Shown: piece after piece, positions 1 through 29,854 of the stretch
Position numbering within the stretch: position 1 is the first letter of the stretch
Layout of the letters: the number at the start of each line of letters is the position of its first letter
Source: a virus
IMG/VR virus record: IMGVR_UViG_3300036814_000330
Coordinates: 1-29,854 of that record
DNA: 29,854 bases
Reading direction: 5' to 3' (one strand)
Notes under the pieces: model-generated
Databases searched by the model: none
What the model was told of the DNA's origin: nothing
Seen by the model: only the letters and a program-made list of their open reading frames with translations
Translations under genes and position numbers: made by a program

Positions 1-2946
1 TAGCTTCATCACATCGGCAAGTCCATAAGGAAGTTCTCGTTGGTCGAACTTCAAGCGTCCGTCTGAATATGTCGTCCACTCAACGTCAGCGTGACCGGAG
101 CCTTCTGCGTCGAAGATGAATCGAGCAGTACCGCTGTTGAAAAATGCAACTAAGTTTCCGTCAGACCCAACGTCTCCTGCACTTGCGCTGCTTTTGACCT
201 GCGCTGCGAGTTCTATAACACCACGACCCGCCGTGCTTTTAGTAGTGTCGGCTGTTTTTCCAAGCCGACCAAGAAGGATTACAGCTTGTCCAGCAACGCC
301 CCCGGTATCCTTGTGTCCGGTCATTCTCACCCCGCCAGAGGCTCCCGCAGCGGAGTCTATCGTGCCGTAGGTGTCAGTTTCTTGCAGGTCGGTCATGCCG
401 TGACCGACATTACTCTGCTTGAGCAGTATGGAAGCGTCAGTGGATGCTTCTTGGTTGATAATCAAGCCGGTCGTTAGCTTAGAATCCACGTAGCCCGTAG
501 CTGCTGAGTCGGGACCGATCCAGAGGTAGGATGCTGATTGAAGCATGACGTTCTGTTGCGCTATGAAATCGCCAGCCTCGTCAAACTCACCAGCCTTCGT
601 CGTGGTTCCCGCAGCAGCAGTCCAGAACTCTAGTTTGCCGTTGTCCTTATTTACACCATCATCACCGCCAGAGATTCGGTACTCAGCGACTACGGTTCCG
701 TTCCACTCTCCACGAATCTGAGCAAAGACAACATCGGCTGCTCGGTTGCCCAAGAAATCCATTCGGCTACCGCCGTCGATATTGCTGCCGAATACGGGGT
801 CGTTCCCTGTATGCGTCAAGTTGCCAGCTAATGAGGCAGCACCCGACAGCACCAACGTCGCCTCGCCCTCAACGGCTGCGATAGCCTCTGCATCGGTGTA
901 GATCGTAATGTCGCCAGAGTACAGCGGAGTGCCGTCAGAGACCGCCGTGGATAACTGAGCCTTTGTGAACGCCCCGAGGACGGCTGCGTTGCCTGTGCTC
1001 GTAACGTGACCCGTAAGGTTGGCGTTTGTCGTCACGTTCCCGGCGGTTAGGCTCGCCGCTGTCCCGGTCAGGTTGGTCGCCACGCCCGACGCCGGTGTGC
1101 CTAGAACAGGAGCGGTCAGCGTCTTATTGCTTAGAATCTGGGATCCCGTAAGCGTGACAACATCAGTGCCGATATCAATAGCGTCCGCTGCCACCACAAT
1201 ACGGTTCGCTGTACCGACGGCATCAAGGGTGTTACCTGTTTTCGTTAGCCCTGCGCCAGCAATAATCTGCCCGGCTCCGCTGAACTGTGTAAATACTAGG
1301 GCTGTTGTGCCCAGAGTGATTGGGTCTGCTGTAGTAAGCGCAAAGCCCATAGATGCAGATGCAGATCCTTCCGAAACAAATGCGTACATACCGGAAGTCA
1401 CATCGGCACTTACGTCTGCGTCAGTTGAGCGAGAAGCTGCACCAGAGGCAACTACAACATAGATCCCGTTTTCAGCACCAGCAGCCTGATTCTTTAGAAG
1501 AACCCTGTCACCAGTAGCGACAGCAACCCCGTCAATCGTGGAGGCGTTTACGAGTGCAGATGCGACAGCGATGTTCGCTGTTGACGCAACTCGTACCGAG
1601 TCCTTGATATCCAGCCCTTGCTTTATCGCATCTGCGTAACCCTTAGTGGCAGCATCGGTGGCGTTCGATGGAGTAGGAACCGTTACTGTCCCGGTAAATG
1701 TTGGGCTTGCGCTCGTTGCGTAAGTCGAGCCTGTACCTGTCTTGGCGACAGTATCCGTTGCTAGTCCCGCAGTAAGGCTTGGGGCGGTTCCAGTAGCGTT
1801 AGTTGCGACGAGCGCGCTTGGGGTCCCAAGTGCGGGAGTAGTTAGATTGGCATTGGTAGCCGTCATCCCGCTGCTCAGTACAAGGGTAGGCTCTGCTTCT
1901 ACCGCTGCGACTGCCTCGGCGTCTGTGTAGATTGTGATCTCGCCGTCGTATGTGACATTTCCGTCAGAGACCGCTGCGTCCAACTGCGCCTTAGTAAACG
2001 ACCCCAAAACAGCGGCGTTACCAACGGACGTAACGTGACCCGTGAGGTTCGCGTTCGTAGTTACATTTCCAGCAGTTAAACTTGCAGCCGTACCTGTCAG
2101 ATTTGTTGCGACACCTGACGCAGGCGTTCCGAGCGCAGGCGTCACCAATGTTGGCGAGGTTGCAAACACTAGGGATCCCGTGCCGGTCTCGTTGGAAATA
2201 ACGCCACGAAGCTGTGCCGACGTTGTCGCTGCAAACACGCTGAGATTATCTGCGACCAAAGCGATCGCCGTGCCGAGGTTTGAGATCTGTGATTCAGTGT
2301 GGGTGTGGGATCCGAGGTATGCGCTAGCGATTGCATCCCCTTGCCATACGCCCGTGCTTATCGTCCCCACGGTCGCCAGAGACGACGCTGCGGTGAGGTT
2401 CCCTAGAGTATCTACCGCTGCCTCGATCGTCGCCTCGGTTGTGGCGTCCAAAGCGTCGATATTCGAGAGCGTCATTGTCCCGGCAGCGTCAGCGAGGATA
2501 GCGACGGCTCCGAACAGGAGAGACTCGGAGGCGTCGATTACGAGCGAGGATCCAATTTTGACGTTACCCACACCGACCGTATCCGGATCGATGACCAGAT
2601 CCGTCCCGTCAAAGTAAATATCAGCGTCGCCGCCCGTACCGAGCGTGACCTTCTCGTTATCGTCGAGCAGGAAGTCGCCGACCAGGTTGAAGCCGGTCGA
2701 CGTAACAGCGAGCCGGGTCGTCCCTGATACTTTGAACAGAATGTCGTCGCCGTTTACGGAGTCAAAAATCCAGTTCGTTCCGTCGTGGTAAACATCACCG
2801 TCCTCGCCGGTTCCGAACTTGGCGTGGATATTGTCCGGCCACACCCGCTCGTCGCCGTATGGCCCGATAGCGTCAGCCCGGACGGCGTTGTACTGCGTAT
2901 GAGTTGCGACATCTGTGCTGATTACAGCGGTTGAATTGTTTGCCAT
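1..2946 (-). CDS. Tail fibre protein, 3' end cut by window edge
   Basis: An open frame runs from an ATG at 2946, which overlaps the upstream stop (TAATG), to the left edge without a stop: 982 codons are visible. The N-terminal part has short glycine/aspartate-rich beta repeats (GTGEDGDVYHDGTN, GTGGDADIYFDGTD). Residues about 272-359 and 615-702 are two copies of one 88-residue unit that starts LGTPASGVATNLTG. Between them, at about 445-560, lies a module common in phage fibres (DIKDSVRVAST, GDRVLLKNQ, then a GAGLTKTGNTLD motif). The last visible residues, from about 958 (YSDGRLK ... YGLADVMKL), match the start of a peptidase S74 / intramolecular chaperone domain, which normally trimerises the fibre and is then cleaved off. 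Low complexity and modular makeup fit a host-recognition fibre. Being last after the hub gene supports this. The receptor cannot be read from sequence. Confidence 0.88.
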   Translation of the reverse strand, partial: MANNSTAVISTDVATHTQYNAVRADAIGPYGDERVWPDNIHAKFGTGEDGDVYHDGTNWIFDSVNGDDILFKVSGTTRLAVTSTGFNLVGDFLLDDNEKVTLGTGGDADIYFDGTDLVIDPDTVGVGNVKIGSSLVIDASESLLFGAVAILADAAGTMTLSNIDALDATTEATIEAAVDTLGNLTAASSLATVGTISTGVWQGDAIASAYLGSHTHTESQISNLGTAIALVADNLSVFAATTSAQLRGVISNETGTGSLVFATSPTLVTPALGTPASGVATNLTGTAASLTAGNVTTNANLTGHVTSVGNAAVLGSFTKAQLDAAVSDGNVTYDGEITIYTDAEAVAAVEAEPTLVLSSGMTATNANLTTPALGTPSALVATNATGTAPSLTAGLATDTVAKTGTGSTYATSASPTFTGTVTVPTPSNATDAATKGYADAIKQGLDIKDSVRVASTANIAVASALVNASTIDGVAVATGDRVLLKNQAAGAENGIYVVVASGAASRSTDADVSADVTSGMYAFVSEGSASASMGFALTTADPITLGTTALVFTQFSGAGQIIAGAGLTKTGNTLDAVGTANRIVVAADAIDIGTDVVTLTGSQILSNKTLTAPVLGTPASGVATNLTGTAASLTAGNVTTNANLTGHVTSTGNAAVLGAFTKAQLSTAVSDGTPLYSGDITIYTDAEAIAAVEGEATLVLSGAASLAGNLTHTGNDPVFGSNIDGGSRMDFLGNRAADVVFAQIRGEWNGTVVAEYRISGGDDGVNKDNGKLEFWTAAAGTTTKAGEFDEAGDFIAQQNVMLQSASYLWIGPDSAATGYVDSKLTTGLIINQEASTDASILLKQSNVGHGMTDLQETDTYGTIDSAAGASGGVRMTGHKDTGGVAGQAVILLGRLGKTADTTKSTAGRGVIELAAQVKSSASAGDVGSDGNLVAFFNSGTARFIFDAEGSGHADVEWTTYSDGRLKFDQRELPYGLADVMKL
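841..1104 (-). repeat. Fibre 88-residue repeat, copy B
   Basis: This segment encodes residues 615-702 of the fibre and matches copy A at 1870-2133 over exactly the same length (264 nt, no gaps). By my reading 75 of 88 residues are the same and the first 36 are identical. The DNA differs at many third codon positions, so the protein is conserved while the DNA has drifted. Confidence 0.85.
1870..2133 (-). repeat. Fibre 88-residue repeat, copy A
   Basis: This encodes residues 272-359 of the fibre, the upstream copy of the 88-residue unit seen again at 841-1104. It holds LTGHVTSVGNAAVLGSFTK and ITIYTDAEAVAAVEAE. A shorter related start (LGTPSALVATNATGTAPSLTAG) follows near 1830-1770, suggesting a third, degenerate copy. 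Confidence 0.85.
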
Positions 2947-5360
2947 TATGTTTCAAGCCCCTCAAATTCGGAAGTGATAACGTGGCCCCCATCTCGGACT
3001 GTCAGTGTTTGATTCTCTAGGAAAAAGTTCTTGCCCGTCAATCCTGCATCGCTATAAAACATGTCGATGCGGTCGCCCATTTCCGACCAAATACAATGCC
3101 ATAGATTTGCGTATGCATAGCTGCCGTTTACGTTGTATTTCAGGCTCCACTTTTCGTCCTTGCGGTCGGCAAGCCTGGCCGCAGACATGATCCTAGCGTG
3201 GAACAGGTTGTCGATATGCCTCGCCGGATGGCTGAGTGGTCGCCTTCCGTACCTTGTAGTAGAAGCTGAATCAACAGATCTCGATGCAGTCTGGCTCGAC
3301 GATGTATGCTGCTCCGCCCTCGCCTGACCCGACGTTATGTAGGCATTTTCAGGAATGTCATTGATCCCGTCGTTAATCATTATCCGGTAGATAACAAAGT
3401 TTCCCTCGTACCCGGGGATGACATACGCAGCGTTGAGAAAAACGTCGTAGGTGAGCGGTGTGTTCGCCAGAGAGAAGCCTGATTCGCGGTAGATACTGAA
3501 CCCGTCGATAGAATCCGCCTCGTCGCCGTTGGTGAGGTTTACACGAGTCCCGTCCCCGTCCGGGTTAGTCGATACACACTTTGCAAGGAGCCGGTTGTTA
3601 GACGAGTCAACGACAATGATATACCCCTCATTTCGTGGCCACGAAGCACCTCCAAGCGAAGTAGACGAATCGAACCTCTGAGTCGTGTCGTCAATGCTGG
3701 AATAGTCGCTCGCCATCGAAACGGTTCCGCTTTCCGACACCAGCGATGTAGCCCAATCAATCCCGGTTCCATTCGCTGCCCCGTCAATCGAGTAGTCAGT
3801 CCCAGGAATCGGAACCAAGAATCCCACAGCGTTAGACTGCTCTCCGATAATTCCGAGATCCATCTGCTGGAAATTTGTGGATTCCACCGCTACGGGAGTC
3901 TGGCTGAAATCAACTATCGGATTGTCTGCTACTTCAAGCTGCCAGACCGTCGCAGCCGTCGCAGCCGTCACCCTGAAATACTGATAAAAGATCTCGTTTT
4001 CCACACGGTCAAGACCAAGCTCGAAGCCGATAGGTTCTACCATTCCGATGACGCTCCCTGACACATCGGTGTCCCGGACGCTCCAAGCGCTATTGCCGTG
4101 AGGCGTAGAGCCGCGGTGATCTTTGTTTTCAATCCGATAGACACCGTGACCGTCAACCCAAAAACGTCCATACCAGTCATTCGCTACCTGCACCAACTCG
4201 GCGTACCCGTTCCGGCTGAGTGGCATCCGGTAAGTCGGGTTCAAAGAAAGCGTCCCGTCATCGATTATTCGCTTCGTTGCAGCGATGTCGATCCCGGAAA
4301 GGATCTTCCCGGCAACAGCAGCCATGTCAGAACTGATAGCCGTCGAGTCCTGAACCAGATCTAGCCGCGCTCGCTCTAGGTCGTCATACGCCTGAATTAC
4401 ACAGACGCTTTCTCCGGTATCCGGCTGCGGTCGAACCAGATCAGCTCTCCCCATAAACTTCGTTGACCACCCGCCAAAGTCGTCCCACTGAACCAGACGG
4501 GATCCCGCTGTTCCAGAGACGGCGTTTGCGGTTATTTCTTCACCGCCGATTCCGAACTTTGTATTGGTCACTCCCGTCGCTTGTGCGTCATTCAGTGAGG
4601 CTACGTGGTCGTCAACCCAGACGATAATCTCTTGGTGGTATAACTGGATTTCAACCCGAGCCTTTGCGCCGTCTGCCCAGATCGAGATTATGTCGTTTTC
4701 GATATCACTTGCGCTGTAGGCAGAGAGAGATCCGGCGACGACTTTATTGAACTTTACTTCCAGCGGTAAGATCGCACTTGTCCGCTCCAGTGCAACCTCG
4801 GAATAATTGTTATCGTCAGCGTAACGATAGACAAAAAGCGACTGCTTGTGAGGGTAAACGATCGTGCCGGACTCGCGCTGGACAATCGCCCCGAACTTTA
4901 GTTTGGAGTTCCACGTACCCGGCTGATCGATCACGGCAAGTTTTGATCCGGCGGTCGTACATTCAATGTGATTTGTTCGAACTTCAAAATGAGCGTTTGC
5001 AGCCCAAGTCGTGTAGTTCGGATCCGACAGCGACTGATCGCTCGCCAGCGGGACATCACGACCGTTCAGAGCATCCCCATCGTCCCCGGCAAAGCCGTCA
5101 TATGGATAGGCGAACCTGACCCGGCAGTCTGGCCCTGGAAGCTGAAACGGGTACAGCGGAGAGGCTGTATTGGACGGCGTGTACTTATGGCTCCTGTTGT
5201 TCAGGGTCATGGTCAGGAATCTTGACCGTGGCATACGCGTAAACATATCGAATCCCTCGGTGATCGAAAACGCCTTTACGTCACTTGAGACCTCCTCGTC
5301 GTCGGCGAACACGCCGTCCTCGTCGAAGTCGATATGTATTTCAATTTTCGGTGCGACCAT
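2946..5360 (-). CDS. Tail hub / baseplate-like protein with lectin-like insert
   Basis: 804 residues; the ATG at 5360 overlaps the stop of the tape-measure gene (TAATG). The N-terminus (IEIHIDFDEDGVFADDEEVSSDV, then NRSHKYTPSNTASPLYPFQLPGPD in two parts) resembles siphovirus tail-tip proteins in which a membrane-interface or strand definition precedes a hub fold. Residues about 105-300 look like a LamG/concanavalin-type beta sandwich. A stretch near 300-335 (FMGRADLVRPQPDTG ... VIQAYDDLERARLDL) is the usual hub segment that returns to the baseplate fold. Its place between tape measure and fibre supports a tail-tip role. No separate Dit or Tal protein is visible, so this one large protein may combine both. 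The exact family is inferred, not certain. Confidence 0.7.
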   Translation of the reverse strand: MVAPKIEIHIDFDEDGVFADDEEVSSDVKAFSITEGFDMFTRMPRSRFLTMTLNNRSHKYTPSNTASPLYPFQLPGPDCRVRFAYPYDGFAGDDGDALNGRDVPLASDQSLSDPNYTTWAANAHFEVRTNHIECTTAGSKLAVIDQPGTWNSKLKFGAIVQRESGTIVYPHKQSLFVYRYADDNNYSEVALERTSAILPLEVKFNKVVAGSLSAYSASDIENDIISIWADGAKARVEIQLYHQEIIVWVDDHVASLNDAQATGVTNTKFGIGGEEITANAVSGTAGSRLVQWDDFGGWSTKFMGRADLVRPQPDTGESVCVIQAYDDLERARLDLVQDSTAISSDMAAVAGKILSGIDIAATKRIIDDGTLSLNPTYRMPLSRNGYAELVQVANDWYGRFWVDGHGVYRIENKDHRGSTPHGNSAWSVRDTDVSGSVIGMVEPIGFELGLDRVENEIFYQYFRVTAATAATVWQLEVADNPIVDFSQTPVAVESTNFQQMDLGIIGEQSNAVGFLVPIPGTDYSIDGAANGTGIDWATSLVSESGTVSMASDYSSIDDTTQRFDSSTSLGGASWPRNEGYIIVVDSSNNRLLAKCVSTNPDGDGTRVNLTNGDEADSIDGFSIYRESGFSLANTPLTYDVFLNAAYVIPGYEGNFVIYRIMINDGINDIPENAYITSGQARAEQHTSSSQTASRSVDSASTTRYGRRPLSHPARHIDNLFHARIMSAARLADRKDEKWSLKYNVNGSYAYANLWHCIWSEMGDRIDMFYSDAGLTGKNFFLENQTLTVRDGGHVITSEFEGLET

Positions 5361-6442
5361 TACCTACCCAATGACCCGTCTAGTCCGCCGTTGCGACGCA
5401 GCGCAGCGTCAAGCCGCTTATTTACTTCGTCGAGGATTTGCTGTTGCCTCTCCTCCGTCGTTGTCGCATTTATATTTATGATGACTCCCAACCCACCGTT
5501 CGCCGCAGACGAGTTTCCTCCGGGATAGATCGTGTTGATAATCGGATTGCCGAAAGCGTCCGTGCCGGATCCCGGCGGAGTCACGGTTTGCCCCGCTTGT
5601 CGCTGCATCGCAGCCCGGGTCATTTCCGCCGTCGGGTCCGTAACATCCAACCCGAGAGCATCTATCAATGGACCCCAGATATCTTGAATGGATTTTTCTT
5701 GGGTTCTCTGACCTGCCGGGCTGTTTGGATCCATCAGTAAGGTAGGAATTTCAGGCTGAGTGATAATAACGCTCCTGCCTTGTCCTGATGCGCCTGAATT
5801 TTTCCCGGTAACAGCGTTCCACAATTCGTTCCAAGCTGCGGTTATTTCGTCGGTCGTGCTTCGGCTATCGACGAACACACCTACGAGGTCGCCATAGAGT
5901 TCTTCAAGACTGTCTACCGGGTTTCGATCCGACGGATCCACAATAGCGTTGATCCCGTCCATGACTCCGCCGAGAGCCTGACCGATGGCAGAAGCAGCCT
6001 CCTCAACCGGAACACCGAAGCCGGAAGCCACGGCGAACGCCGTAACAATATCCTGCGCCGTCGGTTCGATTCCGCCGGATCCCGTCAGGATATTTTGGAG
6101 AGCCTTCCGCACATCTTCATCAGCCTCTTTTACGATATCTGAGATCGTCCCAATCGCTGGCTCAAATTTTTCCATCGAATCTTTGGCGTTCGGCCCAAGA
6201 ACGGCAATAGCGGAATCAATGCCGAGTACGTGGTCGCGGGAATCTTGAAGGGCATCGACCGCCTTCATAACCCCAAATGACATGCCGAAGAATCCAAGAG
6301 TTGTAGCGACCATCGACTTTGAGAGACCGCCAAAATCCTTATTCATCCCCTGCGCTTCATCGCGGACGTTCGCCATTTCTTCACTGGCTTCATCCTTTGC
6401 CGTCATAGTGATAGCGATTTCAGCCTCGTTATTACTCTGCAC
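5360..6442 (-). CDS. Short tape-measure protein
   Basis: 360 residues starting at a GTG at 6442. An in-frame TAA lies just upstream at 6455-6457, so no earlier start is possible; AAGGA at 6456-6452 with a 9-base gap is the ribosome site. The protein has an alanine-rich helical N-terminal half (KDEASEEMANVRDEAQGMNK), a hydrophobic stretch at about 44-62 (MVATTLGFFGMSFGVMKAV), and ends in a pattern typical of tape measures (IININATTTEERQQQILDEV). It lies directly after the frameshifted chaperone, the standard position. Tape measures are usually 600-1500 residues, so this one would set a tail of only about 50 nm using the usual 0.15 nm per residue. An alternative is a minor tail protein, but no other tape-measure candidate exists in the window. 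Confidence 0.72.
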   Translation of the reverse strand: MQSNNEAEIAITMTAKDEASEEMANVRDEAQGMNKDFGGLSKSMVATTLGFFGMSFGVMKAVDALQDSRDHVLGIDSAIAVLGPNAKDSMEKFEPAIGTISDIVKEADEDVRKALQNILTGSGGIEPTAQDIVTAFAVASGFGVPVEEAASAIGQALGGVMDGINAIVDPSDRNPVDSLEELYGDLVGVFVDSRSTTDEITAAWNELWNAVTGKNSGASGQGRSVIITQPEIPTLLMDPNSPAGQRTQEKSIQDIWGPLIDALGLDVTDPTAEMTRAAMQRQAGQTVTPPGSGTDAFGNPIINTIYPGGNSSAANGGLGVIININATTTEERQQQILDEVNKRLDAALRRNGGLDGSLGR

Positions 6443-6647
6443 TTGCCATGTTCCTTATAGCTGAGCCAGCTTCATTTTTTATATTTATGAAGATAATCAG
6501 TTTGTTGATCCAGTGCGCCGGTCTGACATCTAACTCCCCTTGTGTCAACGGGACAGCGATCCCGACCCCAATTTGCGTGATGTAGTCGTGGACGTCCAGC
6601 CAAAAACGAGGGACAGGATCCTTCGCCACCAACGCCCACTGGAGACT
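6432..6647 (-). CDS. Tail assembly chaperone, -1 frameshift extension (gpGT-type)
   Basis: This is the -1 frame that a ribosome enters after slipping at 6653-6647. It adds 71 residues (SLQWALVAKDPVPRFWLDVH ... NMASAE) to the first 116 residues of the upstream frame, giving a product of about 187 residues. It has no convincing start of its own; the first start-like codon is a TTG at 6632 without a ribosome site. Its end overlaps the tape-measure start by 11 bases. In lambda and many siphoviruses the short and the frameshifted chaperone together coat the tape measure before tail-tube polymerisation. The role here rests on position, frame relation and slip site rather than on sequence similarity. 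Confidence 0.82.
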   Translation of the reverse strand, partial: SLQWALVAKDPVPRFWLDVHDYITQIGVGIAVPLTQGELDVRPAHWINKLIIFINIKNEAGSAIRNMASAE

Positions 6648-6994
6648 TTTTTTTGGTCGTCTCCCACTTCGTTCATATCACCCGCCAAATGGAGTTCCGC
6701 CATAACCCTGCTGAGATCTATCACCTTGACAGATTTCAGTGAATCAATCGAATCCTCATGCACAGGGAGATCCCACGACCAAGCGGTTGTTCCGTGTGCC
6801 AGCCGAACCGTCCGAGAGATCTCTGCCATTTGCTGAATATCTGTGTCGGGATCCAGCGGAGCCAACCGCTGTCGGAGTAGACGGGTCACGATCCACGGCT
6901 GCTCGCCGTAGAACTCCCACCAGCTTCCATCCTTCCAAGTTCGCCGATATATCGGGATGCCCCCGGATGAAGTCCCGATCATTTTTAAATCCAT
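6545..6994 (-). CDS. Tail assembly chaperone, zero-frame product (gpG-type)
   Basis: 149 residues from an ATG at 6994 with AGGGAA just upstream. The N-terminus (MDLKMIGTSSGGIPIYRR) leads into a helical, tryptophan-containing body. Codons 115-116 (AAA AAA) form the slip site; after it the zero frame adds a 33-residue arginine/serine-rich tail (VSSGRWWRRILSLVFGWTST...) before stopping, while the -1 frame adds 71 residues. It sits between the tail-tube gene and the tape measure, exactly where gpG/gpGT pairs are found. Sequence identity of these chaperones is usually low, so the assignment is from context and architecture. Confidence 0.82.
   Translation of the reverse strand: MDLKMIGTSSGGIPIYRRTWKDGSWWEFYGEQPWIVTRLLRQRLAPLDPDTDIQQMAEISRTVRLAHGTTAWSWDLPVHEDSIDSLKSVKVIDLSRVMAELHLAGDMNEVGDDQKKVSSGRWWRRILSLVFGWTSTTTSRKLGSGSLSR
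6647..6653 (-). promoter_or_regulatory. Programmed -1 ribosomal frameshift site A AAA AAA
   Basis: On the coding strand GAC CAA AAA AAA GTC contains a run of eight A (plus-strand T at 6647-6654). In the zero frame it reads as the slippery heptamer A AAA AAA at codons 114-116, and a -1 slip joins the 6432-6647 frame. I did not find a convincing stimulatory hairpin or pseudoknot directly downstream. Transcript slippage on the A run is another way to reach the same product. Confidence 0.82.
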
Positions 6995-7015
6995 ACGTTC
7001 CCTACTTTCGTTGGA

Positions 7016-7453
7016 TTATGTAAATGAGCCTATGGTAATCGTGCCTTGAACCAGCAAGGTCGCCCTGAATCCAATCAAATCACCGAGCCGTCCCGGGTAT
7101 TCGAGTTCGTCAAGCTTGGTTTCTGCGCTGATTTTCTCAGCACTTGAAGCGTTCCCTTTGGGTCCATAGTTGATCGTCGATTCTTGATCGGCTGATCGGA
7201 GAGCAGCGAGAGCTGAGAGCAGGACTTTCGATCCTGTCGTCGCTGTATCGTCGTACCAGCCCTCAACCGTGACCACCACGTTCTCTAAGGCTGACGCATG
7301 TTTCCGCCCGTTGTCACCAATCGCTGTAGCGTCGTGGTGTTCCACGCGCCCCGGCAGCCCCGAGACGGACGTAATTCCCGTGATCTGTTGCAACGTCCCT
7401 GCGGAGTCGTCGATAGCAAAGTAAAGATCTTTGCCTGGATACCTGTTTACCAT
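7016..7453 (-). CDS. Major tail tube protein
   Basis: 145 residues from an ATG at 7453 preceded by GAGGT at 5-base spacing. The sequence has the alternating short-strand pattern of tube proteins: KDLYFAIDDSAGTLQQITGI, then SGLPGRVEHHDATAIGDNG (the usual segment where the tube protein defines a helix and loop), KHASALENVVVTVEGWYDD, and a final strand GFRATLLVQGTITIGSF. It polymerises into the hollow tube around the tape measure. It lies between the tail-completion gene and the chaperone pair, the standard order. I see no Ig-like C-terminal domain, so this is the minimal version. Confidence 0.82.
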   Translation of the reverse strand: MVNRYPGKDLYFAIDDSAGTLQQITGITSVSGLPGRVEHHDATAIGDNGRKHASALENVVVTVEGWYDDTATTGSKVLLSALAALRSADQESTINYGPKGNASSAEKISAETKLDELEYPGRLGDLIGFRATLLVQGTITIGSFT

Positions 7454-7455
7454 AT

Positions 7456-7938
7456 CTACCTCGTTATTTTCGCAGCCACGTTGATCCCCGCATCAGTAAC
7501 GACTGCTTGTATTTCGCTTTGCTTTTCTTTCAGCGTATCCACATGGTACGGGTTCGCTTTCGTCCCGGGATGCTTCACCACTTTTGCAAAGACTAACTTG
7601 TTGCCAATAGTGAACGCCAGAGCCTTTGCATTTACGGGACGGATTTCGTGGGGCTTCGTTCCAAGCCTCACGAATGACCCGTAAAAATCGCCAGCCGGAG
7701 TTCTTGCACCCTGACGGATCTCTAATTTTTGATCCGCCGGACTACCTGTGATTTGAAACCGGGTTGAATTTGCTAGCTTCCCGGCAGCTCGTGGAGTGTT
7801 TTGTTTTAGCGCGGGAACCATCATCTTCCCGATCTTCCGCAACGCCTTATTGAGCTCGCCCTTTATGAGAGTCGCTGCCCCTTCAAGATTTGTGGCAAGA
7901 TCCCTTGCCCCTTCAAATTCAAACTTCTGTTGAGTCAT
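7456..7938 (-). CDS. HK97 gp10-like tail completion / minor tail protein
   Basis: 160 residues from an ATG at 7938 that overlaps the preceding stop (ATGA). A longer frame reaches 7980 but would overlap the upstream gene further, and MTQQKFEFEGARDLATNLEG is the natural family N-terminus. Family signs are a helical start, LNKALRKIGKMMVPALKQNTP followed by GKLANSTRF, and the segment FYGSFVRLGTKPHEIRPVNAKAL with TKANPYHVDTL near the end (the usual 'E-x-GT ... P.pfl' region). Such proteins join the tail end to the head-tail connector. Confidence 0.82.
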   Translation of the reverse strand: MTQQKFEFEGARDLATNLEGAATLIKGELNKALRKIGKMMVPALKQNTPRAAGKLANSTRFQITGSPADQKLEIRQGARTPAGDFYGSFVRLGTKPHEIRPVNAKALAFTIGNKLVFAKVVKHPGTKANPYHVDTLKEKQSEIQAVVTDAGINVAAKITR

Positions 7939-8468
7939 CCCCACGACCCCGATCCATCCCAGATAGTTGCGCCGTCCCACCGGAAGATTACACCCGCCTG
8001 AGTTTCAGCGAGGTAAACGGTCGATAGTTCAGCGACGGTGATCGTTACGATCTGCCTGAAATAGACCCCTGACCCGAACCTCCATTCGCTCGATTCCGGA
8101 ACCGTGTCGATCCGACTGTCAATGATTCCTACAAAATCGTCGAGGTCTGGATACTTATCAAAATGACCCTCGACGGCATCGGCCAGAACCGTTAGTGCTG
8201 CTCGAGTCGCCAGAGCATCCGTAACGTACCGCTGGAATATGTGAACCTCCACGCTGTAATCGTCTCGGCGGACGTAAGACTTCTTAGCGTCGGCGATGTC
8301 GATCTGCCCGGATCCCGGGCCACCCGTAGTCCCTTTGAGCAGGATCGCATAGTTGGCTTTTCCGACAGCGAGAGTCCGGAAATCATCCTCTGACGAATTT
8401 ACGGCGTCGAATTGAGACATCAACTTGAGCAGGGTGTGAGCTTGAGCCTGGACGCTTTGGTAACTCAT
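7935..8468 (-). CDS. Tail terminator/connector-like protein, copy 2
   Basis: 177 residues from an ATG at 8468 (ATGA overlap with the gene before it). It matches the neighbouring 151-residue protein along its length: SYQSVQAQAHTLLKLMSQFD against TYATIQTAALAVLRKLTEFD, NSSEDDFRTLAVGKANYAILL against NSHENDYRPLSVGKQYHVVL, then a shared valine-rich strand (YSVEVHIFQRYV / VNIEIFVMYEKD) and H-x-DKYPDLDDFVG / HLDKWPNLDQTVG. This copy carries an extra C-terminal tail of about 25 residues (AETQAGVIFRWDGATIWDG). Position between connector and gp10-like genes suggests a neck or tail-terminator role; this is inferred. Confidence 0.72.
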   Translation of the reverse strand: MSYQSVQAQAHTLLKLMSQFDAVNSSEDDFRTLAVGKANYAILLKGTTGGPGSGQIDIADAKKSYVRRDDYSVEVHIFQRYVTDALATRAALTVLADAVEGHFDKYPDLDDFVGIIDSRIDTVPESSEWRFGSGVYFRQIVTITVAELSTVYLAETQAGVIFRWDGATIWDGSGSWG

Positions 8469-8920
8469 GCGAGTGTCACTGTCTCAAACTCGATTATGTT
8501 TAGGGGTATCTTCTGAACTAGGTAACGCCACCGCCCTTGTGTGAACGTCTCTGGGCTTGGAGTGCTGTCAGCATCCGTTTCGATCAGCCCTACTGTTTGA
8601 TCGAGGTTTGGCCACTTATCTAAGTGGTCGAGAACCGTCTGAGTAATAGTGTTTAGCTGCTGCCGAGTGGTGTACAGATCCTTCTCATACATCACGAAAA
8701 TTTCGATGTTCACAAGCCTGTCAGACCGCTTCTGATACACGCCGTTGGCGGGGATATCTTGCATGGATCGATTGCTCGTATCGCCGCGCGAAAGAACTAC
8801 GTGATATTGCTTCCCGACCGACAGCGGGCGGTAGTCGTTTTCGTGCGAGTTCCCGGTGTCGAACTCGGTAAGCTTTCGCAGTACCGCTAACGCTGCCGTT
8901 TGAATCGTTGCGTAGGTCAT
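8465..8920 (-). CDS. Tail terminator/connector-like protein, copy 1
   Basis: 151 residues from an ATG at 8920, overlapping the previous stop by ATGA. It is the upstream member of an adjacent duplicated pair (see the gene at 7935). The shared core spans an N-terminal helix, a DYRPLSVGKQYHVVLSRG segment, a central strand, and a HLDKWPNLDQTVGLIETD segment before a final strand (KIPLNIIEFETVTL). Proteins of this shape at this place cap the tail tube or complete the neck. The two copies are well diverged, so they may form a mixed ring or have separate tasks. Confidence 0.72.
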   Translation of the reverse strand: MTYATIQTAALAVLRKLTEFDTGNSHENDYRPLSVGKQYHVVLSRGDTSNRSMQDIPANGVYQKRSDRLVNIEIFVMYEKDLYTTRQQLNTITQTVLDHLDKWPNLDQTVGLIETDADSTPSPETFTQGRWRYLVQKIPLNIIEFETVTLA

Positions 8921-9441
8921 TGGGAGGAGTCGGTAAGCGAGAGTCGTCCCGGATACCCGTCCATGTTCCTGTCGAATAGTGGGTTCTTGAGGTCGCCTGT
9001 TTCCCTGTCTCGAGCAGACCCCACGATAAAGTTCGCCGTGACTTTCGTTGTCCTCGTCGACTTGAGCTTCCCGGCTTCCACACGGTCGAGGAACTTCTTT
9101 AGCTCCGAGGCGAATCCAGAGATTCGGTTCCTGGTCGGCTCCGGGGCTTCAGGATCCCACGCCTCCGACGGAAACGTGTTCATCACCTTGACCGCTGCAC
9201 CTGCGGAGTTCGCCGTCTTGGCCGTGGCGAAAGCGAAGGCATCGTCGCCGACGACTATCTTAGCCACGTACCCCGAGGACTCGAGCGAGGCGTTTATCTC
9301 CGCTGCGGTATCGTCGATCATCTGCTCGGCTTGCGCCAGCGTCGGGCGAGTCGTAGTAGTAAATACGGCCCCCACAAGAAGATCGGAGATCCGGCGCTCA
9401 AGATCTGTAATTGCACAGTATGAATTTGCGTCGAGTGCCAC
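8917..9441 (-). CDS. Head-tail connector (gp6-like)
   Basis: 174 residues from a GTG at 9441 with AGGA at 6-base spacing. The start (MALDANSYCAITDLERRISD) and the helical segment RPTLAQAEQMIDDTAAEINA are typical of the small helical connector proteins that bind under the portal and add a ring to the neck. The rest is rich in short helices (FASELKKFLDRVEAG) with a disordered, charged tail. It follows the capsid region and leads straight into the duplicated neck genes through an ATGA overlap, which supports the call. Confidence 0.7.
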   Translation of the reverse strand: MALDANSYCAITDLERRISDLLVGAVFTTTTRPTLAQAEQMIDDTAAEINASLESSGYVAKIVVGDDAFAFATAKTANSAGAAVKVMNTFPSEAWDPEAPEPTRNRISGFASELKKFLDRVEAGKLKSTRTTKVTANFIVGSARDRETGDLKNPLFDRNMDGYPGRLSLTDSSQ

Positions 9442-9449
9442 GGTGAATC

Positions 9450-9836
9450 CTATTCGTAGTAAACAGTGATCGTGCCATTTTTAGCCGACCCGGAGTTTAT
9501 GACTTTTGCCTTGAACGTTCCGACAAACGCCACAGGGAAATACGTCCCGAGAACCGGGACGACTGCCTCGGTCGTCGTCGTGTGGCGGTTGGCGAGCGTA
9601 CCCGCTGCGATATCCTCCGCCGTTAGATCGTCCTCGAGCGTTACGTCGTAGTTCGACGTCGGCGCTGCTGCTCCCGGATCAGTCGTGATCTTCCGGATAA
9701 CTCCGTTGAACGGGATCGAAGCCGACGTTGCTACGCCGTCCGTGTGTCCCAGCCACGTAATGATTAGCTTCCCGAGCGTTCCGCCCTTCGCTCGTTTGTT
9801 GGGCTTCTGGTCAGTGAATGTGACTACCGCTGCCAT
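9450..9836 (-). CDS. Putative virion protein, all-beta
   Basis: 128 residues from an ATG at 9836 with AGGAG at 5-base spacing. The pattern is all-beta: LGKLIITWLGHTDGVATSAS, FNGVIRKITTDPGAAAPTSN, YDVTLEDDLTAEDIAAGTLA, then a final GTFKAKVINSGSAKNGTITV. I recognise the 'G-x-I-x-R-x-x-T-D-P-G-x-x-A-P-T-x-x-Y-D-V-T-L' pattern from environmental phage structural proteins, but no function is known to me. Its place between the glycan genes and the connector suggests a capsid-surface or neck component. Confidence 0.55.
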   Translation of the reverse strand: MAAVVTFTDQKPNKRAKGGTLGKLIITWLGHTDGVATSASIPFNGVIRKITTDPGAAAPTSNYDVTLEDDLTAEDIAAGTLANRHTTTTEAVVPVLGTYFPVAFVGTFKAKVINSGSAKNGTITVYYE

Positions 9837-9844
9837 GAGATCTC

Positions 9845-10588
9845 CTAATCCGGGTCAGCCCCGGTGTACGCAAGTGCGCTGCTAGCCCGTCGTTGATTTA
9901 GTAGTAACTCGGCGACCTTGAAATCGAACGGAGTGTCGATATCAATCGCGAGCTCGTCCGGAACCAGATAACCGTAAGTATCCTCTGAATAATTCCCACC
10001 GACAAGTTTTGGGTTCTCGTCTCGGAAATCCGCAAAAGATCCCCAGATGAGATTTCCAGCCGGGACATATACACGAGGGAGAGCGTTCGATTCCTCCCCT
10101 GCTCCAAATTCAGTAAACCGCCGAAGCCCTCGAGTCGGATCGTCGTTATCGAGCGGAACAGCCATGTGGTGAGGGTGATCGGCGAGCTTGAGCATTACGA
10201 GCTTGCTCGGCCTCTCACGCTCGTAGACTTCCGCCGTCGCCTGAACTAGCTCCGCCGTGGTCGTTGGAACGCAGGCCGTAAGTAAACAGACCGCCGTGTC
10301 GCCCCGGTAATACCTGTTCATCTTCTGAACAACATCGACGGCTGGATCGTCGGCGCTTACCTCGTCGCCGGAGAGCTCCGCAGAACGCTTCCACACCCGC
10401 ACACCTACGGGCGCAAGGTCGAGGATCTCGTCGTCCTCTGACGTCAGAATGATCTCATCGAAAACGCCCGACTCAAGCGCAGCAAGCATCACCCAGAGAA
10501 CGACCGGCTTCCCGGCGATCATGCGTTTATTTTTGCCCGGCACTCGCTTCGAGTTACCCCGGGCTGGAATGATTGCGATTGAGCGCAT
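9845..10588 (-). CDS. CMP-nonulosonate (sialic/pseudaminic acid) cytidylyltransferase
   Basis: 247 residues from an ATG at 10588. It has the signature of the NeuA/PseF/KdsB nucleotidyltransferase family: AIIPARGNSKRVPGKN at 5-20 (CTP-binding loop), GKPVVLWVMLAALESGVFDE, ILTSEDDEI at 48-56, RSAELSGDEVSADDPAV, and AIDIDTPFDFKVAELLL at 214-230 (the metal-binding IDTP-x-D region). The CLLTACVPTT stretch replaces the QPTSPLR of classical NeuA and, with PAGNLIWGSFADF, looks closer to pseudaminic-acid enzymes (PseF). The reaction joins CTP and a nine-carbon sugar to give a CMP-sugar donor. Finding it inside the head operon beside a Rossmann protein of the MptE/GT42 type suggests glycan decoration of the virion or host surface. 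The exact sugar is open. Confidence 0.85.
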   Translation of the reverse strand: MRSIAIIPARGNSKRVPGKNKRMIAGKPVVLWVMLAALESGVFDEIILTSEDDEILDLAPVGVRVWKRSAELSGDEVSADDPAVDVVQKMNRYYRGDTAVCLLTACVPTTTAELVQATAEVYERERPSKLVMLKLADHPHHMAVPLDNDDPTRGLRRFTEFGAGEESNALPRVYVPAGNLIWGSFADFRDENPKLVGGNYSEDTYGYLVPDELAIDIDTPFDFKVAELLLNQRRASSALAYTGADPD

Positions 10589-10590
10589 CG

Positions 10591-11037
10591 CTAAGAGGCG
10601 ACGGGCTTGGCTGTGTCGTCGGATACTTCCTCTACGGGATCCGACGACGCAGGTGAGCCAGCGGTTAGATCTACCGGCTCTGACTCGACGACCTTCGCTG
10701 TGCTGAGCCTCTCGATCAGGCTGCCGTGAGTCCCCTTAGTGTGCTTATCCAGATTCGATTGCGTGGCGTAATCCTTACCACAGCCCTCGACCTCACAGGC
10801 GAAGCGTGATGGCTCCGGTTCTGGAACGTCGGACTCGTGGAGGAATTCTGCCGGGACGTCCTCAAGAGCGACCTCGACGATGTGCTTCGAGTATTTACTC
10901 AGAAGCCCAGCGGATATCCCGGCAGTAAATGACTGGGGGTCGTCAGTGATGTCAACGTAATAAGGAGCCTCGTTGATCGGCTCGACTCGAACATGGAACG
11001 GACCGAGGTTATCCTCGTGCTTTTTCAAATAGATCAT
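10591..11037 (-). CDS. C2H2 zinc-finger protein in virion operon
   Basis: 148 residues from an ATG at 11037 (ATGA overlap with the Rossmann gene). Residues 1-65 look like a small folded domain (IYLKKHEDNLGPFHVRVEP, then PYYVDITDDPQSFTAG). Residues 79-104 hold a complete classical C2H2 finger: C81-x4-C86, Y90, L96, H99-x4-H104, with the canonical spacing C-x3-Y-x5-L-x2-H. The C-terminal third is acidic and proline/serine-rich, likely disordered. C2H2 fingers are common in eukaryotes and rare in phages. It could bind DNA, but it could equally be a structural zinc knuckle in a virion protein. The N-terminal family is unknown to me. Confidence 0.68.
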   Translation of the reverse strand: MIYLKKHEDNLGPFHVRVEPINEAPYYVDITDDPQSFTAGISAGLLSKYSKHIVEVALEDVPAEFLHESDVPEPEPSRFACEVEGCGKDYATQSNLDKHTKGTHGSLIERLSTAKVVESEPVDLTAGSPASSDPVEEVSDDTAKPVAS

Positions 11038-11957
11038 AACGTTACTAACTCCGATTTCGGTTCTTTGATTTCTATGTCCGTCGGCATCACCATATCAGGG
11101 AGCCGAGCCTCCACAAGATCCGTGATTCCCATAGTTGATGCCCAGTGCATTGTTTCCCTAACTAGGCCGACAGTCGCTTGCATCGTAGCGTTCGCTGCCG
11201 AGACCTTATCCCGCTTCGTCGCCAGGTACTTATTCAGCGCTGCTTTCGCTGCGAGATCCGGGATCTGCATACGGCTAACGATATCGCTCGCTGTCTCGAA
11301 CGATGCGACCGCTCGGACGAGTTGACTCCACGCCCTCACGTATTCGTCCTTGTGTCCACGTAGACGCTTCTGAGCCATATCCCGGAGCCGAGTTACCTCC
11401 GGAGCTTTCCGCCCGTACAAAGGGCCGAACAGGAGCGGAGATGAATCAGGCCATTCGACCGTGATCCCCTTCGACATAGCAACGCCGATCCAGAACTCAA
11501 GACAAGATTTTTCCTCTTGGTATTCCGTCTCCATCGAAAGATCGAGGCCGAGCAAATGAATCTCGTTGTAGCCCTGATAGATAGCGTATGCGAGCATGTA
11601 CGATGGCGTAGACCTGAAATACGGCGGATGATCGTCGCCCCACAGCCACACCTTCTCAAGCGGGTATCGCTGGCTCGACGGAACCTCCGGGTGCTTATCG
11701 ATCATCATTACCGGGATCTTTGTCTCCCGGAGCCACTGGCCATGCTCGCCGGAAGCGAGCTCTGGACGTTGGCGATCCTTGTACTCGGAGTCGCTACCGT
11801 CGATCATATCCAACTCGTGAATCTGAAACCACAGATGGGCTTCGTCAATAAACGAATGGGCGTCGTTCATCCCCCAGATCTCGACGTTCGGAGGAAGCTC
11901 CGGAGCATCGAGTCTGGATGATGGTGCGAAACCGACGATTGCGACTGCTTTGTGCAT
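11034..11957 (-). CDS. MptE/GT42-like Rossmann protein, putative glycan enzyme
   Basis: The frame reaches a TTG at 11981, but I choose the ATG at 11957 (307 residues) because the nucleotide-binding strand HKAVAIVGFAPSSRLD begins there and GGGGG lies 10 bases upstream. Signs of the MptE-like (DUF115) / GT42 sialyltransferase fold are IVGFAPSS near 7-14, VEIWGMNDA at 25-33, and RSTPSYMLAYAIYQGY followed by NEIHLLGLDLS at 115-141; Campylobacter GT42 enzymes have a comparable R-x-T-S-x-x-Y-M ... GYKEIYLSGID. Then EFWIGVAMSKGITVEWP and a long helical C-terminal part (186-307) absent from GT42. The next genes include a CMP-sugar synthetase, which would make the donor. The transferase role is an inference; I could not place the GT42 catalytic histidine. 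Confidence 0.6.
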   Translation of the reverse strand: MHKAVAIVGFAPSSRLDAPELPPNVEIWGMNDAHSFIDEAHLWFQIHELDMIDGSDSEYKDRQRPELASGEHGQWLRETKIPVMMIDKHPEVPSSQRYPLEKVWLWGDDHPPYFRSTPSYMLAYAIYQGYNEIHLLGLDLSMETEYQEEKSCLEFWIGVAMSKGITVEWPDSSPLLFGPLYGRKAPEVTRLRDMAQKRLRGHKDEYVRAWSQLVRAVASFETASDIVSRMQIPDLAAKAALNKYLATKRDKVSAANATMQATVGLVRETMHWASTMGITDLVEARLPDMVMPTDIEIKEPKSELVTL

Positions 11958-11986
11958 GATGAATTGACCCCCGTCAATCAAACTAA

Positions 11987-12475
11987 TTACGCTGCGTGAG
12001 TTATCACAGCAGAGATTGCGAGCGTTCCGTTCGGCAGTACGACAACTAGGTACGCTGTGAACGCTCCAGCATCAGTAATGTTGATATCAACGTCACCGTC
12101 CGCTTCAGAGATCATCAAGCCTGACAGGTTCGCTACCTGCTCGATCAATGAGCCATCCGTTCCGATAGCTACACCGCCATCGTGAGCGGTCGCCATAGCA
12201 TCAAGCCCTGCAGCGTCAGTGGCGAAATACCACGGGAGCGCAACCGGCGTAGCCATAGCTGTTCCCGCTGCGTCGTTGAACTGAACGGTGACGTTGATTA
12301 CGTTGGTTGATTCCGCACCGACAACCATGACCGCCGCTGCGACCTGGTTGTCGAGGAGGTTTATCTCCGCCGGAGTCGCCGTTACTTCGACGGCACTCGT
12401 GCCGAGTTTCAGCGTGTCAGCTTCCAACACCTGAAACGAGGTAGTTCCTCGATGTCGATCTACGGGCTTTGCCAT
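11987..12475 (-). CDS. Head decoration / fibre-like virion protein
   Basis: 162 residues from an ATG at 12475. The N-terminus holds VTATPAEINLLDNQ, a segment repeated in many phage head fibres and decoration proteins (T-A-x-E-L/I-N-x-L-D). The C-terminal beta domain (VINVTVQFNDAAGTAMATPV, then LPWYFATDAAGLD and a final TAYLVVVLPNGTLAISAVIT) is widespread in phage proteins encoded beside the major capsid gene. The likely role is an exposed ornament on the capsid. No membrane or signal segment is seen. Confidence 0.65.
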   Translation of the reverse strand: MAKPVDRHRGTTSFQVLEADTLKLGTSAVEVTATPAEINLLDNQVAAAVMVVGAESTNVINVTVQFNDAAGTAMATPVALPWYFATDAAGLDAMATAHDGGVAIGTDGSLIEQVANLSGLMISEADGDVDINITDAGAFTAYLVVVLPNGTLAISAVITHAA

Positions 12476-12493
12476 TGTGATTTCCTCTAGTAG

Positions 12494-12880
12494 CTACGCC
12501 CGGACCATCTGCTTCGGTGGTGCGAGGAGCCGTTTATATTTTTCGTCCTTGAGGAGTTCTTCCATCGGCGTTTGACCGGAATAATAGACCGCTTTATTAC
12601 GGGCTAAAATCGCAGCCTTGCGAGGATGGTTCTCCTCAACGATCCAAAGATCCCCGCCATAAAATTCGGGGTTGCAAGAGCGCTCATCCCAGCACCCTTG
12701 CGATTTCATCCAGTCGGCAGCGTCGCGGGGATAGCTGGCCTTCGCTGCTTTCGCAGCATTGCTAGTCCCTCGAGGTTCTTCAAGAACCTTGAAGGTCTGA
12801 CCATGACTCCCAGCTCTGGGAGCGAATTGCCAGCCATCCCACACGAAGCGCCTATTTACTCTGTAGACCTCAAAACCCAT
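12494..12880 (-). CDS. Conserved phage hypothetical protein near capsid gene
   Basis: 128 residues, ATG at 12880. It begins MGFEVYRVNRRFVWDGWQFA, then shows a central charged helix region (NAAKAAKASYPRDAADWMKS), a WDERSCNPEFYGGDLWIVEE segment and a basic C-terminus (DEKYKRLLAPPKQMVRA). Tryptophan-rich N-terminus and basic tail suggest a small nucleic-acid or capsid-associated protein. I recognise no family. It sits between the major capsid gene and the decoration-like gene with 18-29 base gaps, so it is co-transcribed with them. Confidence 0.6.
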   Translation of the reverse strand: MGFEVYRVNRRFVWDGWQFAPRAGSHGQTFKVLEEPRGTSNAAKAAKASYPRDAADWMKSQGCWDERSCNPEFYGGDLWIVEENHPRKAAILARNKAVYYSGQTPMEELLKDEKYKRLLAPPKQMVRA

Positions 12881-12909
12881 ATCAAGCGTTCCCTATTCGA
12901 CTTGTTTGT

Positions 12910-13878
12910 TTAGGCTGCGGTATCTAAGAACAGGTAGCCGGAAGCCGACGACGTGACCTTCGGAATAGCGTGAGTCAAAACTCGGCTAATCTCGGATCTC
13001 GTCTGTTCTTCACGGTACTGTTGAACCGCCCACGGAATGTTGCCAACTTCGTCCCACATAAACATGTAGGCCGCAGCTGCAGTCTCAAGAGCCGGAGCAT
13101 CGATCGCCGGAATGAGCAGACACGAGTCCGTCCACACGTTGGCGCCGACGTATGTCTGACCCTCTTTAGCCGTGTTCTTTGACGTCCGACCAACCACGAT
13201 TTCCTTGACCCCAAGAGCAGCAGCTACTAGCTCCTCGGTCATAATCCCGGCCTGAGTGTGCTTGTACTTATCAGTGATAAGCGGGTGCTCTTTCAGGTCG
13301 TTCCAGGTATCGATTCCCATGATGGCTCGGTCAGGCTCAACGCCGGTGTCTTGTCGCACCGTTCCTTTTGCCGTATCGAAGTCACCGATTGGATCGGAGT
13401 TCGCAAAGTCGCTCCACTGGCTTGTGCCTGAGAGCGTGTTATCCGTCCCCCATTTCGAGGCGACGAAAAGCCCTGCTGCGGTCAGCAGTTCCAACTCCAT
13501 CTCGATAAGGTTCGTCAGGAATTTTACGTCCTGCTCGATAAGCGATTCTGGAGTCTGCGAGCTCGCGGCCACAGGGTCGCTCGTCGGAGTCTCGAAACCG
13601 TATTCATCCGTGTCGAACGTTGCGGTTGCTACACCGTGGTCGACTCGTTTGTAGGTTCCTGCTGGCGATCGCTTTGCGCCACCAGCTTGTTCAAATGCAC
13701 GGAACCAGTAGTCCTTCGTCCAAATGAAATATGTGCCGGACTTCTCATCCGACGGCACGACAGGTGCTACAAGATCCCAAATAAATTGGGGGTTCTTGTA
13801 TCCGATGCTCATGTTAGTGAGAATCGGATTTACCGGACGGACGTCGTTCTGAGTCGGCAATGCGTATTTACGTTGCAT
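12910..13878 (-). CDS. Major capsid protein
   Basis: 322 residues from an ATG at 13878 with a strong ribosome site (AAGGA, 4 bases upstream). HK97-fold features are the N-arm QNDVRPVNPILTNMSIGYKN, the E-loop region SGTYFIWTKDYWFRAFEQAG, a spine helix (EQDVKFLTNLIEMELELLTA), the P-domain NLKEHPLITDKYKH in the form NDLKEHPLITDKYKH, and an A-domain ending VQQYREEQTRSEISRVLTHA with IPKVTSSASGYLF at the C-terminus. This C-terminal pattern is typical of major capsid proteins that carry no separate N-terminal scaffold domain, in agreement with a protease/scaffold gene upstream. Order protease-scaffold, decoration, capsid is standard. Confidence 0.9.
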   Translation of the reverse strand: MQRKYALPTQNDVRPVNPILTNMSIGYKNPQFIWDLVAPVVPSDEKSGTYFIWTKDYWFRAFEQAGGAKRSPAGTYKRVDHGVATATFDTDEYGFETPTSDPVAASSQTPESLIEQDVKFLTNLIEMELELLTAAGLFVASKWGTDNTLSGTSQWSDFANSDPIGDFDTAKGTVRQDTGVEPDRAIMGIDTWNDLKEHPLITDKYKHTQAGIMTEELVAAALGVKEIVVGRTSKNTAKEGQTYVGANVWTDSCLLIPAIDAPALETAAAAYMFMWDEVGNIPWAVQQYREEQTRSEISRVLTHAIPKVTSSASGYLFLDTAA

Positions 13879-13967
13879 GACTTCCTTTTCTAAAGTCTTG
13901 AATCGGGACTATTTGACCACAGGTTTAATGGGTCGAACGTCTTTCATCGTTGGCTTTGACAATCCGG

Positions 13968-14384
13968 TTACTCGGTGTCGTGTGGTAACGGAGTGATGAA
14001 GTTTACGGCGATATCGATGATATCTCCGTCGGCTCCAGCGGCAAGTGCTCGACCAATGACGGCACGATCAGCAGACGCTTTATCCGCTTCGAGTGCGCCA
14101 GAGATCACTTCTCCGTCGTTGTTGAGAACTAGGTAAGCGCCCTGTGCAACTGTTCCGCCACATTCGGCTCGGCAGATACCAACCATGACAACTTCCGCTG
14201 CCTTGCCTGCTGCATTAGGGTCGTTTTGCAGAATACCAATACCAGCCTGAGCGAACGCTGCTGCGTTCGAGTCGGTGATCTTGGCAACAGATCGGTCGCC
14301 CGTTAGGTAGACCCCTGCGTACTGCTCGGCGGACAGATCCGCCGCGGCTACTGCGCCCGGTAGGAGGATTTGCTGATCGCTCAT
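13968..14384 (-). CDS. Capsid decoration protein (DUF2190-like)
   Basis: 138 residues from an ATG at 14384 overlapping the protease stop (ATGA). The sequence shows the small beta-tulip style pattern of these proteins: SAEQYAGVYLTGDRSVAKIT, AAFAQAGIGILQNDPNAAGK, EVVMVGICRAECGGTVAQGA, YLVLNNDGEVISG, ADRAVIGRALAAGADGDIID, and a last strand IAVNFITPLP. Glycines at strand turns and 'G.a...a..G..i.v' repeats match DUF2190/gpD-like stabilising proteins that trimerise on the capsid surface. Its place just before the capsid gene fits. Confidence 0.75.
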   Translation of the reverse strand: MSDQQILLPGAVAAADLSAEQYAGVYLTGDRSVAKITDSNAAAFAQAGIGILQNDPNAAGKAAEVVMVGICRAECGGTVAQGAYLVLNNDGEVISGALEADKASADRAVIGRALAAGADGDIIDIAVNFITPLPHDTE

Positions 14385-15163
14385 TCTGTACCTCCGGACT
14401 TCACCTGACGAACGGAGTTCATGTGGCGCAGGTTTACGAACCTGGCAGCCTCACGCTCTGTTACGTCGGGATTTTCTTTGCGGTACTCGAGAGCTTCTGC
14501 CTCGAGATCCGAAACGGGTTCGCCTTCGCCGTCGCCGTCGTCCGACCCAATGGCCTTGAACGTACCGGACTCAACTGCGAATTTGGAAACTTGTTTCCAG
14601 CTACTCAACACAGTCTCGGCAGTTTCCTTGCCGGCTGTCTTTTCGAGGTCGGCGAGTTGAGTCGCAAGCTCCTCGGGAGTGCCTTCCATACCAACGAGCT
14701 TCTCTGTCTCGATACGGTAGCTAGCTTCGGTCGTTCCGGCTGTCAGGGCATCTACCTTTTCAGATAGTTCCTTCGTGGCCTTCGTGACCTGGGTTGCTAC
14801 CGCTGAGTTAAAATCAGCGTCAGACTTGAACTTGGATTTCGATTCCGACATGCGGGTGATCCTTCCGACGAGTGCTTTGGCTGCCATTGCTGGCTCCGCT
14901 GCAATATCATCTTCGACGATCTCGTCGCCATCTTCGGCTGCGCTAGAGGTTAGGTCGATGGCCTGTTGCAGTAAAGCAACAATATCATCGAGCACACCGG
15001 AGCGATCCTGTAGTTCACGGATCGCATCTTTCACAGCGCCTTTGTCGGCACCTTCTCCGAGCTTCAGTCCAGCTTCATCCAATTCCGAGAATGAGAGAGA
15101 TTCGTCAGCAGATTTGAATCGGTCGAGGATTTTATCCAATGCACCTTTGTCTGCGTCGCTCAT
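14381..15163 (-). CDS. Nested scaffold protein from internal start
   Basis: Within the protease frame, an ATG at 15163 (codon 184, MSDADKGALDKILDRFKS) follows AAGAAGGTGAAG, a near-ideal ribosome site with AAGG 5 bases before the ATG. It would give a 260-residue protein that is wholly the acidic, helical scaffold part. This copies the Mu I/Z and lambda C/Nu3 layouts, in which the scaffold is made separately in excess from the same frame. The site is seen in the sequence; use in vivo is inferred. Confidence 0.62.
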   Translation of the reverse strand: MSDADKGALDKILDRFKSADESLSFSELDEAGLKLGEGADKGAVKDAIRELQDRSGVLDDIVALLQQAIDLTSSAAEDGDEIVEDDIAAEPAMAAKALVGRITRMSESKSKFKSDADFNSAVATQVTKATKELSEKVDALTAGTTEASYRIETEKLVGMEGTPEELATQLADLEKTAGKETAETVLSSWKQVSKFAVESGTFKAIGSDDGDGEGEPVSDLEAEALEYRKENPDVTEREAARFVNLRHMNSVRQVKSGGTE

Positions 15164-15712
15164 CTTCACCTTCTTAGGGATCTTCTGGCTAAACGAACGG
15201 GTAGCAACTGCTTCCCGTTTTCGAGCGACATAAGCCTCGGAGATACCTGCAAGGTCCTCCACAGCCGGCCGCTCCGCTCCGAGCATAGCGAGCCCGTCGA
15301 GAATCCATCGATCCTCGTCGTCCGCTGACAACTCGCAGCTTACGTCTCTGAAATATCCGTCAGCGAATAGCTGTGCCATCGCATCAGGGACTTTCAGATC
15401 TGCAACAAGTTTATTGCCCTCCGGGTAGATCTTTATGACCTGACCCAGAGAAGCTACCCCGTCAAGACCCTCGTTCTCGCCGTTCAAAACGGCTGGAGGC
15501 AATCCCAATTCAGAAGCTACCTTCTGTTGGAATTCGTCGCTAGTGTGACCTAGCTTGACAGGTACGAACTCGGGAACGCCGAAAGCGCCGACCATGTAAT
15601 TCACATCGTCGGCGGTAAATTCGTTCGTCATTCCCTGCGAGTCGGTATGAGTACCGATTGAAAAGATTTCCAGTCCTATGACTGTTTTGTCGAATTTAGA
15701 CATCGTGACCAT
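14381..15712 (-). CDS. Prohead protease-scaffold (Mu I-like)
   Basis: 443 residues from an ATG at 15712. Residues 1-170 resemble the Mu gpI-like protease: KTVIGLEIFSIGTHTDSQGM, FVPVKLGHTSDEFQQ (histidine in a GH pair), LGQVIKIYPEGNKLVADLKV, and YFRDVSCELSADDEDRWILD followed by AMLGAERPAVEDL, the region where the catalytic serine is normally found. Residues 184-443 are helical and acidic, with coiled coils, like a scaffold (DADKGALDKILDRFKSADES; VTKATKELSEKVDALTAG). It cuts the scaffold and itself during head maturation. A nested scaffold start lies at codon 184. A 12-bp hairpin precedes the gene. Histidine and serine roles are by family analogy. Confidence 0.82.
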   Translation of the reverse strand: MVTMSKFDKTVIGLEIFSIGTHTDSQGMTNEFTADDVNYMVGAFGVPEFVPVKLGHTSDEFQQKVASELGLPPAVLNGENEGLDGVASLGQVIKIYPEGNKLVADLKVPDAMAQLFADGYFRDVSCELSADDEDRWILDGLAMLGAERPAVEDLAGISEAYVARKREAVATRSFSQKIPKKVKMSDADKGALDKILDRFKSADESLSFSELDEAGLKLGEGADKGAVKDAIRELQDRSGVLDDIVALLQQAIDLTSSAAEDGDEIVEDDIAAEPAMAAKALVGRITRMSESKSKFKSDADFNSAVATQVTKATKELSEKVDALTAGTTEASYRIETEKLVGMEGTPEELATQLADLEKTAGKETAETVLSSWKQVSKFAVESGTFKAIGSDDGDGEGEPVSDLEAEALEYRKENPDVTEREAARFVNLRHMNSVRQVKSGGTE

Positions 15713-15752
15713 TCTTTATGTTTAGGGTGCTCTGTGTCAAATCGAAATCGCA

Positions 15753-15808
15753 GGAGCGCCGGTGAGAAGTCATCCCCAGACGGGGTAGGGAACGCCCACC
15801 GACGCTCC
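15753..15808 (-). promoter_or_regulatory. 12-bp hairpin in the portal-protease gap
   Basis: The arms 15753-15764 and 15797-15808 pair over 12 positions with a 32-base loop; the loop itself holds a small CCCC/GGGG stem. On the minus-strand RNA the only non-Watson-Crick pair is G-U, whereas the plus strand would have a C-A mismatch, so the structure fits the transcribed strand. No U-run follows, so it is not a standard terminator. It may protect or process the mRNA, or modulate the protease gene. Confidence 0.55.
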
Positions 15809-15813
15809 TTAGA

Positions 15814-17952
15814 TTACGTGATCCTCTGCCAATTTCCTCTGCCCTCGAAGTCCGCCTCAATGTAACATCGGCAATTGCCGAGACACGAGACGTTCCCCGC
15901 CGGTACGGTCGGCATCGAATCCCATCCGTCCGTGTAAACCCTTGCGAGCCCCGGACACCCAAATGTCGACCGCCCTCGGTCGTCCTCACAATGATCTGCT
16001 CCATCGTCCAGCACCCAGCGCGTTTGAATCGACGGAACCCCGAGACGTTTCCGCTCGGCGTTCTCGACTTTCCCCGCTGCTGCCTGAGTCTCGAATATAG
16101 CCACCTGCGCCTGACCCGCCGACTGAGCGATCCGGCTACGGCGCCCGGCGAATACATCGTCGAGGAACCCTTTGCGAGCTTCCACAGGGAGCTTGCGGAG
16201 CTCCGTTGTCGTCGAGGCGTATCGTTCCTTGAGCCCCGGGATTAGCTTCGTCTCAATATCGGCCTCTGCCTGACGAACCAAGCTGGCCACGGTTTTCTGT
16301 ACCTCAGGCGACGAGGTTCGCTTCCCGAGAGTCTCGCCCAGGCCGAGCCCAGACGCCTCGCCGATACGCTCCCTTGCCAGAAGCCGGAGATCCGCCGACA
16401 GATTCGTTAGCCGACGGTTGACCATCGCATCAATGTCCGTCGCCGTCCGGCCCGGGAGCGCAGCGAGCCTAGTCGTCTCCGCTGCCCACTTGTCATAAAC
16501 CCCGACGAGATCCTTCTGATACTGATTCGTGAACCGCTCGTAGATCCCAGTGATTCCCCGCAGATCTTGGCCGGCTGCAGCGTCGTACTTTCGGATCTCA
16601 TCTCGCATCGCTGCGAGAGTGGTCCCTCCGAACACATCGCCGACCATAGATTCGACGGTTCGATCGTCGTCGCCCACACCGTCCGGAAGCTGCTCGAGGC
16701 CGAGCTCGTCCCGTAAGACCTGCTCGTCCTCACGAGTCGGAGTAAAGAGTTTCGACTGTGCGCCCTTCGTGAACAATTCAACAACGGCTGCGACGTCCAT
16801 CTTTCCCGGCTTCGCCCACACGACCTTCGGCATCCCGGTCGTTCCCGGGAAGCTGTTGAATCGCATCAGGTACGGGACAAGCTGGTAGTTCACCTGCTCC
16901 ATGATCTCGTCTTGAATCGACTCAAGCGCCAGCGAGAAGAAATCCTGCGACCCCTCGACGAGAGCCTGTGTCCCGACGTTCTGCATACCGAGCGTCAGGA
17001 ACTGAGCGAACAGACGCATCAAAACTTGCTTCTCGTAGTCCTGAATAATCTGGCGGATCTTGAGTTGCTTGCCCCCGACATACGGGCTCAATGACATACC
17101 GTTAGGAAGCATGACGTAAAGAGCTTTGTCGTTCCGGAGCCCCTCCATCTGCTTCTTCAATTCCGTTAGCTCGGCGCTGTCGATCAGCCCGACTCCCTCG
17201 GGGAGCGTGAGGACTGGCGTCCCGCCAATGTCTCGCTCGATACCGATACCCTCAAGAGCCCGGTAGTTCTTCATGTATTTGAACGGCATGTAAAGCGAGC
17301 GGAGGTACGACTTGCCCTGCGGGTTGCCCTTCCTCGCTGCGAGCGTTACGTGTAGGCACTTGTCGAGCGGGATCGCTACCTCTCGACGAGGAGCACCACC
17401 GCGAAAACCACCCTGAATAAAATGAGTCACAGTGTCCGGGTGTTGATTATCGAGGATCCCCCAACGGCGAAGCGTCTCCTGGCCTCGAGGTTCCATGTTG
17501 CGGATCCACATTCGACCGTCGCTGCGCTTCTCAAGAACGATCTCTGAAACAGCGAATCCGAACTCGATAGACTCGAGCGTGTCTCGGAGCCACTTCCGGA
17601 GAGACTGGCGATACATCTGCTCGAGGTTGTCCTGAACGAAATCGGCTGCGATCTTATCTGCCACATCGTCGGACGCTGGCTCGACGGATATCTCCGCCTT
17701 GAGCATCGGCATCTTCACGGCCTCGAGCATCGTCGAGATCGTTACCTCGTCCCGAGCCTCCAGGACGTACTTAGCTTCCTTATTCCACGGCTTGAGCTCG
17801 AGGAAGTATTCCTCGCCCATGTACCCGGCCCACATCGAGAGCCCACTGTCGCCGTAGATCTGAGTCGCATTAGCCCCGGTCGTAATCTCCGGAACGTCCT
17901 CCGGAGCACGACCCTCGACTTCGCCAGATCTCTGTCCATTGTCTACAACCAT
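15814..17952 (-). CDS. Portal protein fused to Mu gpF-like head protein
   Basis: 712 residues from an ATG at 17952 with AAGGA 7 bases upstream; it overlaps the terminase stop by 10 bases. Residues about 1-440 are a Mu gp29-like (DUF935) portal: KPWNKEAKYVLEARDEVTIS, RKWLRDTLESIEFGFAVSEI, KGNPQGKSYLRSLYMPFKYM, ERDIGGTPVLTLP, and a long helical C-terminal part of the portal. Residues about 490-712 carry a Mu gpF / SPP1 gp7-like minor head domain ending in the cysteine-rich signature TRWVLDDGADHCEDDRG ... NVSCLGNCRCYIE (C655, C690, C694, C696), as in MuF proteins. Portal forms the ring through which DNA is packed and leaves; gpF-like proteins help assembly and may enter the cell. The two are separate genes in most phages. 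Confidence 0.88.
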   Translation of the reverse strand: MVVDNGQRSGEVEGRAPEDVPEITTGANATQIYGDSGLSMWAGYMGEEYFLELKPWNKEAKYVLEARDEVTISTMLEAVKMPMLKAEISVEPASDDVADKIAADFVQDNLEQMYRQSLRKWLRDTLESIEFGFAVSEIVLEKRSDGRMWIRNMEPRGQETLRRWGILDNQHPDTVTHFIQGGFRGGAPRREVAIPLDKCLHVTLAARKGNPQGKSYLRSLYMPFKYMKNYRALEGIGIERDIGGTPVLTLPEGVGLIDSAELTELKKQMEGLRNDKALYVMLPNGMSLSPYVGGKQLKIRQIIQDYEKQVLMRLFAQFLTLGMQNVGTQALVEGSQDFFSLALESIQDEIMEQVNYQLVPYLMRFNSFPGTTGMPKVVWAKPGKMDVAAVVELFTKGAQSKLFTPTREDEQVLRDELGLEQLPDGVGDDDRTVESMVGDVFGGTTLAAMRDEIRKYDAAAGQDLRGITGIYERFTNQYQKDLVGVYDKWAAETTRLAALPGRTATDIDAMVNRRLTNLSADLRLLARERIGEASGLGLGETLGKRTSSPEVQKTVASLVRQAEADIETKLIPGLKERYASTTTELRKLPVEARKGFLDDVFAGRRSRIAQSAGQAQVAIFETQAAAGKVENAERKRLGVPSIQTRWVLDDGADHCEDDRGRSTFGCPGLARVYTDGWDSMPTVPAGNVSCLGNCRCYIEADFEGRGNWQRIT

Positions 17953-19331
17953 GCGGATTCCTTTGCTGGAACTTCAACCGAAATTACTGTATCACCCGTC
18001 CGAGCGAGAATGAGCCCCGCCATCGTCGTCGTGTCGACCTGATCGTCGTGAGCTCCCGCAGGGAACTTCGAGTGCTCGTCCAAGAAATCAGCGAGGAACG
18101 GAGCGCCCTCCGGGAGCAACATCATACCGTTCTCAATATACGGAGTCGTGGCGTGAGCCCTGACGACCTTCGAGCCGATCGGCGTATACAACTTGACCGG
18201 AACCCCTGTCTTTTGGAACTCTTGAAACAATGATATCCCGCTCGCCTTGTCCTCAATGTGAACCACATCAGGACCCCACATATCGTACTGTGCCTTGAAC
18301 AATCTTTTCAACTCTGGGAACGGAACCCGCCACCCTCGAATGTCCCGAAGATAGCAAATCCCACCGGGGCCTCGTGTCCAGGTAGCGCAGACCGACGGGT
18401 CGTTTTCCTGCTTCTCTTTGTACGCCGTATCCCATAACTGGAACGTTCGGTATCTGTTGTTGAAGTCGAACGTCTCTGGGTTGTAATACTGCCACTTGTT
18501 CAGCGGGAATATTGCACCCTCCTCGTCGCTCGGATCCTGCTGATAGAGAGCGATCCAGTCCCGGATACCAACCTCCGCTTTCGTCGAGAGAAGTGCCGGG
18601 AGATCGTAGCGTTCAGGCCAGAGAGGATCGCCGATCGCTCGCCCGAGCGGGTCGTCGTCCTCCGTAGCTAGCGCAGGGAACTTGACCTCGACCCAATCGT
18701 CCTTGTATTCGTCGTCCTCGTCCTGACCGTCGAGAAGCCTGCCAGCGAGGTCGTCGTGATGCCAGCGGGTTTGACAAATGATTATTGCCCCGTCCGGCTC
18801 GAGCCTCGTCCTGGCCGTCGAGGTGTACCAGTCCCACACCGCCTGCCGTCTGGTCGCCGACTCCGCCTCCGCTCGATCCTTTATCGGGTCGTCGATAATA
18901 ATCAGATCTCCGCCGTGTCCGGTGATTCCTGAACCGACACCGGCAGCGATCATCCCGCCGCGAGATCCCGCTACGTCCCACATGGCAGCGGAGCGAGAGT
19001 CAGCCGCGAGCCGAGTGTTGGGAAATACCTTCTCGTATTTATCGGACTGGATAGCGTTACGCACACGACGAGAGAACGAGACTGCCAGCTTCGAGGCGTA
19101 GGAGGCAAGGATCAATCGCATGTTCGGATTGCGCCCTAGAGCGAACGCAGGGAGCAGCTCAGACACATGGACGGACTTCGAGTGGCGTGGCGGAGTCTCG
19201 ATAATCAGGCGCTTGATATCGCCCTCTAAAACACCTTCGAGAATGTTCGCCAGCATCAGTGTGTACGGCGACGTTATGTACCCCGGATAGATGTACTCAC
19301 CGAACCCCGTTAGTGTGGCCTCCGCTGCCAT
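17943..19331 (-). CDS. terL: Terminase large subunit
   Basis: The frame is open from 19484, but that start would overlap the upstream gene by 188 bases. The ATG at 19331 (AGG 7 bases upstream, 35-base overlap) gives 462 residues and the usual family N-terminus (MAAEATLTGFGEYIYPGY). The ATPase has a Walker A-like TPPRHSKS at 46-53, Walker B LIIIDDPI at 143-150, and a coupling motif QTRWHHDD at 187-194. The nuclease has acidic residues in QLWDTAY (D301), HIEDKASG (E360, D361) and GAHDDQVD (D429, D430). The protein drives DNA into the prohead and cuts it. It leads into the portal gene. I call it TerL with high confidence; the packaging type (cos or pac) is not decided by this sequence. Confidence 0.94.
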   Translation of the reverse strand: MAAEATLTGFGEYIYPGYITSPYTLMLANILEGVLEGDIKRLIIETPPRHSKSVHVSELLPAFALGRNPNMRLILASYASKLAVSFSRRVRNAIQSDKYEKVFPNTRLAADSRSAAMWDVAGSRGGMIAAGVGSGITGHGGDLIIIDDPIKDRAEAESATRRQAVWDWYTSTARTRLEPDGAIIICQTRWHHDDLAGRLLDGQDEDDEYKDDWVEVKFPALATEDDDPLGRAIGDPLWPERYDLPALLSTKAEVGIRDWIALYQQDPSDEEGAIFPLNKWQYYNPETFDFNNRYRTFQLWDTAYKEKQENDPSVCATWTRGPGGICYLRDIRGWRVPFPELKRLFKAQYDMWGPDVVHIEDKASGISLFQEFQKTGVPVKLYTPIGSKVVRAHATTPYIENGMMLLPEGAPFLADFLDEHSKFPAGAHDDQVDTTTMAGLILARTGDTVISVEVPAKESAWL

Positions 19332-19974
19332 TCGAGAGCCTAGTAAGCGAGCCCTTACCGTTGATTCGGTATCGTGAGAGATCTTCGCCTTCGGGGATTC
19401 CGGCATCGTCAGCAAGGATCCGTTTGAGTAACTGTGCGTTGTCAAGGTCTTCATCGCTCCTGATGCCGGTTGTCGCTTCCACATGCAGGGACAGGTCCCT
19501 GGAGGTCGTGGGTCGTGCCTTCACGCCGAATTCTTCACGGAGGCTTTCAGCGCCTATTTCTAGCGCACGGGACGCCTGTGGCAATAGCTTTCGGGCTTCG
19601 GTATTGCTGAGTGATTTCAGGTCAGCACGTTGGATAATCACCATTGCCTGATTCATCATCTGTGTAAGATTCCGCACCCGGATCCGAGCGTTCTCCTCGG
19701 CGGTTTGGATCATCGCTTGACGAGCTTGGCTGGCTAGATATTCGTCCCATGCCAGTGCTCGTGCTAGCCATCCCCACTTCGCTGCCCACGTCTGGTAGCG
19801 CCCCGTCGCTCGGCGCACACTCTCCAGCGGCTCACCTGCAACGATCCGCCACGTCTGGTCGACCGTCCGGTCTGGCCCGAGTTGCAAATAGACGTTGAAC
19901 GCTGCCCACGGCTTCGAGCCTTCGGAGGGCATACGTTCCCATTTGTCGGGATCTTTGGATACTGCCATAGTCAT
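19297..19974 (-). CDS. Small terminase-like DNA-recognition protein
   Basis: 225 residues from an ATG at 19974 (ATGA overlap with the HNH-like gene). Residues about 20-85 resemble the HTH part of small terminases and related phage proteins: PWAAFNVYLQLGPDRTVDQT, then TGRYQTWAAKWGWLARALAW with a DEYL end (pattern W-x-A-F-x-x-Y ... W-x-x-R-x-x-x-(W/Y)-D-x-Y-L). The middle is a long helical stretch (ARIRVRNLTQMMNQAMVIIQ) likely to drive oligomerisation, and the C-terminus is polar and disordered. It stands immediately before the large terminase. Small terminases bind the packaging site and pass DNA to TerL. Confidence 0.72.
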   Translation of the reverse strand: MTMAVSKDPDKWERMPSEGSKPWAAFNVYLQLGPDRTVDQTWRIVAGEPLESVRRATGRYQTWAAKWGWLARALAWDEYLASQARQAMIQTAEENARIRVRNLTQMMNQAMVIIQRADLKSLSNTEARKLLPQASRALEIGAESLREEFGVKARPTTSRDLSLHVEATTGIRSDEDLDNAQLLKRILADDAGIPEGEDLSRYRINGKGSLTRLSNGSGGHTNGVR

Positions 19975-20570
19975 GATTTCGATACCTTCTTATTCTTTAT
20001 GGTATCGGATTGGAGGGTAGCCCTCATTGCTCCACCCTTTGGGTCTTGTTTGTCCCATCGGGAATGACAACCCTTACAAAGCCATCTGACTCTGAGCGGC
20101 TCTGCGTAGTTGTAGTGTGCCGCTTCAATCCTTGCCGATTTCCCGCATTCTTCGCAGACAGATGGCCTGACCATTCGCCCTGTTTGGATAGCATATGCGA
20201 CTCGCCTTTGCGCTCTTGTCGCTTCTTTTGTTCCGACCCATCGCTTCTTGATGCCTGTTGATTGAGCCACAACCTTGCATCTGTACGAGCAGAACTGAGC
20301 AGATAGGTACGCAAGAGGTCCGAATCGTTTACCGCAACTGGCACAATCCTTGAACGTCTGAGGACGGTCTGCCCTTCTGCATTCTGATGAGCAATACGGT
20401 CGCTGTTTAGCAATGAACGATGTATCGCATCGCCTACATTTTTGCGCTTTGATTCCGTGGCAATCTTTGCAAGCGGAAGAGTATCCATTAGTCCGTGTTG
20501 TGCGGTGGAATCGGTCAAGCGGAAGAACCTTTTCGCACTTGCTGCACTTCTTCGAATGTAAGTGTTTCAT
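19971..20570 (-). CDS. Cysteine-rich HNH-like protein next to terminase
   Basis: 199 residues from an ATG at 20570; the only in-frame start after an upstream TAA. It has eight cysteine pairs: 9/12, 34/37, 45/48, 60/64, 76/79, 94/98, 139/142 and 165/168, enough for about four zinc sites. The last region (VCEECGKSARIEAAHYNYAE, then VRWLCKGCHSRWD) has the ββα-metal HNH look with H152 and C-x2-CH at the end. Many cos phages encode an HNH nuclease next to their terminase and need it for packaging. The multiple zinc ribbons in front are an unusual extension. Whether it still cuts DNA is open. The start overlaps the methyltransferase end by 56 bases. Confidence 0.72.
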   Translation of the reverse strand: MKHLHSKKCSKCEKVLPLDRFHRTTRTNGYSSACKDCHGIKAQKCRRCDTSFIAKQRPYCSSECRRADRPQTFKDCASCGKRFGPLAYLSAQFCSYRCKVVAQSTGIKKRWVGTKEATRAQRRVAYAIQTGRMVRPSVCEECGKSARIEAAHYNYAEPLRVRWLCKGCHSRWDKQDPKGGAMRATLQSDTIKNKKVSKS

Positions 20571-21297
20571 CTCCTGATGATAGCATTACACCATCACTAG
20601 AGCCAACATAATTGATGTACCTGTTTACGATCACGTCGCAGTAGATCGGGTCGAGTTCTAAGCCGTAGCATTTCCTGCCGGTGCGCTCTGCTGCGATGAG
20701 TGTCGAGCCTGAGCCGAGGAACAGGTCGAGTACAACGTCAGACTTTTTTGTGCAGGCTGTCACATGCTCCACAACCATTTTCACAGGCTTAGGAGTCGGG
20801 TGTCCTACGTTGCTATCCTCGTGGCTCTCTTTGTCGTGAGTATAAATATAGCAATCGTCTAAATAATTCTCAGTCGAGGGCTTTGGTTTCCCTTTCGTAA
20901 AAATAAGGCATGGTTCTGTTTTGTTTATCCATGCACCGTGAGGGTAGGAAATACGGTTCGATTTATACATCGAAACCAGTCTGAAGAACTCCCATTCACC
21001 ATCAAAACTCAACAGGTGGAACTTCCGAGGGCTTTGCCACGCCAGTAAAAAACAATCTACTGCGCTTGCTGTGTACGCGACACTCTGCCACGCTTGGTTG
21101 AAACTTGCCATAGAGTCATCACTAAGGGCGTCGTTTTGAATCTCCCCGCCAGCCTCACTTGTAAACCCAATCCCATAAGGCGGATCAGTGAACACCATGT
21201 CTGCCTTCGCACCGCCCATCAAGTACGCCACGCTCTCAGCGTCCGTAGAGTCGCCGCACAGCAAGCGGTGGTCGGATTTGAGTTGTAAGTTACCCAC
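20515..21297 (-). CDS. Beta-class adenine DNA methyltransferase (DPPYG), second copy
   Basis: The frame runs back to 21465, but the first 56 residues lie inside the previous gene in another frame; the GTG at 21297 within GTGGGTAA gives 260 residues and mirrors the start of the gene before it. Motif order is beta class: TDPPYG at 37-42, HPTPKPVKM at 166-174, then DLFLGSGST at 191-199 and ELDPIYCD at 214-221. Such enzymes methylate adenine N6; the HPT-x-KP motif supports adenine. The first 40 residues (GNLQLKSDHRLLCGDSTDAE...) nearly equal those of the upstream methyltransferase. The end overlaps the HNH-like gene. It may guard the genome against restriction. Confidence 0.88.
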   Translation of the reverse strand: MGNLQLKSDHRLLCGDSTDAESVAYLMGGAKADMVFTDPPYGIGFTSEAGGEIQNDALSDDSMASFNQAWQSVAYTASAVDCFLLAWQSPRKFHLLSFDGEWEFFRLVSMYKSNRISYPHGAWINKTEPCLIFTKGKPKPSTENYLDDCYIYTHDKESHEDSNVGHPTPKPVKMVVEHVTACTKKSDVVLDLFLGSGSTLIAAERTGRKCYGLELDPIYCDVIVNRYINYVGSSDGVMLSSGDETLTFEEVQQVRKGSSA

Positions 21298-22060
21298 TGA
21301 TTCTGACCGCCTTCTTGCCAGTGTGTTCCTCGTATCTGCGGACTGATACGTCGCAGTAAATTGGGTCGAGTTCGATACCAAAACACCGTCGCCCTGTTCG
21401 TTCGGCGGCAATGATCGTCGTGCCAGTCCCTGCGAATGGTTCATATACAGACTTCGACTTATCACATAGCGTTTGCATTACCCACAACGGAAGATGAATG
21501 GGCATTGCTGCTGCGTGTATCTTTGACGATTCGTTTGAATTGTTTGGCGGGGCTGTATACACGTTCGATACAGTTCCGCGCCACGATGACAAAGGGACGC
21601 TCCGAGTGGCGTTATCCATCCCCATTATCACTAACCACTCATATTCCGAGTTCATTACGCTTTCTGCCATGGCTGGCTGTGACCTTTGTTTATTCCACAC
21701 CGCCACATCCACAAGCCTTTCAGACCGTTCACTTACCCACTTGAACATATTCTGTTTATTCCCTGCGAGTAATTGCAAATTCACGACCCACGCATCGCTA
21801 ACCACTGACTGACTAGCGTTCCACCATCCATCCATCAACTCAGCCCAATTTTCAGGAGTGTCATCATATTGGTCGTAAGCATTCTTCTTTTCCGACATTG
21901 CCTTATTACCAGATAGAGAGACGGACTTCCCTAGTGCGTAAGGCGGCGACGTAAAGCATATGTCCGCCTTTGCTCCGTCCATCAAGTACGCCACTGATTC
22001 AGCGTCCGTACTATCCCCACAGAGTAGACGGTGATCGGATTTCAGTGTCAAATTACCCAC
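21290..22060 (-). CDS. Beta-class DNA methyltransferase (TSPPY), first copy
   Basis: 256 residues from a GTG at 22060 within the same GTGGGTAA junction as its follower. TSPPY at 37-41 is typical of N4-cytosine methyltransferases (some adenine enzymes also carry it), FAGTGTTIIAAERTG at 209-223 is the AdoMet motif, and ELDPIYCD at 230-237 follows. The middle target-recognition part (NAYDQYDDTPENWAELMDGW onwards) is unrelated to the second copy. The N-terminal 40 residues and the AAERTGR(R/K)C(F/Y)G(I/L)ELDPIYCD region are shared. It lies between the ParB-like gene and the second methyltransferase. In related phages the ParB and methyltransferase parts are one fused protein. Confidence 0.86.
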   Translation of the reverse strand: MGNLTLKSDHRLLCGDSTDAESVAYLMDGAKADICFTSPPYALGKSVSLSGNKAMSEKKNAYDQYDDTPENWAELMDGWWNASQSVVSDAWVVNLQLLAGNKQNMFKWVSERSERLVDVAVWNKQRSQPAMAESVMNSEYEWLVIMGMDNATRSVPLSSWRGTVSNVYTAPPNNSNESSKIHAAAMPIHLPLWVMQTLCDKSKSVYEPFAGTGTTIIAAERTGRRCFGIELDPIYCDVSVRRYEEHTGKKAVRISG

Positions 22061-22628
22061 AGGGGCACGACTCCATCTTCAGCCCTTCGTCGTACTCGTA
22101 TCGCTTATGGCAATCGTCACACTCGTAATACGCACCCAACAGCCACAAGTCGCCCGGCTGCGTGATCGCTTCGGCTGGAGGCTCCGGTACGTCGTCCGGG
22201 TCGGTCAGTCCATCGGACGGAGTGTTGTCGAAGTCCCTGATTGATAACTCCTCGAAGAAAACGTCGTCGATACCGAACGGGGTGAGGTCAACGTCCATAT
22301 CCTGAAGCTCGTCTATCTCTAATTCGAGGACGCTCGTGTCCCATTCTGACTGCTCGGCGAGCCGGTTGTCGGCGATCACATAGGCTCGCATCTGAGCGTC
22401 GGACAGATGGCTTAGATCGATCGTCGGAACTTCGGTGAGATCGAGCAGGATCGCAGCTTCGAGTCGTCCGTGTCCTGCGACGACTGTGCCGTTATGGGTG
22501 AGGATCGGGTTGGTGAAACCAAACTCCTGGATCGACGCTGCTATCTGTCGGACCTGTTGCTCTGAATGAGTGCGAGCGTTGTTGGCATACGGCGAGAGCT
22601 CGCCGGTCGGAACGGTTAGGATTTCCAT
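22053..22628 (-). CDS. ParB-like protein with C-terminal zinc knuckle
   Basis: I use the ATG at 22628, right after the upstream stop, giving 191 residues; the longer frame to 22739 overlaps the previous gene. Residues 1-97 are a ParB/sulfiredoxin nuclease-like fold: LSPYANNARTHSEQQVRQIA, EFGFTNPILTHNGTVVAGHG (GHGR at 52-55), and MRAYVIADNRLAEQSEWD. Residues 141-165 (LTDPDDVPEPP, QPGDLWLLG) are the linker that in fused phage proteins runs straight into 'DHRLLCGDST' of a methyltransferase. Here the linker is followed instead by C170-x2-C173 and C188-x-C190, then a stop. ParB-like domains in such fusions may recognise DNA or use CTP. The protein overlaps methyltransferase 1 by 8 bases. Confidence 0.82.
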   Translation of the reverse strand: MEILTVPTGELSPYANNARTHSEQQVRQIAASIQEFGFTNPILTHNGTVVAGHGRLEAAILLDLTEVPTIDLSHLSDAQMRAYVIADNRLAEQSEWDTSVLELEIDELQDMDVDLTPFGIDDVFFEELSIRDFDNTPSDGLTDPDDVPEPPAEAITQPGDLWLLGAYYECDDCHKRYEYDEGLKMESCPCG

Positions 22629-22629
22629 G

Positions 22630-22908
22630 CTAGACCGCTTCGTATGTAGCGTCGAAGATATCAGGCTTGCAAGGGTAGAGTTCGCCCTGAATGCCTCGGA
22701 TGATCCAGTCGCCAACTTGAGTTGTGTGTTCACGGTCAAGAGTCAGGATAATTAGATTCTGCCCGTCGAGGCGAATCCAATCCGACTCCGGGAGATATTT
22801 TGACCCATGTTCTTTTCGGTAAGCCTGAACCCAGTTACTAAGTTCCTGTGAGACATTACCTTCCCACTGGATAGCCTCGATCACGACTGGCTTCTTGCGG
22901 TACTTCAT
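22630..22908 (-). CDS. PGDYG-type small phage protein
   Basis: 92 residues from an ATG at 22908 with GGGGGTGA upstream. The N-terminus MKYRKKPVVIEAIQWEGN and the C-terminal GDWIIRGIQGELYPCKPDIF (before DATYEAV) are the hallmarks of a very common phage family (PGDYG-like). It has no proven function that I know. It sits between the nuclease and the ParB gene, in the same transcript. Confidence 0.85.
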   Translation of the reverse strand: MKYRKKPVVIEAIQWEGNVSQELSNWVQAYRKEHGSKYLPESDWIRLDGQNLIILTLDREHTTQVGDWIIRGIQGELYPCKPDIFDATYEAV

Positions 22909-22947
22909 TTCATCACCCCCGAGTGATTTGCTGGTAGTTCCTAGAGT

Positions 22948-23232
22948 TTACAGCAGCGGTTCGATTATCGTCTTGACCTCGTCGAGCGACGTCACAACCG
23001 CAGCGATCCCGCCTGATGCGTGGATCTGCCTGATCGTCGAGGACTGTAGCGGGGTTGGTTTCTTGCCGGGCTGTTTGACTTCGATGCCGACAAGTCGAGA
23101 GTTAGCGCAGACGATCAGGTCGGGTATCCCTGCTGTTTGGAATGGTCCGCCGTGAACTTTGAAGTGCCAGACGTTCGGCTGTGATTTTAGCCACGCCTGA
23201 ATGTTTTTAGTGATCGTTTTTTCTGTTGCCAT
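22948..23232 (-). CDS. VRR-NUC domain nuclease
   Basis: 94 residues from an ATG at 23232. The fold is the PD-(D/E)XK VRR-NUC type: GGPFQTAGIPDLIV (D38), then GIEVKQPGKKPTPLQ with E51, K53 and Q63 as the expected catalytic and substrate-facing residues, followed by a helix and a final strand (GGIAAVVTSLDEVKTII). Stand-alone phage VRR-NUC proteins are thought to cut branched DNA such as Holliday junctions. The gene is preceded by a strong hairpin whose 3' arm contains its ribosome site (GGGGAG), which suggests controlled translation or partial termination upstream. Confidence 0.88.
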   Translation of the reverse strand: MATEKTITKNIQAWLKSQPNVWHFKVHGGPFQTAGIPDLIVCANSRLVGIEVKQPGKKPTPLQSSTIRQIHASGGIAAVVTSLDEVKTIIEPLL

Positions 23233-23269
23233 AAAACAAAACTCCCCAATCCGGCCGGTTGAGGAGTTT
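23233..23269 (-). terminator. Hairpin with U-rich tail before the VRR-NUC gene
   Basis: On the minus strand AAACTCC and GGAGTTT (23269-23263 and 23245-23239) form a 7-bp stem extended by CAA/TTG inside, with CCGGCCGG in the loop region, and are followed by TTTTGTTTT (23241-23233). This fits a Rho-independent terminator or attenuator. The tail runs straight into the ATG at 23232, and GGGGAG in the 3' arm is the likely ribosome site, so the structure could also hide that site. Confidence 0.65.
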
Positions 23270-23321
23270 CGCCAGCAAGTCGAGGTGACAAAACGTCAAC
23301 GTGCGCTCCCCTAATCCTACA

Positions 23322-23567
23322 TTATTGCGTAGTAACTTTCTTGTTCGGTATCCCGATCCTAGTGCAGGACTTGATCCCGTCGGAGCGGTGGCGCTTGACC
23401 ATCTGCATTTCGACGTTCTTCCGATCCCGCTCGGAGTAGAACTGGATCACCTTGTATTCCACAGGGCGGTGACAGACCGGGCAGAACGACCGAGTGCGGG
23501 TATGTCTGGGCTGCTCGCCCTCGCCTTCGCAGCAGATTTTTTCCATCTGAGGAGTGTAGCTGCTCAT
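23322..23567 (-). CDS. Small zinc-ribbon phage protein
   Basis: 81 residues from an ATG at 23567 that overlaps the previous stop (ATGA). The longer frame back to 23699 would run inside that gene and is rejected. A C-x2-C knuckle (SFCPVCHRPVEYKVIQFY) lies in the middle after a shorter CC pair; the C-terminal third is basic (RHRSDGIKSCTRIGIPNKK). No known family; a small DNA- or RNA-binding role is possible. The hairpin after it may end some transcripts. Confidence 0.65.
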   Translation of the reverse strand: MSSYTPQMEKICCEGEGEQPRHTRTRSFCPVCHRPVEYKVIQFYSERDRKNVEMQMVKRHRSDGIKSCTRIGIPNKKVTTQ

Positions 23568-23854
23568 TTGGGAACCCACTCGGTAAATGTCCGGACGACC
23601 GCTGCATCTCGTTCGTCGAGCATATCGACAAATTCGTTGTACCCTGGCATTAATTGCCATCCGTCCTCGTCTGCCGAGTCGAGGAGCGCTTCGTAACACG
23701 GGTATCTGTGCGCCTTTAGAACGAAATACCCGTCGTTATCTGGGTGATCCCACGGTTTCAGTTGTTGCCAGACGTACTCCTCGCCAGACGGGATCATTCG
23801 CTCGCAGAGGGTGCATTGATGGTTCTTGTTTGCGATCCGTGTTAGGTGAGCCAT
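23564..23854 (-). CDS. Small zinc-finger-like phage protein
   Basis: 96 residues from an ATG at 23854. The N-terminus MAHLTRIANKNHQCTLCERM holds a C-x2-C pair followed by IPSGEEYVWQQ, and HRYPCYEAL later supplies H and C for a possible zinc site. This 'hqCtlCer.I..Geey' pattern is common in phage and bacterial zinc-finger proteins of unknown role. The acidic tail (LDSADEDGWQLMP, FVDMLDERD) is helical. Its start lies within the end of the 41-residue membrane gene (13-base overlap). Confidence 0.72.
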   Translation of the reverse strand: MAHLTRIANKNHQCTLCERMIPSGEEYVWQQLKPWDHPDNDGYFVLKAHRYPCYEALLDSADEDGWQLMPGYNEFVDMLDERDAAVVRTFTEWVPK

Positions 23855-23967
23855 ACGAAGAACCCCACGTACGCCGAGACGATCAGGGTGAGTGCCGGTA
23901 TCCAGAACGCTAGGAGCTTCCAGCCATGCCAGCGATCGACGGGGTGTTTGTATCTACTTCGTTTCAT
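23842..23967 (-). CDS. 41-residue single-helix membrane protein
   Basis: A frame of 41 residues from an ATG at 23967 that overlaps the exonuclease stop (ATGA), with its end 13 bases inside the next gene. The basic N-terminus (MKRSRYKHPVDRWHGWK) is followed by a hydrophobic run of 23-24 residues (LLAFWIPALTLIVSAYVGFF and VWL) to the end, so it would be N-in with one membrane span. Stop/start coupling on the upstream side supports a real gene. Size and layout fit a small holin-like or toxin-like inner-membrane protein, but no family is recognised. Confidence 0.68.
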   Translation of the reverse strand: MKRSRYKHPVDRWHGWKLLAFWIPALTLIVSAYVGFFVWLT

Positions 23968-24677
23968 TTCCAGCCCTCGTGATCCCGCAGAGGCCAGCCC
24001 GTTTCGATAACGATTCGCTCCCCGGTCGCCTCGTCCTTACGACCGGAGCCGTCAAAGTACCGCTGGAGCTCGAACTGCTGGCGTCTCGCCCAGAGTTCTT
24101 GATCCATACCCGAGCCGGTCTGCATCGCCGGGTACTTACGTGCCATCGCCCGGGCTATCGCTACGCACTCCGCAGCGTCCGCTCGGGCTGTGTGTGCCTC
24201 CAGGTTCTCCGGAAGCCCGTAGATCCCGGCGACTTTCCCCTGCTTCCTCATGCCTCGACCCTTGCGGTATTTATCGAAGTGCCGATCGCAGACAAGCGGG
24301 TCGATGATACGAGCGTCGTCGAGATCCCAATCGAGGCCGAATTGTTCCATTTTTGAGCGGAGGAAAGTCCAGTCGAATTGAGCGTTGAAAATCACTATCG
24401 GGGTCTTGGCTTCCACTATCTCCCGGAGGTACATCGCAAGTTCGGTAATCCCGCGTTCCTCCGGCATCGCTCCGGCGACCATTTCGTCGGTGATGCCGTG
24501 GATATCCGAGTTGGTGATCGGGACTCCCGGATTGACAAGTCGCTCGAAGCCCTGCACACCGTCTCGGACAGTCGAGAAGTCGATCCCGATTTGAATTATG
24601 TGATCGGAGAACGGGTCGACTCCCGTTGTTTCTAGGTCGAATCCGACCAGCGGTCCCTCGTACCATGCTTCCGTCAT
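23964..24677 (-). CDS. DnaQ-like 3'-5' exonuclease
   Basis: 237 residues from an ATG at 24677 (ATGA overlap). It carries the DEDDh exonuclease set: GFDLETTG at 12-19 (D14, E16), NAQFDWTFL at 98-106 (D102), and AHTARADA at 161-168 (H162, D167), with the conserved HGITDEMV segment at 60-67. The family includes the proofreading subunit of DNA polymerase III. The C-terminal 60 residues (ELWARRQQFELQRYFDGSGR and on) are an extension without a clear match. A proofreading, recombination or RNA-degradation role is possible; no polymerase gene lies in this window. Confidence 0.9.
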   Translation of the reverse strand: MTEAWYEGPLVGFDLETTGVDPFSDHIIQIGIDFSTVRDGVQGFERLVNPGVPITNSDIHGITDEMVAGAMPEERGITELAMYLREIVEAKTPIVIFNAQFDWTFLRSKMEQFGLDWDLDDARIIDPLVCDRHFDKYRKGRGMRKQGKVAGIYGLPENLEAHTARADAAECVAIARAMARKYPAMQTGSGMDQELWARRQQFELQRYFDGSGRKDEATGERIVIETGWPLRDHEGWK

Positions 24678-24928
24678 ACCAACGCCTCCAAAGCTACGTT
24701 CCTGAATTCTTGTTCGTTTGAGTCCTTAGAGATGCGCTCGAGAGCAGCCTTCATCTTCAGGATTTTCAGCGTCATTTCAACGACGGTGTTTTCGCCCTTG
24801 ACGGCTAGCCCCTCGTTAAGAATGTGCTGCCTCCCTTTGTACTCCATAATCGTTCCGGGACGGATCAAAGTTCCCGGAGCTAGGATCGCAAATTCAGCCG
24901 GATCCATATCATCGAATGGAGTTGCCAT
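24674..24928 (-). CDS. Small helical phage protein
   Basis: 84 residues from an ATG at 24928 joined to the previous stop by TAATG and to the exonuclease by ATGA; a longer frame to 25054 runs through the previous gene and is rejected. It starts MATPFDDMDPAEFAILAPGT, has a short beta part (LIRPGTIMEYKGRQHILNEG) and a helical end (VVEMTLKILKMKAALERISK). No family recognised. Coupling on both sides suggests it works with the exonuclease region or is simply part of the early set. Confidence 0.65.
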   Translation of the reverse strand: MATPFDDMDPAEFAILAPGTLIRPGTIMEYKGRQHILNEGLAVKGENTVVEMTLKILKMKAALERISKDSNEQEFRNVALEALV

Positions 24929-25215
24929 TACTTTTCGTCCTCCTCGAATTCGCATAGATAGTTTCGTGCCGTCCCGTCCTGAACAGCAGCGTGGCACATA
25001 GCGCAGATCTTCTCGCCGTCGACCGTGAAGTGCGGAGCCTGCGAGTGTCCACAATGACGGCAGAGGCCGACGGGCTCGACCCCTTTGGCGAGCTTCCGCT
25101 CTCGATAAGCCCTCGCTTCTCTCGGCGACTTCACGCCGATTGGCCGATAAGCTTTTTTGCCCCTGTTCCCATGAACCGCCGGAGCGGAGAAGCTGTTGTT
25201 TGGGCTACCTGGCAT
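24928..25215 (-). CDS. Small zinc-ribbon phage protein
   Basis: 95 residues from an ATG at 25215. The N-terminal half is basic and proline-rich (NRGKKAYRPIGVKSPREARA). A zinc ribbon follows, C-x2-C in VGLCRHCGHSQAPHF and C-x2-C in KICAMCHAAVQ, and the end is acidic. This is a plausible four-cysteine zinc ribbon for nucleic-acid binding. It overlaps the 54-residue gene by 11 bases and joins the next gene by TAATG. Confidence 0.68.
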   Translation of the reverse strand: MPGSPNNSFSAPAVHGNRGKKAYRPIGVKSPREARAYRERKLAKGVEPVGLCRHCGHSQAPHFTVDGEKICAMCHAAVQDGTARNYLCEFEEDEK

Positions 25216-25369
25216 TGGATGGTTCCTCCGGGGCTACCTGGTCGAGGAGGGATGCCGTGAGTACCAGGTCAACCTCCGAAGTAAATTCGTGTACGTGGGT
25301 GGTGTTCTTGTGGAACTCCTCGAACCTCCCGCAGATCCCGTCGGCGTACATGTAAAAACAGATCTTCAT
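25205..25369 (-). CDS. 54-residue small phage protein
   Basis: A 54-residue frame (MKICFYMYADGICGRFEEFH, then KNTTHVHEFTSEVDLVLTAS) from an ATG at 25369 that overlaps the stop of the previous gene by ATGA and runs 11 bases into the next. The tiny size, coupling on the upstream side and lack of any competing gene support it. Two cysteines lie near the start. Function unknown. Confidence 0.55.
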   Translation of the reverse strand: MKICFYMYADGICGRFEEFHKNTTHVHEFTSEVDLVLTASLLDQVAPEEPSNAR

Positions 25370-25797
25370 ATCACCTTCTCCACTTTCTGCTTCTCGAGCA
25401 GAGCACGAGCGGGTTCGATCAAGTGGTCGGGAACGACGGTGATATAGAAAGCCTCCTCATCGTCAACAGCATCAACAATGTCGGTCAACTTCTGCGAGCA
25501 CTCAGCCCACCGACCCATCGCTTTCAGAGCGATGTCAGCATTCTCTCCCGCGATACGGCGGGCGTTGGCGAGTATCTCCTCGGGCTCTCGCGGGTACTCG
25601 AACAAGTCGTACACAGGCATAACGTGTTCGAGGATATCGGTTAGATCCTCATACGTCGGTCGCTCGCATCGTTCCGGGTGATTCTGTGGGCAAGTGCAAT
25701 CGACGTGGCCCGATCGGTACGGCTGGGCGCAGTTGCGGCACACGTCCATATCGAATCGGCTGTCGCCGTTGGTCATAGTCCACTTCTTAATTCCCAT
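25366..25797 (-). CDS. Phage protein with N-terminal zinc knuckle
   Basis: 143 residues from an ATG at 25797 (TAATG with the 34-residue gene). A cysteine set at the N-terminus (DVCRNCAQPYRSGHVDCTCP, then RCERP) can bind zinc. The rest is helical and acidic (ILANARRIAGENADIALKAM, SQKLTDIVDAVDDEEAF), with a late strand VVPDHLIEPARALLEKQKVE. No family known to me. Part of the early small-gene run. Confidence 0.65.
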   Translation of the reverse strand: MGIKKWTMTNGDSRFDMDVCRNCAQPYRSGHVDCTCPQNHPERCERPTYEDLTDILEHVMPVYDLFEYPREPEEILANARRIAGENADIALKAMGRWAECSQKLTDIVDAVDDEEAFYITVVPDHLIEPARALLEKQKVEKVI

Positions 25798-25901
25798 TAC
25801 TTTGATTCCTCGGATTCTTTGCAGGGATATTCGTCCCCATTTTTGATGTAAGAGATAGCGCTGTCGATATCTTCTTGCGTTACGTCGTCGGGGAGAATCA
25901 T
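25797..25901 (-). CDS. 34-residue small acidic protein
   Basis: ATG at 25901 overlaps the stop of the 60-residue gene (ATGA); stop TAA overlaps the next start (TAATG). The 34 residues (MILPDDVTQEDIDSAISYIK, NGDEYPCKESEESK) are acidic with one likely helix. Coupling at both ends is the evidence that it is translated. Too short for a family call; antirepressor-like or anti-restriction small proteins can be of this size, but that is speculation. Confidence 0.55.
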   Translation of the reverse strand: MILPDDVTQEDIDSAISYIKNGDEYPCKESEESK

Positions 25902-26080
25902 TCGATCTCCACCAGATTCACCACGACGACCGAGTCGCAATCACCGCACTCGATTTCCGTGCCGTTGCGAACGTAGCCGTCGTCGCTGATGTAGCTATGC
26001 TCGTCCGGAGCGCAACGCTGCGCTTCTCTCGGCTCCCGGTTAGCGTCATGACGAGCCTGAGCTGCGTCGAAATTTGTCAT
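25898..26080 (-). CDS. 60-residue cysteine-containing protein, first of small-gene run
   Basis: 60 residues from an ATG at 26080 with a strong GAGGTG ribosome site at 5-base spacing. It has C23 and H29 (RCAPDEHSYISDDGY) and C45-x2-C48 (IECGDCDSVVVVNLVEIE), enough for one zinc site. It opens a run of small genes behind a candidate promoter and follows the Mom-like gene. Phage Mu controls mom translation through the small zinc protein Com, but Com precedes mom there and the resemblance here is only in size and cysteines. Confidence 0.68.
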   Translation of the reverse strand: MTNFDAAQARHDANREPREAQRCAPDEHSYISDDGYVRNGTEIECGDCDSVVVVNLVEIE

Positions 26081-26098
26081 TTTGTCACCTCGTATCGA

Positions 26099-26128
26099 AT
26101 CATATAGTAAGTGTCTACCGTTTGTCTA
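26099..26128 (-). promoter_or_regulatory. Candidate sigma70-type promoter before the small-gene run
   Basis: On the minus strand TAGACA (26128-26123) and TATGAT (26104-26099) stand 18 bases apart; each matches the consensus at 5 of 6 positions. GGTAGACA is repeated 11 bases downstream (26119-26112), one helical turn, which may be an operator. The gap lies between the Mom-like gene stop and the 60-residue gene. Confidence 0.42.
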
Positions 26129-26136
26129 CCTAAAGA

Positions 26137-26745
26137 TTACAACCATTTGACCCATCTGTCTTTGGGGGCTGTCTTGATTCGTTGCATGTTGAGGGCATCC
26201 CTTGATTCAGAAACGTGTATTCCGTTGCGCCTTGCATGCCGATAGGCGAACCGTCGATGCCTCACTTTCCCGTCTAGCCCCACGAGGTGAACTTCTGCTT
26301 GCGTGGCCCCCATGTGGGTGAAGCTAGCAGCACGATAAATACCACCGGAATGCCCCTGCTCGGGGTCACTGAACGCCACCACGCATTTGATGCCTTGCTT
26401 CTTCAATGCTTTGTTGCACATGGATATGAATTTGGTCAGAGGTAAATCATCCCTGCGTGGCTCAACCCTGCATAGTCGTTTTAGTTCAACCAGTTGATCT
26501 ATTCGCAACTCTCGCCCCGATTCACGAGCAATGAATTCAGCTTGATAGGGATTCACCCCGATACCGTAATCAGCAACGGCGTATAAAACATCACCGAACA
26601 TATCTTTAGTTTCAATGAGCGTGTCTGGTGTCGATGGTAGTCGTATTCCAAAAAACTGATTCTGTCCTGTCGGGACACGTTCAGAGTAGTGCCATCGTTC
26701 GATGAACGGGCGTGCTGTTTCGAGATTGATTTCAGTTGCGTTCAC
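26137..26745 (-). CDS. Mom-like DNA adenine modification protein
   Basis: 202 residues from a GTG at 26745 with GGGAG upstream. The signature is that of the Mom family of GNAT-fold proteins, which in phage Mu convert adenine in DNA to a methylcarbamoyl form that blocks restriction: WHYSERVPTG early (18-27), DQLVELKRLCRVEP (ELKRLC at 87-92), FISMCNKALKKQG, and AFSDPEQGHSGGIYRAASFT (124-143, the 'vsfaD ... GH-x-G-x-IY-A-x-x-F' core), ending in DRWVKWL. No Com gene is recognised, but this gene sits behind the helicase and the window also encodes two methyltransferases. Mom-like proteins with varied substrates exist, so the modification is an inference. Confidence 0.76.
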   Translation of the reverse strand: MNATEINLETARPFIERWHYSERVPTGQNQFFGIRLPSTPDTLIETKDMFGDVLYAVADYGIGVNPYQAEFIARESGRELRIDQLVELKRLCRVEPRRDDLPLTKFISMCNKALKKQGIKCVVAFSDPEQGHSGGIYRAASFTHMGATQAEVHLVGLDGKVRHRRFAYRHARRNGIHVSESRDALNMQRIKTAPKDRWVKWL

Positions 26746-26747
26746 CT

Positions 26748-28373
26748 CTAACTCCCTAACTGAATTGCTGTCTGACTGCTCGCACCCGCGAGAATCAGCG
26801 TTTCTTTAGCCCTCGTCATGCCGACATAGAACTGCCGGATAGTCGAGGCTTTACCCCGAGGCGTCTGGATCGACTGGTAGCCCAGCCTCGAAACGTCCGG
26901 GAACAAATAAACCACGTCAGCCTCACCGCCCTTGACCGAGTGGACCGTACCTATCTGGATCTGCGGAGTCTTATTGATCGCCTCAGGGCCGAACTTCGAC
27001 AAGACTTTCACAGCGTAGTCGACGTTCGCTCCGGCTTTCATGTGATTCTGAAACCACCCCGGATCACCCGCCTCGATGTTATAAGCCATCACCGGGTCAG
27101 ACTTCGGATCGAAGTATTCCTCCAGCATTTCCACCGTGAAGCCCTGCATCGGGTCTAGCTCGTCGAGCCTCGTCCTCGCATTCCGCTTCAGCACTCGGGC
27201 TAACGCCTGAGTCCAGACCTGAACGTCGCCGACCGACCACGGATTCACATACTGTTCCGTCTCGAGCATCGGAGCGATGTACGCCCGGAACTTGTCGAGC
27301 GTCGTTGTCCCCCTGGCCGTCGGATTCAGTGGGTTCCAATCCGTCCGAGCTCGGTACGGATTGTGGAACGGAATCCCGAGAGCCCTCATTTCATTTTTGA
27401 GCGGGTCGATCATGTAAGCGCAGGCCGTAAGGAACATCACCGACTTACCCTCGTCGATGTACTTCTGTGCGTCTCGCAGCAGCCCGGCGGGATCCCGAAG
27501 CGACGTCGCCAGCTTCCGGACTTCGCCCGGCTCGTCCGTCGGCCAATACTCGACCGGCTCTCGACCAGGTATCCGCTCGATCCAGTCAATAGCTTTAGCC
27601 CAGACCGCATGAGGAAGCCGATACGACTGCGTTAGAACGAGTTTATTTTCTTCCGGGAGATCCACATCAAAGAACGCCTCGGGATCTGACCCTCGCCACT
27701 CGTAGAGGTTCTGGTCCGGATCCCCGACGATTACCAGCCGTTCGACTCCTCGCATGGCGGAGCCCCACTTCCGAACAAGGTCGAGCTCGAGCCGGTCGTG
27801 GTCTTGAGCCTCGTCGACGAACATAACTTTCGGCATCCCCGGAGCCTGATAAGAGTCTCGCCCTGCGAAGTCGATTAGATCCGTCCAGTCGAGGACGCCG
27901 AGATCTTCCTTCCACGCCGTCCACGTAGCATTGAACCGCCTGGCCGTCGCCGGTAACTCGTCGAGCGGACTCTTGCGAGCTCTCGCCATGTTGACCTGTG
28001 CGAAATGCTTGTCGCCTGCCATGCTTCCACCGACCGAATCGAAGCCGTCGTCCTTGCTGGAGACCCCGCCCGGAACCGTTAGCGCATAGCTCGGGTTCTC
28101 TTTATTCCAGACTTCCACATGCTCACGAGTCTCAGCGAGTTCCGGGTAGCCGAGCGCCCTGAGTGCGTGAGCATGGAGCGTTCCGATCCGGTCGGGATTG
28201 ATAGGAACGTCCCTCCCTGCCACTTCTGCAGCAGCCGTCCGGGTCAGGCTCGTAACCATCACAGCTTCGGAGCCGTATTTCTGCGCCGCTTTCGTAACCT
28301 CTTTGGAGAGGAAAGTTGTCTTGCCGCAACCAGGACTCCCGATCACTCGGAATTCATTACTCTCTTGGATCAT
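26748..28373 (-). CDS. UvrD/Rep-family SF1 DNA helicase
   Basis: I use the ATG at 28373 (541 residues) because GGAGGA lies 4 bases before it and MIQESNEFRVIGSPGCGKTT starts at the fold; the frame is open to 28403. Helicase motifs are Walker A GSPGCGKT at 12-19, Ia TSLTRTAAAEV at 41-51, II FVDEAQD at 185-191, III VGDPDQNLYEW at 216-226, IV SYRLP, V IGTVHSVKGGEADVV from about 474, and VI FYVGMTRAKE at 515-524. All are intact. It belongs to SF1A helicases that move 3'-5' on single-stranded DNA; it may act in phage replication or recombination. The region 270-470 is shorter than in bacterial UvrD. Confidence 0.93.
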   Translation of the reverse strand: MIQESNEFRVIGSPGCGKTTFLSKEVTKAAQKYGSEAVMVTSLTRTAAAEVAGRDVPINPDRIGTLHAHALRALGYPELAETREHVEVWNKENPSYALTVPGGVSSKDDGFDSVGGSMAGDKHFAQVNMARARKSPLDELPATARRFNATWTAWKEDLGVLDWTDLIDFAGRDSYQAPGMPKVMFVDEAQDHDRLELDLVRKWGSAMRGVERLVIVGDPDQNLYEWRGSDPEAFFDVDLPEENKLVLTQSYRLPHAVWAKAIDWIERIPGREPVEYWPTDEPGEVRKLATSLRDPAGLLRDAQKYIDEGKSVMFLTACAYMIDPLKNEMRALGIPFHNPYRARTDWNPLNPTARGTTTLDKFRAYIAPMLETEQYVNPWSVGDVQVWTQALARVLKRNARTRLDELDPMQGFTVEMLEEYFDPKSDPVMAYNIEAGDPGWFQNHMKAGANVDYAVKVLSKFGPEAINKTPQIQIGTVHSVKGGEADVVYLFPDVSRLGYQSIQTPRGKASTIRQFYVGMTRAKETLILAGASSQTAIQLGS

Positions 28374-28495
28374 ATGTTCCTCCGCTGATCCACACCGAAA
28401 CATCGCCTTATGTTAAGCAAATGTGGTCGTTGAGTTCCTGAAAATTCCCGGTGTTGCTGAGCAGTTTCGTGGTTTTGTATCCCTTTAATCGATTT

Positions 28496-28561
28496 GTCTC
28501 CCCTAATGTTTTTATACTGCGAGGGGATACATTTTGAACTCATGTCTCCCCTGTCTCCCCT
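28496..28561 (-). repeat. Three direct repeats AGGGGAGAC
   Basis: On the minus strand AGGGGAGAC occurs at 28561-28553 and 28552-28544 (two copies in tandem) and again at 28504-28496. The first two lie before the candidate -35 box and the third just after the -10 box, a layout expected of a repressor or activator site. They could also be initiator iterons. Confidence 0.6.
28511..28538 (-). promoter_or_regulatory. Candidate promoter of the helicase-Mom unit
   Basis: On the minus strand TTCAAA (28538-28533, 4 of 6 to consensus) and TATAAA (28516-28511, 5 of 6) are separated by 16 bases. It lies between AGGGGAGAC copies and about 140 bases before the helicase start. Confidence 0.38.
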
Positions 28562-28649
28562 GATTCCCGTGTGCGCGTATGTGCGCACACGTATGTGTAA
28601 GGCCGAGTTTCGTCACGACTTCTTGGTCTGTACCTTTACAGATAGCCAT
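28512..28649 (-). CDS. Possible 45-residue coupled ORF
   Basis: An ATG at 28649 overlaps the stop of the DPPY protein (TAATG), the same coupling seen across the window, and opens a 45-residue frame (MAICKGTDQEVVTKLGLTHT ... FKMYPLAV). Only the first 20 residues look protein-like; the rest crosses the hairpin and AGGGGAGAC repeats. No ribosome site is visible. It may be a real small protein, a leader peptide or chance. Confidence 0.28.
   Translation of the reverse strand: MAICKGTDQEVVTKLGLTHTCAHIRAHGNQGRQGRHEFKMYPLAV
28568..28591. promoter_or_regulatory. 9-bp perfect hairpin
   Basis: CGTGTGCGC (28568-28576) and GCGCACACG (28583-28591) pair perfectly around a 6-base loop GTATGT. CGTATGTG is also repeated directly at 28576-28583 and 28590-28597. 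Neither strand shows a U-run, so it is not a standard terminator. A binding site, replication-related cruciform or mRNA element is possible. Confidence 0.6.
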
Positions 28650-29083
28650 TAGAGTTTCATCGCCATCTGTGTCTTTTCAAACACTTGTAAAACTCTGATT
28701 TTTTTCAGTGGACCCATCGTGATTCCAACCATCCCTGTTCGCTTGGCTCCGATGAACCACGAAGTCGGGTATACGTGGGTGTGGAATATGGCTATCTTGC
28801 GAACGGTTCGCCATATCTCAAGTCCCTCGGGTTTATAAAGTCGGTCGTATGGAGGATCCCAATAACCGAACTCGAACTGATCGTCCTCGAACGGAAGATC
28901 AAGCCAGTTGTATCCAGTATTCAAGTCCACATGCACCGGGCCTTCTGGGATTCCGTCTGTGGAACCGAACGACGCATCTGGGGTTCCGAATGTTTCAACT
29001 ATTCGATCCCACATACGAGGGCCGTTCCCCCAATGCTTTGTCATTGGTCGAGGCAGCGCCCAGAAATCGAATGTAACCGTCAC
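28649..29083 (-). CDS. Small protein with orphan DPPY methyltransferase motif
   Basis: 144 residues from an ATG at 29083 (overlaps the previous stop, ATGA). It contains the methyltransferase catalytic motif as FGYWDPPYDRLYKPEGLEIW near 72-91, preceded by VHVDLNTGYNWLDLPFEDDQ that resembles the strand region before motif IV. It lacks a recognisable glycine-rich AdoMet motif (FxGxG), so it is either a minimal or degenerate methyltransferase or a non-enzymatic relative. The end (VGITMGPLKKIRVLQVFEKT) is a plausible final beta strand pair. It is separate from the two full methyltransferases near 21-22 kb. Function uncertain. Confidence 0.6.
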   Translation of the reverse strand: MTVTFDFWALPRPMTKHWGNGPRMWDRIVETFGTPDASFGSTDGIPEGPVHVDLNTGYNWLDLPFEDDQFEFGYWDPPYDRLYKPEGLEIWRTVRKIAIFHTHVYPTSWFIGAKRTGMVGITMGPLKKIRVLQVFEKTQMAMKL

Positions 29084-29854
29084 GACTTCGCCTCTGTTTT
29101 TGGCTGGACTACTTTAGTCCAGACGTTTCGCCGGAAGGTATCGTCGCCGTCTCGAACATGAGCCGTTTCCGGGGTCCATCCGATTTCAGTCAGGAGCCCG
29201 GCGATCTTCGCTGGCTTGATCCGTACATTGTGATTCACCCAGATATAAGCGGACAGCCCGGAGTGACCCGTCGCAGAGAAGTAGACCCAGTCTGAGCCAT
29301 CAACCTCCCGTATGAACGGCTGTCGCTCCTGCGCTCGGGTTTTCCACTCGACTGACATATCGCCACCGAACGCCTCGAAATACTCGGAGAGGTATTCTTT
29401 CATTTGCGACGTCGCCTCGCCCTCAGATCCGACCCTGAGATGTGTAACACAGTTGAACAGCATTTGAGCGATGTTGTCCCAGGCGTCGACCTTCCGGCGT
29501 TTTACGACGAGGCCTGTCAGGTCGCCCATTACACGCCGGAACTTATTGGCTTCGAGAATCCCGGACGAGTCGCCGAGCTCCATTCGCTTCCCTCGCCAGT
29601 AGATCCGGTAGACGGCAGGGTCGGAGTCGGTCTTTGTGATCTTCGTTATCGGAGGTTTCACACCGATCAGCTCTGATATTTTCTCGAGCCTAGTTTCCGG
29701 AGTGGCATTGTCCGGGTCGATCCCGAGGCTCTCGTCGGCCTCCCTGATGTGCATCGGACGGCTTGCGTTGCTCGTCGCCTTCGAGACGGTGAGGTCGTAA
29801 TAGCCGGGGTGTTTTAGATCGGCGTTGCGTGTCTCTCGGCCTGCGCGAATTAGT
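29080..29854 (-). CDS. Unknown phage protein, 5' end cut by window edge
   Basis: An ATG at 29754 gives 224 residues, but the frame stays open and protein-like back to the right edge (LIRAGRETRNADLKHPGYYD ... NASRP), so the real start lies outside. Visible parts include an early segment ESLGIDPDNATPETRLEKIS, a beta part AVYRIYWRGKRMELGDSSGI, a helical middle (DNIAQMLFNCVTHLRVGSEG) and a C-terminal domain with SDWVYFSATGHSGLSAYIWV and NVRIKPAKIAGLLTEIGWTP, which has a winged-helix look. I do not recognise the family. Its position before the helicase suggests a replication-linked role; the join to the DPPY gene is an ATGA overlap. Confidence 0.62.
   Translation of the reverse strand, partial: LIRAGRETRNADLKHPGYYDLTVSKATSNASRPMHIREADESLGIDPDNATPETRLEKISELIGVKPPITKITKTDSDPAVYRIYWRGKRMELGDSSGILEANKFRRVMGDLTGLVVKRRKVDAWDNIAQMLFNCVTHLRVGSEGEATSQMKEYLSEYFEAFGGDMSVEWKTRAQERQPFIREVDGSDWVYFSATGHSGLSAYIWVNHNVRIKPAKIAGLLTEIGWTPETAHVRDGDDTFRRNVWTKVVQPKTEAKS

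Follow-up and report, generated by a model that had tools for sequence, protein, structure and literature searches.

The genes for a cytidylyltransferase and a GT42-like Rossmann protein in the head operon of the phage studied here form a conserved unit, and this unit is the pair of cytidylyltransferase and proposed transferase, not a trio with the C2H2 finger gene that lies between them. We lean slightly towards the view that this two-enzyme system, co-expressed with the capsid genes, glycosylates the phage's own particle with a nonulosonic acid, a reading for which we infer catalysis, donor, acceptor and benefit. The wider proposition that widespread, nearly uncultured tailed phages make sialic-acid-type sugars and attach them to a capsid surface protein via a virus-specific GT42-related transferase family appears finely poised to us, with a slight tilt towards doubt.

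Gene order and the cytidylyltransferase

The window, i.e. the whole stretch of DNA that was analysed, comprises 29,854 bases of an IMG/VR virus record. The following features are given in the direction of transcription:

17943..19484, minus strand: terminase large subunit (phrog_38, E 1e-112)
15814..17952, minus strand: portal protein (phrog_113, E 2e-56)
13968..14384, minus strand: scaffold-like protein (head-module context)
12910..13878, minus strand: major capsid protein (phrog_1005 major head protein, E 1.6e-69), alternative candidate acceptor
12494..12880, minus strand: 128-aa protein between the major capsid protein and the position -1 protein (no Pfam/PHROG match)
11987..12475, minus strand: 162-aa protein directly upstream of the transferase (position -1), candidate acceptor (decoration-like head protein)
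11034..11957, minus strand: GT42-like Rossmann protein with C-terminal helical tail, 307 aa, proposed nonulosonic acid transferase (AlphaFold/Foldseek, core profile)
10591..11037, minus strand: 148-aa protein with one C2H2 finger, same transcript, outside the conserved unit (PF00096 below cut-off)
9845..10588, minus strand: predicted CMP-nonulosonate cytidylyltransferase (NeuA/PseF type), 247 aa (PF02348, NeuA structure 9ftb)
7456..7980, minus strand: tail completion/Neck1 protein (phrog_5, E 5e-10)

The preliminary description had placed three adjacent genes between the capsid region and the head-tail connector, and all of these ORFs are indeed found there. The head-operon setting is equally clear, with terminase, portal, scaffold-like and major capsid genes on one side and the Neck1/tail completion gene on the other. 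In full, the minus-strand order runs from terminase and portal through a 443-aa protein, the scaffold-like protein, the major capsid protein and two small proteins to the three genes, which are followed by adaptor-like and neck genes and then by the tail genes. The three ORFs, all on the minus strand, show tight translational coupling: the TGA of the Rossmann gene and the ATG of the C2H2 gene share the sequence ATGA, and the cytidylyltransferase starts 2 nt past the C2H2 stop. GGGGGT is located 5' of the ATG of the Rossmann ORF, for which an alternative TTG start is possible at 11981. A scan for promoters and terminators gave no signal above chance. An assembly chimera is unlikely because the same three genes are present in the same order and with 100% protein identity in two other IMG/VR contigs. 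Elsewhere in the window, a Mom-family DNA modification protein (26137-26745; PF25680, E 8e-23) and two N6/N4 DNA methylases (20515-21465 and 21290-22060) are encoded, and their predicted functions suggest that the phage also modifies its own DNA.

Judged from its sequence, the product of 9845-10588 is almost certainly a CMP-nonulosonate (sialic-acid-type) cytidylyltransferase. Its PF02348 score of 60 bits is well over the cut-off of 22.6, and its residues 3-230 align to NeuA structure 9ftb (E 2.6e-15), in full agreement with the original assignment. The signatures noted at the outset, ARGNSKRVPGKN and DIDTP, are both present, and the N-terminal ARGxSKRxPxKN and C-terminal DIDT motifs are intact as in NeuA structures. 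The best NCBIfam model is that of PseF (TIGR03584, E 4e-31), and with 108.2 bits the protein stays under the equivalog cut-off of 205.7, so that the assignment stays at the level of a nonulosonate. A scan with a diverse cytidylyltransferase alignment returned no conserved stretch.

The C2H2 protein contains the pattern C-x2-5-C-x12-H-x3-5-H (CEVEGCGKDYATQSNLDKHTKGTH) and reaches 19.6 bits on PF00096 vs a cut-off of 25.2. No relatives were found in phage records or, with the threshold relaxed to E 1, among the related loci. The notion of the trio as a conserved unit was rejected for this lack of relatives in related loci: the C2H2 gene is private to the lineage of the window. The preliminary description had itself named rarity of the trio in other phage genomes as evidence against its proposal, and in the survey the trio is rare and the pair recurs. 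We treat the C2H2 protein as a passenger or a lineage-specific partner. In a phage that also encodes NeuB, cytidylyltransferase and transferase, a head-region protein (L052:1000-1569) ends in a Cys/His finger-like motif; it has no sequence similarity to the C2H2 protein of the window.

The Rossmann protein and its viral family

As a single query, the Rossmann protein of the window finds no match in Pfam, PHROGs, NCBIfam or PDB. An AlphaFold model based on 32 window and IMG/VR sequences (pLDDT 83.8) was compared with the PDB by Foldseek. Ranks 1-7 are all chains of GT42 sialyltransferases, with probability 1.0 and E values from 1.6e-4 to 2.8e-3. The rank below them has an E value of 0.12, and no match outside GT42 falls below E 0.1; most of the GT42 structures matched contain CMP or an analogue of a CMP-sugar. 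The long C-terminal helical tail contributes to the low whole-chain TM-scores against GT42 (0.29-0.34 for the query, at an rmsd of about 8 A). A core-only profile of 32 members, searched against 177,635 PDB sequences, gave nine matches up to E 10, and ranks 1-8 are again GT42 proteins, with E values (0.12-0.34) that are not significant alone. PF06002 (GT42) has no match in the transferase family, and a GT42 sequence match at E < 1e-3 was not reached. As fold search and core profile both single out GT42, we favor the reading that the protein works like GT42 and do not claim GT42 membership itself. On the basis of the predicted structure, a GT42-superfamily fold is very probable.

The protein had initially been described as GT42/MptE-like, and it is GT42-like by predicted structure, with GT42 nearer than MptE by fold. 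The viral fold search did return MptE-like and DUF115 proteins (E 1e-3 to 5e-3), and thiamin pyrophosphokinase, an MptE-type fold, appears in the Foldseek search of the PDB (E 0.35). GT42 matches better, and MptE was rejected as the nearest fold. PF01973 (MptE-like/DUF115/Maf) is matched by one of 33 family members at E 0.13, which misses the cut-off, and the window protein has no match to it.

Tyr146 is conserved in 31 of the 32 rows of the core alignment, and the profile alignment puts it on CstII Tyr162, the catalytic tyrosine. S/N116-S/T117 is conserved ahead of the YM helix. The general base of GT42 is His188 (CstII literature numbering); past residue 146, the 32-row core alignment has no column with a His majority, and the sole mostly conserved His is H47 (27/32 rows). 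The missing base His, the non-significant sequence similarity and the low TM-scores count against the proposed glycosylation of the particle.

A distant relative of the window protein is encoded by Microcystis phage Mvi-Yong1342-1. With this relative as the second row of the query alignment 52 viral loci were retrieved, and a tighter alignment retrieved 362, such that the transferase family has no fewer than 362 loci in IMG/VR. Among bacteria and archaea (about 85,000 genomes) it is present in at least two loci, a lower bound because it stems from one scan with a single degenerate pattern. The Microcystis phage is the only match among 50,697 records of the phage collection, which explains why the family went unseen. 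The conserved core motifs are GxAPSS, DDPSWEIWGLN, RWFEIH, YFTNSxSxMIALAI, EIxLYGVDMA, EYxxQRPSxE and SDLLK. Inteins often interrupt active sites, and one locus (L047:5902-7674; also L048) features an intein-like insertion inside EYxxQRPS, which in L047 matches LAGLIDADG weakly (E 7e-4). Two further loci contain tandem diverged transferase copies (L034:5917-6597 and 6837-7424; L054:5998-6837 and 6834-7313), which look as if they serve two acceptors or linkages.

Nonulosonate genes in family-bearing contigs

From the retrieval of 52 loci, 50 IMG/VR contigs were scanned over their full records for PF02348 and PF03102 (NeuB), which were found in 23/50 and 16/50 of them, respectively. A second set of 38 contigs, picked by the transferase alone, repeated this result, with cytidylyltransferase and NeuB in 19/38 each. 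The control consisted of 50 viral contigs drawn by random 15-mer, mostly longer ones, with a total of 2.14 Mb vs 2.10 Mb in both test sets together, and contained neither cytidylyltransferase (0/50) nor NeuB (0/50); chance co-occurrence was rejected on these grounds. The transferase family was also without a match in the control contigs, although that scan had no positive control and only suggests rarity. When both sets are combined, family-bearing contigs of at least 12 kb contain cytidylyltransferase in 36/64 and NeuB in 32/64 cases (32/54 and 31/54 after clustering at 70% identity). At a length of at least 30 kb, each of the two genes is present in 18 of 25 contigs and either of them in 20. 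Where both occur, they are separated by a median of 2.2 kb. About 40% of the longer family-bearing contigs contain neither gene; most contigs are fragments. As the control did not mirror the test contigs in host or phage clade, clade membership may explain part of the association; the association-positive contigs span several capsid protein families. Enrichment against the control in two sets supports the functional pairing of the transferase with a CMP-sugar synthetase that had been proposed from the window, and it is likely that the cytidylyltransferase and the GT42-like protein act together on a CMP-nonulosonate.

Some of the relatives feature much larger sets of sugar genes. In many contigs, NeuB, SDR and cytidylyltransferase genes lie between terminase and portal genes. 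Around the head genes, loci L253-L261 and L266 mostly have the order terminase, NeuB, SDR, cytidylyltransferase, in many cases an FkbM methyltransferase, portal, protease, major capsid, Ser/Thr-rich protein and transferase. Locus L272 encodes NeuC (334 bits, cut-off 235.9) and a WbuX amidotransferase (266 bits, cut-off 203.2) together with a LegC-like aminotransferase, a PseB-like dehydratase, a NeuB-like synthase, a NeuD-like acetyltransferase, a PtmA-like SDR and a cytidylyltransferase. L264 and L270 resemble it, and a near-complete nonulosonic acid pathway is present in the phage late region of all three (L272:4624-15169). A sulfotransferase-like protein (family scan on the L264 member) is encoded near this pathway and, together with the amidotransferase, may further modify the sugar. 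In L038, NeuB, NeuC (above cut-off) and cytidylyltransferase are arranged around the transferase gene. Transketolase-like proteins are encoded near NeuB and cytidylyltransferase in L256 (6723-8036, family scan) and L266 (5886-7214).

The window resembles a smaller type, seen also in the L012-L028 lineage, in which the cytidylyltransferase adjoins the transferase and the contig lacks NeuB. NeuB (PF03102) was not found in the window, and as terminase overlaps portal, the site at which related phages carry this gene is unoccupied. Cellular contamination of IMG/VR was rejected for the key contigs, in which the sugar genes sit among terminase, portal and capsid genes. A NeuB match from the phage collection (FPLJ01000048.1, L273) proved to be a Moritella viscosa capsule-locus contig filed there; phage isolates therefore hardly carry NeuB.

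Proposed target of the sugar and comparison with known systems

In a synteny sample of 132 loci (90 sequence clusters), the transferase at position 0 is surrounded by slots for portal (-4), protease (-3), major capsid (-2), a Ser/Thr-rich protein (-1), head-tail adaptor (+2) and head closure (+3); in 38 loci, the -2 slot is occupied by a major-capsid family. The late, capsid-module location described for the window is thus conserved over many phages. The protein at position -1 has a median Ser+Thr content of 23.4% vs 12-17% at the other flanking positions, a comparison whose p-value takes no account of relatedness, and reads as a beta-rich, decoration-like sequence; a single-sequence model of the protein encoded at 11987-12475 reached pLDDT 41 and did not resolve the fold. 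The constant placement of an enzyme gene next to a single structural gene hints at an enzyme and its acceptor. The case for the virion head as the target of the sugar is, to our mind, evenly balanced, and the position -1 protein is put forward only tentatively as the acceptor.

According to this proposal, the cytidylyltransferase would couple CTP to a nonulosonic acid of the sialic-, legionaminic- or pseudaminic-type, yielding CMP-nonulosonate. The GT42-like protein would accept the latter as donor. The sugar would then probably pass to Ser/Thr of a protein on the head surface, for which the best candidates are the product of 11987-12475 and the major capsid protein (12910-13878). The free sugar of the window phage may come from the host or be made by genes beyond the fragment, and many relatives carry their own synthase and further pathway genes.

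The late-operon position also fits a moron gene. During infection, the pair might add a nonulosonic acid to LPS, capsule or teichoic acid on the host surface, e.g. for superinfection block or release of progeny from receptors, and its place among the capsid genes would then reflect late expression only. Bacterial GT42 enzymes work on surface lipooligosaccharide, and prophage epaA/epaB convert pseudaminic acid in the A. baumannii capsule (PMC12053666). A late moron would have no need of a slot that stays fixed between major capsid and head-tail adaptor over many lineages with different capsid families; the -1 neighbor is unusually Ser/Thr-rich, and the transferase family was found in just two loci of cellular genomes (a lower bound); modification of the host is therefore rather unlikely. 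It is more doubtful still that the Rossmann protein is GT42-like with another donor, or an MptE/thiamin-pyrophosphokinase-like nucleotide enzyme, and that the link to NeuA/NeuB merely reflects shared phage lineages. The MptE-like and DUF115 matches described above, the one PF01973 match (E 0.13), the non-conserved base His and the many family contigs with no nonulosonate gene are in keeping with this idea, but GT42 fits better than MptE-type folds (thiamin pyrophosphokinase E 0.35), and the association survives clustering at 70% identity (cytidylyltransferase 32/54) and several capsid types. Transfer of the sugar onto phage DNA or a small molecule, in which the C2H2 protein would serve as nucleic-acid adaptor, would accord with the Mom-family protein, the two DNA methylases and the translational coupling of the C2H2 gene to both enzymes, yet is highly improbable given that this gene is missing from all other family loci and that the relatives hold the capsid-module position without obvious DNA-modification neighbors.

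Glycosylation of the particle thus stays our preferred reading. If it is true, nonulosonic acids join the short list of sugars made and placed on particles by bacterial viruses, and a family found in hundreds of environmental phage contigs and absent from Pfam/PHROGs gains a testable function, with Microcystis phage Mvi-Yong1342-1 as an isolate that carries it. The system would then be the phage equivalent of the sialylation of flagellin and cell surfaces, serving for shielding or mimicry, and sialylated virions would have a bearing on mucus/lectin binding, host range and enzyme tools for protein nonulosonylation. One Azotobacter phage has a gene annotated as a sialyltransferase (PMC12772287). 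The literature searched, which excluded subscription journals and preprints, yielded no account of a nonulosonate pathway linked to capsid genes in phages; a B. megaterium phage paper and a gut phage review matched by their reference lists alone. The novelty is therefore provisional.

Among known systems, GT42 (C. jejuni CstII; Pasteurella multocida 9c08) resembles the window family in predicted core fold, in the motif S/T-x-x-YM-x-x-x-A-I-x-x-G-Y/F-x-E-I-x-L-x-G-x-D, followed by the Tyr aligned to CstII Tyr162, and in CMP-nonulosonate as the likely donor. The window family differs in that it has no conserved His in the region bearing the GT42 base, has its own invariant E-Y-x-x-Q-R-P-S motif and C-terminal helical tail, and is virus-restricted, located beside capsid genes and missed by Pfam PF06002. 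Like the bacterial NeuA/PseF synthetases, the cytidylyltransferase is a typical PF02348 protein whose motifs are intact, but its gene resides in a capsid operon and not in a capsule or flagellar locus. Phage-encoded glycosyltransferases for virion proteins have a precedent in mycobacteriophages, whose capsids and tail tubes they glycosylate, according to PMC12619734, citing Freeman 2023. In the phages studied here, the predicted donor is a CMP-nonulosonate and relatives encode the whole sugar pathway, a combination for which no report was found. Maf proteins have three domains, whereas the window family has a single core domain, is not a member by sequence (best PF01973 E 0.13) and has no flagellar genes. 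Maf proteins (DUF115/MptE-like) offer a works-like analogy, as they use a CMP-sugar to attach a nonulosonate to Ser/Thr residues of a surface protein that assembles itself, Neu5Ac or Kdo being placed on flagellin in the cytoplasm before assembly, as summarized in PMC7591256, citing Khairnar 2020.

Follow-up and report, generated by a model that had tools for sequence, protein, structure and literature searches.

A phage ParB-methyltransferase fusion probably split into separate genes by a short insert, with tandem methyltransferases and exchanged recognition cores

The locus analysed in this study is probably a genes-in-pieces form of a phage ParB-methyltransferase (MTase) fusion, in which a short insert would have split the fused gene and the freed MTase would have become a cassette open to tandem addition and core exchange. 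The window, namely, the whole stretch of DNA under analysis, is a virus record of 29,854 bases (IMGVR_UViG_3300036814_000330), and the locus lies on its minus strand at 20515-22628, where the preliminary description had placed it. The minus-strand order is a 92-aa gene, the ParB gene, two MTase genes (MT1 and MT2), an HNH-like zinc-finger gene and the small and large subunits of terminase. Near-identical contigs from other samples have the same junctions as the window (L001, 99.7%). Assembly or frameshift error was ruled out as the origin of the split, given that independent contigs and approximately 30 relatives carry it.

The ParB-fold protein (22053..22628, minus strand; 191 aa, from translation) has a C-terminal CxxC...CxC zinc-knuckle tail, and its last residues before the stop are GDLWLLGAYYECDDCHKRYEYDEGLKMESCPCG. 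It matches PHROG 498 (residues 33-200), PHROG 620 and PADLOC PDLC03229 (positions 9-193), and thereby corresponds to the ParB-fold N-terminal part of phage ParB-N6/N4 MTase fusions. The AlphaFold model (mean pLDDT 84) matched ParB/Noc structures with E ~1e-6 and resembled free serine kinase and sulfiredoxin more weakly. The tail, AYYECDDCHKRYEYDEGLKMESCPCG, has its coding region at 22056..22133 (minus strand) and was modelled as a short beta hairpin and turn with pLDDT of 74-83. When the zinc tail was searched against cultured phages and plasmids, no convincing member was returned; an HNH match in a Blautia phage was rejected as a chance match in an unrelated gene.

Both MTases belong to the N6/N4 (beta-type) DNA methyltransferases and match PF01555 as well as PHROG 498 from position 200 onward, the MTase C-terminal part of the fusions. 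MT1 (21290..22060, minus strand; 256 aa; PF01555, E 1e-20) carries a TSPPY motif and gave Foldseek matches to M.PvuII, CcrM and TTHA0409, and MT2 (20515..21297, minus strand; 260 aa; PF01555, E 1e-26) carries TDPPY and gave PDB sequence matches to M.BceJIV, CcrM and M.RsrI. We take TSPPY to be typical of N4-cytosine enzymes and TDPPY of N6-adenine enzymes. The beta-type order, with (D/S)PPY N-terminal to FxGxG and a variable region between the two motifs, was found by alignment, and structural matches were obtained to M.PvuII, M.RsrI and CcrM.

The conserved N-flank covers residues 1-41 of each enzyme, reaching to PPY in MT1 (21938..22060, minus strand, by sequence comparison) and spanning 21175..21297 of the minus strand in MT2 (by DNA comparison). 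The variable core of MT1 (21518..21937, minus strand) is of the type found in fused relatives L002-L016 (58-62% identity), and that of MT2 (20803..21174, minus strand) is of the type found in fused relatives L028/L029 (62% identity). The preliminary description had reported nearly identical N-termini and unrelated cores. The former holds, with 36 of 41 residues identical, while the latter has to be softened, as the cores are 27% identical and lie slightly above shuffled sequence (z 3.9). Such a value is as expected if the two enzymes share a Rossmann fold and differ in their recognition parts. At the DNA level, 33 of the 123 positions of the first 41 residues differ (73% identical), and different codons are used at 19 of the 36 common residues.

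The fused counterpart was recovered in relatives found with MT1 and in most of those found with ParB, and it is the usual form. In these relatives the ParB part runs through GDLWxLG directly into xHRLLCGDST, as had been stated for many phages. The fused-family model PDLC03229 has 436 positions, and MT1 covers 169-411 and MT2 169-419 of it. Positions 169-193, where these matches overlap that of ParB, hold the GDLWLLG strand, and the strand is therefore present twice, once in ParB and again in the MTase heads as GNLTLKS or GNLQLKS. MGNLTLKSDHRLL aligns to GDLWLLGDHRLL without a gap, and residues 2-6 of MT1 were modelled as a strand with low confidence.

The split itself is best seen in the pair L128 (fused) and L143 (split). 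Their DNA is 75.5% identical over the 482 nt before the junction and 83% over the 96 nt after it, and exactly 97 nt at the junction are present in L143 and absent from L128, so that an uninterrupted homologue exists in a close relative at the very point of the break. This pair, together with the fused relatives, supports the earlier proposal that the fused protein is present here in split form. The insert was defined on L128/L143 and placed in the window at 22037..22133 (minus strand) by alignment of tail and head; it comprises the zinc-tail codons, the stop, the overlapping GTG start and the GNLTLKS cap. Its 5' end is GC(N)-TA(Y), encoding A-Y, and its 3' end is the GxLxLKS cap, which appears to re-create the lost GDLWLLG strand. 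The insert shifts the frame because its length is 3n+1, and separate frames and starts, rather than one continuous polypeptide, were found in the window and in approximately 30 relatives.

Both sides of the break are translated and constrained, since changes at third codon positions dominate, each in its own frame. Tail changes at codon positions 1, 2 and 3 amounted to 0.14, 0.15 and 0.47 in the ParB frame (14 loci), and head changes to 0.29, 0.26 and 0.53 in the MTase frame. The tail residues A-Y, CxxC, K and Y are invariant among split loci. An intein or intron was rejected from the sequence, as tail and head are codon-constrained and a group I intron would need far more than 97 nt.

With tail, head and tail-profile queries, approximately 30 different split loci were gathered, four of them on Phycisphaerae genome contigs. 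On a ParB tree from which the insert was left out, the split/fused character changes 11 times, and at least six of these changes are forced by well-supported branches; the tree was built quickly, and many of its forks are open and some of its branches long. The split appears to recur in distant ParB lineages and the insert to be mobile among them. A second type of split, in which the break is flanked on each side by a zinc knuckle, was observed in L201-L212.

Two diverged loci (L142 and L150) contain an HNH ORF of 203 or 172 aa between tail and MTase (PF01844, E ~1e-12), which overlaps both neighbours by approximately 10-13 nt; no HNH ORF is present in the window insert, and among the approximately 30 split loci only these two have one. 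The precise 97-nt insert, its mobility among ParB lineages and this HNH cargo are additions to the preliminary description. The zinc-finger/HNH-like endonuclease gene of the window (19971..20570, minus strand; PHROG 2340 endonuclease, E 4e-20), which overlaps the end of MT2 and precedes the terminase small subunit, was rejected as the same nuclease on domain content, having no HNH Pfam match.

A homing element or its remnant is the best reading of the insert because distant lineages carry it at one and the same site, in some cases along with an HNH gene; most likely it was left by an HNH homing element that has since lost its nuclease. It is possible that the HNH gene instead entered an already split gene. 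On that account, the gene was split when a zinc-ribbon segment was inserted or recruited, with no endonuclease involved, and HNH genes later invaded the ready-made gap. Most split loci lack HNH, the second split type would fit, and the T4 review gives a precedent in phage 25, whose gene 43 may already have been split when the nuclease entered (PMC2988022). We nevertheless regard this order of events as the less probable one, since the presence of the insert in several distant ParB lineages calls for a mobile agent and the HNH gene sits flush between the halves in two diverged loci. The homing origin has a parallel in the known 'genes in pieces', in which nrdA of Aeh1 is split by the HNH endonuclease gene mobE and the T4 topoisomerase genes by mobA (PMC2988022).

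Junction 1 (22053..22060, minus strand) and junction 2 (21290..21297, minus strand) are both GTGGGTAA, the former holding the MT1 start and the ParB stop and the latter the MT2 start and the MT1 stop; each MTase begins at the GTG within this octamer, with an overlap of 8 nt, in agreement with what had been described. The octamer occurs five times on the minus strand of the window. The word itself is unremarkable, and its use at both start/stop overlaps is the remarkable feature. A candidate Shine-Dalgarno sequence, GGAG (22071..22074, minus strand; read directly), lies within the tail codons 10 nt before the MT1 GTG, and in most relatives an AAGGA(G) precedes the start of the first MTase by 7-8 nt, its bases belonging to the conserved tail codons for KEC/KDC. 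In L162, the MTase is lost and the second knuckle (CPC) is lost too. Conservation of this knuckle may therefore be partly a translation-signal constraint, as the AAGGA(G) is encoded by KEC/KDC and the locus without an MTase is also without the knuckle.

Initiation or reinitiation at the overlap is favoured over frameshifting because the NTG start is conserved, the stop position varies and AAGGA(G)-like sites precede most starts. Across split loci, NTG is kept at every junction (GTG, ATG or TTG), whereas the stop shifts (offsets -5, -8, -14 and others). Programmed +1 frameshifting at GGG-TAA would instead join ParB to MT1, and MT1 to MT2, leaving a fusion as the functional product. The frames of the window do meet at GGG TAA, where a shift would give ...CPCGNLTLKS..., and the MTase cap aligns with the strand of the fused form. 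However, overlaps are 8, 13 or 14 nt, the MTase starts after the upstream stop in L141, L197 and L199, and each added MTase retains a start of its own. A conserved slippery codon directly before the stop was not found among the split loci, in which stop and overlap vary and NTG is kept; frameshifting is accordingly very unlikely.

Copy number of the MTase varies among split loci. Examples with one MTase are L123, L144, L146, L147, L163 and L166; two are present in the window, L143, L148, L158-L161, L164, L165, L171, L188, L193, L194, L197 and L199; and three are present in L145. At least two MTases were found in 16 of approximately 30 split loci, and in other phages every additional MTase comes with a further junction of this kind (NTG start, GxLxLKS cap and an overlap of 8 or 14 nt), as the idea of a copied junction had predicted. 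By comparison, a ParB-less MTase of the same array was not seen behind any of the 89 fused genes that have room downstream (Fisher p ~5e-12, in a test that treats related loci as independent). Behind five of the fused genes lies another complete fusion, and behind a sixth, L200, a separate split locus.

The exchange of cores between conserved flanks, proposed previously from MT1 and MT2 alone, is well supported by close relatives with different core types between the same flanks (L163/L166, L144/L145 and others). L163 and L166 are 94.4% identical up to MTase codon 43 and 99.1% identical from approximately codon 183 through terminase, and the core of approximately 420 nt between these parts shows no DNA similarity. 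The outer flanks of L144 (one MTase) and L145 (three) are 94% and 85% identical. When only pairs that reach 85% identity in both flanks are compared, their cores show a bimodal identity, at either 24-32% or at least 89%. Clustering on the variable part only, with the HPTxKP/motif-I part left out, assigned 48 MTase cassettes to 27 core types. The breakpoints coincide with (D/S)PPY on one side and precede FxGxG on the other. General phage mosaicism might have assembled an ordinary operon of unrelated phage MTases, and both mosaicism and orphan MTases are common in phages. Yet the junction is identical across arrays, breakpoints coincide with fixed motifs and the arrays go with the split form, which makes an ordinary operon highly improbable.

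The history of the MT1/MT2 pair in the window is a separate matter. The preliminary description proposed duplication followed by core swapping, with the junction copied along. Core swapping and the repeated junction are borne out in relatives, but recent duplication of the window pair is not. In DNA (from HR to PPY), the MT2 N-flank is 87.5% identical to the fused L128, 85.4% to L127, 81.2% to L129 and 71.9% to MT1, and recent duplication is not the history of these flanks, since that of MT2 is nearer to fused relatives than to MT1. The near-identity of the N-termini is partly a feature of the clade, because the DAESVAYLM flank is common to the clade and present in its fused enzymes as well. 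MT1 and MT2 may thus have been assembled separately.

It is conceivable, although we consider it doubtful, that different phages each contributed one of the two MTases and that their similar N-termini are only the flank sequence of the clade. The affinity of the MT2 N-flank for fused relatives would agree with this, as would the nearest relatives of the two cores, which are different fused enzymes. Against it, both MTases carry the split-type head NTG-GGT-GxLxLKS, which is absent from fused enzymes and recurs at second and third array positions in other phages. The split-type head on MT2 and its recurrence in arrays imply that it took its head and junction, if nothing more, from a split locus. 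The sequences would therefore be compatible with either an old duplication or an MT2 with flank and core from another phage and head from a split locus.

For the genes-in-pieces reading, the following course is proposed. A short mobile insert would have separated the GDLWLLG strand from the xHRLLCGDST motif, giving ParB its zinc-knuckle tail and equipping the MTase with a separate NTG start, which lies within the 3' end of the upstream gene, and with the replacement strand GxLxLKS. The freed MTase would then have been a stand-alone cassette consisting of head, N-flank to (D/S)PPY, recognition core and C-flank. Cassettes would have been added in tandem, cores would have been replaced by homologous recombination in the flanks, and each MTase would be translated by initiation or reinitiation at its overlapping start. 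The likely outcome would be one ParB subunit served by at least two MTases of different specificity; we infer this sharing as the simplest reading of the arrays. The MTases would presumably modify phage DNA against host restriction. Phage MTases can shield phage DNA from restriction (PMC4190342), an anti-defence role was proposed for phage ParB-fold/MTase fusions, and binding of ATP, CTP or GTP is known for some ParB-fold proteins (PMC12704722).

A more speculative extension, which we put forward tentatively, is a modular modification system in which exchangeable MTase cassettes would share one ParB-fold NTPase as their common subunit and dock on its zinc-ribbon tail. An HNH homing element would have split the fused enzyme, and the junction would have become a reusable cassette boundary for rapid re-targeting of methylation. 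The locus links selfish nuclease insertions that break genes with specificity switching of DNA modification, two subjects usually treated apart. If the proposal is true, a parasitic insertion turned a fused enzyme modular and evolvable, and swappable cores would let phages change the DNA sequences marked against host defences. The small locus and its 48 natural cassettes would make phage anti-restriction repertoires and TRD exchange directly testable by motif mapping.

Four known systems can be compared with the locus. The phage ParB-N6/N4 MTase fusions (PHROG 498; PDLC03229; survey PMC12704722) match both halves and include the nearest relatives of the cores, whereas the window has separate genes, a zinc tail, a new MTase head and two MTases per ParB. 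In Aeh1 nrdA/mobE and T4 topoisomerase/mobA (PMC2988022), a gene continuous in relatives is likewise split at a critical place, HNH lies in the gap of some members and start/stop overlaps suggest coupling; the window differs in having no nuclease in the gap and in a split gene that multiplies and exchanges its specificity core. In Helicobacter pylori, TRD movement exchanges recognition domains inside conserved flanks and changes specificity (PMC3983042, PMC3077401), and such movement alters motifs in bacteria (PMC3983042); those are bacterial Type I and other R-M systems, whereas the enzymes here are phage-borne single-chain MTases in tandem arrays beside a presumably shared ParB. The orphan MTases of lactococcal 936-type phages are also phage MTases, some in the packaging module, with protection against restriction, and the parts consulted of that source (PMC4190342) do not describe a ParB, zinc tail or cassette array. 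In comparison with these systems, the locus is read as a fused phage MTase in pieces, with the freed half acting as an exchangeable cassette.

In five phages (L024, L131, L133, L136 and L137), the fusion of ParB to the DNA methyltransferase (MTase) is retained and two whole ParB-MTase fusions stand in tandem; this tandem would be the route of the fused form to two specificities. The split locus with two MTases was also found in four Phycisphaerae genome contigs (L158, L159, L160 and L161), three of which belong to the same MAG, and the core of their first MTase is of the general type of MT1 in the window. In three further loci (L144, L145 and L148), the terminase small subunit (TerS; MGRRGTKP/MGKRGTKP) starts inside the same type of overlap, ATGGGTA, with the stop of the last MTase, thereby indicating that the putatively coupled block can extend from ParB to the terminase.

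A second type of split occurs at the same break point in nine loci (L201, L202, L203, L204, L206, L207, L208, L209 and L212), where one knuckle closes ParB (e.g. GAYVKCPHCGEENPT, followed by the stop) and another opens the MTase (e.g. MTCTCKKCGKPFDAPVQSRHRLLCGD). It looks as though a zinc ribbon had been shared out between the two proteins. Separately, a zinc-tailed ParB with no MTase downstream was observed in locus L162 (688-774); the second knuckle of its tail is gone, as if that part were retained solely for the sake of the MTase.

Elsewhere in the window, approximately 425 nt (about 25381-25805) are missing from the near-identical contigs L001/L139 and L042 and replaced by roughly 110 nt. 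The difference affects the ORF at 25366-25797, and the region is a variable gene inside one viral population.

The window also contains other candidate modification genes. A 144-aa minus-strand ORF (28649-29083) with a WDPPYD motif, which had no match in Pfam, PHROGs, NCBIfam or PADLOC, is possibly a very divergent methyltransferase-like protein. A Mom-family protein is encoded at 26137-26745 on the minus strand (PF25680, E 8e-23), so base modification of the Mom type may be present in this phage in addition to its two MTases.
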